A stretch of DNA of 64,000 nt from Chloroflexota bacterium. GTDB taxonomy: Bacteria > Chloroflexota > Anaerolineae > Anaerolineales > UBA4823. The translations under genes and the position numbers were made by a program. Below are positions 1-64,000 of this stretch, piece after piece. The stretch spans positions 1-64,000 of the forward strand of contig JAAYXE010000048.1 of the NCBI GenBank assembly GCA_012516075.1. The letters run 5' to 3'. The notes below the pieces were generated by a model. It ran no database searches and was not told the origin of the DNA. It saw only the letters and a list, made by a program, of their open reading frames with translations. The stretch's first letter is position 1. Each line of letters opens with the position of its first letter.

Positions 1-2
1 CC

Positions 3-1568
3 GCGACTGCGCCAGCCGCAGCTCCGCCTGCGGCTGAAGCACCACTTCCCTCATCCACCGGGCAGCCCCCGGCGGATGTTCCCGCGGGCGCTGCTCTCAC
101 GGTGTGGGTTGATCCGCGTCTGCCGCTGGCGCTGCGCCAGGCCATCGAACTGCCGGACCAGATCCGGACGGTGGATGCCCCGCAGGATGCCCGGGTGAGA
201 ATCGAGCTGGGAGGGGACAGCCCCGCTGCTAACTGGGTTTATGCCCTGGCTGCGCCGTTCCCCACCATCCCTCAGGGGGTGACCCTGGAGGAGCTGCAGC
301 GCTCCTGGAGGGGCGAGTCCACCGGGCCCTTCGCTGGAAAACCGCTCTTGATGGATGAACACACGGCCGGCGTGTTCACCGCCCTGTGGGGTGCTCCTGG
401 CGGTGGAAGTGTGCAGGTGCTTCCGGCGGAGGAACTGCTTGCGGCCGCCTGGGACCGGCGGCCGTCCTGGGCTCTGATCCCTTTTGAAGCGCTGCAGCCG
501 CGCTGGAAGGTGCTCGAGGTGGACGGTCAGTCGCCGGTGGGCAAAGATTTCAACCCGGATACTTATCCCCTGAAAATTCCTATTTCGATCGCGGGCAGCC
601 CTGCGGCAGTGGAAACCGCCCGGACATACATCCCGGCCACCAACCGGGACGCCGGAAAGATGACGGTGGTGGCGATGACCGGGGTGACGGCTCTGGTGCG
701 GGCGACGGCGTTCACCATGGAGCAGCAGGGCATTACCTACCCCGGCCAGGATGTGCGCGGCTGGCTCAGAGAAGCCGATATCACCCACATCAGCAATGAA
801 GTCCCATTTGCTGAGGACTGTCCCTATCCCAATCCCGTACAGCCGGATCTGCGCTTCTGCAGCGACCCGCGCTATATCAAGCTGCTTGAAGATGTGGGGA
901 CGGACATCGTGGAGCTGACCGGTGACCATTTCCAGGATTGGGGCAGCCGCGCCATGCTCTTCACCCTCGAGCTGTATGAGGAAATGGGGTGGCCTTATTA
1001 CGGTGGAGGGCGCAATCGTGAGGAAGCGCGTGCACCGCTGCTGCTGGAGCACAACGGGAACCGCATCGCGTTCATTGGATGCAACGCCAAAGGGGGCGGT
1101 TTTGCTCAGGCTGGCCCCAACCACCCCGGGGCGGTAGCCTGTGATATGGACTGGATGGCGCAGGAGATCAGCCGGCTGCGCGCCGAAGGTTACCTGCCGG
1201 TGGCTACATTTCAACACTTCGAATACTATACTTACCGTGCCCAGCCCAATCAGGAGCGCGATGCGCGCCGCCTGGCCGAAGCCGGTGCGGTAATTGTCAG
1301 CGGCAGCCAGGCGCACCAGCCGCAGGGGATGGCGTTCGATGAGCAGGCCTTCATCCATCACGGGCTGGGGAACCTGTTTTTCGACCAGTATGAGGTCAGC
1401 TATGCCTGTCGGCAGGCGTTTATCGACCGCCACATTTTTTACGACGGCCGCCACATCAGCACCGAACTGCTGCCGATCCTGTTTATTGATTATGCCCGCC
1501 CGCGCCCGATGACTGCTGGTGAGCGTGAGGAACTGCTCAGCGCCGTGTTCTCCGCCAGCGGGTGGTGA
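3..1568 (+). CDS. CapA-family (PGA_cap) protein, 5' end outside window
   Basis: The reading frame is open from base 3, so the true start lies upstream and the GTG at 102 is probably internal. The first ~35 visible residues are an Ala/Pro-rich linker, which suggests an N-terminal signal or anchor before it. Residues about 1-170 after the GTG resemble a periplasmic-binding-like fold, but I cannot name it. The C-terminal ~290 residues (from VVAMTGVTALVRA) are a CapA/PGA_cap metallophosphatase-like domain, with the family signatures ITHISNEVPF, ELTGDHFQDWG, GSQAHQPQ and HHGLGNLFFDQ. CapA proteins act at the cell surface in polyglutamate or capsule processes; the precise role here is unknown. The gene is followed by an 8-bp hairpin and then dcd. 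The family call is firm; the function is inferred. Confidence 0.8.
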   Translation, partial: ATAPAAAPPAAEAPLPSSTGQPPADVPAGAALTVWVDPRLPLALRQAIELPDQIRTVDAPQDARVRIELGGDSPAANWVYALAAPFPTIPQGVTLEELQRSWRGESTGPFAGKPLLMDEHTAGVFTALWGAPGGGSVQVLPAEELLAAAWDRRPSWALIPFEALQPRWKVLEVDGQSPVGKDFNPDTYPLKIPISIAGSPAAVETARTYIPATNRDAGKMTVVAMTGVTALVRATAFTMEQQGITYPGQDVRGWLREADITHISNEVPFAEDCPYPNPVQPDLRFCSDPRYIKLLEDVGTDIVELTGDHFQDWGSRAMLFTLELYEEMGWPYYGGGRNREEARAPLLLEHNGNRIAFIGCNAKGGGFAQAGPNHPGAVACDMDWMAQEISRLRAEGYLPVATFQHFEYYTYRAQPNQERDARRLAEAGAVIVSGSQAHQPQGMAFDEQAFIHHGLGNLFFDQYEVSYACRQAFIDRHIFYDGRHISTELLPILFIDYARPRPMTAGEREELLSAVFSASGW

Positions 1569-1578
1569 AAATGACCAG

Positions 1579-1604
1579 CCCGCGCGGCTGGAGAGGCGCG
1601 CGGG
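1579..1604 (+). terminator. GC-rich stem-loop after the CapA-like gene
   Basis: CCCGCGCG and CGCGCGGG form a perfect 8-bp stem with a 10-nt loop between the CapA-like stop codon and the dcd ribosome binding site. No U-tract follows, so it may be a weak terminator or an mRNA-stability element. Confidence 0.45.
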
Positions 1605-1634
1605 ACGTAGATGTAAAAACATAAAGGAGGCAAC

Positions 1635-2189
1635 ATGGGATTAAAGCCTGATCACTGGATCCGAAAAATGGCCCTGGAAAAAAAGATGATCGAACCCTTT
1701 GCGGACAACCAGATACGCCAGGGCGTTATCTCTTATGGTGTGTCGTCCTATGGTTACGATATCCGGGTGGCCGACGAGTTTAAGATCTTCACCAATGTGT
1801 TCTCTGCGGTGGTCGACCCGAAAGATTTCGATACCCGCTCCATGGTGGATTTCAAGGGAGATGTGTGCATCATTCCTCCCAATTCTTTTGCACTGGCGCG
1901 CACGATTGAATATTTCCGCATCCCCAGGAACGTCTTAACGGTCTGTCTGGGTAAATCGACCTACGCGCGCTGCGGCATTATCGTCAATGTCACCCCCTTT
2001 GAGCCGGAGTGGGAAGGGTTTGTGACCCTGGAAATATCCAATACGACCCCGCTGCCGGCGAAAATATACGCCAACGAGGGCATTGCCCAGGTGCTCTTTT
2101 TTGAAGCCGATGAGGAATGCGAAACCTCTTACGCGGATAAAAAGGGAAAATACCAGAGGCAGCAGTCCATCGTACTCCCCAAACTCTAA
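1635..2189 (+). CDS. dcd: dCTP deaminase
   Basis: Deaminates dCTP to dUTP, supplying dUMP for thymidylate synthesis in the cytosol. The 184 residues match the usual family length. Visible signatures are the SYGYDIRV segment near residues 38-45, [10 protein letters not shown] (106-115) and the FVTLEISN segment containing Glu133, the position of the catalytic glutamate in Dcd. Some archaeal and bacterial relatives also hydrolyse dUTP (DCD-DUT); the sequence alone does not exclude that. The start is well supported by AAGGAGG at 1624-1630, a few bases before the ATG. The next gene begins 2 bases after the stop, so the two are probably co-transcribed. Confidence 0.93.
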
Positions 2190-2191
2190 CG

Positions 2192-3298
2192 GTGCGTGTT
2201 GGCCTGCTGATCTACGGTTCGCTCGATACCGTATCCGGTGGATACCTCTACGACCGGAAGCTGGTAGAGTATTTGCGCCGCCAGGGTGACAGCGTGGAGA
2301 TCTTCTCGCTGCCCTGGCGGAGTTACTTTCGCTGCCTGGGCGATAATTTTTCAGCCTCGCTGCTCTCTCGCCTTGCGCAGGCGCGCCTGGACGTTTTGCT
2401 GCAGGACGAACTCAACCACCCCTCGTTATTTTTGCTCAACAGGCGGTTAAGGCGCATAGTGTCATACCCGCTGGTTTCGATCGTGCATCACCTGCGCAGC
2501 AGCGAGCAGCGCCCGTCCTGGCAGAACGCTTTCTACGGCTGGATCGAGCGCCTCTATCTGAACAGTGTGCAGGCTTTCATATACAACAGCCAGACCACCC
2601 GCCGGGAGGTCCGGAGGTGGTTGAGGAACGAGGTCCCGTCAGCGGTTATTTACCCGGGCGGCGACCGCCTGCAGCCGGATCTGAGCAGTGCGGATATCCG
2701 GCAGCGCGCGCTGGAGCCCGGGCCGCTGCGCCTGCTCTTTCTAGGCAACCTCATTCCCCGCAAAGGCCTGCATCACCTGATCCAGGCCCTCAGCCGGCTG
2801 GCCAGCCTGCACCCCGGCGTACAGTGGGAGCTGAAGGCTGCCGGCAGTCTATCGGTTGATCCGGCTTACACGCGCCTCGTTCTGCGCCAGATCCGGCAGG
2901 CCGGGCTGGAGAGCTGCGTCCACCTGCTGGATACGGTACCGGATGCAGACCTGCGGCGGCTGCTCGAGAACAGCCATGTGCTGGCGACGCCCTCTTCTTA
3001 TGAGGGCTTCGGGATCGTTTATCTGGAAGCTATGGGTTATGGGCTGCCTGTCATCGCAGGAGCCGCCGGCGCCGCTGCCGAAATGGTCACCCACGGCGTG
3101 AACGGTTTTCTGATTCCAACGGGGGATGTGCCGCTGCTCGCAGAATGTCTGCTGGCACTGGCAGGCGATCGCGATCGTCTGGCCCGGATGAGCCTGGCAG
3201 CCCGGGAGCGCTACGCGGCTTTCCAGGGCTGGGAGGAGTCGATGCAGAACGCGCGCCAGTTCCTGCAGGAACTGCTCGAGAAGGGGACCATGAGATGA
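2192..3298 (+). CDS. GT4-family glycosyltransferase
   Basis: A 368-residue GT-B fold glycosyltransferase. It starts with GTG 2 bases after dcd and ends in an ATGA overlap with the following methyltransferase. The N-terminal half has the acceptor-side region beginning VGLLIYGSLDTVSGGYLYD. The C-terminal half has the GT4 donor-binding region: FLGNLIPRKGLHHLIQAL, then the E-x7-E type motif in SYEGFGIVYLEAMGYGLPV near residues 270-288. The substrate cannot be read from the sequence. Its tight coupling to a SAM methyltransferase suggests both modify the same glycan or glycolipid, but that is inference. Confidence 0.88.
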   Translation: MRVGLLIYGSLDTVSGGYLYDRKLVEYLRRQGDSVEIFSLPWRSYFRCLGDNFSASLLSRLAQARLDVLLQDELNHPSLFLLNRRLRRIVSYPLVSIVHHLRSSEQRPSWQNAFYGWIERLYLNSVQAFIYNSQTTRREVRRWLRNEVPSAVIYPGGDRLQPDLSSADIRQRALEPGPLRLLFLGNLIPRKGLHHLIQALSRLASLHPGVQWELKAAGSLSVDPAYTRLVLRQIRQAGLESCVHLLDTVPDADLRRLLENSHVLATPSSYEGFGIVYLEAMGYGLPVIAGAAGAAAEMVTHGVNGFLIPTGDVPLLAECLLALAGDRDRLARMSLAARERYAAFQGWEESMQNARQFLQELLEKGTMR

Positions 3299-4227
3299 TC
3301 CAGGAGATGGACTTTATCCGTTATCTGGCCGCCAAGAAAAGCGTGGATGATCGCGCGATCAACTCCCATGTCTGGGAGACGGCGATACAGGCGCTTTCCG
3401 CGCAGGGCCAGGCTCCGCTGCGGATCCTGGAAGTGGGCGCGGGGATTGGAACGATGATCGAACGTCTGCTGGAAAGGGGCGGCCTGCGCCGGGTTGAGTA
3501 CACCGCCCTGGACGAGCAGCCCGAAAACATCGCCCACGCCCGGCAGCGCCTGCCCGTCTGGGCAAAGGCCCACGGCTTCCATGTGCAGCAGGAAGTCGAT
3601 GGCGCGCTCACCATCAGCCGGGACGACATCCGCTTCCGGGTTTGTTTTCATCATGCCGAGGCACTGGAATTTGCCCGCCAGTTTGCCGGGCAGTACGACG
3701 GCCTGATCGCCCATGCCTTTCTCGACCTGTTCGATATCCCCACGGCTCTGGCGGCCCTGCTCCCCGCCTTGAAGCCGGAGGGTCTGGTCTATTTCAGCAT
3801 CAACTTCGACGGGGTTACGATCCTGGAGCCGGCTGTGGACCCCGAACTGGAGGATCAAATTCTGGCGCTGTATCACCGCAGCATGGACGAGCGCCAGATC
3901 CGCGGCCGGATATCCGGTGACAGCCGCGCCGGCCGGCGCCTGTTTGCTCATCTGCGGCAGGCCGGTGTGCAGGTTCTGGACGCCGGCGCTTCCGACTGGG
4001 TGGTGTTCCCCGGCGCGCAGGGCTATCCTGAAGATGAGGGATATTTCCTCCATTTTATTATCAACACCATCTTCCAGGCCCTACACGCTCACCCGGAACT
4101 GCCCGGGGAGCGGTTTGAACGCTGGGCTGCGAGGCGGCATGCCCAGATCGAGCGCGGCGAACTGGTTTACATAGCTCACCAGCTCGATCTGTGTGGGCGA
4201 CTGGAGAAAAAGCTCGTTTCCGCATGA
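3295..4227 (+). CDS. Class I SAM-dependent methyltransferase
   Basis: The start is ATG at 3295, overlapping the previous stop as ATGA and preceded by AAGGGG. An in-frame upstream extension exists but would lie inside the glycosyltransferase. The product has 310 residues. Motif I is ILEVGAGIGT (residues 44-53), followed by an acidic strand end (YTALDEQPENI) and a later FSINFDGV strand, as in Rossmann methyltransferases. The C-terminal 100 residues are helical and not assigned. The substrate is unknown. Translational coupling on both sides makes it the middle of a small operon. Confidence 0.85.
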   Translation: MIQEMDFIRYLAAKKSVDDRAINSHVWETAIQALSAQGQAPLRILEVGAGIGTMIERLLERGGLRRVEYTALDEQPENIAHARQRLPVWAKAHGFHVQQEVDGALTISRDDIRFRVCFHHAEALEFARQFAGQYDGLIAHAFLDLFDIPTALAALLPALKPEGLVYFSINFDGVTILEPAVDPELEDQILALYHRSMDERQIRGRISGDSRAGRRLFAHLRQAGVQVLDAGASDWVVFPGAQGYPEDEGYFLHFIINTIFQALHAHPELPGERFERWAARRHAQIERGELVYIAHQLDLCGRLEKKLVSA

Positions 4228-4682
4228 ATGTGATCGGCCGTATCAAGGACATCCCGCCTCTGCCGGGTATCTATGCCCTGCACCTGCGGCTGCCTGTTCC
4301 CCAGACACTGGCGATTGCCCAGCTGGGTGAGCGTCTGTTCCCGGCGGGTGAGTATATCTATATCGGCAGTGCGCAAGGTCCCGGCGGGCTGCGGGCAAGG
4401 CTGGGCCGTCATCTGCGCGGGCCGGCCCGCCGCCGCTGGCATATCGATTACCTGCGTGAAATGGCTGATCCGGCCGGCTTCTGGTTTCAGGTTATGCCCC
4501 GGGATGATGAGAATGCCCCAGAATGCGCCTGGGTGCGGGCGGCCAGGGTTCTGCCTGGGGCCGAGGTTCCTTTCCCTGGCTTTGGCAGCAGCGACTGCCG
4601 CTCGGGCTGCACTGCCCACCTGTTGTGGTTTCCTTTATTAACAAATCCTCAACCAGAGGGGTGGCCTGCTGAGGTAAAATGA
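4224..4682 (+). CDS. DUF123 / GIY-YIG-like nuclease-family protein
   Basis: 152 residues from ATG 4224, which overlaps the methyltransferase stop as ATGA. The GIYALHL segment near the N-terminus, the YIYIGSA strand, GGLRARLGRHLR and the C-terminal GSSDCRSGCTAHLLWF segment match the DUF123 family. That family is related to GIY-YIG endonucleases and is sometimes found fused to endonuclease III. The C-terminal Cys/Cys/His cluster could bind metal. A role in DNA repair is plausible from fusions in other genomes, but nothing adjacent here supports it. Confidence 0.82.
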   Translation: MNVIGRIKDIPPLPGIYALHLRLPVPQTLAIAQLGERLFPAGEYIYIGSAQGPGGLRARLGRHLRGPARRRWHIDYLREMADPAGFWFQVMPRDDENAPECAWVRAARVLPGAEVPFPGFGSSDCRSGCTAHLLWFPLLTNPQPEGWPAEVK

Positions 4683-4715
4683 AAAGACATTTTTGAACAG
4701 GCAGGCGGAGTTGAG

Positions 4716-5252
4716 TTGAAAAAGTACGCTTCAGATTATCTGTTTCTCTTGATTATTGGCGGTGCGGTGATTGCCCTGGATCAATGGACCAAGTCGCTGG
4801 TGCGCGCCAACCTCGCTATTCGCGAAACCTGGGTCCCCTGGGAATGGCTGGCGCCCTATGCTCGCATCGTTCACTGGCAGAACACCGGTGCGGCTTTTGG
4901 GATGTTCCAGGGATTTAACCTGGTCTTCTCGGTGCTGGCGGTCATCGTGTCGATTGTGATCCTGTATTACTTTCCTCAGGTTCCCCGCCGGGACTGGCCG
5001 CTGCGGGTGGCGATGGGACTGCAGCTGGGCGGCGCGATCGGGAACCTGATCGACCGGGTTGTCTACGGCACGGTCACCGATTTTATCTCTGTCGGTAATT
5101 TTGCGGTCTTCAATGTGGCGGATGCCAGCATTTCGGTCGGTGTGGCTGTTTTAATCCTGGGAATGTGGTTGAAAGACCGCCAGGAGAGAAAAGAGAACAC
5201 ACCATCCGATCCGGACCAGCCTCCCGTTTCATCACCGGTCTCAGAGGAATAG
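4716..5252 (+). CDS. lspA: Lipoprotein signal peptidase (signal peptidase II)
   Basis: Cleaves the signal peptide of diacylglyceryl-modified prolipoproteins in the cytoplasmic membrane. The 178 residues contain four hydrophobic segments. The catalytic aspartate region is intact: Asp122 in TVTDFISV and Asp136 in FNVADASI, with the conserved NTGAAFG (56-62) and GNLIDR (109-114) motifs. It starts with TTG at 4716 behind GGCGGAG. A hydrophilic C-terminal tail of ~25 residues is longer than usual. It is followed at once by rluD, a pairing common in many bacteria. Confidence 0.95.
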   Translation: MKKYASDYLFLLIIGGAVIALDQWTKSLVRANLAIRETWVPWEWLAPYARIVHWQNTGAAFGMFQGFNLVFSVLAVIVSIVILYYFPQVPRRDWPLRVAMGLQLGGAIGNLIDRVVYGTVTDFISVGNFAVFNVADASISVGVAVLILGMWLKDRQERKENTPSDPDQPPVSSPVSEE

Positions 5253-5256
5253 CAGC

Positions 5257-6183
5257 GTGAGCGGGCAGCACATCACCCTTCATTATGAAGATGATGAAGC
5301 CGGACGCCTGGATAAATTCCTGGTATCGGCGCTGCCCGAGTATTCCCGGTCGCGGCTGCAGAACCTGATTAAAGAAGGACTGGTCCTGGTAGATGGAACA
5401 CCGGCGCGCAAGGGCGGGCAGATCTTGGAACGCCCGGCCGTGGTGGAAATCTCCATCCCCGAACCGGTGGACGGGGCCCTGCGACCGGAAAAGATCCCGC
5501 TGGACATCGTTTATGAGGACGAAAATTTGCTGGTGGTGAACAAGCCGGCAGGCATGGTCGTTCATCCGGGCGCCGGGCATGACACCGGCACCCTCGTGCA
5601 TGCGGTGCTGGCCCACGCGCCGGAGCTCGAAGGGGTGGGCGGCGAGAAAAGACCCGGAGTCGTCCACCGGCTGGATAAGGACACCTCAGGCCTGATTCTG
5701 CTGGCCAAGAACGACCGCACCCATCGATTTCTCCAGGAGCAGTTCCGTTTACGAAAGGTTGAAAAGACCTATCTGACCCTGGTGGACGGAAAACCGCCCA
5801 CACCGACCGGGCGGGTGGAAGCTCCGATCGGCAGGGATGCTCGCCAGCGCAAGCGCATGGCAATCGTCTCTCCTCAGAAGGGGCGCGAGGCGATCAGCGA
5901 ATACGCAACCCTGGAGGTATTTCCGAAGCACACCTACCTGCAGGTCCATCCGGTCACCGGGCGCACACACCAGATTCGCCTGCACATGGCCTTTCTGGGC
6001 TGCCCGGTGGTGGGCGATACGACCTATGGCCGGCGTCATGCCACCATTCCTCTTAACCGCCATTTTTTACACTCAGCGCGGCTGACCATACGCCTCCCGG
6101 GCGAGCAGGAAGCGCGCACGTTTGAGGCGCCCCTGCCGCAGGAACTGGCCTCTGTGCTGGAAGATCTGCGCCAGCGCGCCTGA
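5257..6183 (+). CDS. rluD: RluA/RluD-family 23S rRNA pseudouridine synthase
   Basis: Isomerises uridines in 23S rRNA to pseudouridine. The 308 residues consist of an N-terminal S4 RNA-binding domain (about 17-75) and the catalytic domain. The catalytic motif GVVHRLDKDTSGL carries Asp140, and the GRTHQIRLHMAFLGCPVVGD signature is complete. It starts with GTG four bases after lspA. RluD is the closest named type because an S4 domain is present, but RluC-like specificity cannot be excluded. Confidence 0.92.
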   Translation: MSGQHITLHYEDDEAGRLDKFLVSALPEYSRSRLQNLIKEGLVLVDGTPARKGGQILERPAVVEISIPEPVDGALRPEKIPLDIVYEDENLLVVNKPAGMVVHPGAGHDTGTLVHAVLAHAPELEGVGGEKRPGVVHRLDKDTSGLILLAKNDRTHRFLQEQFRLRKVEKTYLTLVDGKPPTPTGRVEAPIGRDARQRKRMAIVSPQKGREAISEYATLEVFPKHTYLQVHPVTGRTHQIRLHMAFLGCPVVGDTTYGRRHATIPLNRHFLHSARLTIRLPGEQEARTFEAPLPQELASVLEDLRQRA

Positions 6184-6274
6184 TTTTTTTATCCTGTGAG
6201 CGAAGGGACTGCCTCGCAGTTTTACCCCAATTCCCTGGTCTGAGATCTCAGCCACATTTTCAGGAGCGTTTGTA

Positions 6275-7354
6275 ATGCCTGTGATCGACCTTCGATCTGA
6301 CACGGTGACACAGCCTACGGAAGCCATGCGCCAGGCGATGGCCAATGCACCCGTCGGTGACGATGTATACGGCGAGGATCCCACCGTCAACCGGCTGCAG
6401 GAGATGGCCGCTGCCCTGCTGGGAAAAGAAGCCGCGCTGTTCGTTCCCTCTGGCACCATGGGGAACCTGGCGGCGGTGCTGGCGCACTGCGGCCGGGGTG
6501 ACGAAGTGATCCTGGGAGATCAATCGCACACCTTTTTATTTGAAGCCGGGGGCATCTCGGCGCTGGGTGGAGTGCATTCCCGCCAGATTCCAAACCAGCC
6601 AGATGGTTCCCTGGATCTGGATGACATTCGCCGGGCTGTTCGCCCCGATGATGCTCATTTTCCTGTCACGCGCCTGATTGCGCTCGAAAACACGCACAAC
6701 CGCTGCGGCGGTGTGGTGCTAACTCCCGATTATATGCAGTCGGTTGCAGAACTGGCGCGAGCACACGGATTGAAGGTGCACCTGGACGGAGCACGCCTGT
6801 TCAACGCTGCGGTGGCTCTGGGGGTAGAACCCGCCGCACTGGCTGCTCCGGTCGATTCGGTCACGTTCTGTCTGAGTAAAGGGTTGTGCGCCCCGGTGGG
6901 GTCTGTATTATGTGGTTCGCACGACTTCATCGCCCGTGCACACCGCGTCCGCAAGCAGCTGGGCGGCGGGATGCGCCAGGCGGGCGTGCTGGCTGCGGCC
7001 GGGATCGTCGCACTGGAGACCATGATCCCCCGCCTGGAAGAAGATCACCAGCGCGCGAAACGTCTGGCCCGGGGTCTGTCCGCACTGCCGGGGCTGGTTC
7101 TGGCGACCGGCGAGCCGCGGACCAATATGGTGTTTCTGCGGCTGGAGGACGGGTTTTCGCTCCCTGGGGCGCCGGGTGACCCCGCCCCGCGGATTGCGAA
7201 GATGCTGACTGAACGCGGGATCCGCGTTGGCGACGTCGGGCCGCGCAGCTTCCGCCTGGTGACCCATTACTGGATTGATGACGAGGCGGTCGATGCGACC
7301 ATTGCCGCTTTTCAGGATATACTGCAGACTGCTGTGGTCCGTTCCTCAGATTGA
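6275..7354 (+). CDS. ltaE: Low-specificity threonine aldolase
   Basis: A PLP enzyme that cleaves L-threonine or L-allo-threonine to glycine and acetaldehyde. The 359 residues begin with the family-typical [17 protein letters not shown]. Other signatures are [10 protein letters not shown] (28-37), [10 protein letters not shown] (169-178) and the PLP lysine Lys202 in [12 protein letters not shown]. The start at 6275 has CAGGAGCG upstream. A perfect 11-bp hairpin lies about 30 bases past the stop, so this probably ends the transcript. Confidence 0.93.
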
Positions 7355-7387
7355 GCGCTCGACTCAGCGAAAGACTTGTGAAGAGCA

Positions 7388-7413
7388 AGAGCCACCGGCT
7401 GACCGGTGGCTCT
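7388..7413. terminator. 11-bp perfect stem-loop downstream of ltaE
   Basis: AGAGCCACCGG and CCGGTGGCTCT pair perfectly over 11 bp with a 4-nt loop, 34 bases after the ltaE stop. There is no U-run directly after it, so it may need a factor or act as a 3' stabiliser. Confidence 0.6.
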
Positions 7414-7940
7414 GTGGTTAATGAATGTGACGCCATTACTCATCCTGCCCGGGTGGATGGATGACGTAACTCGAGGCATGTTCTCTTCCAAGGGCAGGTT
7501 TTTCAAGAACCCGGTTGTATTCGTCATTTCCTGATTTCACAGTGGGAGCGGCACCGCCCCGAGTAATGAATCGGCATGCTTCGCTCGCCCGGACGGATGA
7601 TGGGGTTCTGCTCACAGAAGGATCGATATGCAAAATAGTCGTACGGCCACGGGTATAGATGCAAGACAATGTGCTGTAAGGATACAGCGCTGCGTCGAGA
7701 TCCCGTTTCCTTCTCCAGGTATCGGTCCAGAGATTTCGTCATCTGCGCGCCGTGCGCATTGATGCATACGTTCGGGGAAACATGGAGTAAGTTCTCCTTA
7801 ACTGCTGTAGACCTGCCCTTATACGAGGGTTCTCCCCGCGATACCAGGCTGCAAAGCTGCTGCAGAACGATGATCAAAACCGACTTTGCAGGTGAAAAAG
7901 AGAGTTTTGATTGGACAGACGGCGCACAGGTTTCACATTC
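7414..7940. other. Gene-free stretch of ~530 bases
   Basis: No frame here shows a recognisable protein, a plausible ribosome binding site with coding-like content, or a tRNA-like fold. Short open frames exist on both strands, but their products read as out-of-frame translations. To the eye it is less GC-rich than its flanks. It lies between a terminator-like hairpin and the promoter of the Xer-like gene. I see nothing more specific in it. Confidence 0.5.
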
Positions 7941-7954
7941 CCTTGACAAGTACA

Positions 7955-7963
7955 TGTTATAAT
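7955..7963 (+). promoter_or_regulatory. Extended -10 promoter element
   Basis: TGTTATAAT is a consensus extended -10 (TG-n-TATAAT). It lies 79 bases before the ATG of the Xer-like gene and is the best promoter candidate for that gene and the coupled nucleoside phosphorylase. A TTGACA at 7943 is only 9 bases from the -10, too close to serve as its -35. Confidence 0.6.
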
Positions 7964-8041
7964 TATCACACGGTAAGGACTGTACCTCAGCCCCTTATCG
8001 CTGCCTATCTCTATTGCCATACATCACAGGAGAACTTTCTA

Positions 8042-8941
8042 ATGAAGGGACAGGTGAGCGCATTTCTTGCCTCTCTGGAATCTCAACCTGCATATTCAAA
8101 AAGCACTCGCCTGGCCTATGATAACGATCTTCGTTGTCTGGTCGCGTTCCTTGAAACAGAGCTCGGACGTACCCCATCCCTTGAGGATTTGACGGCAGAA
8201 AATATCGCCAACTTCCTCCATAGTGAACGAGAGGCTGGCCGCCGGGCAAGCACCCTGCTTCGCCGTCGTGCCAGTATTCGCCGGTTCATCAACTTCTTGA
8301 GCAGCCGGTGTCCGGAATGGGCGGCAGAGTTTAAAAAGCATGAGCATCTAATCGACGAGGCGATCACTGTTTTCTCTCCAGTTCAGATCCCCAACTATCT
8401 GGATGATGAACAGATACAGGCTCTGCAGGCTGTGCTGGAAGCTTCATCTCGCCCACGTGCCCGGCGAGATCATGCTATACTGGCCCTTCTACTGGAGACC
8501 GGGCTTTCTGTTGGCAGTCTGATAACGCTGAACCTGGAGGATGTTGATGCCGAACAGGGCAGCATCCACCTCTGCCTGGATAACGGCGCAGATTTCTGGC
8601 TGCAGCTAACTGAAGCAGCTGAGCCGCTGCGCAGGTATCTGAAGGAAGGCCGGCCGGAACTGAATTACCATCTGGATGAGCCGGCGCTGTTCATCAGTCA
8701 GACCGGAGCACGCATGAGCCGCCAGGGCGTCTGGCAGGTCTTGCGGCAGTGGGGTAATCGGGCCGGCCTGAAAGTCACACTTTCCCCCAGATTGATCCGG
8801 CATACGGCTGCCCACCGCCTGGCCCGCTCGGGCCGCCCGGTGACTGACCTGCAGGCGCTGCTCGGTCACCGCAACCCTCTTTCCACGCAGGCTCTACTGC
8901 GCCGGTTATCGGCAAGGGGCGAAAGGAACCATAAAGAATGA
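8042..8941 (+). CDS. Tyrosine recombinase-like (Xer-like) protein lacking catalytic residues
   Basis: The start is ATG 8042 behind AGGAGA; a longer in-frame version has no such site. The 299 residues show the N-terminal SAM-like core-binding fold (about 1-95) and the C-terminal integrase fold (about 118-290). Compared with XerD, the active site is mostly gone. The first catalytic Arg is Ser156 (TGLSVGSL instead of TGLRVSEL), the beta-hairpin Lys is not evident, the first His of HxxR is Arg250, and the nucleophilic Tyr position is Leu285. Only Arg253 and His276 remain. It is probably a DNA-binding protein, not a recombinase. Its last codons overlap the start of the purine nucleoside phosphorylase gene (ATGA), which implies co-translation. 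Confidence 0.85.
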   Translation: MKGQVSAFLASLESQPAYSKSTRLAYDNDLRCLVAFLETELGRTPSLEDLTAENIANFLHSEREAGRRASTLLRRRASIRRFINFLSSRCPEWAAEFKKHEHLIDEAITVFSPVQIPNYLDDEQIQALQAVLEASSRPRARRDHAILALLLETGLSVGSLITLNLEDVDAEQGSIHLCLDNGADFWLQLTEAAEPLRRYLKEGRPELNYHLDEPALFISQTGARMSRQGVWQVLRQWGNRAGLKVTLSPRLIRHTAAHRLARSGRPVTDLQALLGHRNPLSTQALLRRLSARGERNHKE

Positions 8942-9774
8942 GCGACACGATCTCTCTGGAACAAATTGATCAGATTGCCAGTCAGATTCGCAGCCGCACA
9001 AAGCACCAGCCGGCGGTGGGTATTATCCTGGGTTCTGGCCTGGGCGAGCTGGCCAGCGCCGTTGAAGATGCCGATGTCATCCCTGCGGGTGAGGTGAACG
9101 GCTGGCCGGTATCCACGGTAAAAGGCCATCAGGGGCGGCTGATTCTGGGCAATCTTGAATCTCAGCCGGTATTTGTCCTGCAGGGGCGTGTCCATTATTA
9201 CGAAGGCTACAGTATGGCCCAGGTAGGGCTGCCGGTCCGTGTTATGCAGCGTCTGGGCATCCAGACGCTGATCGTTACCAATGCTGCCGGGGCGGTGAAT
9301 CCGGAATTCGAGCCCGGTGATTTAATGTTGATCACCGATCACCTGAATCTGATCGGGTTGGGTGGACTATCCCCGCTGCGCGGGCCGAACCTGGACGAGC
9401 TGGGCCCACGCTTCCCCGATATGAGTCGTGCTTACGACCGGGAGCTGATGGCGCTGGCCCGGCGCTGCGCGGCGGAAGAAAATATTCTCCTGAGGGAAGG
9501 CGTTTACGCTGGCCTGGCAGGGCCTGCGTTTGAGACCCCCGCCGATTTGCGCTTCCTGCGCCTGATCGGCACCGATGCAGTTGGTATGTCCACCGTGCCT
9601 GAAGTGACCGTCGCCCGGCACGGTGGAACCCGTGTTCTGGGTATTTCGGGTATCAGTAATAAGGCAAACCTTGATGGTGAGACGGTCACAACACATGAAG
9701 AAGTACTCGAAGCAGGACGGATCCTTGTACCGAAACTTACGAAGCTTGTACGCGCTGTGCTGCGGAGCATGTAG
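8938..9774 (+). CDS. punA: Purine nucleoside phosphorylase (trimeric type)
   Basis: Phosphorolyses inosine and guanosine (and their deoxy forms) to base plus (deoxy)ribose-1-phosphate in purine salvage. The 278 residues have the phosphate-binding GSGLGELA (32-39, with Ser33), KGHQGR (His64), GRVHYYEGY (83-91), AGPAFETPAD (Glu199) and MSTVPEV (217-223). The purine-site motif SNKAN has Asn241, typical of 6-oxopurine-specific enzymes. The start codon overlaps the preceding Xer-like gene. Confidence 0.94.
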   Translation: MSDTISLEQIDQIASQIRSRTKHQPAVGIILGSGLGELASAVEDADVIPAGEVNGWPVSTVKGHQGRLILGNLESQPVFVLQGRVHYYEGYSMAQVGLPVRVMQRLGIQTLIVTNAAGAVNPEFEPGDLMLITDHLNLIGLGGLSPLRGPNLDELGPRFPDMSRAYDRELMALARRCAAEENILLREGVYAGLAGPAFETPADLRFLRLIGTDAVGMSTVPEVTVARHGGTRVLGISGISNKANLDGETVTTHEEVLEAGRILVPKLTKLVRAVLRSM

Positions 9775-9816
9775 TGGCATGTACAGCCGGCCTGGCATCT
9801 CATTTCTAGGAGTGGC

Positions 9817-10527
9817 ATGGAGGAGGCACTCAGTTTCTTTCGAGCCTATGAAGTCTGGATTTATTTAATACTGGGGCTGGGTGGGCTGTTTTTTGTACGA
9901 AAATTTGTATACGCCTGGAAAGAACTTCAGGGTGCAGCATTCGGTCTGGAAAGAGAAAGTGCCCAGGCTCGTTTAAATCAATCGGCGTTTGCACTGGTGC
10001 TGCTGTTGACAATGGCGGTGGCCGAGTTTGTCCTGGTGTCCTTCGTGGCTCCCTCGATCCCGGGAGCCTCTCCGCTGTTAACACCGACGCTGGATCTGCT
10101 TGCGACCGCAACCACCACGCTTCCGGCGCAGGACAGTGCTGTAGCGCAGGGCGAGCCGCTGGTAACCGCACCGGTCACCACTGAAACACCAGAGAGCGCC
10201 TGCATTCCAGGTGAAATCGAGATCACCTCACCCCTTCCGGGGCAGGAGATTAATGGTATCTTTACGGTGGAAGGTTCGGCCAGCATTGAGAACTTCGGCT
10301 TTTACAAGTTCGAAATGATGCCTCCCGGTTCATCCGAATGGTTAACAGTTCAGGCTGGAAACATCCCTGTGCAGAGCGGCCGGCTGGTTGACTGGGATAC
10401 GCGCCGGCTGACGCCCGGCGATTACCAGCTCCGCCTGGTACTGGTCGACAACCAGGCACAGTCCCTGCCGCCCTGCGAGATTCATGTTCGTGTGGCGCCT
10501 ACTCCGGAAGAAACCCCGGAACTTTAA
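9817..10527 (+). CDS. Membrane-anchored protein of unknown function
   Basis: 236 residues, start supported by TAGGAG upstream. Two transmembrane helices are visible (about 10-30 and 51-73). They are followed by a Thr/Pro-rich linker (about 80-125) and a C-terminal domain of ~95 residues beginning CIPGEIEITSPLPGQEI. The pattern of that domain (ITSP..G..I.G..TV.G.A followed by beta strands ending in DNQAQ) is like an Ig-like or extracellular beta-sandwich module. No function is recognised. It is followed 21 bases later by a GNAT gene in the same direction. Confidence 0.7.
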   Translation: MEEALSFFRAYEVWIYLILGLGGLFFVRKFVYAWKELQGAAFGLERESAQARLNQSAFALVLLLTMAVAEFVLVSFVAPSIPGASPLLTPTLDLLATATTTLPAQDSAVAQGEPLVTAPVTTETPESACIPGEIEITSPLPGQEINGIFTVEGSASIENFGFYKFEMMPPGSSEWLTVQAGNIPVQSGRLVDWDTRRLTPGDYQLRLVLVDNQAQSLPPCEIHVRVAPTPEETPEL

Positions 10528-10548
10528 TGGTAGTACGAGAGGTTCCAT

Positions 10549-11088
10549 ATGCCAGAGATCGAAATTCGCCCGGCAACTGCAGCAGATCTACCTGTGCTGG
10601 TAAATTTTGACCCGAACTACATAAGCGATTACGTCTGGCAGATGGAGATTTCGGCAGAAGACCAGCAGATCGGGGTGAATTTTCGTGAGATACGCCTGCC
10701 GCGCTCTGTTCGCGTAGAATACCCTCGCCCAATTTCAAAGCTTGCCGATGAATTTACACAATACTCAGGACTGCTGGTTGCACTGCTGGCCGCAGAACCG
10801 GTCGCTTTTGCAGGACTGCGCCTGGGCGTTGCTCCACTCACAGCCTGGGTATCCGATCTGGTGGTGACCCGGCGCATGCGGCGTCAGGGCATCGGCAGTG
10901 CGCTGGTGCTGGCCGCTGAAGAGTGGGGGCTGCAGCACGACTGCCGCAATATCGTGCTGGAGATGCAGACGAAAAATTATGCCGCTATCCACATGGCTCA
11001 GAAGCTGGGCTTTGACTTTTGTGGATACAACGACCGTTATTATGCCAATCACGATATTGGCCTGTTTTTTGGTAAAAGCCTGCGCTGA
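10549..11088 (+). CDS. GNAT-family N-acetyltransferase
   Basis: 179 residues. The acetyl-CoA binding region is clear: VSDLVVTRRMRRQGIGSALV contains the R-x-x-G-x-G/A loop (about 112-120), followed by LEMQTKNYAAIHMAQKLGF. The closing YYANHDIGLFFGKSL strand is typical of GNAT enzymes that act on small molecules or peptides. The acceptor substrate is unknown. GAGAGG lies upstream of the ATG. Confidence 0.87.
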   Translation: MPEIEIRPATAADLPVLVNFDPNYISDYVWQMEISAEDQQIGVNFREIRLPRSVRVEYPRPISKLADEFTQYSGLLVALLAAEPVAFAGLRLGVAPLTAWVSDLVVTRRMRRQGIGSALVLAAEEWGLQHDCRNIVLEMQTKNYAAIHMAQKLGFDFCGYNDRYYANHDIGLFFGKSLR

Positions 11089-11166
11089 CGGCAGTAGATT
11101 TCAAGGTGCCCACTGCGATGTGTCTTCTATACCGGTGCCGTGACAGGATGGACTTGAATTACTGGG

Positions 11167-13167
11167 GTGACGCGCATCGAACCAGAGCTGTGCCCCAACC
11201 GAGAAATGTACAACCTTATCGTCACAATTCTAAGAACAATCAACGAAATCCTGACGGCGGGGATCGCCATCACAGCATTTTCCCTGCTGCTGTACGCCCT
11301 GTCTTTCAACCTGCGCGACCGGGTCGCACGCTCCTTTGCAGCCATATTGATCTGTGTGGTGATCGTGTTCGTGGCGGAGGCGATCGGCAGCGTCACCGAT
11401 TCGCCGCGCGATCTCGAGATCTGGCTGCGTGCGCAGTGGCTGGGGATTACATTTCTTCCGGCCGCTTATCTGCATTTTTCTGACGCGCTGCTGGCGACCA
11501 CCGGCCGGCCCTCACGCGGCCGCAGAAGCCTGGCCGTCCGCGTGGCTTACGTCATCTCGTTTCTGTTCCTGCTCACCCTGCCCTTCAACGGGCTGGTGGG
11601 TCATCTCGTTCAGGATGTCAATCCGGCACCACACTTGCAACGAACGTGGCTGACCTGGATTTTTACACTTTATTATGTTTCTGTTATCAGCCTGTCATGG
11701 GGTAACCTGTGGCGGGCTTACCGGCGCACGGTGGCCAGCGCCAGCCGCCGCCGGATGGGGTACCTGCTCGCTGGGGCAGTGGCTCCAGCACTGGGTTCTT
11801 ATCCTTATCTCTTATTTGGATCCCGTTTTGCGGCTGCAAGTCCGCTGACCTTCTGGGCCGGCGTTACTCTTGGCAACCTGGTTGTTTCTGCTTTACTGGT
11901 ATTGATGGCCTACGCGGTCGCCTTTTTTGGCGTGCCCTGGCCGGACCGTGTGGTCAAGCGCCGCCTGTTTAAATGGTTGATGCGCGGTCCTGTGACGGCC
12001 TCCACCGTCCTGGCCCTGACGACCCTGGTCCGGCGGGCAGGTGACTGGCTGGACTTTTCGACGGCCATCGTCGTTCCGGTCTTAATGGTGGTCACCGTTT
12101 TAATCCTCGAGCACCTGATCACACTGGTGGCCCCCATCTGGGAGCAGTGGTTGTTTCACGGCGGCGCCCGTGAAGAGACAGATCTCCTGCAGAGCCTGGA
12201 AGAACGCCTGCTGACCCGTGGAGATCTGCACCAGTTCTTAGAAGCTGTGCTGGCAGCGGTCTGTGACCGCTTACAAACATCCAGGGCCTTTGTGGCTGGT
12301 TTTGGTCCCAACGGCCTGGAAAATCTGGTTACGATAGGAGGTGATCAATCGCTGGAGAAAGAAGACCTGTCTGAGAAGCTCCTGCAGGTCGTCGTTGAGA
12401 ACGGCCTGGATGAGGAGGTCTTTTCCTGGGGCGAGTACTGGTTGATACCCCTTTACGACCAGGAAGAGGAATTTCCCGAGCTTCTCGGGCTGCTGGGCGT
12501 GGTCCATAACCCCGAGCAGAAACTCGACCCGGAGCAGGCGGATGCTCTGCAAATCCTGACCGAACGGGCTGAGATCGCTCTCCGGGACTGGCGCAGGCAG
12601 CAGCAGGTTTTCAGCTCAATTGAAGCGCTTACCCCGCAGGTGAACATGATCCAGCGTCTGCGCGCGGCCTCGCGTTATTCGGGTACCGAAGTGCTGACAA
12701 CGCAGGCCTTACCACTGGAGGAGAGAAGATTCTCGGCCTGGGTCAAAGATGCGCTCTCACACTATTGGGGGGGGCCCAAACTCACTGAAAGCCCACTGCT
12801 TGAACTGCGGGTCGTGAAGCAGGCCATGCGAGAACACGAGGATAACCCGACCAACGCTCTGCGTGCTATTCTCAAGCGTGCCATTGAGCAGGTTCGCCCT
12901 GAAGGTGAAAGGCGCTTCACAGCGGAATGGATTTTATACAACATCCTTGAAATGAAGTTTCTGGAGGGCCGCAAGGTGCGCGACATCGCCGGGCGGTTGG
13001 CGATGTCAGAAGCCGATCTGTACCGTAAGCAGCGGGTCGCTATTGAAGCTGTAGCGAATGCCATTGTCGAAATGGAACAGCAGGCAAGGCAGGATAACTT
13101 GATTGCCATTGACGCCAACTCGAAACCTTTAGATCCAGACAGGCAAGGTGGGTTTAATGGTAAGTAA
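11167..13167 (+). CDS. 7TM/GAF membrane regulator with C-terminal helical region
   Basis: 666 residues from GTG 11167; ATG 11206 (MYNLIV) is an equally plausible start, as neither has a strong ribosome binding site. About seven to nine hydrophobic segments fill residues 20-325, resembling the 7TM sensor modules found at the N-terminus of some histidine kinases. A GAF-like domain follows (about 345-480). The C-terminus (about 520-650) has no kinase motifs but ends in a helical stretch, KVRDIAGRLAMSEADLYRKQ (from residue 603), that resembles a helix-turn-helix. This suggests a membrane-bound sensor that acts by binding rather than phosphorylating. Its 3' end overlaps the S1-domain gene. Confidence 0.68.
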   Translation: MTRIEPELCPNREMYNLIVTILRTINEILTAGIAITAFSLLLYALSFNLRDRVARSFAAILICVVIVFVAEAIGSVTDSPRDLEIWLRAQWLGITFLPAAYLHFSDALLATTGRPSRGRRSLAVRVAYVISFLFLLTLPFNGLVGHLVQDVNPAPHLQRTWLTWIFTLYYVSVISLSWGNLWRAYRRTVASASRRRMGYLLAGAVAPALGSYPYLLFGSRFAAASPLTFWAGVTLGNLVVSALLVLMAYAVAFFGVPWPDRVVKRRLFKWLMRGPVTASTVLALTTLVRRAGDWLDFSTAIVVPVLMVVTVLILEHLITLVAPIWEQWLFHGGAREETDLLQSLEERLLTRGDLHQFLEAVLAAVCDRLQTSRAFVAGFGPNGLENLVTIGGDQSLEKEDLSEKLLQVVVENGLDEEVFSWGEYWLIPLYDQEEEFPELLGLLGVVHNPEQKLDPEQADALQILTERAEIALRDWRRQQQVFSSIEALTPQVNMIQRLRAASRYSGTEVLTTQALPLEERRFSAWVKDALSHYWGGPKLTESPLLELRVVKQAMREHEDNPTNALRAILKRAIEQVRPEGERRFTAEWILYNILEMKFLEGRKVRDIAGRLAMSEADLYRKQRVAIEAVANAIVEMEQQARQDNLIAIDANSKPLDPDRQGGFNGK

Positions 13168-14140
13168 ACAACGCTACCATGAAATTCAGGGGGGACCTCC
13201 ACCATTGGATGAATCCTGGTGGGAGGCTATTTTATCCGACGATGAATATGAAGCAGGCCCAGCCTGCCAGTCGTATGCCAGCCACGAGAAAACCGGTTCA
13301 GCGTATCAAAAGCCGTCACGCCAGGCTCCTGAACCTGAACCGATCGACTGGGAGCGCACGATTGAGCTGTATGAGCAGGACTGTCCTGTAGAGCTGGAAG
13401 TTCACGGGTTTAACCGGGGTGGGCTTCTGGTCAAGGGAGACAGGCTGCAGGGTTTTGTGCCCATCTCACATCTCATCGATATGCCCGAGATGAAAGATGA
13501 TCCGGAGCCCTGGCTGGCGACTTACGTCGGGAAGCGCCTTCTGTTGAAGGTGATTGAATGTGAACAGGAGCGCGGCCGGATCGTATTTTCAGAGCGCGCG
13601 GCACTGGCGATGAGCGGCAGCCGCAACATGCTGCTCAGCCAGTTGAAACCTGGGGACAGGGTGCATGGCACGGTGACCAACATCACCGATTTCGGGGTGT
13701 TCGTCGATCTGGGGGGCGTAGAGGGCCTGATTCATGTCTCAGAGCTATCCTGGGGCAGGGTTCGCCATCCGGCGGATGTGGTCCAGCTCGGTGAATATCT
13801 GGAAGTTTTCGTGATCAATGTCGACCGCGACCGGAACCGTGTGGCACTCAGCCTGAAGCGCTTGTATCCCAACCCCTGGGAGACGGCTGAGGAGCGGTAT
13901 TTCCCCGGTCAGATCATCGAAGCGGTGATCACCAGCATCGTGCCGTTCGGAGCATTTGCACGCCTGGAGGAGGGCCTGGACGGGCTGATCCACATCACAG
14001 AAATCTGCCCGGATGCGCCGCCCAAGAATCTGGGAGATATCCTCCACGAAGGGCAGCGGGTGCGAGTGCGCGTTCTGCATGTCGACGGCAGCCGGCAGCG
14101 GCTGGGCCTGAGCATGAGGCTGTTTAGCGAGGAAAAATGA
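13157..14140 (+). CDS. Protein with three S1 RNA-binding domains
   Basis: The start is ATG 13157, seven bases after AAGGTG; an upstream in-frame GTG at 13148 lies inside that site. The 327 residues have an acidic or low-complexity N-terminus (1-65) and then S1 domains at about 74-148, 164-234 and 248-322. The second is the most canonical (GDRVHGTVTNITDFGVFVDL). It resembles a short ribosomal protein S1 or a related general RNA-binding protein. Whether it is the genome's main S1 cannot be told from this window. It overlaps comEA (ATGA) and the 7TM regulator, so all three are probably one transcript. Confidence 0.85.
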   Translation: MVSKQRYHEIQGGPPPLDESWWEAILSDDEYEAGPACQSYASHEKTGSAYQKPSRQAPEPEPIDWERTIELYEQDCPVELEVHGFNRGGLLVKGDRLQGFVPISHLIDMPEMKDDPEPWLATYVGKRLLLKVIECEQERGRIVFSERAALAMSGSRNMLLSQLKPGDRVHGTVTNITDFGVFVDLGGVEGLIHVSELSWGRVRHPADVVQLGEYLEVFVINVDRDRNRVALSLKRLYPNPWETAEERYFPGQIIEAVITSIVPFGAFARLEEGLDGLIHITEICPDAPPKNLGDILHEGQRVRVRVLHVDGSRQRLGLSMRLFSEEK

Positions 14141-14730
14141 AGCTCGCCTGGGCGGCAGCCTTCGGTCTCGTAAGCGGACTGCTTGCGTCTGGCATTATTC
14201 TGCTTGCCAGCAGTCCGCCCCGGGGGGATCCCGTTCGCCTGACGCCCGCGCCCACACCAGGGCCTTACCTGGTACATGTGACCGGCGCTGTTGCCCATCC
14301 GGATGTCTACACACTGCCTCCCGGCAGCCGCGTGCGGGACGCGGTTGACGCCGCCGGTGGATTGGCCCCGGATGCAGACGACAGCCGGCTCAACCTGGCT
14401 GCGCCGCTGGCGGATGGCGAGCAGGTCTATATTCCTTTCCAGGTACAGAGTGCCGGTCAATACTTTGAGGCGGAAGGATTTCAGGAAGAAAGCCCGCAGG
14501 GTCTGCCACAAACCGGACAGCCTGGTGAACGGGTGAACATCAACTCCGCTTCCCTGGAAGAACTGGACAGCCTGCCGGGCATTGGGCCGGTCACCGCTCA
14601 TAAAATTATCGCCTACCGCGCAGAAAACGGTCCCTTTCTATCCATTGAATCCATTCAGGATGTGCCGGGAATTGGCCCTGCAACATTTGCGAAGATTAAG
14701 GATTTGATCACAACCGGCGTGCATCCGTAA
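14137..14730 (+). CDS. comEA: ComEA-like DNA-binding protein
   Basis: 197 residues: an N-terminal membrane anchor (about 5-24), an SLBB domain (about 44-101, with VHVTGAVAHPDVYTLP) and a C-terminal helix-hairpin-helix region (132-193) with two hairpins, LPGIGP (146-151) and VPGIGP (176-181). This is the layout of ComEA, the receptor that binds double-stranded DNA outside the membrane during natural transformation. Neither ComEC nor type IV pilus genes follow here, so competence is not shown. The ATG overlaps the preceding S1-domain gene. Confidence 0.9.
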   Translation: MKLAWAAAFGLVSGLLASGIILLASSPPRGDPVRLTPAPTPGPYLVHVTGAVAHPDVYTLPPGSRVRDAVDAAGGLAPDADDSRLNLAAPLADGEQVYIPFQVQSAGQYFEAEGFQEESPQGLPQTGQPGERVNINSASLEELDSLPGIGPVTAHKIIAYRAENGPFLSIESIQDVPGIGPATFAKIKDLITTGVHP

Positions 14731-14749
14731 GCCAGCGTATGAATGCGTA

Positions 14750-14776
14750 AGGAGCGGCGCGTTTTACGTCGCTCCT
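14750..14776. terminator. Stem-loop between convergent comEA and DNA methyltransferase genes
   Basis: AGGAGCG and CGCTCCT form a 7-bp stem around GCGCGTTTTACGT, which itself holds a CG/CG pair around TTTTA. It lies 20 bases after comEA and overlaps the 3' end of the convergent methyltransferase gene, so it could serve both. Confidence 0.4.
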
Positions 14777-15708
14777 GGTTCGTTTTCCCCCTCATTATTG
14801 AGAACAGTGTTTTTCACCTGAGCTTTCAGACGGGCCTGGGCCAGCTGGATGTATTCCTCGTGGATATCGTATCCGATGTAGTAGCGTCCATCCTTCTGCG
14901 CAGCCAGGCAGGTGGTGCCGCTGCCCACAAAAGGATCGAGCACAATATCGCCACTGAAGGTGTAAAGCTGGATCAGGCGATGGGGAAGTTCAACCGGGAA
15001 AGGCGCCGGATGACCGACCTTACGTGCCGAGACGGCCGGGAAATTCCACACACTCTTCGTCCATTCCAGGAATTCTTCTTTACTGATCGTGCTTTCCTTG
15101 TGGCCGCGCCTGCGGCGGAAGGTCGTCTTGGAAAACACCAGGATATATTCATGCACATCGCGCAGCACCGGATTTGAAGCGGAACGCCAGCTTCCCCAGG
15201 CGGTGGAAGGGCTCGCGCTGCCCCCTTTGTTCCAGATGATTTCACCGCGCATCAGAAAACCGAGGTCCAGCATCTGCTCGATCACAAAGCTGTGCAGGGG
15301 GATGTAGGGCTTTCTTCCCAGGTTGGCCACGTTAATACAGGCGCGCCCGCCTGGCGCCAGCACCCGGTACGTCTCTGCCCAAACCCGCTTTAACAGGGCC
15401 AGATATTCATCCAGGTTCAGGTCGCCGTCATATTCCTTGGATGCGTTGTAGGGCGGCGAGGTGATCATCAGGTGGATGCTGTTATCGGGCAGCTCATCCA
15501 TAACCTCGCTGGATTTGCAGAACAGCCGGTTGAGGAACTGTGAGGGGACCGGGTTTTCCCGCGCCACAGCGTCAACCCCGGTTTCAACGCCCTCGTACAG
15601 CCGGCTGGTGTAAAACCGGGATGAATCATGGCTGATGCGCCCGCGAGATCCAAACGGGCTGGTCTCGGTGCCTGTAAGCTTCTCTGGCCGGTTCTTCTTG
15701 CGCTGCAC
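14764..15708 (-). CDS. Site-specific DNA methyltransferase, beta class, orphan
   Basis: 314 residues from GTG, with GGGAGG upstream. Catalytic motif IV is TSPPYN (83-88) and the SAM-binding motif I is DPFVGSGTT (258-266). With IV before I and the target-recognition region between them, this is the beta class. The S-P-P-Y form of motif IV is common in N4-cytosine enzymes but also occurs in N6-adenine enzymes, so the modified base is undecided. No restriction endonuclease lies beside it; the neighbours are comEA and thrC. It may be a solitary regulatory or protective methylase. Confidence 0.88.
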   Translation of the reverse strand: MQRKKNRPEKLTGTETSPFGSRGRISHDSSRFYTSRLYEGVETGVDAVARENPVPSQFLNRLFCKSSEVMDELPDNSIHLMITSPPYNASKEYDGDLNLDEYLALLKRVWAETYRVLAPGGRACINVANLGRKPYIPLHSFVIEQMLDLGFLMRGEIIWNKGGSASPSTAWGSWRSASNPVLRDVHEYILVFSKTTFRRRRGHKESTISKEEFLEWTKSVWNFPAVSARKVGHPAPFPVELPHRLIQLYTFSGDIVLDPFVGSGTTCLAAQKDGRYYIGYDIHEEYIQLAQARLKAQVKNTVLNNEGENEPGAT

Positions 15709-15831
15709 GCTGCCTCCCGAGGTCTGTCTGGTGGATCGATCTGGCTCTATTGTACTGAATAGCTCGCCAAACGCGAAGACTGGCCGGGAAGACCGTGCTG
15801 CAGCCAGTCTCCTTCCCGCGAATGAACCTGT

Positions 15832-16911
15832 ATGTTAATATTGGCAGATATGGAACCGCGAGGCATTATCAACCTTTACCGCCCCTATCTGAATCTGCCG
15901 GATTATGCGATCCCCGTAAGCCTGCAGGAGGGCAGCACCCCTTTAATCCCCGTGCCGCGCCTGGCAGCCGAGATCGCCCCGGGTTTTGAGCTGTACGTCA
16001 AATACGAAGGGATGAACCCGACGGGATCCTTTAAAGACCGGGGCATGACGGTGGCGATCAGCGAGGCCCTGGGACGCGGCGCCCGGACGGTGATCTGCGC
16101 TTCGACCGGGAATACAGCCGCTTCAGCCGCCGCTTATGCCGCCCGGGCCGGACAGCGCGCCATCGTGCTGATTCCGGAGGGAAAAGTGGCTGCCGGAAAG
16201 CTGGCCGGCGCCGTGGCGTATGGCGCACAGGTGGTGCAGATTCAGGGCTCTTTCGACCAGGCCCTGTCGCTGGTGGTGGCTCTGACCGAAAAGCATCCCC
16301 TGGCGCTGGTCAATTCGCTCAACCCCTACCGCCTGGAGGGGCAGAAAACCGCCGCGTTTGAGATCTGCGACGTGCTGGGCGGGGCCCCAGACCTGCTCTG
16401 CCTGCCGGTTGGAAACGCCGGGAACATCACCGCTTACTGGATGGGTTTCCAGCAGTATCATCAGGAGAAGGGGACGGGCCTGCCGCGCCTGCTGGGGGTG
16501 CAGGCGGAGGGCGCTGCCCCGCTGGTCCTGGGGCATCCGGTGAATTTTCCCGAGACGGTCGCTTCGGCCATCCGCATCGGCCGGCCAGCGCGCGGCGAGC
16601 AGGCTTTACAGGCGGCCGAAGAATCGGGCGGCGAGATTATCGCCGTGAGCGATGCCGAAATCCTGTCCATGCAGCGCAGCCTGGCCGGCGAAGGGCTGTG
16701 GGTAGAGCCTGCCTCCGCGGCGGGGCTGGCCGGGCTGGTAAAGCAGGTGCGCGAGGGCCGCATCGACCTGCGCGGCATGCGCGTCGTGGCAGTCTGCACG
16801 GGTCATGGACTGAAAGATCCCGATACGATCACGCGCGCGATGGATCCTCCACAGTCCCTGCCGGCAGAAATCAGCGCGCTGGAAAGTCTGGCCCTGCAGG
16901 AGCAATCATGA
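15832..16911 (+). CDS. thrC: Threonine synthase
   Basis: A PLP enzyme converting O-phosphohomoserine to threonine. 359 residues. The PLP lysine is Lys68 in NPTGSFKDRGM, and the phosphate-binding CASTGNTAASAAAYAARAG and LPVGNAGNITAYW segments are intact. ATG 15850 is an alternative start. It ends in an ATGA overlap with thrB, the previous step of the pathway. Confidence 0.94.
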   Translation: MLILADMEPRGIINLYRPYLNLPDYAIPVSLQEGSTPLIPVPRLAAEIAPGFELYVKYEGMNPTGSFKDRGMTVAISEALGRGARTVICASTGNTAASAAAYAARAGQRAIVLIPEGKVAAGKLAGAVAYGAQVVQIQGSFDQALSLVVALTEKHPLALVNSLNPYRLEGQKTAAFEICDVLGGAPDLLCLPVGNAGNITAYWMGFQQYHQEKGTGLPRLLGVQAEGAAPLVLGHPVNFPETVASAIRIGRPARGEQALQAAEESGGEIIAVSDAEILSMQRSLAGEGLWVEPASAAGLAGLVKQVREGRIDLRGMRVVAVCTGHGLKDPDTITRAMDPPQSLPAEISALESLALQEQS

Positions 16912-17840
16912 CTGCGGTGACGGTGCGCGTCCCGGCCACGACGGCCAATCTCGGTCCGGGTTTCGACTGCCTGGGCATGGCGCTGGATTTGTGGAACCGG
17001 ACGCACTTCTCGCTGGAAGGGAATGAGATCCGGGTGATCGTGGAAGGTAAGGGCCGTGATCACCTTCCCCAGAATCACGAAAACCTGATCGCCCAGGCAG
17101 CTCTGCGTCTGTATGCAGCCGCCGGGGCGCAGCCGCCGGACGGGCTGTTGATCCGGGCCGAAAATCACATCCCCCTGGCTTCCGGGCTGGGATCCAGTTC
17201 TGCCGCGGTGCTGGCGGGCCTGCTGGGGGCAAATGCGCTGCTGGGCGAGCCACTTGATCGCCAGCAGATTCTTGAGCTGGCGGCCGAGATCGAAGGTCAT
17301 CCGGACAATGCCGCCCCTGCTCTGTTCGGCGGGCTGGTGGTGTCCGCCCGTATCGCTGCGGAGGACTCCGCAAATCAACCGGGTCAGGTGCTGGCGCATC
17401 TGGTGGAAACGCCGCCCTGGCCGGTGGTGGTTGCCCTGCCGGCGTTTGAACTGTCGACCCGTGCGGCGCGTGCCGCCCTGCCAGAAACGGTGCCTTTGAG
17501 CAGCGCCGTGTACAACCTCAGCCGGGTGACGCTGGTGGTTGAAGCGCTGCGGTTGGGCGACGCACAGCTGCTGGAGGCGGCCATGCAGGACTGCCTCCAC
17601 CAGCCGGCGCGCCTGAAGCTGATCCCGGGCGCTGCTCAAGCGCTGCTGGCCGCACGGCAGGCAGGTGCCTGTGCGGCGGCCCTTTCAGGCGCAGGGCCCA
17701 GTGTGATCGCCTTCGCGCCAGTGGAAATACACGAATCGGTCGCCAATGCGATGTCGGGTGCCTTTTTGGCTGCCGGCCTGGCAGCGCGCACATTCTCTCT
17801 GGTCAGCAGCCCGGCGGGCGCCTCGGTGGAACCCGGCTGA
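16908..17840 (+). CDS. thrB: Homoserine kinase
   Basis: Phosphorylates homoserine, making the substrate of the coupled thrC product. The start is ATG 16908 (ATGA overlap), giving 310 residues. The GHMP-kinase signatures are VPATTANLGPGFDCLGMAL at the N-terminus, the ATP-binding PLASGLGSSSAA (89-100), and the C-terminal AALSGAGPSVIAF. An in-frame extension upstream runs inside thrC and is rejected. Confidence 0.95.
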   Translation: MTAVTVRVPATTANLGPGFDCLGMALDLWNRTHFSLEGNEIRVIVEGKGRDHLPQNHENLIAQAALRLYAAAGAQPPDGLLIRAENHIPLASGLGSSSAAVLAGLLGANALLGEPLDRQQILELAAEIEGHPDNAAPALFGGLVVSARIAAEDSANQPGQVLAHLVETPPWPVVVALPAFELSTRAARAALPETVPLSSAVYNLSRVTLVVEALRLGDAQLLEAAMQDCLHQPARLKLIPGAAQALLAARQAGACAAALSGAGPSVIAFAPVEIHESVANAMSGAFLAAGLAARTFSLVSSPAGASVEPG

Positions 17841-17860
17841 CCTTTCCCCGTCTGCTCTGC

Positions 17861-18238
17861 TCAGCGCTCGCAGCGGTAGGCAGCCCAGGCAATATCGTTT
17901 TCCCACAGTCTGACCGTAAAAACGTGCACATTCTCTGCCCGGATGCGTTCCATAAGCGCCAGGCAGAGAATGCGTGCAAAATGCTCGATGCTGGGATTCA
18001 GCCCCTGAAATTCAGCCAGATCGTTGAGAGTCTGATCGCGGTAGCGGGCGACCAGGGCATCCAGGTGGTTTTCGACATCGACGATATCTACCAGATAGCC
18101 GTGCTGGTCGAGATCATCTCCCTGGAGCTCAAGCTGCACCTGATAGTGGTGCGAATGTTTCTGGTTCTCCGGTCCCCAATCTCCGCCGATCAGGTAATGC
18201 TGGGCGACGAAATCTCTTTTAACTGCGACGGTATACAC
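17861..18238 (-). CDS. PTPS-family protein (6-pyruvoyltetrahydropterin synthase / QueD-like), Glu variant
   Basis: The chosen start is GTG 18238, preceded by AGGAGA; a longer frame would run into the upstream gene. The product has 125 residues. The zinc ligands His14, His28 and His30 (KHSHHY) and the NPSIEHFA segment (81-88) identify the family. In QueD and PTPS the catalytic Cys lies four residues before the HxH pair; here that position is Glu24 (PENQKH). Glu at this site is the mark of PTPS-III, which forms 6-hydroxymethyl-dihydropterin and can bypass FolB. Function is therefore more likely PTPS-III-like than queuosine synthesis. It is the last gene of a co-oriented cluster with ribA and a RibD-type reductase. 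Confidence 0.82.
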   Translation of the reverse strand: MYTVAVKRDFVAQHYLIGGDWGPENQKHSHHYQVQLELQGDDLDQHGYLVDIVDVENHLDALVARYRDQTLNDLAEFQGLNPSIEHFARILCLALMERIRAENVHVFTVRLWENDIAWAAYRCER

Positions 18239-18257
18239 TGCTTCTCCTGTGCTCCTT

Positions 18258-19127
18258 TTACCGTTCTGGGCTGTCCGGGTAATCGTTTTTCCGCACAGCA
18301 ATGCGGCGGTACGCTGCCATGCCGAGCGCATATGCACCGTAGGCGATCAGGCCCACGCCAACCGCAGCCAGCACCCAGGGGCCGTAAGGCTGGGCTGCCA
18401 GGGCTTTCAGGGAATCTCCCAGGTCGCCGGCCTGCTGTGAGTTATAAGTCCAGGCGGCCTGAAAAAGGAAAATGCCGGTCACTGCGAAAACCAGGCTGCG
18501 GCCAACATTGCCGGCCCGGCCGAAGTGGGTAATCCACCGCTGCTCTTCCGCACTCATTTCCCACAGTTTGCAGTCTTCCACGAAGTCGGCTCTGAACGTC
18601 TGCACCAGGATGATCAGGCTGATCGCGGCGAGTGCAATGCCGGCTGTACCGGTTAACCAGCGGCCGGCAGGGAACGTGATCAGGCTCGCCACCAGCAGTT
18701 TGGTCCCCTGTTCGCTGCTGCCCACCTGCCCGGCCAGAATGTTCAATGCTGTCCACGCCAGGCTGGCGTAGACGATTCCTTCCAGCAGGAAAAGGCCGCG
18801 CTTCAGCAGACCGCCGGCATGAGCGCCAGTGTTTTCGGAATCGACCAGCGCACGCACAAACTGCCATAGCACGTAGCCGGCCAGGCCCAGCACGATGATC
18901 AGCAGCAGGATTTTCCCAGGGGGTTCCGAGCCGATTTTTAGCAGCGCCTCTTCCTGATCGACTTCGGCGCTGCGTACACCGAAGGAGGCCTGCAGGGCCA
19001 GCAGCCCGGTCGTGGCGAAGACGATCCCTTTGGCTACAAAGCCCAGGCGCGCCAGACGGACGACCCATGGTCTGGCTTCCTGGACCAGTGCTTCGGACTG
19101 CTCTTTTACTTCTTCGACGGTTGTCAT
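18258..19127 (-). CDS. DUF1206 membrane protein
   Basis: 289 residues with six predicted transmembrane helices arranged as three two-helix repeats. Each repeat starts with a similar segment (LARLGFVAKGIVFATTG; LLKRGLFLLEGIVYASLAW; FGRAGNVGRSLVFAVTG). This matches DUF1206, a family of unknown function. It lies 19 bases upstream of the PTPS-family gene on the same strand, so they are likely co-transcribed. No catalytic residues can be suggested. Confidence 0.83.
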   Translation of the reverse strand: MTTVEEVKEQSEALVQEARPWVVRLARLGFVAKGIVFATTGLLALQASFGVRSAEVDQEEALLKIGSEPPGKILLLIIVLGLAGYVLWQFVRALVDSENTGAHAGGLLKRGLFLLEGIVYASLAWTALNILAGQVGSSEQGTKLLVASLITFPAGRWLTGTAGIALAAISLIILVQTFRADFVEDCKLWEMSAEEQRWITHFGRAGNVGRSLVFAVTGIFLFQAAWTYNSQQAGDLGDSLKALAAQPYGPWVLAAVGVGLIAYGAYALGMAAYRRIAVRKNDYPDSPER

Positions 19128-19298
19128 CGAAGGATATACCTGACTGCTTTCTGGGGCATTTGGTTTCGCTGACGATTGAAAGTCGATTTCCCCCGGCTCA
19201 TTTATAACATAAAACTGTTTACCGTACTCCGCGGTCGCACAGCCGGTATGCTCGCTGCCGGAGTATATGCGAACGGGGATTTGCTGAGAAGTATGCGT

Positions 19299-20315
19299 TT
19301 ACGTGTAAGTAAGCAGGATCTGGATGGTTTCCCCGGGGCTGGTATCCAGCGTGTGGTAGGCTTCCTGGGCTTCGCGATAGGGGAAGCGGTGCGTGATCCA
19401 GCGAGACGGCCGCACGGCAGCCAGCATTTCCCAGGCGACTTCGAAGCGGCGGGTGTGGGTCCAGCGCCCGCTGCGCTCTGGCGACAGAGTGCTCACCTGG
19501 CTGCTAATCAGATGGATGCGGCTGCGGTGAAACCGTCCTCCCAGATCCAGGCTGGCGCGTTTTTCCCCGTACCAGGAGCCGATCACCAGCCGGCCTGCGA
19601 ATCCACACAGCGCCAGGGCCTGGTTCAACACGTCAGGCGTCCCCGAGAGTTCATAGACCAGATCGGCCAGATCCGTCCCCAGGATCTCCTTTACCTGTTC
19701 CAGAACCTGAGGTGCAAGCGGGTCAAAGCTGTGGTGTGCGCCGGCCTGCAGAGAGGCCTGACGGCGCATTTCGACCGGTTCCAGAGTGACCAGACACTGC
19801 AGCGGAAAGAGCGCCAGCAGCGCAGTGGTCAGCAGGCCAACGATCCCCTGCCCGAAGACGACCACCCGCTCTCCGATCACCGGCGCGCCATCGAGCAGGA
19901 AGTTGACGGCAGTTTCCATGTTGGGAAGAAAGACGGCGTCTTCGAGGGCGAGCTGCTCCGGAATGGGCAGCAGGCTGTCGACTGCGGCCAGAAAATGACT
20001 GGCGTGCGGCTGGAAAGCAAACACCTTCTGCCCTTCCCATGCCGGGTCCACATCTTCACCGCAGCGGATTACCTGACCAACGGCTGCATACCCGTATGAG
20101 AACGGGTAGGTGAATTTACCGCTCAGAGCAGGCAGTTTTGCGTCGATTTCCAGGTCACGGGGGAACTGGCCGCGGTAGATCAAAGCCTCCGTTCCGGGAC
20201 TGATGGCGGATAGTACAGTTTTCACCAGCACCTGACCGGGCTCAGGCTCGGGTAATTCTTCTTCGCACAGGCTAACCTGGTGTGGGGCGGTGAAATATAG
20301 AACGCTGCGCTTCAT
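19299..20315 (-). CDS. MDR-superfamily (zinc-type alcohol dehydrogenase-like) oxidoreductase
   Basis: 338 residues. An N-terminal GroES-like domain (to about 140) is followed by a Rossmann NAD(P)-binding domain with VVVFGQGIVGLL (about 149-160). The usual catalytic-zinc ligands are not clear: the typical Cys and GHE motif are replaced around LSAISPGTEALIYRG and YGYAAVGQV. The enzyme may therefore not bind zinc. It is six bases downstream of the RibD-type reductase, so it is probably in the same operon. The substrate is unknown. Confidence 0.83.
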   Translation of the reverse strand: MKRSVLYFTAPHQVSLCEEELPEPEPGQVLVKTVLSAISPGTEALIYRGQFPRDLEIDAKLPALSGKFTYPFSYGYAAVGQVIRCGEDVDPAWEGQKVFAFQPHASHFLAAVDSLLPIPEQLALEDAVFLPNMETAVNFLLDGAPVIGERVVVFGQGIVGLLTTALLALFPLQCLVTLEPVEMRRQASLQAGAHHSFDPLAPQVLEQVKEILGTDLADLVYELSGTPDVLNQALALCGFAGRLVIGSWYGEKRASLDLGGRFHRSRIHLISSQVSTLSPERSGRWTHTRRFEVAWEMLAAVRPSRWITHRFPYREAQEAYHTLDTSPGETIQILLTYT

Positions 20316-20321
20316 GCCATC

Positions 20322-21032
20322 TTATCCTTCTTCCGCGCAGATTTTTCCCCACAAAATGATATCTTCATCCATGCGGGTTATCCCAACATCTTCCAGGCGC
20401 AGCGGGGTGGGGAGCAGCGTTTCCTCTACGGCATTCAGCCCGCCGATAAAAAGCGGCGCAACCGTCAGAATCACCTGGTCTACCAGATGTGCTTGCAAAA
20501 AGCTGGTGATCACGCGCGCGCCACCTTCCACCATCAGGCTGCTGATTCCGGCCTGACCAAGGGCGGTCAGGAGCGCAGCCAGGGACAGCCGGCCAGAGGA
20601 GTCGCGGGGAATTTCCCAGATTTCGGCGCCGGCTGCCTGCAGCCGGCTGCGCTGCGCGGGACTGACCGGAGGGGCGGCCGCCAGGATTGGTGCCTGGCGG
20701 CCGCTCTGAAAGAGCCGCGCTTCAAGTGGGCATCGCAGATGGCTGTCCAGGATCACTGGCCTTGGGCTCTCACCCTCCGCCAGGCGTACGTTCAGGCGCG
20801 GGTTATCTGCCAGCACGGTGCCGATCCCAACCAGGAGCGCCTGGTGGGCGGCTCGCAGGCGGTGGGTCAGCGCCAGAGATGCCGGCCCGCTGATCGCCAG
20901 GGGCTCGCCCCGACGGGTGCTGATGCTGCCGTCCAGGCTTTGTGCATAGGACAGGGTGACCAGCGGTCTCCCGTATTTACGCCGGTGGGCCTCAGCTTCC
21001 GCCAGCCAGGAAGCGATGGGTACCATTTCCAT
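20322..21032 (-). CDS. Stand-alone RibD C-terminal-type pyrimidine reductase
   Basis: 236 residues with the RibD_C / dihydrofolate-reductase-like fold: RPLVTLSYAQSLDGSIS at the N-terminus, GIGTVLADNPRLNVR for NADPH and substrate binding, and LMVEGGARVITSFL near residues 175-188. The deaminase domain that precedes this one in bacterial RibD is missing. Stand-alone reductases of this kind (archaeal ArfC, fungal Rib7) reduce the GTP cyclohydrolase product before deamination. Its start overlaps the ribA 3' end by 41 bases. Confidence 0.85.
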   Translation of the reverse strand: MEMVPIASWLAEAEAHRRKYGRPLVTLSYAQSLDGSISTRRGEPLAISGPASLALTHRLRAAHQALLVGIGTVLADNPRLNVRLAEGESPRPVILDSHLRCPLEARLFQSGRQAPILAAAPPVSPAQRSRLQAAGAEIWEIPRDSSGRLSLAALLTALGQAGISSLMVEGGARVITSFLQAHLVDQVILTVAPLFIGGLNAVEETLLPTPLRLEDVGITRMDEDIILWGKICAEEG

Positions 21033-21663
21033 GGTGGCGGCGCTCTATGCTGCCGGTGAGTCCGGTAAGTTCCAGCAGATGGTGCATGCGCTGCTTTTTA
21101 GTAGACAGGTAAGCCAGGTTCTCCTCGTTGACGGTTGAGCGCATGGGGACTCGTTCGGTAACCGGAATCCCCAGTGCCTTCAGCCGTTCGATTTTGTCCG
21201 GGTTATTGGTCAGCAGGCGCACGGAGAGCACCTGCAGGTCTTCGAGAATCCGTGCCGCCAGCGTGTAATCACGTTCATCCGCCTGGTGGCCAAGTAAGAT
21301 ATTGGCCTCTACGGTGTCATATCCCTGGTCCTGTAAATTGTAAGCGCGCAGTTTGTCGAGCAGTCCAATCCCCCGACCTTCCTGGCGTAGATAGACGACC
21401 ACCCCGCGACCGGCTTCCGCAATTTGCTGCATGGCACGGTGGAGCTGTTCGCCGCAGTCACAGCGCTGGGAACTCAGAACGTCGCCGGTGAAGCACTCAG
21501 AATGAACGCGCACCAGAACGTCCCGGCAGTTTTCAACCTCTCCGTACGTGAACGCCAGATGCTCTTTATCGTCGTGGTTGTTGTGGTACAGGATGAGTTG
21601 AAATTCTCCCACAGCAGTGGGAATCCGCGCTGAAACCATGCGGGTAACCTGTAAAGATGTCAT
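20992..21663 (-). CDS. ribA: GTP cyclohydrolase II
   Basis: Converts GTP to 2,5-diamino-6-ribosylamino-4(3H)-pyrimidinone 5'-phosphate plus formate and pyrophosphate. 223 residues, stand-alone without the RibB domain. The zinc ligands are Cys57, Cys68 and Cys70 (CFTGDVLSSQRCDC). The YLRQEGRGIGL loop and LLTNNPDKI are intact. Tyr108, in KLRAYNLQDQG, matches the E. coli tyrosine that separates classical enzymes from the formyl-retaining variants, so the normal reaction is expected. GGGGGAAGGA precedes the ATG. No FMN riboswitch was seen upstream. Confidence 0.93.
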   Translation of the reverse strand: MTSLQVTRMVSARIPTAVGEFQLILYHNNHDDKEHLAFTYGEVENCRDVLVRVHSECFTGDVLSSQRCDCGEQLHRAMQQIAEAGRGVVVYLRQEGRGIGLLDKLRAYNLQDQGYDTVEANILLGHQADERDYTLAARILEDLQVLSVRLLTNNPDKIERLKALGIPVTERVPMRSTVNEENLAYLSTKKQRMHHLLELTGLTGSIERRHHGNGTHRFLAGGS

Positions 21664-21696
21664 GAATTGTATATCCTTCCCCCTTTCGCAGTACTG

Positions 21697-21722
21697 CCGC
21701 CGCAGGGTGATTCAAGCGGCGG
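21697..21722 (-). other. 7-bp stem-loop upstream of ribA
   Basis: CCGCCGC and GCGGCGG pair across a 12-nt loop in the 68-base gap between the small membrane gene and ribA. It could attenuate read-through into ribA or separate the two halves of the cluster. Confidence 0.35.
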
Positions 21723-21731
21723 ATGTGGTGT

Positions 21732-22088
21732 TTAGCGCCGGTCTGACAGCAGAAGAGCAATCAGAACGACTTCGATCCCCTTCGTGATGTAGCCGAGCGC
21801 CCCTTCTGGCCAGCTCTTATCGCCGATGGCCACCCAGGCCAGAATGGTGATTAGAGTGTAACCGATAAATGCCCAGCGCACCAGTGAACGGTTCTGTTGA
21901 AAAAACGGAATTGGGAGAAAATAGGCTGCCAGCAGCGCCAGATACCCCAGCCCATTCAGGATGAAGAGCGGATCGGGGAAGAGCAGGCTGATATGAATGG
22001 CAGCCGTGATTAATCCCAGGATGCCGATACCGATTCGCAATAAACCAATCCGTTCTCCGGTGGTGCTTTTTGCCTGTGCCGTTTTCAT
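21732..22088 (-). CDS. Small four-helix membrane protein, unknown function
   Basis: 118 residues with four hydrophobic helices (about 16-32, 41-58, 68-86, 95-114). No motif was recognised. The start has AGGAGGATATTGAG upstream (minus strand), a strong ribosome binding site. It sits 23 bases after the flippase-like gene and before ribA in a co-oriented run. Only membrane topology can be stated. Confidence 0.65.
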   Translation of the reverse strand: MKTAQAKSTTGERIGLLRIGIGILGLITAAIHISLLFPDPLFILNGLGYLALLAAYFLPIPFFQQNRSLVRWAFIGYTLITILAWVAIGDKSWPEGALGYITKGIEVVLIALLLSDRR

Positions 22089-22111
22089 CTCAATATCCTC
22101 CTTATCAAAAA

Positions 22112-23137
22112 TTATGGATCCGTCGTTCGAATGGGCACCGGTTCAGCTGCGCCGGATCGCGAAAGCATCCCGGCCCACCATAACCCAAAAACGCCCGTGG
22201 CCACGTCGCGGATACGGATCAGCAGGCTGGCGCTCACACCTGCAGCCGATTCGGAGCCTAAAAGCTGCAGGATGAAAATCTGTCCCGCCTCCAGAGCTAC
22301 CAGCCCACCTGGAGCGGGCGTGAGAAAAGCCAGACGCGCGGCCGTGAGGACGATCACCGCCTGCGACAGGCTGAGATCGACGCCCAGAAAGGACAGCATC
22401 AGCCAGTATTCGAGCAGCATCAACGTCCATGTCAGAGCGGACAGCAGCAGCATCCAGAGGATGAGCAGAGGATTCTGGCGAAACAGGAAGGTTGTCTGTT
22501 TTTCCGCGGCGGAGATTACCGGCAGCAGCCGCCTGGCCGGCGGCGTCTTCTGTATCCGCGCGGGCAGACGCTGAATTAGAAATGAGATTGGGTGGAAGCC
22601 CCCGAGAAGCGCCAGAAAATACAGCAGCGGCAGCGCCAGCAGCACAGCGATCGCCAGCACGGTCTGTGAGTGTGCCAGCCAGTGGGCGAGCCCGCCGTTC
22701 AGGATCAGGACAAAACCGGCGCACAGGAAGGTGAAGCTGGCAGCCAGTTCGATGACTTTATCCAGGCTGACCGAAGCCAGGGCAGCAGCGCCCGGAAGAT
22801 GGTGCCTGCGCCGCAGCATGTATACCTGCAGAGGTTCGCCTCCGAACTGGCCCCCAGGGGTAAAGTAGCTGATGCCAAAGGAGGCCAGCCGGTATCCCAG
22901 CAGAGAGAGATACGAAACTTGATAACCCATCGCCCGTAAAATCAACCACCAGCGGCTGCTGAGCAGGAACAGGATCACTGTGTTTAAGGCGCCCAGGATC
23001 GCAAGCTGGTAGAGCCGAAGTGCCGCCAGCGTGTCCAGAACGGAATACAGCGGAATACTGCGCAGCGCCCAGAAGAGCAGGAGCAGCAGTAAAGGCCAGA
23101 GGATGAAATACCAGCGGCGAAGGGGGATGGATCTCAT
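22112..23137 (-). CDS. Flippase-like / lysylphosphatidylglycerol synthase TM-domain protein
   Basis: The start is ATG 23137, overlapping the upstream CDP-alcohol transferase stop as ATGA; a longer frame exists but lies inside that gene. 341 residues with about eight transmembrane helices. The RLASFGISYFTPGGQFGGEP segment and the following LDKVIEL match the UPF0104 / AglD-like family. Members include the membrane half of MprF and proteins thought to move or modify lipid-linked substrates. Coupling to a CDP-alcohol phosphatidyltransferase supports a role in a phospholipid or lipid-linked intermediate. Confidence 0.82.
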   Translation of the reverse strand: MRSIPLRRWYFILWPLLLLLLFWALRSIPLYSVLDTLAALRLYQLAILGALNTVILFLLSSRWWLILRAMGYQVSYLSLLGYRLASFGISYFTPGGQFGGEPLQVYMLRRRHHLPGAAALASVSLDKVIELAASFTFLCAGFVLILNGGLAHWLAHSQTVLAIAVLLALPLLYFLALLGGFHPISFLIQRLPARIQKTPPARRLLPVISAAEKQTTFLFRQNPLLILWMLLLSALTWTLMLLEYWLMLSFLGVDLSLSQAVIVLTAARLAFLTPAPGGLVALEAGQIFILQLLGSESAAGVSASLLIRIRDVATGVFGLWWAGMLSRSGAAEPVPIRTTDP

Positions 23138-24348
23138 GCAGCACGCTCCACGCGCCTCGCGCGCTTCTCTCCGGCGCGGTGATGGATCCATTCTTCTTCG
23201 GGGGTCCACAAAGAAAGCCGGCCGGTCCCCATAAAGAGCAGCATGGTGAACGCTACGATCAGGATGACCTGAGCGGGGGAGATTCCGGTGATCGCCTGCT
23301 GGGTTCCCACCAGTATCAGCCCCAGAATGGCGGCGATGCGGCCGGCGGCGCCCAGGGCTGCGGACAGCAGGATGATCCCTTCAGCAAGGCTGACAGCCAG
23401 GATCCACAGCATGTCAGAACCACTTCCGACCGAAAACGAGGCAATGCGGTTGAGAAGCTGGGCCAGCATGAGGCCGGCGGCCAGCAGGCGCAGGAAAACT
23501 GGCAGCCAGGAGCGCAGGCCCTGCGGGAGTACGGCTGCCTGCCAGGTTCCCGGAAGCATTCCACTCACCGCCAGCCAGTCGCGTCCAAATCCCGCCAGAA
23601 AGGGCAGAGCGAAAGCCACGGCAGCGATTTGCGTTCCCGGTGGGGCGAAGACCGGCCAGAGAACGGCGGCGATGAAACACATCTGCACACCGGCAAGGCC
23701 GCGCCGGGCCTGGTTGGGCGGCAGATCGAAAACGGGCAGCCCCATGCGCCGGCGCACCCACAGCCCTACGATAAACACATAGCGCGCCAGAGCGACGCTG
23801 GCATACCACCACGGCACCTGTCCGTACTGCACAGCCAGCAGCGCGCCGCTGAGCACGGTTATGCTGTCAAAGTTCAAATCCAGTGATTTTCCGAGCTGCG
23901 TGACATGGTCTGTGATGCGCGCCAGATAACCATCCAGAAAATCAGTGCTGATTGCCAGGGTGAAGAGCACCGCCGGAACCCAGCGCAGCCAGCCGGATGG
24001 CTCGCCAGCGAACAGGAACCCGCTGACGCCGGCAATCAACACGCCGCGCAGCAGGGTGAGCAGGCTGCCGGGGCCGAGGTCCGGTAGAAGCTGCCTGCCA
24101 GCGTCGGTCTCCTTATAGTTATCAGAAAGGCCTTTCCAGAGGATGCGCAGTTCAAAGGACAGTACTGCCGCGCAGATCAGCAGCCAGTGCAGCGGAAATG
24201 CCAGCCCGGAAAGCGTGGACCGGGGCTGTTCTCCGGCAGAGATCAGCAGATACCCTGCAGCCAGAAAGCCCAGCGAAAAAGCCGCAAAAGCCCACCAGCG
24301 TTTGCGCAGGCTGGATAAAGCCGCCCCATTGTCCCATCCTGTACTCAT
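23134..24348 (-). CDS. CDP-alcohol phosphatidyltransferase-family protein with extra membrane domain
   Basis: 404 residues. The complete family motif lies at 136-161, with Asp136, Asp139, Gly140, Ala143, Arg144, Gly153, Asp157 and Asp161 in the expected D-xx-DG-xx-AR-x8-G-xxx-D-xxx-D spacing. It should transfer a phosphoalcohol or phosphatidyl group from a CDP-activated donor at the membrane. It is about twice the usual 200-residue length. The C-terminal ~150 residues add several helices ending in a GRLSLWTPEEEWIHHR tail reminiscent of DoxX-like proteins. It is the first gene of the cluster; a palindrome-rich A/T segment lies just upstream. Confidence 0.85.
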   Translation of the reverse strand: MSTGWDNGAALSSLRKRWWAFAAFSLGFLAAGYLLISAGEQPRSTLSGLAFPLHWLLICAAVLSFELRILWKGLSDNYKETDAGRQLLPDLGPGSLLTLLRGVLIAGVSGFLFAGEPSGWLRWVPAVLFTLAISTDFLDGYLARITDHVTQLGKSLDLNFDSITVLSGALLAVQYGQVPWWYASVALARYVFIVGLWVRRRMGLPVFDLPPNQARRGLAGVQMCFIAAVLWPVFAPPGTQIAAVAFALPFLAGFGRDWLAVSGMLPGTWQAAVLPQGLRSWLPVFLRLLAAGLMLAQLLNRIASFSVGSGSDMLWILAVSLAEGIILLSAALGAAGRIAAILGLILVGTQQAITGISPAQVILIVAFTMLLFMGTGRLSLWTPEEEWIHHRAGEKRARRVERAA

Positions 24349-24366
24349 TGACCCACCTGTATTCCT

Positions 24367-24391
24367 CCGGGTATTTTACCCATTTACGGTA
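24367..24391 (-). promoter_or_regulatory. Palindromic A/T-rich segment before the CDP-alcohol transferase gene
   Basis: Two small adjacent palindromes, GGGTATTTTACCC and TTTACGGTAAA, lie 19-43 bases upstream of the start codon, where a promoter or operator for the eight-gene cluster would be expected. A TAAAAT on the minus strand could be a -10. No matching -35 is convincing. Confidence 0.35.
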
Positions 24392-24477
24392 AATATACGA
24401 ATAATTTAATGGAGTGGATTTTATGCCCGTCTGCGTCCCCCGGTGACGAGCCCAATGACGGTGTCATGTAGAGAAAT

Positions 24478-24510
24478 GCCCCACAGGCGTCAGGACTGTG
24501 GGGCTTTATT
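24478..24510 (+). terminator. Strong Rho-independent-type terminator on the + strand
   Basis: GCCCCACAG and CTGTGGGGC pair perfectly over 9 bp with a 9-nt loop, followed by TTTATT. No + strand gene lies upstream, so the transcript it would end is unknown. Confidence 0.65.
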
Positions 24511-24774
24511 GCAGGGCAGTAACAGTCACAAAAGTTCTCTGGTTGAATTTCCGCACAGCCAGAGAACAAGCCGTTCCTAAGTATAGCACGTCATCGACAA
24601 ACATCGACATGCCTGGGGCCGGCAGCAGTGCGAAGGAGAAAAAAACTGCTGCGGCGGCTATCTGGAGCTGCAAATGATTAACTGCATACAAGCCACCGGG
24701 CTTTACCCGGCAGGAGCAGATTGGTGATCAGCCCAGTGTTGACTGGCGTATAGCAGGCTTTAGCACTGGGAATC
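24511..24774. other. Gene-free, hairpin-rich intergenic stretch
   Basis: No gene is supported here. It holds GTTCTCTGG/CCAGAGAAC at 24534-24567 (9-bp stem, followed by TTTTG on the minus strand), a GCAGCAG-type stem with a T7 loop near 24619-24653, CCGGG/CCCGG near 24693-24708, and CCCAGTG/CACTGGG at about 24733-24770. A 61-residue minus-strand frame exists but overlaps these hairpins and is not believed. It could be a series of terminators or a small RNA. Confidence 0.5.
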
Positions 24775-24827
24775 AAAAAAGCCAGCCTGTTCAATCCATC
24801 CGCGGGTAGAGATGTTAAACAGGCTGG
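24775..24827 (-). terminator. Rho-independent terminator of alr
   Basis: On the minus strand CCAGCCTGTT pairs perfectly with AACAGGCTGG (10 bp) around a 26-nt loop, and is followed by GCTTTTTT. It begins 40 bases past the alr stop codon. Confidence 0.8.
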
Positions 24828-24866
24828 TGATGGTCCCCTGGCAGGTGCTCATGGCAGGGCCGGGGG

Positions 24867-26024
24867 TTATTTCGGGTCGTGTACGTAAACTCTGGGTACG
24901 CGCGTGTTGATATTGGTCAGTATTTCGTACGGGATCGTGTCGGCCCAGCAGGCCAGGTCTTCACAGGTGATGGAAACGTCCCCATCCTCGCCGATCAAGA
25001 TCACTTCATCGTTATTGTAAGCCGAATCCCATTCGATATTGACCATGATCTGGTCCATCGCGATGCGGCCCACCACGGGGTAGCGTTTTCCGTGCAGGAT
25101 GACCTCAGCTTTCCCAGACATGCAGCGGAAGTAACCATCACCGTATCCGACCGGCACAGTGACCACGCGCACCATATGATCGCTCTGCCAGGTCGACCCG
25201 TAGCCGACCGGGTGACCGGGTTTGACCACTTTGAAGAAAACCACGTGCGATTTCCAGCTCAACGCCGGGCGCACCTGGATGCTGCGCGCAACTTCCGGAG
25301 AAGGATAGACGCCGTACAGCAGGATTCCCGCGCGGACCATGTCCAGGTAGCTTTCTGGATACTGCAGAATTGCAGCCGAATTGGCAATATGGCGCAGCGG
25401 GGTAGGAAGGCTGCGGCGTTCATAGAAGCTCAGCACTTCCATGAAGCGCTCAAGCTGCAGGCGCGTGTAGCTGGGGTCGTCCGTGTCGGCGTTCGCAAAG
25501 TGCGAGAAAATCCCTTCCACCTGGATGTGCTTCTGGCGCAGGCTGGCCTCGAGCAGGGTCTCCGCGCTGTAGTAATGCACGCCGATGCGCTCCATCCCGG
25601 TATCGATTTTCAGGTGCACGCGGGCGGTGACGCCCATCTGGCGGGCTGCTTCCTCGATGTGCTCCAGCTTTTCTACGGATGAGGCGGTCAGGGTCAGGTC
25701 GTATTTGAGGAAGAGCGGAATTTGGTTGCCGAGAATGCCTCCAAGCACCAGGACCGGTGCTGTGATTCCCTGCTCGCGCAGCAGAATCCCCTCCTCCAGC
25801 ACAGCCACGCCCAGATAATCCACACCGAGTGCGCATATATGCCGGGCGACCTCCACCAGGCCGTGCCCGTAAGCGTTGGCCTTGAGGATGGCCATAACAC
25901 GCGCCGGAGCAACCTTCTGCTGGATAGCGCGATAATTTTCTGTCAGACGGTCGAGGTTAACCTCGACCAGGGTGGGGCGAACCACACCGTTGGTGGTGAT
26001 TGTAGGCTGGTTGATTAGCTGCAT
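24867..26024 (-). CDS. alr: Alanine racemase
   Basis: Interconverts L- and D-alanine for peptidoglycan. 385 residues. The PLP lysine is Lys48 in AILKANAYGHG, and the second active-site tyrosine region PVGYGSTW and the GRIAMDQIMVNI motif are present. The ATG at 26024 has no clear ribosome binding site. A TACAAT lies six bases before it on the minus strand, so a leaderless mRNA is possible; the first ~17 residues are not conserved-looking, and a slightly later start cannot be excluded. Confidence 0.94.
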   Translation of the reverse strand: MQLINQPTITTNGVVRPTLVEVNLDRLTENYRAIQQKVAPARVMAILKANAYGHGLVEVARHICALGVDYLGVAVLEEGILLREQGITAPVLVLGGILGNQIPLFLKYDLTLTASSVEKLEHIEEAARQMGVTARVHLKIDTGMERIGVHYYSAETLLEASLRQKHIQVEGIFSHFANADTDDPSYTRLQLERFMEVLSFYERRSLPTPLRHIANSAAILQYPESYLDMVRAGILLYGVYPSPEVARSIQVRPALSWKSHVVFFKVVKPGHPVGYGSTWQSDHMVRVVTVPVGYGDGYFRCMSGKAEVILHGKRYPVVGRIAMDQIMVNIEWDSAYNNDEVILIGEDGDVSITCEDLACWADTIPYEILTNINTRVPRVYVHDPK

Positions 26025-26044
26025 GGGTGTATTGTAATACCGCT

Positions 26045-26071
26045 GCGAGGGTGGGGAGCCCCCACCCTCGC
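26045..26071 (-). terminator. 12-bp perfect hairpin between ileS and alr
   Basis: GCGAGGGTGGGG and CCCCACCCTCGC pair over 12 bp with a 3-nt loop, 16 bases after the ileS stop. There is no U-tract, but its strength and place make it a likely transcript end for the ileS pair. Confidence 0.6.
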
Positions 26072-26086
26072 TGTCACCTTTAAGGT

Positions 26087-29000
26087 TTACATTGCTTTTT
26101 CGATGCCAACCGTCACTTCTTCGCCGTCAAAACTGGCGGTCACCTGGGCTGCCTCCGGCGGCGGAGCAGCTTCGATCAGCTCCAGGGTCAGGGTTTCTCC
26201 CATGATGTACTCCCGGTGCGCCTGAATCGCTTCTTTCAGGCCGGGAGTGGCCGTGACATACAGGCGGATGCGGTCGGCGATTTCGAAGTCGGCCTGTTTG
26301 CGCAGGTCCTGTACGCGGCGTACAAATTCGCGCGCCAGGCCTTCGTTAATCAGGTCGGACGTGAGCTCGGTCTGCAGGGCAGCCAGGTATGGGCCTTCTG
26401 AAGCGATGACCAGACCGCTCTTCGCCTCCGCCCGCACCTCGACTTCGTCCGGATGGATTTGAAGCACCTGACCATCCACGGTGATCTCAACCGGACTGCC
26501 TTCCAGAAGCCGGCGGGCGGCCTGCTCGGCGTCCAGCGCCAGGATGGCCTTGCTGACCTGCGGGAAAAGCGCTTTGTACTTCTGACCAAGCTGCTTCGGG
26601 AGCGGCTTGAGCGAGTACGAGACCGCCTCGCCGGTAGAACCCAGAGTGCAGATTTCCTTGACGTTCAGCTCATCCTTGAGCAGGTCGGCGTACTGTTCCA
26701 GGGCGCGCACTTCATCCGGGTTGGATACAGAGTAGGAAATCCTCGCCAGGGGCTGGCGAACTTTGATCGCCGCCTGGTTCCGTGCAGCATGGCCCAGGGA
26801 GGCCAGGCGCATCACGAGCTGCATATCTGCGTTCAGGGTTTCGAAGATCTTCTGCGTGTCGTAGACCGGCCAATCGGCCAGGTGCACGGATTCGGGCGCC
26901 TGTGGGTCTATTGAGCGTACCAGGTTCTGGTACATTTCCTCCGCCATAAAAGGCATGGTGGGGCCAAGCAGCTTGCTCAGCGTGACCAGCGTTTCATACA
27001 GGGCAGCATAAGCGGCCTGCTTGTCGGCGTCCGATTCGCTCTTCCAGAAGCGGCGCCGGGAGCGGCGCAGGTACCAGCGCGAGAGGTCATCGACGAAGTT
27101 CTGAATCGGGCGGGTTGCACCGGTGACATCGTAATTTTCCAGCGCGTTGGTTACGGTCCGCACCAGGGCATGCAGTTCAGAGAGCAGCCAGCGGTCCAGG
27201 TCGCTGTACTGGTAGGCGCTGCGGTCTTCCTGCGGCGTCCATTTATCCAGGTTGGCATAGGTGACGAAGAACGAATACACGTTCCACAGGGTCAGGGTGA
27301 AGTTTTTAACCACTTCTCCCACCAGGTCCACGGAGAAGCGGCGCTCCTGGCCGGCGGGGCTGGCCGTGTACAGGTACCAGCGGAAGGCGTCGGCGCCGTG
27401 GGTGTTGAGCACATCCCAGGGATCGACAACGTTCCCGCGCGACTTGGACATCTTCTGTCCTTCGGCATCCAGGATCAACCCCAGGCAGATGACGTTCTTG
27501 AAGGCAATCTGGTCGAAGAGCATGGTGCTGATGGCGTGCAGCGAGTAGAACCAGCCGCGCGTCTGATCCACAGCCTCGCTGATGAAGTCAGCCGGGAACT
27601 GCTGCTTGAAGGTCTCCTGGTTTTCAAAGGGATAGTGCCACTGGGCGACCGGCATCGACCCGGAGTCGAACCACACATCGATCAATTCGGGGACGCGCTG
27701 CATCTCGCCCTGGCATTCGGGGCAGGGGAAGGTGACTTCGTCCACAAAGGGGCGGTGCAGGTCGAGATTGCTCAAATCACGTCCGGAATACTCTGAGAGT
27801 TCGAGACGCGAGCCTACGCAGATCTGGTGGTGGCATTCCTGACACTCCCAGACCGGCAGCGGGGTGCCCCAATAGCGTTCGCGCCCCAGGGCCCAGTCGA
27901 TGTTGTTCTCCAGCCAGTTGCCGAATCGCCCGTGTTTAATGTGCTCCGGATACCAGTTGATCTGTTCGTTGAGAGCCACCAGTCGGTCGCGGAACTGGCT
28001 GGTGCGGATGTACCAGGTGCCGCGAGCGTAGTACAGCAGGGGGGTGTCGCAGCGCCAGCAGAAGGGGTAGGTGTGGGTGATGGTTCCGGCTCGGAAAAGC
28101 AGGCCGCGTCGTTCCAGATCCTGGATGATCAGCGGGTCGGCGTCTTTCACAAACTGACCACTCCACGGCCGCACTTCCGGGATAAACGTGCCGTCATCGG
28201 TTACGGTCATCAGCACGGGCAGATCGTACTCCAGGGCGGCCTGCATATCCTCGGCACCGAATGCCGGGGCGGTGTGCACCAGACCACTGCCGTCCTCGGT
28301 GGTGACGTAGTCCTCCATGACCACATAATAGGCCGGTTTTTCGGGCGGGACGAAGGTGAACAACGGGTGGTAGCGTTTGCCCTGCAGCTTTTTACCTTTG
28401 TAGGATTCGACAACTTTCACCGTTCCGCTCTGTACGGCCTCTTCTCCGAAGACTTTTTCGAGCAGCGGACGTGCCAGGATCAGGCGTTCGGTGCCGCCCT
28501 CGGGCAGCGGCGCCTCTACGGTGACATATTCGACATCGGGGTGCGCTGCGACAGCCACATTCCCCGGTAGGGTCCAGGGAGTGGTCGTCCAGACCAGCAG
28601 AGAAGTGCCCGGCTGGTCCACCAGCGGCATGCGCACGAAGACCGAGGGATCCACGGCTTCGCGGTAGCCCAGCGAAACTTCGTGGTCGGAAAGGGGGGTG
28701 CCGCAGCGGGGACAGTACGGGACCACCTTATAACCCTGGTAAATCAGGTCTTTATCCCATAAGGATTTCAGAATCCACCAGACCGATTCGATGTAGTCAT
28801 TCGTATAGGTGATGTAGGCATCATCCAGATTGACCCAGAACCCCAGGCGGTCGGTGAACTTCTCCCACTCCTGAATATACTCAAAGGCGGACTGGCGGCA
28901 GAGCTCGTTGAATTGGGCGATCCCATAGGCTTCGATCTGGCTCTTGTTCGTGAAGCCGAGCTTCTTTTCCACCCCGATTTCAACGGGCAGCCCGGGGGTA

Positions 29001-29257
29001 TCCCAGCCGCCGCGGCGCACGACGTGATGGCCGCGCATCACTTTGAAACGTGGGAAGACATCTTTGAAGGCGCGCGCCAGTGCGTGGTGCACACCGGGGC
29101 GGCCATTGGCCGTCGGCGGGCCTTCATAAAAAACATACTCCGGTCGTCCTTTGCGCTGGGAATCGGTCTTTTCAAAAATGCGGTGAATCTTCCAGAAGCG
29201 CAGGACGTTCTCTTCCAGCAAGATGGTGTTGAGTTTTGGAGAAACTGGCTTGAACAA
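26087..29257 (-). CDS. ileS: Isoleucyl-tRNA synthetase, eukaryote-like type 2
   Basis: Charges tRNA-Ile. 1056 residues, closer to the eukaryote-like IleRS2 length than to the ~930-residue bacterial type. The HIGH motif is swapped to Gly55-Val-His-His58 (NGRPGVHHAL). KMSKS is intact at 602-606. The CP1 editing domain carries TTTPWTLPGN and the GSGLVHTAPAFGAED segment with its aspartate, so post-transfer editing should work. Cysteine pairs (CPRCGTP, CWRCDTP, CQECHHQ) suggest zinc binding. It starts with TTG behind GGAGTAGAAG. It is probably read through from the T-box-controlled gene upstream, as its own 115-base leader has no T-box. Confidence 0.93.
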   Translation of the reverse strand: MFKPVSPKLNTILLEENVLRFWKIHRIFEKTDSQRKGRPEYVFYEGPPTANGRPGVHHALARAFKDVFPRFKVMRGHHVVRRGGWDTPGLPVEIGVEKKLGFTNKSQIEAYGIAQFNELCRQSAFEYIQEWEKFTDRLGFWVNLDDAYITYTNDYIESVWWILKSLWDKDLIYQGYKVVPYCPRCGTPLSDHEVSLGYREAVDPSVFVRMPLVDQPGTSLLVWTTTPWTLPGNVAVAAHPDVEYVTVEAPLPEGGTERLILARPLLEKVFGEEAVQSGTVKVVESYKGKKLQGKRYHPLFTFVPPEKPAYYVVMEDYVTTEDGSGLVHTAPAFGAEDMQAALEYDLPVLMTVTDDGTFIPEVRPWSGQFVKDADPLIIQDLERRGLLFRAGTITHTYPFCWRCDTPLLYYARGTWYIRTSQFRDRLVALNEQINWYPEHIKHGRFGNWLENNIDWALGRERYWGTPLPVWECQECHHQICVGSRLELSEYSGRDLSNLDLHRPFVDEVTFPCPECQGEMQRVPELIDVWFDSGSMPVAQWHYPFENQETFKQQFPADFISEAVDQTRGWFYSLHAISTMLFDQIAFKNVICLGLILDAEGQKMSKSRGNVVDPWDVLNTHGADAFRWYLYTASPAGQERRFSVDLVGEVVKNFTLTLWNVYSFFVTYANLDKWTPQEDRSAYQYSDLDRWLLSELHALVRTVTNALENYDVTGATRPIQNFVDDLSRWYLRRSRRRFWKSESDADKQAAYAALYETLVTLSKLLGPTMPFMAEEMYQNLVRSIDPQAPESVHLADWPVYDTQKIFETLNADMQLVMRLASLGHAARNQAAIKVRQPLARISYSVSNPDEVRALEQYADLLKDELNVKEICTLGSTGEAVSYSLKPLPKQLGQKYKALFPQVSKAILALDAEQAARRLLEGSPVEITVDGQVLQIHPDEVEVRAEAKSGLVIASEGPYLAALQTELTSDLINEGLAREFVRRVQDLRKQADFEIADRIRLYVTATPGLKEAIQAHREYIMGETLTLELIEAAPPPEAAQVTASFDGEEVTVGIEKAM

Positions 29258-29363
29258 CTTCTACTCCTGATCCAATGGATATCGATCGAAACAGCTTCCC
29301 AGGGGAAGCAGAATTTACGTCATGTCATACGGACGGCGGCGGTGTGGAAAACCCCTTAAGTAT

Positions 29364-29382
29364 AGCCGGTTTTTAACCGGCT
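29364..29382 (-). other. 8-bp stem-loop over the stop codon of the upstream IleRS-like gene
   Basis: AGCCGGTT and AACCGGCT pair with a 3-nt loop and include the stop codon. No U-tract follows in either direction. It may be an intercistronic processing or stability element between the two synthetase genes. Confidence 0.4.
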
Positions 29383-32300
29383 GCAGGTGGGTTCTTTCCC
29401 GCTCGCCGCACGCCCACAAGCACCTGCTCGCCTTCCAGGCGCAGCTTTTCCACGCTGGCATCCTGCGGCGGCGGCGAGGCGACCAGATGGGTGGAGAGTG
29501 TTTCCGTGCAGATATAATCTGCCCATTCCTTGAATACGCTTTCCAATCTCTGCGCATCCTGGACCCCATCTTTTTGCTGCCGGGTTTCAAACTGGTAATA
29601 GGTCTCGATGCGCTCTTCGATCTGGAAGCCGGCTTCTTTTCGCAGCGCCTGAATCCGGCGCACCAGCTCGCGTGCCAGGCCCTCGCGGCGCAGTTCCTCG
29701 GTCAGGACGGTGTCCACGGCGAGCGTCAGACCGCCTGCACTGGCTACCGCCAGGCCCGGGGAAGGTTGAGTGTGCACCTGAACTTCCCCGGGTGTAAGCT
29801 GCACGCGTTCGCCGTCGACCATTAATTCCACCGGCTCTCCTGCGTTCAGGCGGGAAGCCAGGCTGGCTGCATCTGCGGCCTGCAGCGCGGCGCGCACCTG
29901 CGGGAAGCGGGCGCCAAAACGCGGCCCCAGCAGTTTATTGTCGGGCAGGAGCTGGTAGGTTACGAGTGTGCCGGGATCCTCCACCAGCTCGAAGCGCTTG
30001 ACATTCAGCTCATCCTTGATGATTTCCACGAGGTCCGCGTTGAGCGAGCGGCGGCCTGCATCGTAGGCCAGCGCCCTGGCCAGCGGCTGGCGCACCTTTA
30101 ACCCCGCGCTGCTGCGCGCGCTCAGACCCAGGCTGGCCGCCTGGCGCGCCAGATCCATCTGCTCCAGCAGGTCTTTGTCCACAGCCGACAGGTCTGCTTC
30201 CGGCCAGCGGGTGTGGTGGATGCTTTCGAAGGCCTGCGGGAAGGCGCTGCGCACCAGATTCTGGTAGATTGCCTCGGTCACAAAAGGTGTGACCGGCGCC
30301 AGCAGGCGTGCCAGTTTAACCAGCACATGGTACAGGGTGGCGTATGCCTCCTGCTTGTCTGCATCCTGCTCGCTCTTCCAGAACCGCCGGCGGCTGCGGC
30401 GTACATACCAGTTGGTCAGATCATCGATTAACTGGCTGACCGCCAGCGAGGCCAGATAGAATTCAGAGGCTTCCATCCTGTCGGTCAGGACGGCGTTGAC
30501 CTCGTTCAGCCGGCTCAGGATCCAGCGGGCGAGCACGTGCTCGCTGCCGGGGGTTGGACCTTCCGGGGTGTGGGGATCAAAAGCATGCGACGGGGTCCAG
30601 CCATCCAGGTTGGCGTAGGTCACGAAAAAGCTGTACACGTTCCACAGCGGGATCAGGAACTGCCGCCGGGCTTCGTCGCCGCGCCCGTAGCCGAACAGCA
30701 GGTCGTTTTCGGGCTTCTGACTGAAGTACAGCCAGCGCATCACGTCCACACCCATCCGGTCTGCAGCTTCATTAAACTCGATGGCATTGCCCCAGCTTTT
30801 ATGCATGGGGCGCCCATCCTCAGCCACCAGGGTGGCGTAACCCAGATTCTGCAGGAAAGGTGGGCTCTGGTCGAGCACCGTGGCCATCGCCAGCAGGCTG
30901 TAGAACCAGTTGCGGAACTGGCCGGGGAAGGATTCGGTGATCCACTGCGCCGGATACCAGGTGCGCCAGTAATCCGGGTCGCTGCGGTAGCGCAGCGTGC
31001 TGAAGGGGACGATCCCGGCATCCAGCCAGGGATTGCCGACATCGGGGATGCGGCTCATCCGGCCGCCGCACTGTGGGCAGGCGAGCTTCACTGCGTCGAT
31101 GTGGGGACGATGGGGCGTATGCCCGGCAAACTGATCCCAGCCGCTGACGGCGCGCGCCTGCAGCTCTTCATCATCTCCAATCACGACAAAATGCTGGCAG
31201 CTTTCACACACCCAGATTGGCAGCGCCAGCCCCCAGTAGCGCTTCTTGCTGATCATCCAGTCGTGCATGTTGCGCAGCCAATCCATCTCGCGCTCGTACC
31301 CGAAAGCGGGGATCCAGCGGATCTTGTCGACCACGTCCATGATCTGGTAGCGCAGGCTGGAGGCCTTCTCCTCCGCTGTAAGTTCGTGGCGCGGTTTATC
31401 GTAGACTTCGCCCATGCTGATAAACCATTCATCCACCAGGCGGAAAACCAGCTCCGTTTTGCAGCGCCAGCAGGTGGGGTAGCGGTGCCGGTAAGGGGCA
31501 ACTTTGTAAAGCAGCCCCTTTTGCTCCAGGGCGGAAAAGATCGGCCCGGCGACCTGTGAGACATGCTGGCCGGTCAGCCAGCCGAACCCCTCGGTGAAAT
31601 AGCCCTGGTCATCCAGCGGGGCGACCGGCGGCAGATGATATTCGCGGCCAAGCTGGAAGTCCTCAGCGCCGCAGCCCGGTGCGATGTGCACGATGCCGGT
31701 GCCTTCCGCCTCGCCGACGGCGTCCCACAGAATCACGCGGTGGGACTGCGCGGCGCTGTAAGGCAGATCGCGCTTCAGTTCTTTCAGGTGCGTGTACCCG
31801 CCGGGTTCCTGGGCTGCGGGCAGGTCATCGAAGGGCCCGGAGTAGGTCCAGCCCTCCATCGCTTCGCCTTTGAGCTCGCCAAGCACATGGTATTCGCCCT
31901 GCAGCATGTGCTGCGTGCCTTTTGATAAATAGAGCACCTCGTTACCCTGGCGCACCTTCAGGTAGACCAGTTCGGGTCCTACGGCGGCGGCGACGTTGCT
32001 GGTGAGCGTCCAGGGGGTGGTTGTCCACACCAGCAGCGCTTCCGGAAGGCCGGTCTGAGGGTCCCTGCGCGGTATAAACCCCGTTCCGCTGGGGTCGGGC
32101 TGGGTCAGGGGGAAGCGCAGGGTCACACTGTCGTGTGTCAGCTCGGCGTAGCCATCGGTGACGATTTCGTGCTGGCTGATGCCCGTTGCACAGCGCGGGC
32201 ACCAGGGCATGACGTCGGCGCCGCGGTATACCCAGCCGTTCTCCCAGCACTTTTTCAGGAACCTCCAGATCATGTAATTGTTCTCGTTGGAGAAGGTGAA

Positions 32301-32885
32301 GTAGCTGCCTCCCAGCTTTTCGGACCCCAGCTGCCCGACGATCTGCTCCACCGTGCCTGTCACCGGCCCGTGGGGCCCTTCGATCGTGACTTCCTGAGAA
32401 GGATCTTCTACCAGTTTGTCCGCCAGCCAGCGCAGCTGGTCGGGGTCGTTCCAGTCCATCCAGTATCCCAGCCGGATCGACTGCTCTGTCTGGACGGCTG
32501 CGTAGCGCAGTACGCGTGCCTTGCACAGCCGCACAAACGCTTCCAGTCCAAACGCCTCGATATCCTGTTTCGAGCGGAAGCCCTGATCTTTCTCCACCTC
32601 CACTTCGACCCACAGACCCTGGCAGTCGAAGCCGTTCTGGTAGCGCAGCTGATGACCGCGCATGGTCTGGAAGCGCTGCATCAGGTCTTTATACGTGCGG
32701 CCCCAGCCGTGATGCACGCCCATCGGGTTGTTAGCCGTGATCGGCCCGTCGATAAACGACCAGGGAGGGTCATCCTTATGGAGCTGGCAAAGCTTTTCGA
32801 AGGCGCGGCTCTCTTTCCAGAACTGCAGCAGTTCTCGCTCCTGTGCCGGAAAATCGACTTTATTCGAAACTTCTTTGAAAGCCAT
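29373..32885 (-). CDS. ileS: IleRS-like class I tRNA synthetase with altered HIGH and KMSKS motifs
   Basis: 1170 residues, longer than any usual IleRS. The HIGH motif reads Gly56-Val-His-His59 (NPMGVHHGWG). The KMSKS loop is replaced by Met694-His-Lys-Ser-Trp698 (GRPMHKSWGN), keeping one lysine. A CP1 editing region is present (TTTPWTLTSN; GTGIVHIAPGCGAED), as are Cys-rich zinc sites (CPRCATG, CWRCKTE, CPQCGG). An isoleucine-type T-box directly upstream supports an isoleucine-related role. It could be a second IleRS, a back-up with altered kinetics, or a paralogue with a new substrate. AGGAGAGAGA precedes the ATG. Confidence 0.85.
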   Translation of the reverse strand: MAFKEVSNKVDFPAQERELLQFWKESRAFEKLCQLHKDDPPWSFIDGPITANNPMGVHHGWGRTYKDLMQRFQTMRGHQLRYQNGFDCQGLWVEVEVEKDQGFRSKQDIEAFGLEAFVRLCKARVLRYAAVQTEQSIRLGYWMDWNDPDQLRWLADKLVEDPSQEVTIEGPHGPVTGTVEQIVGQLGSEKLGGSYFTFSNENNYMIWRFLKKCWENGWVYRGADVMPWCPRCATGISQHEIVTDGYAELTHDSVTLRFPLTQPDPSGTGFIPRRDPQTGLPEALLVWTTTPWTLTSNVAAAVGPELVYLKVRQGNEVLYLSKGTQHMLQGEYHVLGELKGEAMEGWTYSGPFDDLPAAQEPGGYTHLKELKRDLPYSAAQSHRVILWDAVGEAEGTGIVHIAPGCGAEDFQLGREYHLPPVAPLDDQGYFTEGFGWLTGQHVSQVAGPIFSALEQKGLLYKVAPYRHRYPTCWRCKTELVFRLVDEWFISMGEVYDKPRHELTAEEKASSLRYQIMDVVDKIRWIPAFGYEREMDWLRNMHDWMISKKRYWGLALPIWVCESCQHFVVIGDDEELQARAVSGWDQFAGHTPHRPHIDAVKLACPQCGGRMSRIPDVGNPWLDAGIVPFSTLRYRSDPDYWRTWYPAQWITESFPGQFRNWFYSLLAMATVLDQSPPFLQNLGYATLVAEDGRPMHKSWGNAIEFNEAADRMGVDVMRWLYFSQKPENDLLFGYGRGDEARRQFLIPLWNVYSFFVTYANLDGWTPSHAFDPHTPEGPTPGSEHVLARWILSRLNEVNAVLTDRMEASEFYLASLAVSQLIDDLTNWYVRRSRRRFWKSEQDADKQEAYATLYHVLVKLARLLAPVTPFVTEAIYQNLVRSAFPQAFESIHHTRWPEADLSAVDKDLLEQMDLARQAASLGLSARSSAGLKVRQPLARALAYDAGRRSLNADLVEIIKDELNVKRFELVEDPGTLVTYQLLPDNKLLGPRFGARFPQVRAALQAADAASLASRLNAGEPVELMVDGERVQLTPGEVQVHTQPSPGLAVASAGGLTLAVDTVLTEELRREGLARELVRRIQALRKEAGFQIEERIETYYQFETRQQKDGVQDAQRLESVFKEWADYICTETLSTHLVASPPPQDASVEKLRLEGEQVLVGVRRAGKNPPAAG

Positions 32886-32905
32886 TCTCTCTCCTCTGGC
32901 GGTTA

Positions 32906-33220
32906 TAAAAATAAAAACTCCCGTCCCAGTTCAGGGACGAGAGCGTTTCATCTCCCGCGGTACCACCCCGGTTCCCGCTGCTGCGGGCGCCTCAGTCGAA
33001 AGCGCACAGGCGTCATAGCCCTGTGGACTCTCGCGTCCTGTGTAACGGGGGACGACTCCGGCTCGTCTACTGACCAGCGGCGGGTGCTGGCGTTCAATCC
33101 GCGGCTCCGGAAGGATTTTCAGCCTGGTGAACAGCCCCGGCTTTCACCACTCCCGGGGTCGCTGGCAGTTCAGCACAGGCTTACTCGTTTCCATCAACGC
33201 CTTTGTTTTATAAAAAAGCT
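32906..33220 (-). promoter_or_regulatory. T-box riboswitch leader (isoleucine type)
   Basis: On the minus strand the hallmark T-box sequence GGGGTGGTACCGCGGG lies at 32954-32969. It is followed by a terminator hairpin (CTCTCGTCCC / GGGACGGGAG, 32918-32943) and a T-rich run. TGGT would pair with the ACCA end of tRNA, matching discriminator A, as in tRNA-Ile. Upstream is a long stem-I region with AGTGGTGAAAGC. The candidate specifier is ATC (33114-33116) in the context GAAAATCCTTCC, an isoleucine codon in the usual 3'-side position. Uncharged tRNA-Ile would stabilise the antiterminator and let the synthetase genes be transcribed. Confidence 0.92.
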
Positions 33221-33226
33221 TGTGAG

Positions 33227-33255
33227 ATTATGCCACAAATTGATGAAATGGTCAA
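33227..33255 (-). promoter_or_regulatory. Sigma-70-type promoter for the T-box / ileS transcript
   Basis: On the minus strand TTGACC (33255-33250) and CATAAT (33232-33227) are separated by exactly 17 bases. The predicted start falls at about 33220, just before the first stem of the T-box leader. Confidence 0.8.
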
Positions 33256-33676
33256 ATTTGGGCCGGGTGTTGTACCGGGACCGGGCAGCCTCACAAAGGA
33301 AGTTTTTAATCCGGGTAACAGGTGCTGTCTGGTGATGCCGTCCCCTGGGTATTAGGGGCACGGAGCGAAGATGGCAGCAGTATAACAACCTTTACAGTCA
33401 TACGAGGAAAGGAAACCAGCTCTCCTCGCCAACGCCGTACCTTACAGCAAATTATATTGGACGAATAAATGTGAAGGCACGACAAATTGCGATAAAATAG
33501 ATAACCTGCTCTTGAAGGCTGCAGGCAGCGGACACAGGAGGGCTTGGGTTTATCAAAAGGAATTGCACAGGCGTAACAAATTCCATGTAAACCCGTTCTA
33601 CCAATCAGTACACGGGTGATCCCGGGCACTGCTGCATTTCTCCTTCAACATCCGCCTGAGTCTGCTGTACTGGACC
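33256..33676. other. Gene-free stretch upstream of the histidine kinase gene
   Basis: About 420 bases with no supported gene. It is A/T-rich in the middle (33440-33500), with -10-like TATATT and TAAAAT words but no convincing -35. A 6-bp inverted repeat (CGAGGA / TCCTCG, about 33402-33427) is present. It presumably carries the histidine kinase promoter. Confidence 0.5.
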
Positions 33677-36010
33677 GTGCCGGGAGCCCTGGCTTTACAA
33701 TCGATGCACAACCTGGATCCCACTACAGCCTTTTCCCTCATCGCAAGCCTGATCTATGCTCTGCTGGCTCTGGTTCTTATTGCACGCAGACAGCATCCGG
33801 TACTGCTCATCATGGCCCTGCTCTCTTCTCTCGGGTCGGCCGGACTGGCTGCATGGTTGGGGACGGGCTGGAACATGCTGCCCCCGGTGCAGGCTGCCCC
33901 GGTTCTGCGTGCTGGCGTTCTCCTGATCGGAGGATGTTTTCTCGTCCTGTGCCGGTCCGCGCTGCGCTCATCGGATAAAGGCTGGTTATGGGGGGTGCCT
34001 GCGGGTTTCTTTGCCCTCGCCGCTGTCCTTGGTGAAGCCAACCCGTTCTTTTATTCATCCCTTGCCGGATCATCCATCCCTGTGCCCGCCTTCTACGCGG
34101 CTTCCTGGGCCAGCATCGTCCTGGGGGTGGGGACGGCATTTGACCGGTCTCTGCGAAATCCCCAACCATCCGTGCATATCAATAACGCCAGATACTGGCT
34201 CCTGCCAGCTGTGCTCCTCCTGTTCGGCAGTGGTCTGCTGCTGCTCGGCCAATATCTGTGGGGAGGGGCCCTCCATCTGGCCGGTGTATGCACAGCCGGG
34301 CTGCTGGCTTTGAACCCATATTTGCCGGATATCCGCAGGATGCTGGCCAGGCTGGCGCTGATTGTTCTTGCAGTCGGGCTGTACTATGGGGTACTGCTGC
34401 TGGTGCAGACAGTCAGTCAGGCTCGTCCGGATCTTCCCGTGGGAGTTTTGTGGCTGATTGCTGCCCTTGCCCTGGTGATCCTGCTGAATCCCTTTCTGCG
34501 CCGGCTGTACATGTCGTCGACCAGTCAGCCGCTGTCTGATGATCATCAGGACCCAACCCACATCGTAAAACAATTTGCACAGAGTATCTGCAATCTGCTG
34601 GAACCAAAGCAGTTATCTCAGGCTCTCAGCGAAGTTATGGAGCGCTCTCTCCAGGTGTCTCATACCGCTCTGTACCTGGTGGATCATGAGGTCAACAGTG
34701 ATGGAAAAGCACAGTACCGGTTGAGACCGGTACCTGCGTCGCAGCAGGACCGCGCCGACGGCCTGCTCAGCGAATATAATCCCCTGGTAGAGCGCAGCCG
34801 TGCGGACTGCACGCCATTCCTGCAGGCCGAGCTTCAGCCGCATAATGCCGTATTCGAGCAGGAGGGCAATGAGCGTTTCTGGCAGATCAACCGGGGAACC
34901 GTCCTGTGGGTGCCGGTGTGGGCCAGGAGCGAATGGATCGGCAGCATAGCTCTGGGGGCGAGAGCTGGAGGAGCAGCCTTCGATGCGCAGGCGCTTGAAC
35001 TGCTCTCCTTAATTGCTGCGCATGCTGCTGTGGCCCTCGAGAACATCCGGCTGGTTGAAAGCCTGATGCGCCTGAACAACGATTTCCGGCGCTCTTACAC
35101 CGCCATGGAGCTGGCCAACCGCCACCTGGTGCGCCTGGAACGGACCAAAACGGACTTCATCAGTATCGCCTCTCACGAACTGCGCACTCCGCTGACCCTG
35201 ATCAGCGGAGCCAACCAGATGCTGCTGGATGAACCAGGCCTGAGGGAGAACCCGTATTATCACGAGCTGCTGGCGAAAATTTCGTCGGGAACCGATCGCC
35301 TGAAGGAAATTGTTGACAGCATGCTCTACATGGCGCAGATTGACAGCCATGCTCTGCGACTGGATCCCCAGCCGGTTTCCATCCAGCTCTTCATCGAGGG
35401 GATCCGGGTAGAACACCAGCAGGCGCTGGCAGAGCGTCATCTGCAGTTTGTCACAGAAGGGCTTGAGAAGCTGCCGCCGATCTCGGCCGACCGGGCTGCC
35501 CTGCACAGGGTGTTCTCTCACCTGATTACGAACGCGATCAAATATACTCCGGATGGGGGCGAAATTTGCGTCTCCGGCAGGGTCATCGAGCCGGACCCGG
35601 GAGAGATGCCGCATGGAGGGGTTGAAGTGATCGTTCAGGACACTGGCATCGGCATTGACCTGGAGCACCAGCAGCTCATTTTTGGTAAGTTTTACCAGAC
35701 CGGTGAAATCTCACATCATTCCACAGGCAAGACGAAGTTTAAAGGGGGCGGACCAGGTCTGGGCCTGGCGATAGCCAGAGGCATTATTGAAGCGCACGGC
35801 GGTAAAATATGGGTGGAAAGCCCGGGTTACGATGAGGAAACCTGTCCGGGCAGCCGGTTCCATGTGCTCCTGCCGAAAAGACAGGGTGTGAACACTGTGG
35901 GTCCGGGGGGTAAAGAAACTACGCCCGGTCCTTCTATTCGTCAGACCGGGCGCAGTTCGAGTAAGGAGAATGCAGTTATTAGTATACTGGAAACGTTAAG
36001 AAAGCAATGA
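33677..36010 (+). CDS. Membrane sensor histidine kinase with GAF domain
   Basis: 777 residues from GTG 33677; ATG 33704 is an alternative. Residues 14-272 hold about eight transmembrane helices. A GAF domain follows (about 300-465), then a coiled linker. The HisKA box has the phospho-acceptor His500 in ASHELRTPLTL. The ATPase domain shows the N box (HLITNAIKYTPDGG), G1 (VQDTGIGID) and G2 (GGGPGLGLAIARGIIEAHGG). It therefore autophosphorylates and passes phosphate to a response regulator, but none is adjacent. The last ~40 residues are a low-complexity tail whose DNA contains a 9-bp hairpin (35922-35952). Confidence 0.92.
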   Translation: MPGALALQSMHNLDPTTAFSLIASLIYALLALVLIARRQHPVLLIMALLSSLGSAGLAAWLGTGWNMLPPVQAAPVLRAGVLLIGGCFLVLCRSALRSSDKGWLWGVPAGFFALAAVLGEANPFFYSSLAGSSIPVPAFYAASWASIVLGVGTAFDRSLRNPQPSVHINNARYWLLPAVLLLFGSGLLLLGQYLWGGALHLAGVCTAGLLALNPYLPDIRRMLARLALIVLAVGLYYGVLLLVQTVSQARPDLPVGVLWLIAALALVILLNPFLRRLYMSSTSQPLSDDHQDPTHIVKQFAQSICNLLEPKQLSQALSEVMERSLQVSHTALYLVDHEVNSDGKAQYRLRPVPASQQDRADGLLSEYNPLVERSRADCTPFLQAELQPHNAVFEQEGNERFWQINRGTVLWVPVWARSEWIGSIALGARAGGAAFDAQALELLSLIAAHAAVALENIRLVESLMRLNNDFRRSYTAMELANRHLVRLERTKTDFISIASHELRTPLTLISGANQMLLDEPGLRENPYYHELLAKISSGTDRLKEIVDSMLYMAQIDSHALRLDPQPVSIQLFIEGIRVEHQQALAERHLQFVTEGLEKLPPISADRAALHRVFSHLITNAIKYTPDGGEICVSGRVIEPDPGEMPHGGVEVIVQDTGIGIDLEHQQLIFGKFYQTGEISHHSTGKTKFKGGGPGLGLAIARGIIEAHGGKIWVESPGYDEETCPGSRFHVLLPKRQGVNTVGPGGKETTPGPSIRQTGRSSSKENAVISILETLRKQ
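35922..35952. other. 9-bp inverted repeat inside the kinase 3' tail
   Basis: CGCCCGGTC and GACCGGGCG pair perfectly with a 13-nt loop. It lies about 60 bases before the kinase stop codon, in a region coding for a non-conserved tail, and might be a terminator the tail has grown across. Confidence 0.35.
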
Positions 36011-36050
36011 ATGACGGCTTAGGGGGTTATTAAAGTATAGCCATTAATCC

Positions 36051-36668
36051 TTACCATAAAGCGTGCTGGAGCTGATCCAGAGAAAGCGGCCCGGGGCGCA
36101 GAATCTTAAGCTCATCTCCGCTCACTTCGACGACGGTGGATGGTGTTCCGCCGGGTGTCGCTCCCCCGTCGATAATGGCGGCCAGGCTGTCTCCGAGCTG
36201 TGCCAGGACTTCATCGGCGTTTGTGGCTTCTTTCTGTCCGGAAAGGTTCGCAGATGTGACCGCCAGGGGCCCCGTGCGCTTCAGGATCGCAAGGGCCACG
36301 GGATGGTCGGGCATGCGTACACCGACGGTGGGGTAGGGGGAAATTTCTGCGGGGAGTCTGCTGTTTTTGGGAAGGATCAGGGTCAGCGCTCCTGGCCAGA
36401 ATGCGCTGGTCAGCCTCCGGGCTGTACCGCTCACAGATGCAGTGACCAGGGGGAGCTGCTCCAGCGAGCCGATCAGAATGGGGATGGCTTTTAACCGCTC
36501 GCGCCCTTTAATCTCGTACAGGCGCAGAATGCCTTCCGGATTGAAGGCACCGGCTGCAATCCCGTACACGGTATCGGTAGGGAAAGCGATCACATCTCCG
36601 TTCTGAATCAACCGGACCGCCAGATCCAGGGCCTCCTTTTGATCTGCTCGAATCACTTGTGCTGTCAT
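36051..36668 (-). CDS. tsaC: Threonylcarbamoyl-AMP synthase (Sua5/YrdC/TsaC family)
   Basis: Makes threonylcarbamoyl-AMP from threonine, bicarbonate and ATP, the first step of t6A37 tRNA modification. 205 residues. The nucleotide-binding FPTDTVYGIAAGAF, IKGRERLKAIP, and AVTSANLSGQ segments are intact. There is no C-terminal Sua5 domain, so it is the short YrdC/TsaC form. It lies 37 bases downstream of a methyltransferase gene, at the end of the pantothenate operon. Confidence 0.92.
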   Translation of the reverse strand: MTAQVIRADQKEALDLAVRLIQNGDVIAFPTDTVYGIAAGAFNPEGILRLYEIKGRERLKAIPILIGSLEQLPLVTASVSGTARRLTSAFWPGALTLILPKNSRLPAEISPYPTVGVRMPDHPVALAILKRTGPLAVTSANLSGQKEATNADEVLAQLGDSLAAIIDGGATPGGTPSTVVEVSGDELKILRPGPLSLDQLQHALW

Positions 36669-36705
36669 CTATTTGCCTTTGCAATCATCGTGGAAGGTGA
36701 GGTAT

Positions 36706-37317
36706 TCAACTCCGGGATCGTCTGGCGCGGGCGAAGAGTGCCAGACCGGGGCCGATGCGGTATTCCCAATCGACCAGTTCCAGATCTGCCGTCTGGAACA
36801 ACGCCCGCAGCTCGTCCGGGTTCCAGCGCCGGTGTGCCTCGGCGCGGGCAGCCCAGTTCAACAGCGATTCCGCTGCAGCGTCCTGCAGCCCCAGTTCACT
36901 GGTCAGTACAGCTGCAGCCTGCACACTCATCCGCTCTGAAGGGTTCAGCACCGCGACCCAACCGCCTGGCTGTGTCACCCGGCGGAGTTCATGGAGAACC
37001 GGGGCCGGGTCGTCCAGAAAAAAGAGCAGGTTTGTTGCGGTGACCAGGTGAAAGGTCTGGGATGCGAAGGGCAGGTGGCTTGCCCGGCCCTGAACAACGG
37101 ATGGGTGCAGCGGGGCAGGGACAAATGCCGCACCATCCAGGTCAATCCCAAAGGCCCGGCATCCCAGTTCCTGAAACAGCGCCGGCAGCAGACCCGGCCC
37201 GCAGCCGGCATCGAGCGTTACCCACCCGGCCTCCGGACGGCACCAGCGGGAGAAGGACTGCAGCGTGCGGCCCCAGCCAGTTTGAGTCTGGATCTGGCGG
37301 AAATCCCAACCGGTCAA
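36706..37317 (-). CDS. Class I SAM-dependent methyltransferase
   Basis: 203 residues, TTG start overlapping the coaX stop (TTGA). Motif I is LDAGCGPGLLPALF (about 34-47). AFGIDLDGAAF is the acidic strand end, and LPFASQTFHLVTATNLLFFL is motif II/post-I as in Methyltransf_11 enzymes. The substrate is unknown. Its translational coupling to coaX is a hint only. Confidence 0.85.
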   Translation of the reverse strand: MTGWDFRQIQTQTGWGRTLQSFSRWCRPEAGWVTLDAGCGPGLLPALFQELGCRAFGIDLDGAAFVPAPLHPSVVQGRASHLPFASQTFHLVTATNLLFFLDDPAPVLHELRRVTQPGGWVAVLNPSERMSVQAAAVLTSELGLQDAAAESLLNWAARAEAHRRWNPDELRALFQTADLELVDWEYRIGPGLALFARARRSRS

Positions 37318-38078
37318 TGGTTCATTTCCCAGATCAGGCGCAGACCATCCAGGGTCAGCCAGGGGGCGATGTGCTGGATGACGTCTGTTTCCTGGGCAAT
37401 CGCTGCGGCCAGGCCGCCGGTTCCAATCACCTTCATGTCCTCGCCCAGCTCCTTGCGGAAACGGGCGACCATACCTTCCACCAGTCCGACATATCCGAAG
37501 AGCAGGCCCGACTGCATGGCGTGAACGGTGTTGCGGCCGATGGCGGACGGGGGCTTGCGGATATCGACGCGCGGCAGTTTCGCGGCGCGCAGGAAGAGAG
37601 CCTCGGCGGCAATGTGCACACCCGGCGCGATCGCCCCGCCAAGGTACTCCCCCGCAGCGTTTATGGCGTCAAAGGTGGTGGCGGTGCCGAAATCCACCAC
37701 GCAGGCGGGCACCCCGTAAAAATGCCGCACGGCGGCGGCATCGACAATCCGGTCGGCACCCACAGCGCGCGGGTCTTCGTAGCGGATGCGCACGCCGGTC
37801 TTCACACCCGCGTCGACGACCAGGGGATCGTGCCCCAGATACTGGCGGCAGGCCTGGATCACATTCGTGGTGATCGGAGGCACGACTGAAGCCATGCAGA
37901 TTCCGCTCAGATCCTGAGGGGAAAAGCCGGCGTGCGCGAGCAGGCCGACAAACTGCAGCCCGTATTCATCGGGCATGCGCTCGTGGTCCGTGGAAAGCCG
38001 CCAGCGCGGGCCGGGCTGGTCGCCGGAATACAGGCCGAGGGTCAGGTTGGTGTTGCCAATGTCGATCGCAAGCAGCAT
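37314..38078 (-). CDS. coaX: Type III pantothenate kinase
   Basis: Phosphorylates pantothenate, the committed step to coenzyme A. 254 residues with the ASKHA-fold signatures: N-terminal LAIDIGNTNLTLGLY (phosphate loop), GADRIVDAAA and DFGTATTFDAI. CoaX is the feedback-resistant kinase type. It is nine bases downstream of panC, so pantothenate synthesis and its activation are co-transcribed. Confidence 0.95.
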   Translation of the reverse strand: MLLAIDIGNTNLTLGLYSGDQPGPRWRLSTDHERMPDEYGLQFVGLLAHAGFSPQDLSGICMASVVPPITTNVIQACRQYLGHDPLVVDAGVKTGVRIRYEDPRAVGADRIVDAAAVRHFYGVPACVVDFGTATTFDAINAAGEYLGGAIAPGVHIAAEALFLRAAKLPRVDIRKPPSAIGRNTVHAMQSGLLFGYVGLVEGMVARFRKELGEDMKVIGTGGLAAAIAQETDVIQHIAPWLTLDGLRLIWEMNH

Positions 38079-38087
38079 CAGTGTCCT

Positions 38088-38942
38088 CTATTCAATATCA
38101 TGTGGTGCATCCAGGATAATGTTGTCGATCAGGCGTGTGCTGCCGATGAACACAGCGATGGAAAGCAGCGCCGGGCTGTGGACAGCGCCTTCGATCTCTT
38201 GTAAGCTGCCCAGATCAGCGCAGGATACGTACTGCAGCCGGGCTAAAGGTTCGCGAGCGATGGTTTCCTCCACGATCCGGCGCAGTGTCTGGGCATCGCA
38301 TTCACCGGCCTGATAGGCCTCTTGAGCCGTGCGCAGGGCACGGTAGAGGACCGGAGCAGCCTTTCTCTGATCTGCATTCAGGTAAACGTTGCGGCTTGAA
38401 AGCGCCAGGCCATCGGGTTCACGAACGGTGGGGCAGATCTTAATCTCAATCGGGAAGTTGAGATCGCGCACCATCTGCCGGATGACCAGCGCCTGCTGGG
38501 CGTCCTTCTGTCCGAAATATGCCTTCTCGGGCTGCACGGCGATGAACAGCTTGCTGACTATGGTTGTCACACCGCGGAAGTGGCCCGGGCGCACTTTCCC
38601 CTCCAGAGGGAGCGTGAGGTCTTCCACCGTCACCCAGGTCTGGTAGCCGGGTGGGTACATTTCCTCCCGGCTGGGCGTCCAGACCAGGTCCACTCCTTCG
38701 CTGCGCAGCAGCTTCAGGTCGCGATCCAGGTCTCTGGGGTAGGTGTCCAGATCTTCCTGCGGACCAAACTGGGTGGGGTTCACAAATATGCTGACAGCTA
38801 CCGATGCACATTCCTGCCGGGCGGCGCGCACAAGCGAGAGGTGCCCCTCGTGCAGATAGCCCATGGTGGGGACAAATCCCACCGGAGCGGGCAGTTCAGC
38901 CCGGCAGGCGCGCAGTTCTTGCAGGGTGGTAACGACCTTCAC
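38088..38942 (-). CDS. panC: Pantothenate synthetase
   Basis: Condenses pantoate and beta-alanine with ATP to give pantothenate. 284 residues. The nucleotidyl-transferase HxGH motif is His31-Glu-Gly-His34 in PTMGYLHEGHLSLV. Also present are NPTQFGPQEDLDTYPRD, GQKDAQQALVI and the SSRNVYL loop. It lies between panE and coaX in the operon. Confidence 0.96.
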   Translation of the reverse strand: MKVVTTLQELRACRAELPAPVGFVPTMGYLHEGHLSLVRAARQECASVAVSIFVNPTQFGPQEDLDTYPRDLDRDLKLLRSEGVDLVWTPSREEMYPPGYQTWVTVEDLTLPLEGKVRPGHFRGVTTIVSKLFIAVQPEKAYFGQKDAQQALVIRQMVRDLNFPIEIKICPTVREPDGLALSSRNVYLNADQRKAAPVLYRALRTAQEAYQAGECDAQTLRRIVEETIAREPLARLQYVSCADLGSLQEIEGAVHSPALLSIAVFIGSTRLIDNIILDAPHDIE

Positions 38943-38962
38943 ATCCGCCTCCGGCGTTCAAA

Positions 38963-39952
38963 TTATACAGACAGACTGGACTCATCTGGCACTGCCGATT
39001 GAGTTTCGGAGGATGCGGCTTCGATAGGCTTTTCTTCAACCGGATGGAGTGCCTGCACCAGCCGCCAGCACATTTCGTTCAGCGGGGTGGGAATGCCCGC
39101 CTGCCTTCCCAGGCGGACCACAGCACCGTTGATCGCATCGATTTCCGTCATCCTGCCGTTCAGCACATCCTGCAGCATCGATGACCGGTTGGCTGCTGTA
39201 CGGCGTGCGATATTTTCTACGACCCTTTCTGGACTGTCGTAGGGCAGCCGCACTCCCTGTGCCGCCGCTGCAGCCGCAGCTTCCTGAGCAAGATCTTTCA
39301 TCAGTGCTCTGGCCGCCGGTCGTGTGAGCAGTTCGCCGTTGGTGACTCTCAGCAGAGCCGCCAGGGGGTTTATGGCTGCATTAATCACCAGTTTGCCCCA
39401 CAACAGTGAGTCGATATCGGGACTCATCTCGATTTTAAAGCCGGAACGGCAGAGGATATCGACCAGCGGCGTGAGCCTGTCCAGCGCCTGCAAATTGATC
39501 TGCCCTTCGCCTCCGGGGCGGACCCTGCCTGGCGCCAGCAGGGTTGCCCCAAAAGTGGTTGTCCCCAGGGCCACGCGTTCTGCTCCCAGAACAGCAGCCA
39601 GTGCTTCACGGTTGCCGTATCCGTTCTGCAGTGTGATCGCCAGGCCATCCGGGGCCAGAAAGCCCGCCAGCCGTTCAGCGCTGCCGGCTGTTTGCCAGGC
39701 TTTGACCAGCACCAGGGCATAGGGCCATGTGCGCCCGGGTTTCGAACTGCGGATCACTTCAACCGGGTAGGTGCGCTCCTGCCCGTCGGGCTCGACCAGG
39801 GTTACGCCGTGCTGCTCCAGTGCATCCAGCCCGGCTGGCCAGCTTCCCATCACGGCGGGCGTGAATCCCGCGGCGGAAAGACGGGCCGCGAACAGGCAGG
39901 CCATCGCACCAGTCCCGACAATTAATGCGGGAGGGGAATTATGGTCCATCAT
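38963..39952 (-). CDS. panE: 2-Dehydropantoate 2-reductase (ketopantoate reductase)
   Basis: NADPH-dependent reduction of ketopantoate to pantoate. 329 residues. The Rossmann loop is IVGTGAMACLFAARL (11-25), the catalytic lysine region is LWGKLVINAAINPLAALL, and the C-terminal MLQDVLNGRMTEIDAINGAV substrate motif is clear. The start overlaps the panB stop by four bases. Confidence 0.95.
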   Translation of the reverse strand: MMDHNSPPALIVGTGAMACLFAARLSAAGFTPAVMGSWPAGLDALEQHGVTLVEPDGQERTYPVEVIRSSKPGRTWPYALVLVKAWQTAGSAERLAGFLAPDGLAITLQNGYGNREALAAVLGAERVALGTTTFGATLLAPGRVRPGGEGQINLQALDRLTPLVDILCRSGFKIEMSPDIDSLLWGKLVINAAINPLAALLRVTNGELLTRPAARALMKDLAQEAAAAAAAQGVRLPYDSPERVVENIARRTAANRSSMLQDVLNGRMTEIDAINGAVVRLGRQAGIPTPLNEMCWRLVQALHPVEEKPIEAASSETQSAVPDESSLSV

Positions 39953-40872
39953 TCGCCTGCCTGTGAATCATCGCCCAGTGCAGCCAGGAAGGCTGCCCAC
40001 TCCTCATCGGGCATATCGATGCTGTGCTCGGGGCCCGGAAAGATACCCGCTTTGATCTCCGCCAGATAGGCCTGGAATGCCTGCTGCATCTGGCCGTGAA
40101 AATCGGCATACTTTTTGACAAAGCGGGGGGTAAAGCGCTCAAAAAGCCCCAGCAGATCGTGAGTGACGAGAACCTGCCCGTCACATCCCGGGCCGGCCCC
40201 GATCCCGATTGTGGGGATCTCCAGTCTGGCTGAAATCCAGCGTGCCAGACGGGTTGGCACGGATTCCAGTACAATGCTGAAGCAGCCGGCCTCCTGCAGC
40301 AGCAGGGCATCTTCATACAGACGATGCGCGGCGGCAGCCTCGCGTGCCTGTGGGCGGAACCCTCCGAACTGGTTTACGCTCTGCGGCGTCAGGCCCAGGT
40401 GACCCATGACCGGGATCCCGGCGCCAACGATCGCCCGGATGGCATCCACACGTTCGCGACCGCCCTCGAGCTTCACCGCATCCATGCCTGCTTCCTGCAG
40501 GAAGCGGCCGGCATTGCGCACGGCTTCCTGGACTGAAACCTGGTAAGAGAGGAAAGGCATATCTCCCACCAGCAGGGGGTATTTCGCCCCGCGGGCAACG
40601 GCACGGCAGTGATGCAGCATGTCTTCCATGGTCACAGGAAGCGTGTTCTCATAGCCGAGCACAACCATGCCCAGCGAGTCGCCTACCAGGATGGCATCGA
40701 CACCGGCCTGATCCAGCGCCAGGGCTGTGGGGTAATCGTACGCGGTGAGCATGCTGATGATCTCACCGCGCGCCTTTTTCTCCTTCAGGCGGAGCGTGGT
40801 GACCTTCTTCCGGCGAGGACTCGGGCCGGAATCCGTATTCATAGGTTTAGTTTGAACCGGGGAAGTAGACAT
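39949..40872 (-). CDS. panB: 3-Methyl-2-oxobutanoate hydroxymethyltransferase
   Basis: Transfers a hydroxymethyl group from methylene-tetrahydrofolate to alpha-ketoisovalerate, giving ketopantoate. 307 residues with an N-terminal basic extension of ~25. Signatures include MLTAYDYPTALALDQAGVD, ILVGDSLGMVVLGYENTLPV and VMGHLGLTPQSVN. First gene of the pantothenate operon, with AAGGAGGG before the ATG. panD is absent here, so beta-alanine must come from elsewhere. Confidence 0.96.
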   Translation of the reverse strand: MSTSPVQTKPMNTDSGPSPRRKKVTTLRLKEKKARGEIISMLTAYDYPTALALDQAGVDAILVGDSLGMVVLGYENTLPVTMEDMLHHCRAVARGAKYPLLVGDMPFLSYQVSVQEAVRNAGRFLQEAGMDAVKLEGGRERVDAIRAIVGAGIPVMGHLGLTPQSVNQFGGFRPQAREAAAAHRLYEDALLLQEAGCFSIVLESVPTRLARWISARLEIPTIGIGAGPGCDGQVLVTHDLLGLFERFTPRFVKKYADFHGQMQQAFQAYLAEIKAGIFPGPEHSIDMPDEEWAAFLAALGDDSQAGE

Positions 40873-41045
40873 GGTACCCTCCTTGAACAGGTAGAGGCCA
40901 GATATGATTAAACCGCTGGTTAATGGAGAATTATTTGCCTGCTGATCGGCGTCTCGATCCTTACAATTCGAGCGCGGCAGGGCATCTCCCCTTCACGGTT
41001 CCGATTATCCCTCAAATTGGTGTAAAAGGCAAATCAGGGTTCACC

Positions 41046-41777
41046 TCAAATGGCGTATCCCATGCGCTTGAGGTAGGGGCCGAAGCGCTCGGCCAGAATT
41101 TGCTGCTGCTCGGGGGTCATTTTCTCGCGGAAGCGGCCTGTACGCCCTTTATTGAAATGCAGGCCCTTCTGTTCGCGGGTCGCCTCTTCCGGGCGGTATT
41201 TATTGACGACCTGCTGAATGGCGGGCGAGGTTTCGTCGAGGCCCAGGAAGCGGACCAGCCGTCCAGCTTCCGTATCATAGTCCCCAAGCAGGTTCTCATA
41301 GCAGGTGTGCAGGGTGCGATCACATGCCAGCCAGGCTTCAGAAATACGCACGTACTCGGTCATAAACTTCAGCGAGCTTTCAAAATCGGTCAGCGATGAA
41401 AAGGCGTTCGGACGCCCTTTCTGCAGCGCGCGCTGGCCGTATTCATAAGCCGAGAGCATTGCATCGCGGGGATCGCGGTAAATATACGCGGGGCGGATCA
41501 GGCCGGCCCGGATCAGCAGCTTTGCATAGGGGGTGGGGCCCGCATGTGCTTTGATCACGAAGGTATTTCCCAGCAGGGCTGGCAGCATCACAGCACTCAG
41601 CCGTCGTACCGTAAGCGCGCCGATGTTGCAGTTGACTTCGGTGAGGATGCTCTGCAGGTGAAAGCGCTGGCGAATCTGGCGGGCATCCTGGCCGCCGGCG
41701 GCCATAATCAGGTCGTGTGTGAGATTGTAATACCAGCCGGAACCGGCCCGGGGCATGCCAACAGAAAGAACGATCAT
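41046..41777 (-). CDS. Sulfotransferase-like protein
   Basis: 243 residues. An N-terminal GMPRAGSGWYYN (7-18) matches the PAPS 5'-phosphosulfate loop (GxPRSGTTW type), and YIYRDPRDAMLSAYEY matches the 3'-phosphate binding region of sulfotransferases. A role in sulfating a glycan, lipid or small molecule is likely, but the acceptor is unknown. It stands alone between panB and the YtxH gene. Confidence 0.78.
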   Translation of the reverse strand: MIVLSVGMPRAGSGWYYNLTHDLIMAAGGQDARQIRQRFHLQSILTEVNCNIGALTVRRLSAVMLPALLGNTFVIKAHAGPTPYAKLLIRAGLIRPAYIYRDPRDAMLSAYEYGQRALQKGRPNAFSSLTDFESSLKFMTEYVRISEAWLACDRTLHTCYENLLGDYDTEAGRLVRFLGLDETSPAIQQVVNKYRPEEATREQKGLHFNKGRTGRFREKMTPEQQQILAERFGPYLKRMGYAI

Positions 41778-41962
41778 CGTGTTTTATGTAAATCCATTCT
41801 AATCAATCGGGTTGGGTTAAATCTTCGCCTATTATAGTCGATTGGCCCGTGTGCGGCAGATAGCACATCACTGCCGGGAGAATAACCACAAGACATGCGC
41901 GGTACACTGCGCGTTTCCATTTATAATGGTGAGGCAGGTATTTTCGAGGCAAGGAGGATCAT

Positions 41963-42178
41963 ATGAGAGGTCTTGTCAACTTTATTGGAGGAGCGATCGC
42001 AGGAAGTCTGGTAGGAGCGGCACTGGCCCTGCTGTTAGCTCCCGCCTCTGGGGATGAACTGCGCAGCCAGATTAAAGAGCGCAAGGATCGCGCGCAGCAG
42101 GAAATCGAACTGGCGATGGAAACCCGCCGGGCAGAGCTGGAGCGTGAGCTGGCCGCACTGCGAGCTCCGCGCCAGTAA
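41963..42178 (+). CDS. YtxH-domain small membrane protein
   Basis: 71 residues, below usual ORF cut-offs but well supported. AAGGAGGAT precedes the ATG. The N-terminal segment FIGGAIAGSLVGAALALLLAP is a membrane helix followed by the YtxH signature (ASGDELRSQI), then a charged coiled-coil (about 38-67). YtxH proteins are linked to general stress in Bacillus. TATAAT at 41922 could be its -10. A strong terminator follows. Confidence 0.88.
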   Translation: MRGLVNFIGGAIAGSLVGAALALLLAPASGDELRSQIKERKDRAQQEIELAMETRRAELERELAALRAPRQ

Positions 42179-42202
42179 GAGCAATTGTGAGTTAAATCGA
42201 TT

Positions 42203-42233
42203 ATCCCCTTTTCGGAGGAACCGAAAAGGGGAT
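42203..42233. terminator. 13-bp perfect terminator between convergent genes
   Basis: ATCCCCTTTTCGG and CCGAAAAGGGGAT form a perfect 13-bp stem with a 5-nt loop, 24 bases past the YtxH stop. GATTGTTTT follows on the + strand. It probably ends transcripts from both sides, the YtxH gene and the convergent crtI-like gene. Confidence 0.8.
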
Positions 42234-42266
42234 GATTGTTTTAACCGGCTTTTCAGGGCAGTGGGA

Positions 42267-43748
42267 TCAGTTCACTTCATCCAGAATGCGCTGTGCAGCA
42301 AGGCGCGCCGAGACCATGGCAGTGGGCATCCCGGTACCCGGATGCGTGCTGGCGCCTACAAAATATAAATTGTGATAGTGCGGATGCCGGTTGGCGGGAC
42401 GAAAGTAGGCGAGCTGCGTCAGGTTATGGCACAGGCCGTGGGTAGAGCCTTTCATCAGGTTGTAGCGGCGGTGCCAGTACTGGGGTGTGAAGCAGGTTTC
42501 GAATTTTATATGCCGTTCCAGGTCGCCGATGCCCAGCATATTCAGCCGGCGGAACACCTGCCGGCGCGCCTGCTCACGAATGGCTGCCCAGTCCTGCCCC
42601 CCATTTTCAGATAGATGCCCCACGGGGACGATGGCGATCAAACTGTCTTCTCCGGGTGGGGCCAGTGCCGCATCCAGGCGTGTGGGGGCATGGATATAAA
42701 TACTGGGGTTTGCCGGTAATTCCAGTTCGTGAATGATGGTGTTAAAGTTCTCGCGGTAATCATCCGCCAGGAACAGCGTATGCGGACCGAGGGCATCGTA
42801 ATACCGGTCCACACCCCAGAAAAAGCTGATCACCGAACATGAAAATCGCCTGTGCGCTAATCGTTCGGCGATCCGGCTGTCGGGCAGCAGTTCCTGATAC
42901 ACGTAGGGCAGATCTGCATTCGCCAGCACCACGTCTGCAGATAAATACCCTCCATCTGCCAGATGAACTCCGCGTGCCTGCCCTCCCCTGATTTCGATCC
43001 GGCTAACCGGCTGGTGAAAGGCGAACTCCACCCCTGCCTGGCTGGCCATAAACATCAGGGCATCCACAATACGATACATCCCACCGCGCGGATACCACAC
43101 GCCATGGGCCAGCTCGCTGTAAGGCATCAGTGAAAACGTGGCCGGGGCCTCAAAGGGACTCAGACCCATATATACATCCTGAAATGTGAACGCAGCTTTT
43201 AAGCGTTCAGAAGAGAAAAAGGCCGACATGTGGTCGTAATGGCGCAGCAGGGGGCTGAGCTGGAACAGCAGCGGCAGATTGTGAAGGGTAAAGAAATCGG
43301 CCGCCCTGCGAAAATCGCGCCCGATCAGCCTTTCGATCCCCAGGTGATAGTGGCGGTGGCCTTCCTCCATGTAGCGCAGCAGTCCCTGAAACGCGCCCGG
43401 CTCGATCGCCTCGAGCTGTTCTTGCAGCGATTTCAGGTCCGAAGTCAGGCACAGCCGGCTGCCATCGTCGAAGACCAGATTGTAGGTCGGGTCAACTCGC
43501 TGCAGGTCAAGAAGGTGGTGCATGGGTGCTCCCAGCGCCGCAAATTCCGCTTCATACAGCAGGGGCATCACCAGCAGCGTTGGGCCTGTATCGAAGTGAT
43601 GGCCGAGACGGTTGAAGCCATCACAGCGCCCTCCGGGGTGGAAATTCTTCTCGACCACGGTCACATGCAGACCCTGACGGGCCAGATGGGTCGCTGCGCA
43701 GATACCACCCACCCCGGCGCCAATCACAACGACAGTTTTGGATTTCAT
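42267..43748 (-). CDS. crtI: Phytoene desaturase-family (CrtI-like) oxidoreductase
   Basis: The start is ATG 43748 (MKSKTVVVIGAG), which places the FAD-binding loop GAGVGG at residues 10-15, as in the family; a longer frame adds an unlikely 33 residues. The product has 493 residues. Other signatures are HPGGRCDGF and the C-terminal LYFVGASTHPGTGMPTAMVS. It desaturates a polyprenoid such as phytoene or a diapo-carotenoid. It lies 50 bases downstream of a phytoene/squalene synthase-like gene, so a carotenoid pathway is likely. The exact substrate (C30 or C40) is undecided. Confidence 0.88.
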   Translation of the reverse strand: MKSKTVVVIGAGVGGICAATHLARQGLHVTVVEKNFHPGGRCDGFNRLGHHFDTGPTLLVMPLLYEAEFAALGAPMHHLLDLQRVDPTYNLVFDDGSRLCLTSDLKSLQEQLEAIEPGAFQGLLRYMEEGHRHYHLGIERLIGRDFRRAADFFTLHNLPLLFQLSPLLRHYDHMSAFFSSERLKAAFTFQDVYMGLSPFEAPATFSLMPYSELAHGVWYPRGGMYRIVDALMFMASQAGVEFAFHQPVSRIEIRGGQARGVHLADGGYLSADVVLANADLPYVYQELLPDSRIAERLAHRRFSCSVISFFWGVDRYYDALGPHTLFLADDYRENFNTIIHELELPANPSIYIHAPTRLDAALAPPGEDSLIAIVPVGHLSENGGQDWAAIREQARRQVFRRLNMLGIGDLERHIKFETCFTPQYWHRRYNLMKGSTHGLCHNLTQLAYFRPANRHPHYHNLYFVGASTHPGTGMPTAMVSARLAAQRILDEVN

Positions 43749-43798
43749 GTAAACTTTCCGGGGCTGGTTGAACGACCAGCTCACGTGTGGTCCTGATC

Positions 43799-44701
43799 TC
43801 AGAAATGTACAGCCAGCAGCGAAGCCAGGGTGTTCAGGCCCACCCACAACCCTGCCTGAAGCGACCTGCGCTGTGGGTAGGCTGGCCGCAGGTGATAGGC
43901 ATCCTTTTCAAGCGCTCGCAACATCCATTCAAAGCGAGAGACATAGGCAAAAGCGGCCAGGCGGCAGCGCCGGTTCTGCACCTGGTGGATATATTCACGA
44001 CCCTGTTTAAAAAGCGCGCGGGCCAGCTCCACACGTGAGCGCACCCACTCGAGGTATGCAGGATGGTCGATATCGAAGGGGGTGATGTTGTTTGCGGAAA
44101 GATATTCCTGAGAGACGTTGTAAAAGCCGGCCGCATTATCTTCTACGGTATCTCGCAGCATGTGCACAATGTGCGTGCCCATTACAGCCATATAGCGGGT
44201 TTCGCAGCACGGTGGGGGGCAGTGATGGCCGATAAAATACTGCAGCGCTTCGGTGACGGCGGTGGCGAGCAAGCGCGAATATTCGTTCAGCTCCGCTTCA
44301 AAGACCAGGCGTCCGCGCCGCTCAACATCGAACGCCATCACGGCCATCATATTGTGCAGGTAGGCGTGTAAACCGCTGTGCTCGCCTGTGTCGTGACGGA
44401 CCAGATCCACCAGCAGCTGTTCTTCCCTGCACAGGGAGGAGCTGGCGTTCCGCTGATAGCACGCGTCCAGCAGGCTCTGCTGGCGCTGCAGAAAAGCCCA
44501 CTTATCAGCCCTGGTGCCTGTTTCAGAATCGAGGCAGTCGTCTACCCAGCGGAAATAAGCGTAAGCCCGGTATGCATCGGAGACGAGCTCGCGATCGACA
44601 AGAAAACGAATGGTGTAGTAGGTCTGAGTACTGGAACGACGGGTGACTGCGGCTGCCAGATCCTGACTCTGATCATCCGGGAGCGGAGCGAGGATTTTCA
44701 A
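43799..44701 (-). CDS. crtB: Squalene/phytoene synthase-family protein
   Basis: I chose TTG 44701 because GAGGAA lies just upstream and the resulting 300 residues match the family; a 349-residue frame from another TTG has no ribosome binding site. The two Asp-rich motifs that bind prenyl diphosphate are present: Asp54-Asp55 and Asp58 in RWVDDCLDS, and Asp183/Asp187 in MLRDTVEDNAAG. It condenses two prenyl diphosphates head to head. The paired crtI-like gene favours phytoene or dehydrosqualene over squalene. The second motif lacks the usual GR-YLP ending (GFYNVSQEYL). Confidence 0.8.
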   Translation of the reverse strand: MKILAPLPDDQSQDLAAAVTRRSSTQTYYTIRFLVDRELVSDAYRAYAYFRWVDDCLDSETGTRADKWAFLQRQQSLLDACYQRNASSSLCREEQLLVDLVRHDTGEHSGLHAYLHNMMAVMAFDVERRGRLVFEAELNEYSRLLATAVTEALQYFIGHHCPPPCCETRYMAVMGTHIVHMLRDTVEDNAAGFYNVSQEYLSANNITPFDIDHPAYLEWVRSRVELARALFKQGREYIHQVQNRRCRLAAFAYVSRFEWMLRALEKDAYHLRPAYPQRRSLQAGLWVGLNTLASLLAVHF

Positions 44702-44865
44702 ATATTCCTCTGTTTCTAACCATCTGTGATGAAAGTCGACAGATGGATGAAGAACGAAACCCAGCTTTCTAAAACAGGACGGAACCTGTTCCGTTTTCGC
44801 TGCTGGCACAAAAAGCAACCGGACGGAGACCGGCTGGCCGCGGGTCAACGATGGGGTAACAGGGC

Positions 44866-44910
44866 AACCCCGGGCAGGGCAGCAGATTTTGCTTTTGCCT
44901 GCCCGGGGTT
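44866..44910. terminator. 13-bp perfect hairpin between metallopeptidase and crtB-like genes
   Basis: AACCCCGGGCAGG and CCTGCCCGGGGTT pair perfectly around a 19-nt loop. GATTTTTGA follows on the + strand; on the minus strand, the direction of both flanking genes, no U-tract follows. It still probably insulates the two genes. Confidence 0.6.
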
Positions 44911-44919
44911 GATTTTTGA

Positions 44920-47025
44920 CTAAGGATTGATGCTGAAACGGTACGCCGTCTTCTGGCGGGTGAAGCGGGTGACGCCGGAGACAGCGACGACAACCTCGTC
45001 TGTATCACCGTTTAAGGAAAGGGGGATTTCCAGTGTGTTATCCCCGTTCAGGGTGTATTTATCGACCTCAATAATATCGCCATAAGTGATCACCGAAATA
45101 CGGTAGCTCTGCGGCATGATGTTCTGGATGCGGACGAAACCTTCGGCCTCCCAGCCCCCATCGTCCTCTTCAAAGTCGGTAAAATAACCAATCTCGGGGA
45201 TGGAAATATCATCGATCAGGAAACCTTCCCCATTGACAGCCGCATCGGTGACATATTCGAAGCTCAGGTAGACCTGCTTCCCGGCGAACTGTGAAATATC
45301 CACCGATTCTTCGATCCACTCCGGACCGCCGCCGCTCAGGCCGTTGTAGGCCCAGCCGTAGCTGTTGCCGGAGGGGTCTTCATCTGTCCCGCTCGGTGTG
45401 GTCAGGATCTGCCAGTTTTCACCATCTTCGGAAGCGACAAGGTAGAGGTAGTCGTAGTCCTCTTCGATATCATACCAGGTAAAGAAGTTGAGCGTGAGTG
45501 GGTCGGTATGATCGGTGAAGTCAAACAGGCGAGTCAGTGTCATATGCGATTCGTCGCCGACGTTTGACCAGAAGGCATAATCCCCGGAATAGGGACCTTC
45601 CGGCAGGACATTGACCAGCGTGGAGCCCTCAAAGCGAAAGGTGTAATCGCCGCGGCAGCGAATCCGGATGTAATCCACGCCGTACTGGCTGACATCGCGT
45701 GTTTCGGTATCGGTCGGGCAGGAGTTGATGCTTTCAGTGGCGGAAGGCTGCGGTGCCTGCGGATAAATACTGTACGTGTAGCGGCCGTCTTCCACCGTTT
45801 CATCCTGCAGGTAGGATGCGATCACCCAGTCTGAAAAGATATCGTCAGCGGTAAGGGGCTCTCCGCTCTCCGGATCTACTGCGCCAATCGATGCCAGCAC
45901 GTTGTCGATACTGTCCATCCCGTTATCTTCGGCCGCGACCAGGGACTGCGTGGCCTCATCGCCGAAGCGATCCAGGAAGTAAGTCAGAAACAGGAAAGAA
46001 GCGCCGTAGTGAGGGCCGGTATTGAAGGGATCATTGGGCCAGTGGTTCAACTGGATATCCGGATTCATCGTATAGAGCCAGTCTGTGCCGCCCACATCAT
46101 AACCGTTGAGGAATGAGGCCAGTTCTGAAAAACCTTCGTTCAGCCAGGACTCTTCGTTGAGATCCCTGTACCAGTGGATCATGTGCTGGAACTCATGGGC
46201 CAGTACGCTGTAGGCAAACTCGTCGCCCAGGTCTACATGCTCGGCGCTGAGCATAAACATTTCGTGGGCATTGGAGTAGGGGTGCGCTTCAGGGTGCAGC
46301 TCGTCGGCGGAAGAGAAGTAGCCCGCTACGGAACCGCCCAGGCGCTGTGCGTAGAGGACATACAGGTGTGGGTCACCGTCCACTCCGGGCGACCACTCAC
46401 TGCCAAAGAACTCACGGTTCGTCGGATAAATCTCGTTTTCAAATGTCTCTGCCAGCCGGGCCAGATCATTTGCGTTGAAGCGGACGCCATCCTGTACCCA
46501 GAAATAGAGATGGTCGGTGACATACTGCAGGGTCGCTTCGACCTGGTAGTTTTCATTGGTGTCGGTATCCGTCACCCAGAAGGTATCTTTTGCGCCAACT
46601 TCCAGAGGGACGGGCTGCTCTGCCACAACTTCGGGGATGTCCGCTTTTCCACCAAGCCGGCTGGCCAGTTCGATTTTGTCATTGATGGGAACAACCGCCT
46701 CTTCCAGGGTGACGACTGTATCTGTGGGTATCACGCTGGGAACGGTCACCGGGGTTTCGACGCCAGATTCGGCGGTTCCGGGAGTTTCGGTTTCATCATC
46801 CGGGGTAGGGGTAGCCTCTCGCTCCGGACGAATCACGCGCGGTGTGGGTGTTACAGGCCCAACATCAAAATCGAACTCGTCAAAGGGTCCTTCGAAAAAG
46901 CTGTCCTGGCTGATGTTAAAAAAGGCAACTGCGCCGATCCCGGCGATCAGGCAGGCGCAGCAAACGACGACGAGAAGAATAACGCCGACGATGCCGGCGA
47001 CAATACCGCAAGATGAGTCGTTCAT
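44920..47025 (-). CDS. Membrane-anchored zinc metallopeptidase with immune-inhibitor-A-like C-terminal module
   Basis: 701 residues. One N-terminal transmembrane helix (about 8-36) is followed by a Thr/Pro/Glu-rich linker (to about 108), so the rest is outside the cell. The zinc site is HEFQH (His277, Glu278, His281), with Glu297 or Glu301 in NEGFSE as third ligand, a gluzincin-like arrangement. The C-terminal ~230 residues (FRFEGSTLVNVLP onward, with EESVDISQFAGKQVYLSFEY and FLIDDISIPEIG) match the beta-sandwich module of immune inhibitor A / M6-type secreted proteases. It probably degrades extracellular protein. Confidence 0.86.
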   Translation of the reverse strand: MNDSSCGIVAGIVGVILLVVVCCACLIAGIGAVAFFNISQDSFFEGPFDEFDFDVGPVTPTPRVIRPEREATPTPDDETETPGTAESGVETPVTVPSVIPTDTVVTLEEAVVPINDKIELASRLGGKADIPEVVAEQPVPLEVGAKDTFWVTDTDTNENYQVEATLQYVTDHLYFWVQDGVRFNANDLARLAETFENEIYPTNREFFGSEWSPGVDGDPHLYVLYAQRLGGSVAGYFSSADELHPEAHPYSNAHEMFMLSAEHVDLGDEFAYSVLAHEFQHMIHWYRDLNEESWLNEGFSELASFLNGYDVGGTDWLYTMNPDIQLNHWPNDPFNTGPHYGASFLFLTYFLDRFGDEATQSLVAAEDNGMDSIDNVLASIGAVDPESGEPLTADDIFSDWVIASYLQDETVEDGRYTYSIYPQAPQPSATESINSCPTDTETRDVSQYGVDYIRIRCRGDYTFRFEGSTLVNVLPEGPYSGDYAFWSNVGDESHMTLTRLFDFTDHTDPLTLNFFTWYDIEEDYDYLYLVASEDGENWQILTTPSGTDEDPSGNSYGWAYNGLSGGGPEWIEESVDISQFAGKQVYLSFEYVTDAAVNGEGFLIDDISIPEIGYFTDFEEDDGGWEAEGFVRIQNIMPQSYRISVITYGDIIEVDKYTLNGDNTLEIPLSLNGDTDEVVVAVSGVTRFTRQKTAYRFSINP

Positions 47026-47031
47026 GTTGGA

Positions 47032-48534
47032 TTACTCTCCAGACTGTGTTGGAAGATCAAGGTTGAGTTTCCCCGTTTGTTCAGTCGTTTCGAGCTGAGC
47101 CGGGTCCCGGAACACCCAGGCGGAAGCTGTAATGAGCCCAAATATAACCCACATATTAGGGATTGCAAAGGAGTCAAATGAAACTGCGGCGAAGAGAAAT
47201 GCGACGATGCCCAGCAGCCCCGCTGTGCCCCAGAACTTTATCCTTCGATCCGGTGAGAGCCATAAATACAGTGCACAACCCAGATTCGCAGCCAGAAAAG
47301 CGAAAAAGGCCGCAGTCCCTACCAGTCCTGTCTCGGCAAGCAGCCGGAAGTAAAAATTCTTGGGCGTCACCAGGCGGTTGCGGCCCTGCTCAGGCGTAAT
47401 CAGGCGCAGCACCTCTACCGTTTTAGCCAGCGGGCGCTCGGGGAGTTTTTCCTCAAAGTAAAAAGCGTAATTGCCGGGTCCCACACCGAAGACAGGCGCA
47501 GCAGTGTAAACATTCCATGCCGTTTCACTGTAGGTCAGTCGTGCGCCAAACCCCAAATATTCCAGATAATCGGAAAGGCTGGGCGATTTCTTTAGATCCC
47601 AGTAACTCCAGATGCGGGCAAAAAATTCGTTTTTCGTGCCCGCAAAGAAAACCAGCGAGGCTACGACAGCGATTGCCAGTCCTGCTTCAATCAGCCGCCG
47701 CAGCAAAGGGACGCGCACTCTGGCCTGCTCGGCTGGATCTTTTTTCTTTGCAGGGCGGAAAACCAGCACGCTGACGAACGCCAGCACGACCAGGTTCAGC
47801 ACTCCGGCGCGAGAAAACGTAAAGGGCAGCAGCGCAACGGTCCAGATCAGCAGCAGGAGCTCACCGGTAATCCAGCGCCAGCGCCAGCGAAACACGGTCT
47901 GGCCGGTCAGAACGGAAGCCAGGAGCCAGGGCAGCAGTAGAAACGTAAGCTGTTCCGCAAACCAGTTCGGTTCGTAGGTTGTCCCCGAGATGCGGTTATT
48001 AAATAAACGCCGGATTGAGATGTAGCGCTGCAGGCGGTTTAGGAGCTGAAACCATTCCTGATTCCAGCGAATGATATAAACAGCCTGCAGTGTCCCCCAG
48101 AAGATCGCCAGGGTAAACCCGGTATACAACCAGCGCAGTGAAAAGCGCAAATCTTCGATTGTTTCCGGAAGCAGCGCCACAGTAACATAGATGGCGCACC
48201 CGATTCCCAGTGTGAGCAGTGCACGCAGAACACGATCGAAGACCGACACCCCCAGTGAGGGCTCGATGCCTGCGAAGAGAGAAATCAGACCGCTGGCGAC
48301 TGCGATGAGGACAAATGGAATGAGCGCAAGCAGTGTCTTCGGTAAAGGCCGTTTCCACAGGCCCGGCAGCGTGACCAGAACCATCAACGCTGCCAGTGGA
48401 TACAGTGAAAGCGGACGGACCAGCGCCCCACCGCCGACGGCCGGGGGCAGGAAGGGAAAGCTGGTGAACGGCAGGGTCAGGAAAAATAACGCCCAGAAGA
48501 ATTTCTGCACACGCGTAAGCATGATGGACCCCAT
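47032..48534 (-). CDS. O-antigen ligase / polymerase-like membrane protein (Wzy/WaaL type)
   Basis: 500 residues with about twelve transmembrane helices and a large extracytoplasmic loop (about 305-400) containing GVGPGNYAFYFEEKL, the typical placing of the Wzy_C / O-antigen ligase motif. Members polymerise or ligate lipid-linked glycans outside the membrane. ATG at the fifth codon is an alternative start. It is the last gene of the minus-strand glycan locus, directly after the Wzz-like gene. Confidence 0.82.
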   Translation of the reverse strand: MGSIMLTRVQKFFWALFFLTLPFTSFPFLPPAVGGGALVRPLSLYPLAALMVLVTLPGLWKRPLPKTLLALIPFVLIAVASGLISLFAGIEPSLGVSVFDRVLRALLTLGIGCAIYVTVALLPETIEDLRFSLRWLYTGFTLAIFWGTLQAVYIIRWNQEWFQLLNRLQRYISIRRLFNNRISGTTYEPNWFAEQLTFLLLPWLLASVLTGQTVFRWRWRWITGELLLLIWTVALLPFTFSRAGVLNLVVLAFVSVLVFRPAKKKDPAEQARVRVPLLRRLIEAGLAIAVVASLVFFAGTKNEFFARIWSYWDLKKSPSLSDYLEYLGFGARLTYSETAWNVYTAAPVFGVGPGNYAFYFEEKLPERPLAKTVEVLRLITPEQGRNRLVTPKNFYFRLLAETGLVGTAAFFAFLAANLGCALYLWLSPDRRIKFWGTAGLLGIVAFLFAAVSFDSFAIPNMWVIFGLITASAWVFRDPAQLETTEQTGKLNLDLPTQSGE

Positions 48535-48545
48535 CGCAGTGCTTC

Positions 48546-49631
48546 TCAGGCCCTCAACCTGGACGTCAGGCGCAGGATTTCCACCAGTATCCAGGTCATG
48601 AAACCAAAAACGCCGCCCACCAGCATTAACAGCGGCACCGGGCGGATTTTGCTGGTTTGGGGTGGTTCGTCGGAGATGGGTTCGACAACCATATTGGCTG
48701 AGAATCCCAGGCTTGCCTGCGAAGCACGGGCATACTGGCCGGCAGCTTCTGCCTGTGCTTTATCCAGCGCGGCTGCCTGCTCCTGTAAAGACAGAATCTC
48801 TTCATCAACCAGGATCTGCGCTCCCTCAACCCAGGCGATGTAATCTTCAAGCGGTGATCCCATCTCCGGAGCGCTGTTGAGCAGTTCCGTCCATGCAGGG
48901 GAAAAGTCTGCCCCTTTCGTCGCCGCGGCGAGGATTCTCCAGTGTGTCTGTGGATCTTCCACCCCGGACATGCCGGCGAGTTCCTGGGAGATGGTGGTCA
49001 GGGAGGATCGGGTCTGGTTCAGTTTTGCGAGCCTCTGTGTAACAGCGACCTGATTGGCGCTGATTTCCTGCAGCTGATAGTCATACGCCAGAGTATCCTG
49101 TGCGCTGGCAACTGCCGAGTGGATCCCTTCAAGGATGACGCTTTTCCAGGCGCTTACAGCCTGAGCGGCGCGTTTCGCATCCGGGTGATCCACGGCCAGT
49201 GTCCACCTTCCGGCATTGCGCCAGAATACCCGCAGCAGCCCGGTGAATTCAGACAGGTCAACCGATTCCCAGTACGGGTCCTGTGCCTGGAGCTGTTCAA
49301 GCGTCCGCCGGACGGTGTTCTGCCCCAGGACAAAGGCGTTCAAATTGGACATCTGCCAGTTTTTATAGTCGTCGGGGTAATTAAAACTGACCTCTTCAGC
49401 GAAGGTCTGGGGATTTCGGTCGACCTCCCAGCGGTAAATGTTCAGGCCGACATAAAGATCTTCGCGAGCGCGAAAAGAGGATGGCCAGATCCAGGATACA
49501 GCCCACCCGGCCAGGCAACCAATTAAACAAAACAGGATAATTCGAGGCCACTGGTGGGTTATTGATAATATTTCATTTCTCAGCGACCATTCTTTTGTGG
49601 CTGTTCTCTCTAAAGAAGGGTTGTAGCGCAT
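48546..49631 (-). CDS. Wzz-like chain-length determinant / polysaccharide co-polymerase
   Basis: 361 residues with a transmembrane helix near each end (about 27-47 and 333-352) and a helical, partly coiled-coil extracytoplasmic domain between. A Pro-rich segment before the second helix (PPQTSKIRPVPLL) is typical of Wzz-type co-polymerases. There is no C-terminal tyrosine kinase domain. It would tune polymer length with the adjacent Wzy-like protein. The ATG shares a base with the previous stop (TAATG). Confidence 0.78.
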   Translation of the reverse strand: MRYNPSLERTATKEWSLRNEILSITHQWPRIILFCLIGCLAGWAVSWIWPSSFRAREDLYVGLNIYRWEVDRNPQTFAEEVSFNYPDDYKNWQMSNLNAFVLGQNTVRRTLEQLQAQDPYWESVDLSEFTGLLRVFWRNAGRWTLAVDHPDAKRAAQAVSAWKSVILEGIHSAVASAQDTLAYDYQLQEISANQVAVTQRLAKLNQTRSSLTTISQELAGMSGVEDPQTHWRILAAATKGADFSPAWTELLNSAPEMGSPLEDYIAWVEGAQILVDEEILSLQEQAAALDKAQAEAAGQYARASQASLGFSANMVVEPISDEPPQTSKIRPVPLLMLVGGVFGFMTWILVEILRLTSRLRA

Positions 49632-50707
49632 TATTCCAGGTCTCTAATCAGTTTGATGTGTTTCAACCAGCCATTCGGCCTGTCGAGGATATAAATCGAG
49701 ACTGCACCGGTAATGACGATCAGAGCGAACACCAGGTTCGCGATCAGGGGCGGCTGGTGCAGCAGGATAAAAGCCAGGCAGCCCAACAGCAGACCAACCC
49801 CCTGCATCAGGAGGACTGCCCGGTTCGATGAAAATCCAAGGTTCAGCAGACGGTGGTAGGTATGGTCACGCGCGCCGACATAAATGGGTTGTTTGCGGCG
49901 CAGCCGTGAGAATACCACCAGGCCGGTATCGAAAATCGGGACCCCCAGCAGCAGGATCGGAACCAGCCAGGAAGAAGATTGGTTGGCATTCTGGGGTACA
50001 TAGGCAATGGCCAGCACGGCCAGAATAAAACCCATGGTTTGCGCGCCGGAATCTCCAAGGAAGAGCAGAGCGGGAGGAGAATTGAAGAAGTAAAGAGCAA
50101 TACAGGCGCCGATAATGATCGCGCTGTGCAGTGAGAGCTCAAACTGCTGCGCATCAAGGGTTACCAGCATAAAGAAGGCAGCGGCCATGCCGCCGATTCC
50201 AACAGCCAGACCATCCATACTGTCCACAAAGTTAAAGGCATTGGTAATGCCGACGATCCACAGGATGGTCAATATCCAGTCCAGATAGAGGCTCAGTGTG
50301 GGGGTTATTTTTAAAAAGAACTCGGGGGACTCGAAAATACGAATGGACACGCCCTGCTGAATCAGGATGATCGCTGCCAGGACCTGGCCGATCAACTTGA
50401 AAACAGGAGAGGCGATCTTAATATCGTCCCAGAGTCCGAAGATGAAAATCACCAGACCGGCGATGAACGTGGCCCGAATGCTCTCGTTGTGCAGCGTCCC
50501 GAATAAGACCTCAGAGACCAGCAGCGTGCAAACGAGGGCAATACCGCCAGAAATGGGTATCGGGCAGCGATGCTGCTTGTGAGGTGCACTGCCCGGATAA
50601 TCGACGATTTTGAGTGCTCTCGCAGCGCGAGTGCTCAACAGTCCAAACAGGACTTCGAGGAGCATTGCCGCCAGTATTGCCTGAAACAACGAGGTGGAGG
50701 TGGACAT
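49631..50707 (-). CDS. WecA/TagO-like undecaprenyl-phosphate sugar-1-phosphate transferase
   Basis: Starts lipid-linked glycan synthesis by moving a sugar-1-phosphate (often GlcNAc-1-P) onto undecaprenyl phosphate. 358 residues, about ten helices. The catalytic Asp motifs are GLWDD (91-95), NAFNFVDSMDGLAVG (156-170) and FLGDSGAQ (216-223), all intact. The sugar specificity cannot be read. As the only initiating enzyme in the locus, it probably provides the primer for the glycan built by the neighbouring glycosyltransferases. Confidence 0.9.
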   Translation of the reverse strand: MSTSTSLFQAILAAMLLEVLFGLLSTRAARALKIVDYPGSAPHKQHRCPIPISGGIALVCTLLVSEVLFGTLHNESIRATFIAGLVIFIFGLWDDIKIASPVFKLIGQVLAAIILIQQGVSIRIFESPEFFLKITPTLSLYLDWILTILWIVGITNAFNFVDSMDGLAVGIGGMAAAFFMLVTLDAQQFELSLHSAIIIGACIALYFFNSPPALLFLGDSGAQTMGFILAVLAIAYVPQNANQSSSWLVPILLLGVPIFDTGLVVFSRLRRKQPIYVGARDHTYHRLLNLGFSSNRAVLLMQGVGLLLGCLAFILLHQPPLIANLVFALIVITGAVSIYILDRPNGWLKHIKLIRDLE

Positions 50708-50778
50708 GGAAAGATAATTACGCCTTCCGAAATGCCCTCCCCCTGATACTGCCTTCGGATTACGATCCTTTCTGAAGC

Positions 50779-51735
50779 TTAAGGCCTTTTCGCGCCGGCG
50801 AACTTTTCTTTTCTCAGCAGGTTGAGCATAACAGCGGAGAGAAACTTGAGCAGCATCAGGACATAGTATACCCAGTTAAACAGGAAAAAATAATCTTTCG
50901 CAAAGTTTTTGCGATAGAAGAGAAAATACGATTTGTGCCATTCGAAGATCGAACGGAAAGGTTCCACACGCGACCCTCCCATCCCCCCATAATGGATGAT
51001 CTGAGCTGTCGGGACGTAGAATACCTGCCATCCAGCCTGGCGGGCACGATAACAAAAGTCTGCATCCTCCTGATAGGCAAAGAAGCGTTCGTCCAGGTAT
51101 CCAATTTGATCAATTACTTCCCGCCGTATGAGCATGCATGATCCCGAGACGCCGTCGACGGGATGCGTTTCGTCCTCATCCATGTAAGTCAACAGGTATT
51201 GTCCAAACAGCTTACTTTTGGGGAAAAGTTTCCAGATGCCCGAGAAATAGGTCAGCACCGCCCATGGGCGAGCATCCCCTCTGCGGCAGGGTTTTTGCAG
51301 GGTAAGATCACGATTGAGTACTTTTGGCCCGCAGATGCCCACCTGGGGATGGGTATCCAGAAATTCTGCCAGCTTATCCAGCGCCTGGGGGAGAACCACT
51401 GTGTCCGGGTTGAGCAGGAGCAGATATCTGCCGCTGCTCGCCCGCAGCGCCTGGTTGGTAGGCCGGGTAAAGCCCTCGTTGCTGTCGTTCTGGATTAAAC
51501 GGACCTGGGGATACGCTTCCTTTAGAAACTGCTGTAATCCATCCGTCGAACCATTATCGACGATTGTAATTTCAATAGATGGAATATTTGTGTTCGCGTA
51601 CAGGGACTGCAGGCAGTCGCGCACATACTCGAGCGCCTGATAAGTGACGATGCAGACGGAAAGGGTCACATCGGTCAGGGGTTCTGCAGTACCTGCCTGT
51701 AAAGCTGCAGTGTCTGTCTGGCTGTTCGTTCCCAT
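50779..51735 (-). CDS. GT2-family glycosyltransferase
   Basis: 318 residues from ATG 51735, which overlaps the preceding gene by 61 bases; GTG 51669 just after that gene's stop is a possible alternative. The GT2 core starts at SVCIVTYQALEYVRDCL, with the donor-binding TIVDNGSTDG (57-66), the DxD-like NPDTVV (109-114) and the FFAYQEDADFCYRARQAGW catalytic segment. A C-terminal hydrophobic helix (about 285-308) suggests membrane association. Rhamnosyltransferase-like, but the sugar is unknown. Confidence 0.87.
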   Translation of the reverse strand: MGTNSQTDTAALQAGTAEPLTDVTLSVCIVTYQALEYVRDCLQSLYANTNIPSIEITIVDNGSTDGLQQFLKEAYPQVRLIQNDSNEGFTRPTNQALRASSGRYLLLLNPDTVVLPQALDKLAEFLDTHPQVGICGPKVLNRDLTLQKPCRRGDARPWAVLTYFSGIWKLFPKSKLFGQYLLTYMDEDETHPVDGVSGSCMLIRREVIDQIGYLDERFFAYQEDADFCYRARQAGWQVFYVPTAQIIHYGGMGGSRVEPFRSIFEWHKSYFLFYRKNFAKDYFFLFNWVYYVLMLLKFLSAVMLNLLRKEKFAGAKRP

Positions 51736-52808
51736 GTGTATTTTGCTGCCTGCTCGGGCCCTTTTCGTTTCAGTTCACGCCGCAGCTTTTCATCATCCAG
51801 CACGTTCCGCAGTGCGCCTGCAAGGGCGGTTTGATCACCTGGCGGAACCAGTATTCCTGCGCTGCCAACATATTCCGGCATGGAAGAGACGGCGCTGGTA
51901 ATTACCGGAGTGCCGCAGGCCATCGCTTCCAGCGGGGGAAATCCAAATCCTTCATAGAGAGATGGGTAAACAAATACCTCCGCCAGATTATAAACGATGG
52001 GCAACTCCTGACTGGATACATATCCGGTGAAGTGAACCTTTTCCTGCAGCCCTAAACTGCGGATTTGCTCAAACACCTGTTCATACATCCAGCCCATGCG
52101 GCCGGTAATGACCAGAGGGGGAGCATCGCCCTGTTTGCACACCTGGTAATACGCATCCAGAAGCAGGGGCAGGTTTTTGCGCGGTTCTACCAGCCCCACA
52201 AAGAGGATAAATTGATCTGGCAGTTTGTATTTCCGGCGTACTTCATCTTTTAAGGCACAGTCTGTAATCGGGCGGAAATCCGGGCTGACGCCTAATGGAA
52301 CGGTGACAATTTTCTCCGGCGATATCTTCAAGATGCGTATGGCATCCTGCCGGGTGCTCTCTGAGTCTGCAATTAGAAGGTCGGCCCTCCTTTTGCTCAT
52401 CTGCATCGCCAGGGGGAAGAAAATCCGTTTAGAGCGCGTGTGCAGATGCGGAAAGAGGAAAAAGGTCATATCGTGGAAGGTAACCACCGACCGGCAGGAA
52501 AGGAAAACAGGCCGGGTGTAGTGGGGCGAATGAAGCAGGTCGACCCCCATCTGCCTGATCAGCGCCGGAAAGCGGGCCTGTTCCCATACCAGGCGGGCCG
52601 CCGGCGGCTTATCGTCCAGCTCCACAATTTTTAAATCTTTTCGAGGTTCGACGCCCAGTACGTTTCGACTGGCACGCTGTACAAAAATGATCCACTCAAA
52701 CCCGGATTCGAGTGCTGCGAGCGAGCGGGTCAGATGGACGATATAATTTCCCGCCCCAACCGGTTTGACCGGCAGGGCGGTGGCATCAATAGCAATGCGT
52801 GCTGTCAT
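51675..52808 (-). CDS. GT4-family glycosyltransferase
   Basis: 377 residues. The N-terminal motif [16 protein letters not shown] and the C-terminal donor site, with [12 protein letters not shown] and [20 protein letters not shown], are typical GT4. Such enzymes in surface-glycan loci often transfer mannose or rhamnose. It overlaps the next gene, so translation is probably coupled. Confidence 0.88.
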
Positions 52809-52840
52809 CGGCTCGGTGATTCAGGTTGTTTGTACGATTG

Positions 52841-54133
52841 TTAACCCGGCTGGCGAGATGCTTCTGGATCCACCATATAAGCATAAATTTTCTCAATCTG
52901 CTGGTCCCAATCGGAATATGAAGATTGGATTTCCTGCAGTGCATTGCGGGTAATCCGTTCTCTGTTCTCTTTGTCGAGTACCGCTTTTTCCAGTGTGTGC
53001 ATCAGAGTTGTAGCGCTGGCAGAGGAAAGCAGACAGTTCTCCTGATCTTTCAAAAACCAGGTGGTCGCCGGGTTGTAATTGGTGACCACAAGACAGCCGC
53101 TGGCCATCAATTCAAATGGAAGGTAAGACGGGTGACGGGTAAACATCATCACAAAACCGATATCGCAGGAGCGGTAGAGTTCGGCCGTCTCTTCGATGCT
53201 CAGCAGTCCCAGGTTTTCCACCACGCCGTCGAGACTATAGTGGCCAGGGTACCAGCGATCACCAGCCGAGACGATCTCGATCTGGTCTCCCAGCTTTTTC
53301 TTTAATAAGCGCAGGGCCTGTGCTGCCAGTTCAAAACCATTTCTTGGATGGCCCGGACGGCCGTACACAAAGATCCTTACCGGTCTTGATGATTCGGAAG
53401 GTTTTTGAGCTGGTGGGTGGAATACGGTTGTGTCCACGCAGGGGACGAAGTATTCAGCCTTTCCGCCGTATTCCTTTTCATAGATTTCCTTCAGCGTGGG
53501 CGTATTCGCGATCCCGTAATAGCCAAACTGGTAGGAGGCTTCAACCTGAGCTGAAACAGACCCTGCCGGGTAGAACAGAGGCTCGTAATCCTGGATGAAA
53601 TAGAACTTCCGGCAGGTTTCATTAAATTTGAGCATAAAATATGCGGTTCCCCACAATGTCGCGATGGCGGCGTCGGTTCGCTCGAACCCATCTACATGAC
53701 TCTGGAGGGTAAATTTGCGCACAGGCTGCCCGGCCAGCGCGGGGAAGGCTTCGCCGATCTTTCTGGAAATCTCATCTTCTTTAATATTCCCTAATATGGC
53801 GAAGTGATTATCGATCCCTTTGACGCGCTGAAAATATTCGGCAAAACGAAGCAGGGTATACACGCCGCCATAATAGGGGTGCGTGAAATCTGGCAGAAAC
53901 CAGGTAATCGAGCGGATATCCATTGGGCCTGCATAGATTTCATGCAGCCGCCGGCTGGCAATTACATCCTCTTCAGAAAAATCCATCCAGGTGGAATACA
54001 GTAAGGCCTCAGGCGTATAGGAGCCCCAGTAACCCTGTTGAAAGACTCTTGCCAGGATTTTTTGTTTAACACTGCTCCAGCCTGCGTACTTCCAGATTTC
54101 GTAAGTTCTACGAACGTAATGACTCAATGACAT
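52841..54133 (-). CDS. WsaF-like GT4 rhamnosyltransferase-family protein
   Basis: 430 residues. The central WFLPDFTHPYYGGVYTLLRF segment (from about residue 78) and FYFIQDYEPLFYPAG resemble WsaF, a GT4 rhamnosyltransferase of S-layer glycan loci. The C-terminal domain (VRIFVYGRPGHPRNGFEL onward; SYLPFELMASGCLVVTNY) is the GT-B donor domain. The match is by motif pattern only. With the rfbD fragment in the locus, rhamnose transfer is reasonable. Confidence 0.8.
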   Translation of the reverse strand: MSLSHYVRRTYEIWKYAGWSSVKQKILARVFQQGYWGSYTPEALLYSTWMDFSEEDVIASRRLHEIYAGPMDIRSITWFLPDFTHPYYGGVYTLLRFAEYFQRVKGIDNHFAILGNIKEDEISRKIGEAFPALAGQPVRKFTLQSHVDGFERTDAAIATLWGTAYFMLKFNETCRKFYFIQDYEPLFYPAGSVSAQVEASYQFGYYGIANTPTLKEIYEKEYGGKAEYFVPCVDTTVFHPPAQKPSESSRPVRIFVYGRPGHPRNGFELAAQALRLLKKKLGDQIEIVSAGDRWYPGHYSLDGVVENLGLLSIEETAELYRSCDIGFVMMFTRHPSYLPFELMASGCLVVTNYNPATTWFLKDQENCLLSSASATTLMHTLEKAVLDKENRERITRNALQEIQSSYSDWDQQIEKIYAYMVDPEASRQPG

Positions 54134-54137
54134 ATAT

Positions 54138-55985
54138 TTACCTCAGCTTTTCCAGAAAGCTAACAACAAATTCGTGTGCACGCTGCTCGCCGGGCTTTGA
54201 AACCCGGGGATTGGGGTGCCAGTAAGACAAATTCGGATTGAAGTAAGGATCGCCCTGCTGCAGTGAAGGAAGGTAGTGAGGATAGGAAAGAAAGTAATCC
54301 TGAGCAGGGACATCGGTCCCACGCGTGGCTCCTTCTTTATGCTTCAGTTTGGCAAAGGGATTTACGACTACCTGATATCCAGCTTTGCGCACCCGTAAAC
54401 AGAGCTCCACATCACTTCCGCAGAGGGTAAAGTTTTCATCAAACCCTCCAAGCCGGTTGAAGAGCCCTTTGCGGATCATCAGGCAGGCCCCGGTCACGGC
54501 TTGAAAATTACGGTACCACTCCGTCACGCCGAAAATGGTCCACTGATTCTCCGGCATACCGGCAAAGATATGGCCGGCAAAACCGGTTAGACCGATGATC
54601 ACGCCTGAATGCTGGATTTTATTGTCATCCGTCAGGAGCCTGGCGCCCACGACACCGACATCTTCAAGGGATGCAAACAGCACCATTTCAGACAACCAGT
54701 CAGGCTCGACGACCTCGGTGTCGTTATTCAGAAACAAAAAAAGCTCGCCCTGAGCAGCGCGTGCCCCAAAATTGTTGGCCGAATTGTAATTGAAAGGCCC
54801 CGAAAAATGGACAACACGAACTCGTTGATTCCGGGTTACCTGCCGGTAGAACTCAAAATCTTCCGGCGGCTGTGGACCGTTGTTGACGATCACAATCTCG
54901 TAGTCCGGGTATTCGGTTCTGGCTTGAATGGATTTCACACAGGTCTCAAGCAGCGCATTGGCGCCTTTTGAAGGAATAATGATGGAGACCTTCGGGGGTT
55001 CTGGCACATCCCATCCAACGCGAATGAAGCCAGACTTTGGATCGAAGAACGCGCGCACACCGGTAAGACCTTTTCGTTCCAGGTGCGCTTTGATCGCCCT
55101 GAGCTGCGCAGCCGGAGCATATTCCTTTTTCCAGATATTATCGGCCGTGGAATCGCTGCCAGATCGCCAGTGGTAGAGAATCTTTGGGATGTGTCCGATG
55201 CGCTGGGTCCGCTCGCTGATCTTAAAAAATAAATCCCAATCCTGAGCGCCATCCATCTCAGGGTCAAACCCGCCGACCTCGTCGACAAGGCTGCGCCGCA
55301 CAACCGTCAGGTGGGTGATGTAATTCGATGAGAGCATGATGTGCGGCGACCAGTCGGGTTTGAACAAGGGCTGCTGGCGTTGCTTTCCATCCGCAGAGAT
55401 TAAGTCGTGATCCGAATACAGCAGGTCGACTGCAGGGTCTGCGTTCAGCATTTTGACGACCTCGTACAGGGCAAAGGGTGCCAGCAGGTCGTCGTGATAG
55501 AGAAAAGCCAGGAAATCGCCCCGTGCCAGACGAATGGCTGTATTGGTATTTTCGGATATCCCCAGATTTTTCTCGAGACGCTGTACCCGGATGCGGGAAT
55601 CCTGCGAAAGTCGATTAAGCAGTACTGCCAGATCAGGGGAGGTGGAACCGCCGTCCGCGATGCACAGTTCCCAGTGGTCATAAGTTTGATCCACAACCGA
55701 TTGTACGGTTTTCTGCAGAATGGAGACGGGGGTGTTGTAGACCGGTACGATCACACTGATCAGCGGGCGGTAAGAAAAGGTCGCTGCCTCTCTTCGCTGC
55801 TGGTTTAATTCATCCGGGTCTGGTTCGTTTACCGAAATCCAGTTCTGGTATTCCTGTTCATCAACAAAGCTGCCCGGTTTCATCTGGCTGCGGTAGGCGG
55901 TAATTTTTGCCCACACTTTCCTGCCGAAAGAACCTGGCCCTTCGTGTCGAAGCACTGTCAGCGCGCGGTAGATTTTATTCTGCAT
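54138..55985 (-). CDS. Tandem double GT2 glycosyltransferase
   Basis: 615 residues containing two GT2 domains. The first begins ISVIVPVYNTPVSILQKTVQ (about 75) and has FLYHDD as its DxD-like site. The second begins VSIIIPSKGANALLETCV (about 333), with FLFLNNDTEV and the SDVELCLRVRKAGYQ catalytic region. Two active sites in one chain can add two different sugars or build a repeat. It lies four bases upstream of the WsaF-like gene. Confidence 0.88.
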   Translation of the reverse strand: MQNKIYRALTVLRHEGPGSFGRKVWAKITAYRSQMKPGSFVDEQEYQNWISVNEPDPDELNQQRREAATFSYRPLISVIVPVYNTPVSILQKTVQSVVDQTYDHWELCIADGGSTSPDLAVLLNRLSQDSRIRVQRLEKNLGISENTNTAIRLARGDFLAFLYHDDLLAPFALYEVVKMLNADPAVDLLYSDHDLISADGKQRQQPLFKPDWSPHIMLSSNYITHLTVVRRSLVDEVGGFDPEMDGAQDWDLFFKISERTQRIGHIPKILYHWRSGSDSTADNIWKKEYAPAAQLRAIKAHLERKGLTGVRAFFDPKSGFIRVGWDVPEPPKVSIIIPSKGANALLETCVKSIQARTEYPDYEIVIVNNGPQPPEDFEFYRQVTRNQRVRVVHFSGPFNYNSANNFGARAAQGELFLFLNNDTEVVEPDWLSEMVLFASLEDVGVVGARLLTDDNKIQHSGVIIGLTGFAGHIFAGMPENQWTIFGVTEWYRNFQAVTGACLMIRKGLFNRLGGFDENFTLCGSDVELCLRVRKAGYQVVVNPFAKLKHKEGATRGTDVPAQDYFLSYPHYLPSLQQGDPYFNPNLSYWHPNPRVSKPGEQRAHEFVVSFLEKLR

Positions 55986-56057
55986 CGCTTCTTATCGGTT
56001 AAAGGGGTGATGGCTCGCCGGTAGCGTACCCCTAAGATTGTGTACCATGCCAACTGA

Positions 56058-56087
56058 GTAAAATGCGGGCAGGCGCCCGCATTTTAC
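56058..56087. terminator. 13-bp perfect bidirectional-type terminator
   Basis: GTAAAATGCGGGC and GCCCGCATTTTAC pair perfectly with a 4-nt loop, in the gap after the secreted protein gene. The A and T runs are within the stem on both sides, so it could stop transcription in either direction. It splits the glycan locus into two transcripts, unless there is read-through. Confidence 0.7.
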
Positions 56088-56122
56088 CGTTAAACTGATT
56101 TCAAGTAGAGAGGACCGAAAGA

Positions 56123-58033
56123 CTACTGGTAGATTTCAACCGGTGCCGTGCTGCACGAAATGGTTTCGTTGTAGCCGTCGTTGACTTCTGCACAGATGTA
56201 GTACTGGCCAGGGGCAACTCCGGATGTGTCCCAGGAAAATGTGTTTCCGTTGGCCGGTGCTTCGCTGCTCAGGCGGGTCACCAGCGGGAGAAAGATCAAC
56301 GGACCATCCGGTAAGCTTCCTGTGCTGCTGACCAGTTTGACGGAATGCTGCCTGGGTGACCGGCGATCTGTCGTGTAGTAGAAATTGATGGATTGAAGCT
56401 GGTCAACCGGTTTATTCAGGGTTATCTGGATTGGGAATATGGAACCCCGGGCTGCCCGGTCCACTTTGGTCAGACGAATCCAGTCGATTTCCTGGTGGAA
56501 TGTCATTGCTGGCACAATGTTCCCCGTCCAATTTTCATTTGGATCGAAGCGCAGGCGGATCACCTGCCCTGCTTCCCACCAGGGTTTCGCTTCACAGCCC
56601 TGAGGGGCTGCCTGAACTGGAGTGCCGTTGAACGCATCGTAAAGGTCTATCGTATAGGTATGCCAGCCGACATCAAACGGAATATCGGCGCTGACGCGAG
56701 TACAGTCATTTGTCGCCGTCCAGATCCAGCGTCCGATCATTCCGTCGGGCGGCATTGGGACTTCCCCATTGATATAGTGGCGGAAGCTCAAATAACGATA
56801 CTGGCCGGCTGCCATAAGCGTACCCGGTAGATTTAAAAATATCTGACTCTCGGCTTCTCCTTCTGCCCCCCGGCATCCCGAAGGAAGGTTTGATGGGCTG
56901 GCTGTATCGAATTTTAAGATCCCATTCTCAAACCGGGCCTGAGAGCAGCGGATCTGAGTTACATCGCCCGGGTCCATATCCCAGGCGTTTCCGGCCGCGG
57001 TAGCATAGTCTTCCCCGCTGTAGGGGGAAGGGCGCTGGAATTCAACGACAGGAGGTTCATTGACTCTCAACGATCTGTCGCTCCACTGAGAACAGCAGTC
57101 TGTGCTTGTGCCCAGTCCGACCTGATACGCCCCCGGGGCAAGCCCTTTAGTGTCCAGGCTGTAGCTGCCCTGGTTCCCATTCACATTTGTGGCGACCAGG
57201 ATATTCCGCTGCGTGCCAACCGGCCGCACCCAGATGGCATTGATATTTCGATCCGGAGACCATTCAATCTGAGCCAGATGCTCGGGTCTGTTTTCACAGT
57301 CTGTCAGGCGAATCCAGTCGATTTCGAAGCGCGTGTCCCTGAAAATGGTCGGGTTGAATTCAATATTCGTCCACGGCCCCTGAGACCAGGGAGTTTTGTC
57401 ACTCGGGTATAGACCGTTTAGAGGGTCGTTCAGATCGACCTTATACAGTTTCCAGTTATGTGTCAGGGGGCGGTTCGTTGGCGCAAGGGTTTCCGGATAT
57501 AGATACACATAGGTTCCCCCTGATGTTTGATTATCTGCGCTGCCTTTTCTCCAGAAGATCCGGAAGATATCACCCTGTGGCCCGTTCGGGACTTTTTCAT
57601 CCGGCGATTCCACCCTCATCGCCACATAGAAACACGAATATTTTTGTGGATCTACAGGCTGTAAGCTCCCCAGGTTCCTTCCAATCTGCATAAAGCCATC
57701 GTATCCACCGAAAACAGGGTAGAAGAAGGCTATATTTCCACGGTGATCTCCCAGAGAGCGGGCTGAGAAAATGCCGTTCTGAACCTGAATATCAGCCAGG
57801 CTGCGATAGCGGCCTCCTCCGTTCAGATACTGCGAGACATCGGAGAACTCATTCATGTCCCAGGCATTACCGAACGAGGCTGTGGCATAGTCCTGGGCTG
57901 CCGGAAGTGGTCTGTCTGGAACTTCTACGCTGCTGTTTGCTTTAATTGCCTCCCCCAGCGCAGAACCAGTACTGCTGAATGCCAGCACCAGTAAAACCAT
58001 AGTGCTGACAATAATATTTAATTTTTGATGCAT
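56123..58033 (-). CDS. Secreted repeat protein of unknown function in a glycan locus
   Basis: 636 residues with a signal peptide (hydrophobic 8-27, cleavage likely near 27-31) and no membrane anchor. It is built as a duplicated two-module unit, A-B-A'-B'. Modules A (about 48-245) and A' (about 342-523) both begin DYATA..GNAWDM and end EIDWIRLT, with a beta-sandwich-like pattern resembling carbohydrate-binding or galactose-binding folds. Modules B (about 250-326) and B' (about 530-630) end in a LAPGAYQV / VAPGQYYI motif typical of fibronectin-III/Ig-like domains. No catalytic residues are evident, so it is probably an extracellular glycan-binding or structural protein. Confidence 0.72.
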   Translation of the reverse strand: MHQKLNIIVSTMVLLVLAFSSTGSALGEAIKANSSVEVPDRPLPAAQDYATASFGNAWDMNEFSDVSQYLNGGGRYRSLADIQVQNGIFSARSLGDHRGNIAFFYPVFGGYDGFMQIGRNLGSLQPVDPQKYSCFYVAMRVESPDEKVPNGPQGDIFRIFWRKGSADNQTSGGTYVYLYPETLAPTNRPLTHNWKLYKVDLNDPLNGLYPSDKTPWSQGPWTNIEFNPTIFRDTRFEIDWIRLTDCENRPEHLAQIEWSPDRNINAIWVRPVGTQRNILVATNVNGNQGSYSLDTKGLAPGAYQVGLGTSTDCCSQWSDRSLRVNEPPVVEFQRPSPYSGEDYATAAGNAWDMDPGDVTQIRCSQARFENGILKFDTASPSNLPSGCRGAEGEAESQIFLNLPGTLMAAGQYRYLSFRHYINGEVPMPPDGMIGRWIWTATNDCTRVSADIPFDVGWHTYTIDLYDAFNGTPVQAAPQGCEAKPWWEAGQVIRLRFDPNENWTGNIVPAMTFHQEIDWIRLTKVDRAARGSIFPIQITLNKPVDQLQSINFYYTTDRRSPRQHSVKLVSSTGSLPDGPLIFLPLVTRLSSEAPANGNTFSWDTSGVAPGQYYICAEVNDGYNETISCSTAPVEIYQ

Positions 58034-58061
58034 TGACCATTGTTCCTTTCACAGCAAGGGT

Positions 58062-58130
58062 AAAAAAAGGCCGGCACATTCGGTTTCGATCAGAAATGTT
58101 TTCTGTCGTTGGAACTTCCCTGTGCCTTTC
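58062..58130 (-). promoter_or_regulatory. Attenuator-like hairpin and T7 run in the leader of the secreted protein gene
   Basis: On the minus strand GGCACA (58126-58121) pairs with TGTGCC (58078-58073), enclosing a perfect inner hairpin, CAGAAA / TTTCTG, and is followed by GGCC and seven T's (58068-58062). The run ends 29 bases before the ATG, too close for another promoter between. It may be a terminator that must be read through or regulated. It does not match a riboswitch class I know. Confidence 0.5.
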
Positions 58131-58222
58131 ATCCCCTGTCCCTGCTGGAGTCAGGGCAGAACCAAGTATAACCACCCGGCTGTAGAAGGAACTTAATGGA
58201 ATGGTTAAGAAGCTGCTTACGG

Positions 58223-59452
58223 TTATGTCAGTACACGGCTGTACACCTCTCGAAACTGTCTTCCAATTGCAGGCCAGTTATAACGGTGAAGCACTTTCTG
58301 GTAACCATTTTCACCCAGTGAGACAGCCCAGGCAGGATTCTTAAGCAGCAGGAGCAGTGCTTCTGCCAGCATTTTTTCGTTTTGAAATTCGACGAGCAGC
58401 CCGTCCTGGCCGGCATCAATGACCCAGGGGGTTGCACCACGATTACAGCCAATGACCGGCTTTTTTGCAGCCCAGGCTTCTAGGAATGATATGCCGAACG
58501 ATTCGAAGCCCGATGGATAAGCCAGCACGTCGATGGCTGAAAAGAGCCAGGGCTTTTCCTGATCGGGGAAGTTATAGCAGAAGATAATTTTTTCCCGGGC
58601 TTCATCCGGCATCGTTCGGACCAGATTCTCTAATGTGTCCGCAAACAGTGTTCGGGCGCCGGCAATGAGCAGTTTTGCTTCCGGGATTACCTACCAGATG
58701 AGCGGCATAGCCCGCAAGACAGTGTCGACGACTTTATGACCAACTACATGACCAATAAAACCGATCAGTGGGGCGTCGTCGAAACCCAGGTGTTGTTTTG
58801 CGTCCTGATCGGCGACTTCCCGGAACGGTTCCAGATCTACACCCACTCCTGCAACGGTAACGCGATCCGGGTTTGCGCCCTTCTGAACGACGTAATCCGC
58901 TTCGTAGTCCGTCAGCGCAATGTAGTGATCTGCCTGCTGAATGGCCTGATAAATCATTGGACGGTCAAAACCCCAGGCATCGAGCGGGTGAAGACAGCCG
59001 GTCAGCACGCAGGGCCGTTTCGTTTTATGAGCCGCCTTTAAGGCCGTAAACATATGCAGCAGGGGAAATGAGGCTGCGCTTACTACATCGGAACGATACT
59101 GCTCTATGGCAGTGCGAAGCCCGGGAATGATTGGACCGTTATACAGGCTGCGAAGATATTGATTGCCGGGAAAACGCACTGGTCTGTGTGTGGGTCGAAA
59201 TGGGTAAAAGAGCCTGCTGATCCGGCTGTAGACGGGAAAACGGCGTACTTTTACGCCGTTAATTTCCTCCCATCCCGGTGACATTCGCCGTAAACCAGGT
59301 GTATAAAAAGCATCACCACTGTAGCAGTTGGTTGTGAAGACGGTCACCTCGTCCTGGAACTGGTTTACAAGTTCTTCAGAAACCCTTTGCACCAGGAATT
59401 CAGTTCCCCCGATGGCGGGGAAATAGCCCTGGGTTACATGTAAAACTTTCAT
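58223..59452 (-). pseudogene. GT4-family glycosyltransferase interrupted by an in-frame TAG
   Basis: From ATG 59452 (MKVLHVTQGYF) the frame reads 253 codons, meets TAG at 58693-58691, then continues in the same frame with coherent GT4 sequence to 58223, 410 codons in all. Around the break the protein reads ...VLRAMPLIW-stop-VIPEAKLLIAGA..., where a Lys or Gln codon would restore the expected IP-EAKLLIAG region. The N-terminal acceptor domain and the C-terminal donor domain (SGFESFGISFLEAWAAKKPV) are otherwise intact. It is thus a single-base nonsense change: a recent pseudogene, a base error or, less likely, a read-through site. A fragment starting at ATG 58612 alone would lack half the enzyme. 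Confidence 0.85.
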
Positions 59453-59462
59453 CGCCGCTGGC

Positions 59463-62180
59463 TCAAGGTCTGGATAAGCGCCACTGTAGATGCCGCCAGG
59501 CGCGGTGCGCCAGCGCTCGAGGGCCCTCGGTTTTGAGCAGATATAGGGCGCGCGCAAAATAGCCGCTGTTTTGCGGCGCCGGACTGGACTGCGGAATCTG
59601 CCGGTTCTGCCTGTCAGGCGCATAACCACCCTCCAGACAGTAGCGGCGAACCGGTTCGACCACCTGGGACCAGCGGAAGTGCTCGATCAACGGCGTGAAA
59701 GCAGGCGCCCATGTTTCTCTGGGACGATCCAACAGCCTGGAAAGGGCATCTGCCACTGCCTGCGCATCGAAAGGTGGAACTACCTCACCCAGTCCGTACT
59801 GCTGCACCCATTCACTCGTAATATCACCCTCGGTTACCAGCACTGGCAGCCGTGCCCATAAATAATCGAGCACGCGTGTACGGATCGAATAACGGGTTTC
59901 AACGTGAACTGGATGCAGGGCAACGCCCACATCCGCCTCGCAGAGCAGGGATTCACGATCCTGATAAGAAATCCACTCAATGAAGATAATTGAGCGGTCT
60001 TTCTCACCGATTTCCTCTGCCAGCTTTTGTGCCTTTGCCGCCATTTCATGGACCGGGACGTCAGGGTTCGGATGCCGGGTTCCCAGGAAAACCAGCCTTG
60101 CTTCAGGATGGCGGTTGATCACCTGCGGCCATGCTTTGATGATCGTTAAGGGATCCAACCAGTTCCAGATGCCTCCACCCCAGAGAACGATACGAGCATC
60201 CGCTGGAACTTGAGGGTGAACCCCTCTGATAATATCCTTTTCATGCTTCAGCTCCCGGTCAGGGAAGCCAATGCCAACGACATCAATCAATGAGCGCAGC
60301 GTGGAGTCGGCTTTAAAGGTTAGCGGGTTGATGCGTTCATTCGCCGTCAGGAAACCCAGCCAGTAATCCCGCTGCCGTTCGTTACCACAAATGAAGAAAT
60401 CGCCCAGCTTGAGTAAATTGTTCGTAATGTTGATCCCATGGCGGTTTAGTGCCTGCTGCGCTTCCATGGGTTCGTGCAGGTAGTAATGCAGATTCTCCAG
60501 GATGGTCGGGTCGTAGAGGTCCACGATCAGGCGGGTGGCTGTCGTGCGCAGGAATGGGAATTTTTCGCCCATGTAGCCGGAAACCAGGGCGATATCACTG
60601 TTTTCCACCAGCACCTGCAGGCTTCCAGGGCGTGTTTCCCAGTAGCGGACCAGGTTCAGCCCGGGGATTTTAAGGCTCGTTTCGGCCGGCACAGCCAGCG
60701 TGATATCCAGATCTTTTTTCAGGGCCTGTGCCATCTCCAGGTAGCGCATTCCCGGTCCGGCCATCTTTTCATCAATAATATCGTTGCTGACGATCAGGAG
60801 GTGGGGCCGGCCCTTCTTTTTTGTCCATTCGGGCATAGATTTCGTCTTTCCAGATTTGATCAGAGGTGAATAATGGTGAATGACCAGATCCCAGGTCAGC
60901 TCCGGCAGGCCGTGCCAGGCATACGGCATTGGCAGTTCGCGCTGCAAACCGAACAAAATGTCATCGCCAATCAGCCTGTTGGTCTGCAGTTTGCGCCGGG
61001 CTTCCAGGATGGACCTTAGATTCAACAGGGCGTCCTTCCACGCCCCGAGATATGCTCTGACCGATTTCCAGTCGCGCTGAAGCAGGAGGCGAGAAAAATT
61101 GGCCCAGTCTTCCAGCAGGTAATTTCGTAAAAACCGGGGCAGCTGGTCACCTGTGATTTTCATGGCGAACCGCAGCCTGCCGTACACTACGTTCTTCAGC
61201 TTACGCGGCGTAAGGGGCTCAGGATCACCGGTGGGTGTGCGCCCGCTAAAGGCGTGATAAATGACTGCCTGCGGCGCGGCCTTAATACGATACCCCAGTA
61301 CGCGTGCCCTGTAACACCATTCGGCGTCCTCGTAGTACATGGGGAACCCCTCATCCGCCGGGCCGATTTTCTTCCATACAGCCGTCCGAATCAGGGTCGC
61401 CGCGAAACAGGCTGAGGGAACCTCCTGGACGTGGTCGAACTGACCCAGGTCCAGATGGCCGAGGGCGTTATCTGTGCCCCATGAAAATGGGCCGACCTGA
61501 TTGCCCAGGCCGTTTAAAAAGGCAGGAGCCCAGGTAAAACGCAGTTTTGCCGCGACAGCAGCGCACTCGGGATCTTCTTCGGCTGATTTTACCAGCTGGT
61601 ATACAGCATCGGGTTCGAGCGTAATATCCGGATTGAGCAGCAGAAGATACTCGCTGCCGGCGGCCTGTTCAGCGCCGCAGTTGATGGCGTGAGAAAGCGA
61701 AGCTGATACGGTTAATCGAATTCTTTTAACCTGTGGATAATTCTGCTCCAGCCAGGTCAGCGTGTCATCCTGAGAGCCGTTGTCAACGACGATGATTTCA
61801 ATTGGAGCATATGTCTGGGCAAGCAGAGAGGGGAGGCAGTCCTGCAGCCATTCCCTGCTGTTGTAACTGACGATGATGGCTGCAACCCGCGGACCGGAAG
61901 TCCTTTCTGGAAGAAGCTTCTCAGGAGGGTGAATCCCCTCCCGAATCAGCAGGCCGGCTTCGGCCAGACAGGCCAGTCCGGCGCGTATGGTCTGGTCGCT
62001 GGCGTATTCGGCTTTGAACTCCTTTAAGATCTCATCCAGCGTGCGCTGGTTTGCAGTTTCCCAGAGCGCATGAAGGGTGTTGTCCAGCGCAACCCTGCCG
62101 CCCTGCGGAGTGGTGAGGAGCGGTCGTTCGGCACGATGAATGACCTGGACACCCTCTGGTTTTCGGTAGGTGAACATCAC
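59463..62180 (-). CDS. PqqD-like / GT2 / GT4 fusion glycosyltransferase
   Basis: 905 residues with three parts. Residues about 20-95 (ALDNTLHALWETANQRTLDE onward, ending LAEAGLLIREG) look like a PqqD-type winged-helix domain, the fold that binds peptide leaders in RiPP systems. Residues about 97-340 are a GT2 domain (VAAIIVSYNSREWLQDCLPS; LLLLNPDITLEPDA; MYYEDAEWCYRARVLGY). Residues about 465-880 are a GT-B/GT4-like domain (WGGGIWNWLDPLTIIKAWP; ADVGVALHPVHVETRYSIRT). Such a chain could add two sugars and dock on a partner through the N-terminal domain. It overlaps the ABC ATPase gene by four bases. Confidence 0.85.
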   Translation of the reverse strand: MMFTYRKPEGVQVIHRAERPLLTTPQGGRVALDNTLHALWETANQRTLDEILKEFKAEYASDQTIRAGLACLAEAGLLIREGIHPPEKLLPERTSGPRVAAIIVSYNSREWLQDCLPSLLAQTYAPIEIIVVDNGSQDDTLTWLEQNYPQVKRIRLTVSASLSHAINCGAEQAAGSEYLLLLNPDITLEPDAVYQLVKSAEEDPECAAVAAKLRFTWAPAFLNGLGNQVGPFSWGTDNALGHLDLGQFDHVQEVPSACFAATLIRTAVWKKIGPADEGFPMYYEDAEWCYRARVLGYRIKAAPQAVIYHAFSGRTPTGDPEPLTPRKLKNVVYGRLRFAMKITGDQLPRFLRNYLLEDWANFSRLLLQRDWKSVRAYLGAWKDALLNLRSILEARRKLQTNRLIGDDILFGLQRELPMPYAWHGLPELTWDLVIHHYSPLIKSGKTKSMPEWTKKKGRPHLLIVSNDIIDEKMAGPGMRYLEMAQALKKDLDITLAVPAETSLKIPGLNLVRYWETRPGSLQVLVENSDIALVSGYMGEKFPFLRTTATRLIVDLYDPTILENLHYYLHEPMEAQQALNRHGINITNNLLKLGDFFICGNERQRDYWLGFLTANERINPLTFKADSTLRSLIDVVGIGFPDRELKHEKDIIRGVHPQVPADARIVLWGGGIWNWLDPLTIIKAWPQVINRHPEARLVFLGTRHPNPDVPVHEMAAKAQKLAEEIGEKDRSIIFIEWISYQDRESLLCEADVGVALHPVHVETRYSIRTRVLDYLWARLPVLVTEGDITSEWVQQYGLGEVVPPFDAQAVADALSRLLDRPRETWAPAFTPLIEHFRWSQVVEPVRRYCLEGGYAPDRQNRQIPQSSPAPQNSGYFARALYLLKTEGPRALAHRAWRHLQWRLSRP

Positions 62181-62974
62181 GGATTCTGGTGTCTTCTGTA
62201 TTCCTGAATAACTTCAGCCGGGTCACCCTGGGCTTTTATCTGTCCATGGTCAATCCATACAACACGGTGGCATAAGGATTCGATGACATCCATGTTGTGC
62301 GAGACGATCAGGATTGTGGCGCCCTTTTCTCGAAACCCCTGCATACGGGCAGAGCTTTTTCTCTGAAATGCTTCGTCTCCCACAGCCAGGATCTCGTCAA
62401 CTATTAAAATATCCGGTTCAACATCGGTGGCCACCGCAAAACCAAGGCGAGCCCACATGCCGGATGAGTAGGTGCGCGCGGGGGCATCAATAAAGTCCCA
62501 CATCTCGGCAAAGTCGACGATGCGGTCGAATTTCTCGCCCATCTCATCCCGGGTAAATCCCAGGATGGCGCCGTTCAGGAAGACATTTTCCCGTCCAGTA
62601 AGTTCCGGGTGAAAGCCGGCGCCGAATTCCAGCAGAGGGGCAACCCGGCCCTTTACCCAAACGCGGCCGCGTGTGGGCTTCAATACCCGTGCCACCAGTT
62701 TGAGCAGCGTGCTTTTACCGGCGCCGTTGTGGCCGATAAAACCAAGCACCTCGCCACGGTAAACTTCCAGGTTGACATTCTCGAGCGCCTGAAACTCGCG
62801 ATTCTTGACTTTGCCCTGCATCCAGCGAATCGCGTACTCTTTAAATGAGCCGATCCTTTCCGATGGGGCGCGATAAGTCACCCATACATTTTCCAATCGA
62901 ATGACACATTCTCTGGAGGGTTTGGTACCGTCATTGATGTTCGGTGATGCGTTATATACGGTATGCAAACTCAT
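62177..62974 (-). CDS. Polysaccharide ABC exporter ATPase (Wzt/TagH type)
   Basis: 265 residues. Walker A is GHNGAGKST (81-89), the signature YSSGMWARLGFA lies at 169-180, and Walker B is ILIVDEILAVGD (189-200). The N-terminal ~55-residue extension with WVTYRAP is typical of Wzt/TagH/RfbE ATPases. There is no C-terminal carbohydrate-binding domain, so chain-end recognition as in long Wzt proteins is not expected. Adjacent to its permease. It powers export of the lipid-linked glycan. Confidence 0.93.
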   Translation of the reverse strand: MSLHTVYNASPNINDGTKPSRECVIRLENVWVTYRAPSERIGSFKEYAIRWMQGKVKNREFQALENVNLEVYRGEVLGFIGHNGAGKSTLLKLVARVLKPTRGRVWVKGRVAPLLEFGAGFHPELTGRENVFLNGAILGFTRDEMGEKFDRIVDFAEMWDFIDAPARTYSSGMWARLGFAVATDVEPDILIVDEILAVGDEAFQRKSSARMQGFREKGATILIVSHNMDVIESLCHRVVWIDHGQIKAQGDPAEVIQEYRRHQNP

Positions 62975-63779
62975 CTGCCTTTCTGGTAAAAATGATCCAG
63001 CCCACGATCAGGGTCACGATGGAAAACGCACCGGTTAACAATACGGCCTCAAGATCAGGAATCCGGCCCTCGTAGATCGGAGTACGGAACATCTGAATCA
63101 GATGGTACATGGGGTTCAGGCGGGCAACCCAAACACGAATCTCTGGCGGTAAGTATTCAGCCGGGTAAATCACCGGGCTTAAATACATCCAGGCCGGAAT
63201 AATTACCTGATACATCTCGGCCACATCTGCAAAGTAGACGGCAATTGTTGATATAAGCAGCCCGATACCCAGGGAAAACATGGCGAGAAAAATGATGGAG
63301 ACCGGTAAAAACAGCATAGAAGCCCGGATCGGGACTCCGGTCACGAGCATGACCAGGATTAATGGCACAATCGATATCACCAGGTTGATAAGACCAGTTC
63401 CTATGGCTGCGACTGCAAACGCAGTGCGCGGGACATAGATGCGTTTCAGCAAACTGCTGCCCCAGACCATGTGCGACATAATGGCATTTGTTGTTTGAGC
63501 GAAGAACGTCCACGCCAGCAGTCCGCTTAAAACAAGGGTCGCATAGTCCTTCGTCGCAAAAGCCCTGGAGAAGGCAAGCGTCAGGACGATCATCGTCCCC
63601 AGGGGGTTTAACATCGTCCAGGCTATGCCCAATACGGAGCGTTTGTAACGCGTCAGGATATCCCGCCGGATGAGCTGAATCAGCAGATAGTTATACCGGA
63701 ACAGCTCTTTCAGCTCGCGTACTGCCGGAGGACCCTCCTGCGCGGAGTCGTAAATAGATGAGGATGAAATTTTAGCCAT
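62952..63779 (-). CDS. Polysaccharide ABC exporter permease (Wzm/TagG type)
   Basis: 275 residues, ABC-2 family. Six transmembrane helices (from about residue 50), with the typical cytoplasmic N-terminus (LIQLIRRDILTRYKRSVLGI) and the periplasmic-side segment YLSPVIYPAEYLPP. It forms the channel for the ATPase encoded next; the two genes overlap by 23 bases. Its start lies 36 bases after the rfbD stop. Confidence 0.92.
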   Translation of the reverse strand: MAKISSSSIYDSAQEGPPAVRELKELFRYNYLLIQLIRRDILTRYKRSVLGIAWTMLNPLGTMIVLTLAFSRAFATKDYATLVLSGLLAWTFFAQTTNAIMSHMVWGSSLLKRIYVPRTAFAVAAIGTGLINLVISIVPLILVMLVTGVPIRASMLFLPVSIIFLAMFSLGIGLLISTIAVYFADVAEMYQVIIPAWMYLSPVIYPAEYLPPEIRVWVARLNPMYHLIQMFRTPIYEGRIPDLEAVLLTGAFSIVTLIVGWIIFTRKADEFAYRI

Positions 63780-63815
63780 TATGTCCGGTGGTAAAAGGGA
63801 GGGAAAATTATAGGG

Positions 63816-64000
63816 TTAGGCTGAATGATCAAAAGCTAATTTTAACGCCAGTTCCCAATCCGGAAGACGGAGTCCAAAAGTTCTCTCAAAACATCCGCAG
63901 TCGAGCGCGGAGAACAGCGGTCTCTGAGCAGGGGCAGGGAAATCGGCAGTTGCTGCGGGAAGCACCTCTTCCGCTACCTGTTCTTCAGGATGTGGATCAT
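63816..64000 (-). CDS. rfbD: dTDP-4-dehydrorhamnose reductase, C-terminal fragment (cut by window end)
   Basis: Only the last ~60 codons are in the window. The translated minus strand ends with FPAPAQRPLFSALDCGCFER and TFGLRLPDWELALKLAF, the characteristic RmlD C-terminus (RP-x-x-S-x-LD then an F-x-LPDW motif). The full enzyme reduces dTDP-4-keto-L-rhamnose with NADPH to dTDP-L-rhamnose. It supports rhamnose as a building block of the glycan. Confidence 0.88.
   Translation of the reverse strand, partial: DPHPEEQVAEEVLPAATADFPAPAQRPLFSALDCGCFERTFGLRLPDWELALKLAFDHSA

Follow-up and report, generated by a model that had tools for sequence, protein, structure and literature searches.

The gene at positions 17861-18238 (minus strand) of the window, by which we mean the whole 64,000-nucleotide stretch of Chloroflexota DNA analysed here, encodes a new variant within the PTPS superfamily and lies in a widespread gene cluster related to that of PTPS-IV. 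Its product is probably a T-fold enzyme of a dedicated, conserved pathway that leads to a pterin- or pyrimidine-derived compound carrying a sugar and a methyl group and belongs to neither folate nor queuosine synthesis. An invariant glutamate (Glu24) in a remodelled triad, synteny over 80 loci from bacteria and archaea, and several entry routes to one intermediate, with GTP cyclohydrolase II (GCH II) present without riboflavin synthesis, argue for this reading.

Identity and active site of the PTPS-family protein

The protein, referred to here as E-type, is the only PTPS copy in its draft genome (97.06% complete, 6.18% contamination).

17861-18238, minus strand: E-type PTPS-family gene (WGPENQKHSH); open reading frame 18238 to 17861, GTG start, 125 aa
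18199-18197, 18169-18167, 18157-18155 and 18151-18149, minus strand: codons of H14, E24, H28 and H30, respectively

A plus-strand frame over 17861-18238 was discarded as a gene; the coding frame is that of the minus strand. The scan of the window returned no tandem repeats and no Rfam families.

Membership of the PTPS superfamily (PF01242/COG0720), which an earlier note had assigned from the sequence, is upheld by the profile match (92.2 bits against Pfam PF01242, cut-off 22.4) and by the T-fold of the AlphaFold2 model (mean pLDDT 95.9). The nearest solved fold is SCO6650 (3d7j; Z 18.7, rmsd 1.5, 125 residues), followed by human PTPS (Z 16.6), Escherichia coli QueD (16.4) and Plasmodium falciparum PTPS (1y13; 14.9). 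The best NCBIfam model is QueD (TIGR03367), and the match of 43.4 bits falls well below its cut-off of 89.25; the protein also scores under the cut-off for the 6PTHBS subfamily.

The zinc-site motif reads P23-E24-N25-Q26-K27-H28-S29-H30 and continues with H-Y (PENQKHSHHY). The earlier placement of Glu24 four residues before His28-x-His30, in the column of the QueD cysteine, was confirmed by an alignment that included annotated QueD proteins and PTPS proteins of the CExxHGH type. Conservation was assessed in an alignment of 81 rows, made up of the window protein and those of 80 loci (80 of the 160 confirmed relatives from the genome-contig scan), with a mean column identity of 76%. Residues H14, E24, N25, H30 and E113 are each found in 81 of the 81 rows, and Ser29 is kept in 77; at position 28, 71 rows have His and 10 have Asn. 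His14 is expected to be the third zinc ligand beside His28 and His30. The places of the catalytic Asp and His of QueD are taken by Arg/Lys67 (79/81) and Asp/Glu68 (80/81). Together with Glu24 in place of Cys, this means that the entire Cys-Asp-His triad is remodelled, beyond the cysteine alone. Among all sequences retrieved, each of the 92 rows that reach 125 bits or more with the family profile shows the pattern E...[HN][SA]H; the window protein is counted twice among them (as WIN and as L001). A conserved Cys elsewhere in the active site, the finding that the earlier note had set against its own reading, did not emerge from the 81 rows: the commonest Cys column, position 92, holds Cys in only 60 of them and lies away from the motif.

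The ten proteins with Asn at position 28 form a subclade (L027, L030, L037, L058, L060, L063, L064, L070, L076 and L077). Neither RibA nor RibD_C was found in the DNA fetched for these loci, and several of them carry a gene for a potassium/proton antiporter or a 2-phosphosulfolactate-phosphatase-like protein between the dehydrogenase gene described below and the PTPS gene. Two further relatives (L115 and L116, from genomes G050 and G079) branch with the haloarchaeal E-type proteins and have lost the E-x3-H-S-H motif.

The protein is very probably not a folate or queuosine enzyme of a described type

The signatures compared here are those of QueD (PTPS-I), PTPS-II, PTPS-III and PTPS-IV. In an excerpt of PMC5041015, the motifs are given as CxxxHGH for QueD, CxxxxxHGH for PTPS-II and ExxHGH for PTPS-III, with CExxHGH as a possible hybrid. 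The window protein departs from all of them: its ExxxHSH spacing differs from the PTPS-III motif, the QueD cysteine column is Glu in 81 of 81 rows, and no Cys precedes H28-S-H30 as it would in PTPS-II. Aligned with the CExxHGH proteins, Glu24 lines up with the Cys and the invariant Asn25 with the PTPS-III glutamate. The hybrid motif itself occurs in three Chloroflexota proteins from genomes of the class (L112-L114) and in the second PTPS of L046; none of the three loci L112-L114 carries the cluster.

The earlier note had suggested that the gene bypasses FolB in the manner of PTPS-III, cleaving dihydroneopterin triphosphate to 6-hydroxymethyl-dihydropterin for folate synthesis. A glutamate near the zinc-binding histidine pair speaks for such a role, as does the occurrence of FolK without FolB in 6 of the 32 genomes that match the PTPS family strongly (E < 1e-48; own genome included; 65 of 199 genomes of the class match at all). 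However, the own genome encodes one FolB, along with two FolK matches, one of which adjoins FolB and has a stop in frame, and one full and one partial GTP cyclohydrolase I (GCH I), so the pattern expected of PTPS-III, with FolB missing and folate synthesis kept, is not the one seen. Both FolB and FolK occur in 18 of the 32 PTPS-bearing genomes, and 8 of the 32 keep the PTPS gene with neither. Because PTPS is retained whichever folate genes are present, and because of the motif spacing, we reject the FolB bypass, which is conceivable at most for the six genomes with FolK alone; a cluster devoid of folate genes and the replaced Asp-His pair likewise make a PTPS-III-like function very improbable.

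A divergent QueD or another preQ0-type enzyme is more improbable still, to the point of being hardly credible. The superfamily and the top-scoring NCBIfam model would fit it, but the score lies far under the cut-off, CxxxHGH is lacking, and the annotated QueD group stands apart in the tree (support 98/88). The own genome lacks a full QueC and returned only a partial match of 24.7 bits, and a convincing QueC (E < 1e-50) was found in only 2 of the 32 PTPS-bearing genomes, both of which hold a second, QueD-like PTPS. The grouping with queC and queE against which the earlier note had weighed its reading was not found. The database records seen call such proteins QueD or 6-carboxytetrahydropterin synthase, a naming that stands although the E-type proteins tested lack the QueD motif and queuosine genes. 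Of the earlier interpretation, the substitution of Glu for Cys and the family assignment thus hold, the FolB bypass falls, and the alternative that it offered, a step in the cluster around the gene, is the best fit.

The cluster around the PTPS gene is conserved and widespread

The cluster genes of the window are the following, with their occurrence near PTPS in the 80 loci.

19299-20315, minus strand: BchC-like medium-chain dehydrogenase (MDR); within 2.7 kb upstream of PTPS in 45 of the 59 loci with at least 3.5 kb upstream
20322-21032, minus strand: RibD_C-type pyrimidine reductase without deaminase domain; 42 of 80 loci
20992-21663, minus strand: GTP cyclohydrolase II (RibA); 37 of 80 loci
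21732-22088, minus strand: small protein of 118 aa with a weak DUF7475 match under the cut-off; recurs in the cluster
22112-23209, minus strand: flippase-like LPG_synthase_TM membrane protein; 29 of 80 loci
23134-24348, minus strand: CDP-alcohol phosphotransferase with an intact DGxxARx8GxxxDxxxD motif; 21 of 80 loci
2192-3298, plus strand: GT4 glycosyltransferase, displaced from PTPS in the window genome; 75 of 80 loci
3295-4227, plus strand: SAM methyltransferase of the module (start 3295 chosen over 3145); 53 of 80 loci

These counts, to which MDR in 59 loci is to be added, come from tblastn with self-chosen bit-score limits on 80 of the 160 relatives, and many of the loci are cut by contig ends. 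Where 7 kb or more is available on each side of PTPS (30 loci), MDR was found in 24, GT4 in 28, the methyltransferase in 25, RibD_C in 21, RibA in 19, the flippase-like protein in 16 and the phosphotransferase in 14. Gene clusters across loci were built from mechanical longest-ORF calls, which did not enter the module counts; the sequence cluster of the 118-aa protein has members in 26 of 82 such sources (the 80 loci, L001 and the window).

The MDR protein has conserved ISxGTE and YGY motifs, which presumably stand where zinc alcohol dehydrogenases have their Cys and His ligands; its best named model is bchC (74.7 bits, under the cut-off of that model). The nearest solved relatives of the RibD_C protein are RibD_C-type reductases, and RibA, the sole copy found in the genome, has the zinc cysteines and the tyrosine of E. 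coli GCH II. For the phosphotransferase, PgsA is the one solved sequence relative at E ≤ 0.001, and among the solved sequence relatives the methyltransferase has only a weak match. Of the 68 loci with 2.6 kb or more of sequence downstream of PTPS, 64 have a GT4 homologue no further than 1.5 kb downstream. In the window, lspA-rluD comes after GT4 and the methyltransferase (2192-4227), an arrangement also seen in L009 and L020; this indicates that the module was split by rearrangement here.

Two features of the window lie outside the shared gene set. A DUF1206 membrane protein (18258-19127, minus strand) separates MDR from PTPS in this genome alone, and its sequence cluster has no members in the 80 loci. 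Two adjacent IleRS-type tRNA synthetases (26087-29257 and 29373-32885, both minus strand) are 36% identical; the KMSKS of the first corresponds to HKSWG in the second, which is perhaps divergent or non-canonical.

The module occurs in Anaerolineae, in deltaproteobacterial MAGs and on haloarchaeal plasmids, the last with E-type PTPS at 46-54% identity together with MDR, methyltransferase and GT4; of the five haloarchaeal regions examined, three have the CDP-alcohol phosphotransferase and two GCH III. A like module accompanies PTPS-IV in Streptomyces fungicidicus, Thiodictyon, Methylosinus and Peteryoungia, and Streptomyces anthocyanicus has PTPS-IV without such a module. In two PTPS-IV clusters, a gene annotated as cytochrome b adjoins RibD (L097, 11528-12085; L101, 12055-12582); that of L101 matches cytochrome b561 and might act as a redox partner of the product in the membrane. 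The PTPS-IV neighbourhood is partly in print already: PF00925 and PF01872 near PTPS-IV are reported in an excerpt of PMC5445326, which labels PF00925 GTP cyclohydrolase I, where the Pfam name is GTP cyclohydrolase II. The same two families lie at 20322-21663 of the window. In the literature searched, we found neither the E-type, its MDR-GT4-methyltransferase-phosphotransferase context or the archaeal members, nor a publication that joins the parts of the cluster; excerpts of PMC13259868, PMC8129789 and PMC6169038 say nothing about it.

Several points weigh against a dedicated pathway. RibA (37/80) and RibD_C (42/80) do not stand beside every PTPS copy, and, where a genome encodes both, GCH II and PTPS are no more than 10 kb apart in 16 of 29 cases. 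Cluster genes are absent within 10 kb of PTPS in L033 and from the 18-kb stretch of L119 (genome G014), and other loci are reduced to GT4 (L010) or to GT4 and methyltransferase (L048, L056 and L062). A presumed zinc ligand is Asn in 10 of 81 rows, the DUF1206 gene interrupts the order in this genome alone, the source genome is a draft, and membership of the large GT4 and methyltransferase families gives no indication of the acceptor.

Different routes from GTP converge on one intermediate, apparently outside riboflavin synthesis

Cluster copies of GCH II have the zinc cysteines in 37 of 37 cases and the tyrosine of E. coli GCH II in all 36 readable copies. The Streptomyces cluster enzyme has Met at the place of the tyrosine, with a creatininase gene next door; we take this Tyr-to-Met form to stop at the formyl intermediate. 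The creatininase-family BrbF is a proven formylaminopyrimidine formamidase, which converts the formylamino-pyrimidine into the diamino-pyrimidine, and GCH III, which replaces GCH II in the Haloarcula cluster, yields the formyl compound (both in an excerpt of PMC9478397). The three arrangements, GCH II with Tyr, GCH II with Met plus creatininase, and GCH III, thus all lead to 2,5-diamino-6-ribosylamino-pyrimidinone phosphate, on which RibD_C-type reductases act.

The cluster cyclohydrolase does not appear to serve riboflavin. Lumazine synthase (RibH) gave no match in the own genome (the control was positive in 14 of 14 genomes), and 29 of the 32 PTPS-bearing genomes have GCH II, of which 28 lack any lumazine synthase match. 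The 2 of 32 genomes with a match are G151, with a clear lumazine synthase beside its only GCH II, and G124, with a marginal match and no GCH II. GCH II without lumazine synthase in most PTPS-bearing genomes argues that the cyclohydrolase has another purpose. In the one-contig genome G027, GCH II is present twice and lumazine synthase gave no match.

Alternatively, the cluster could serve riboflavin or F420 (FO) through 5-amino-6-ribitylamino-uracil, with PTPS as an accessory. GCH II and RibD_C are indeed the early riboflavin/FO enzymes, PTPS-IV has the same neighbourhood, and the excerpt of PMC5041015 refers to an unpublished role for PTPS-IV in F420. We nevertheless regard this as improbable: besides the missing lumazine synthase, the RibD_C protein lacks a deaminase domain, FO synthase was not seen among the cluster proteins scanned, and GT4 and the methyltransferase would be left without a role. 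GCH II together with RibD_C should therefore not be taken for riboflavin prototrophy. The cluster instead points to an unexplained GTP-derived metabolite in two domains of life, in hosts that have GCH II and lack lumazine synthase.

A proposed pathway to a glycosylated and methylated product

For the dedicated pathway that we favour, the product and activity are inferred, which counts against it, and so are the PTPS step within the pathway, the order of steps, the zinc binding, the role of Glu24 and the lipid link. The reactions of GCH II and RibD_C are the established enzymology of their families. GCH II would open GTP to 2,5-diamino-6-ribosylamino-pyrimidinone 5'-phosphate, and the RibD_C protein would reduce the ribosyl group at C1' to a ribityl chain. 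BchC oxidises a secondary alcohol to a ketone, and the BchC-like dehydrogenase may do the same to a secondary alcohol of the side chain; if the ketone lies at C2', its closure on the 5-amino group would give a dihydropterin without GCH I. The PTPS-fold enzyme would hold zinc through His14, His28 and His30 and anchor the amino-pyrimidine ring through Glu113, with Glu24 acting as acid/base in place of Cys, and may close the ring or trim the side chain. GT4 would then add a sugar and the methyltransferase a methyl group. The intact-motif CDP-alcohol phosphotransferase and the flippase-like protein in the cluster suggest a link to lipid, either of the product itself or of one of its forms.

Taken further, the lipid link leads to an amino-pyrimidine- or pterin-headed phospholipid, in which the phosphotransferase would lipidate the ribityl-phosphate, GT4 would glycosylate it and the flippase-like protein would turn it out, a possible but doubtful outcome. 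Six of the seven positions of the phosphotransferase motif are kept in 21 of 21 copies and the remaining one in 20 of 21. Among the solved relatives of GT4, phosphatidylinositol mannoside mannosyltransferases rank first (1.7e-15) and biopterin glucosyltransferases lower (3.2e-10), and the cytochrome b genes of the two PTPS-IV clusters, one matched to b561, would also suit a membrane product. On the other hand, the phosphotransferase and flippase-like genes lie near only 21 and 29 of 80 PTPS copies, and GT4 similarity does not show the acceptor.

A bolder version, which we consider rather unlikely, makes the cluster a pterin route independent of GCH I. The RibD_C reduction at C1' and the MDR oxidation at C2' would together amount to the Amadori step of GCH I; the ketone would condense with the 5-amino group to dihydroneopterin phosphate, whose side chain the Glu24 PTPS would cut or reshape before sugar and methyl are added, giving a membrane-linked pterin glycoconjugate. 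Were this true, the glycoconjugate would be expected in Chloroflexota, deltaproteobacteria and haloarchaea, and the PTPS-IV modules would extend its range to actinobacteria and proteobacteria. With the cluster described here, the loosely described PTPS-IV neighbourhood becomes a concrete pathway hypothesis that is testable with a handful of enzymes.

Comparison with known systems

The early riboflavin pathway (GCH II and RibD_C, with archaeal ArfA/ArfB and bacterial BrbF) has the same first enzymes, or functional replacements of them, as those that feed the cluster. The cluster, in contrast, goes on to MDR, PTPS, GT4 and methyltransferase, and lumazine synthase is unmatched in 30 of the 32 genomes, own included.

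PTPS-III resembles the window protein in having a Glu close to the zinc histidines and in its fold (Plasmodium PTPS, 1y13), whereas the window Glu lies one residue further from the histidines, which form HSH instead of HGH, and E-type has no folate genes nearby and a FolB in its own genome. QueD likewise shares the fold, the His ligands and the ring-anchoring Glu, with which E113 aligns; E-type differs in Glu for Cys, Arg/Lys-Asp/Glu for Asp-His, and the lack of queC/queE neighbours.

The cyanobacterial and Chlorobium pterin glycosides (cyanopterin and limipterin) would be a similar kind of product, made by a pterin-type enzyme, a GT4 enzyme and a methyltransferase. Such glycosides start from GTP cyclohydrolase I, whereas the linked entry enzyme in the cluster is GCH II.

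PTPS-IV, a COG0720 subfamily represented by the nearest solved relative, SCO6650, shares GCH II, RibD_C, MDR, GT4, methyltransferase and CDP-alcohol phosphotransferase as neighbours. SCO6650 is not known to contain zinc or to have PTPS activity. The two types are only 26-32% identical and, in an unrooted tree with long branches (58 rows; 34 of the 87 strong rows taken, 28 by random draw plus chosen ones), form separate groups, PTPS-IV at 100/99 and E-type with the haloarchaea at 100/99. The PTPS-IV signature FGPAQ, with Ala for Glu24, is replaced by WGPEN in the window and by GPEG or GQEG in haloarchaea, and the old Asp-His pair is Arg-Asp in E-type and Asn-Tyr in PTPS-IV. His30, which is Ala in PTPS-IV, is kept in E-type, so that three zinc ligands are possible in the enzyme of this cluster.
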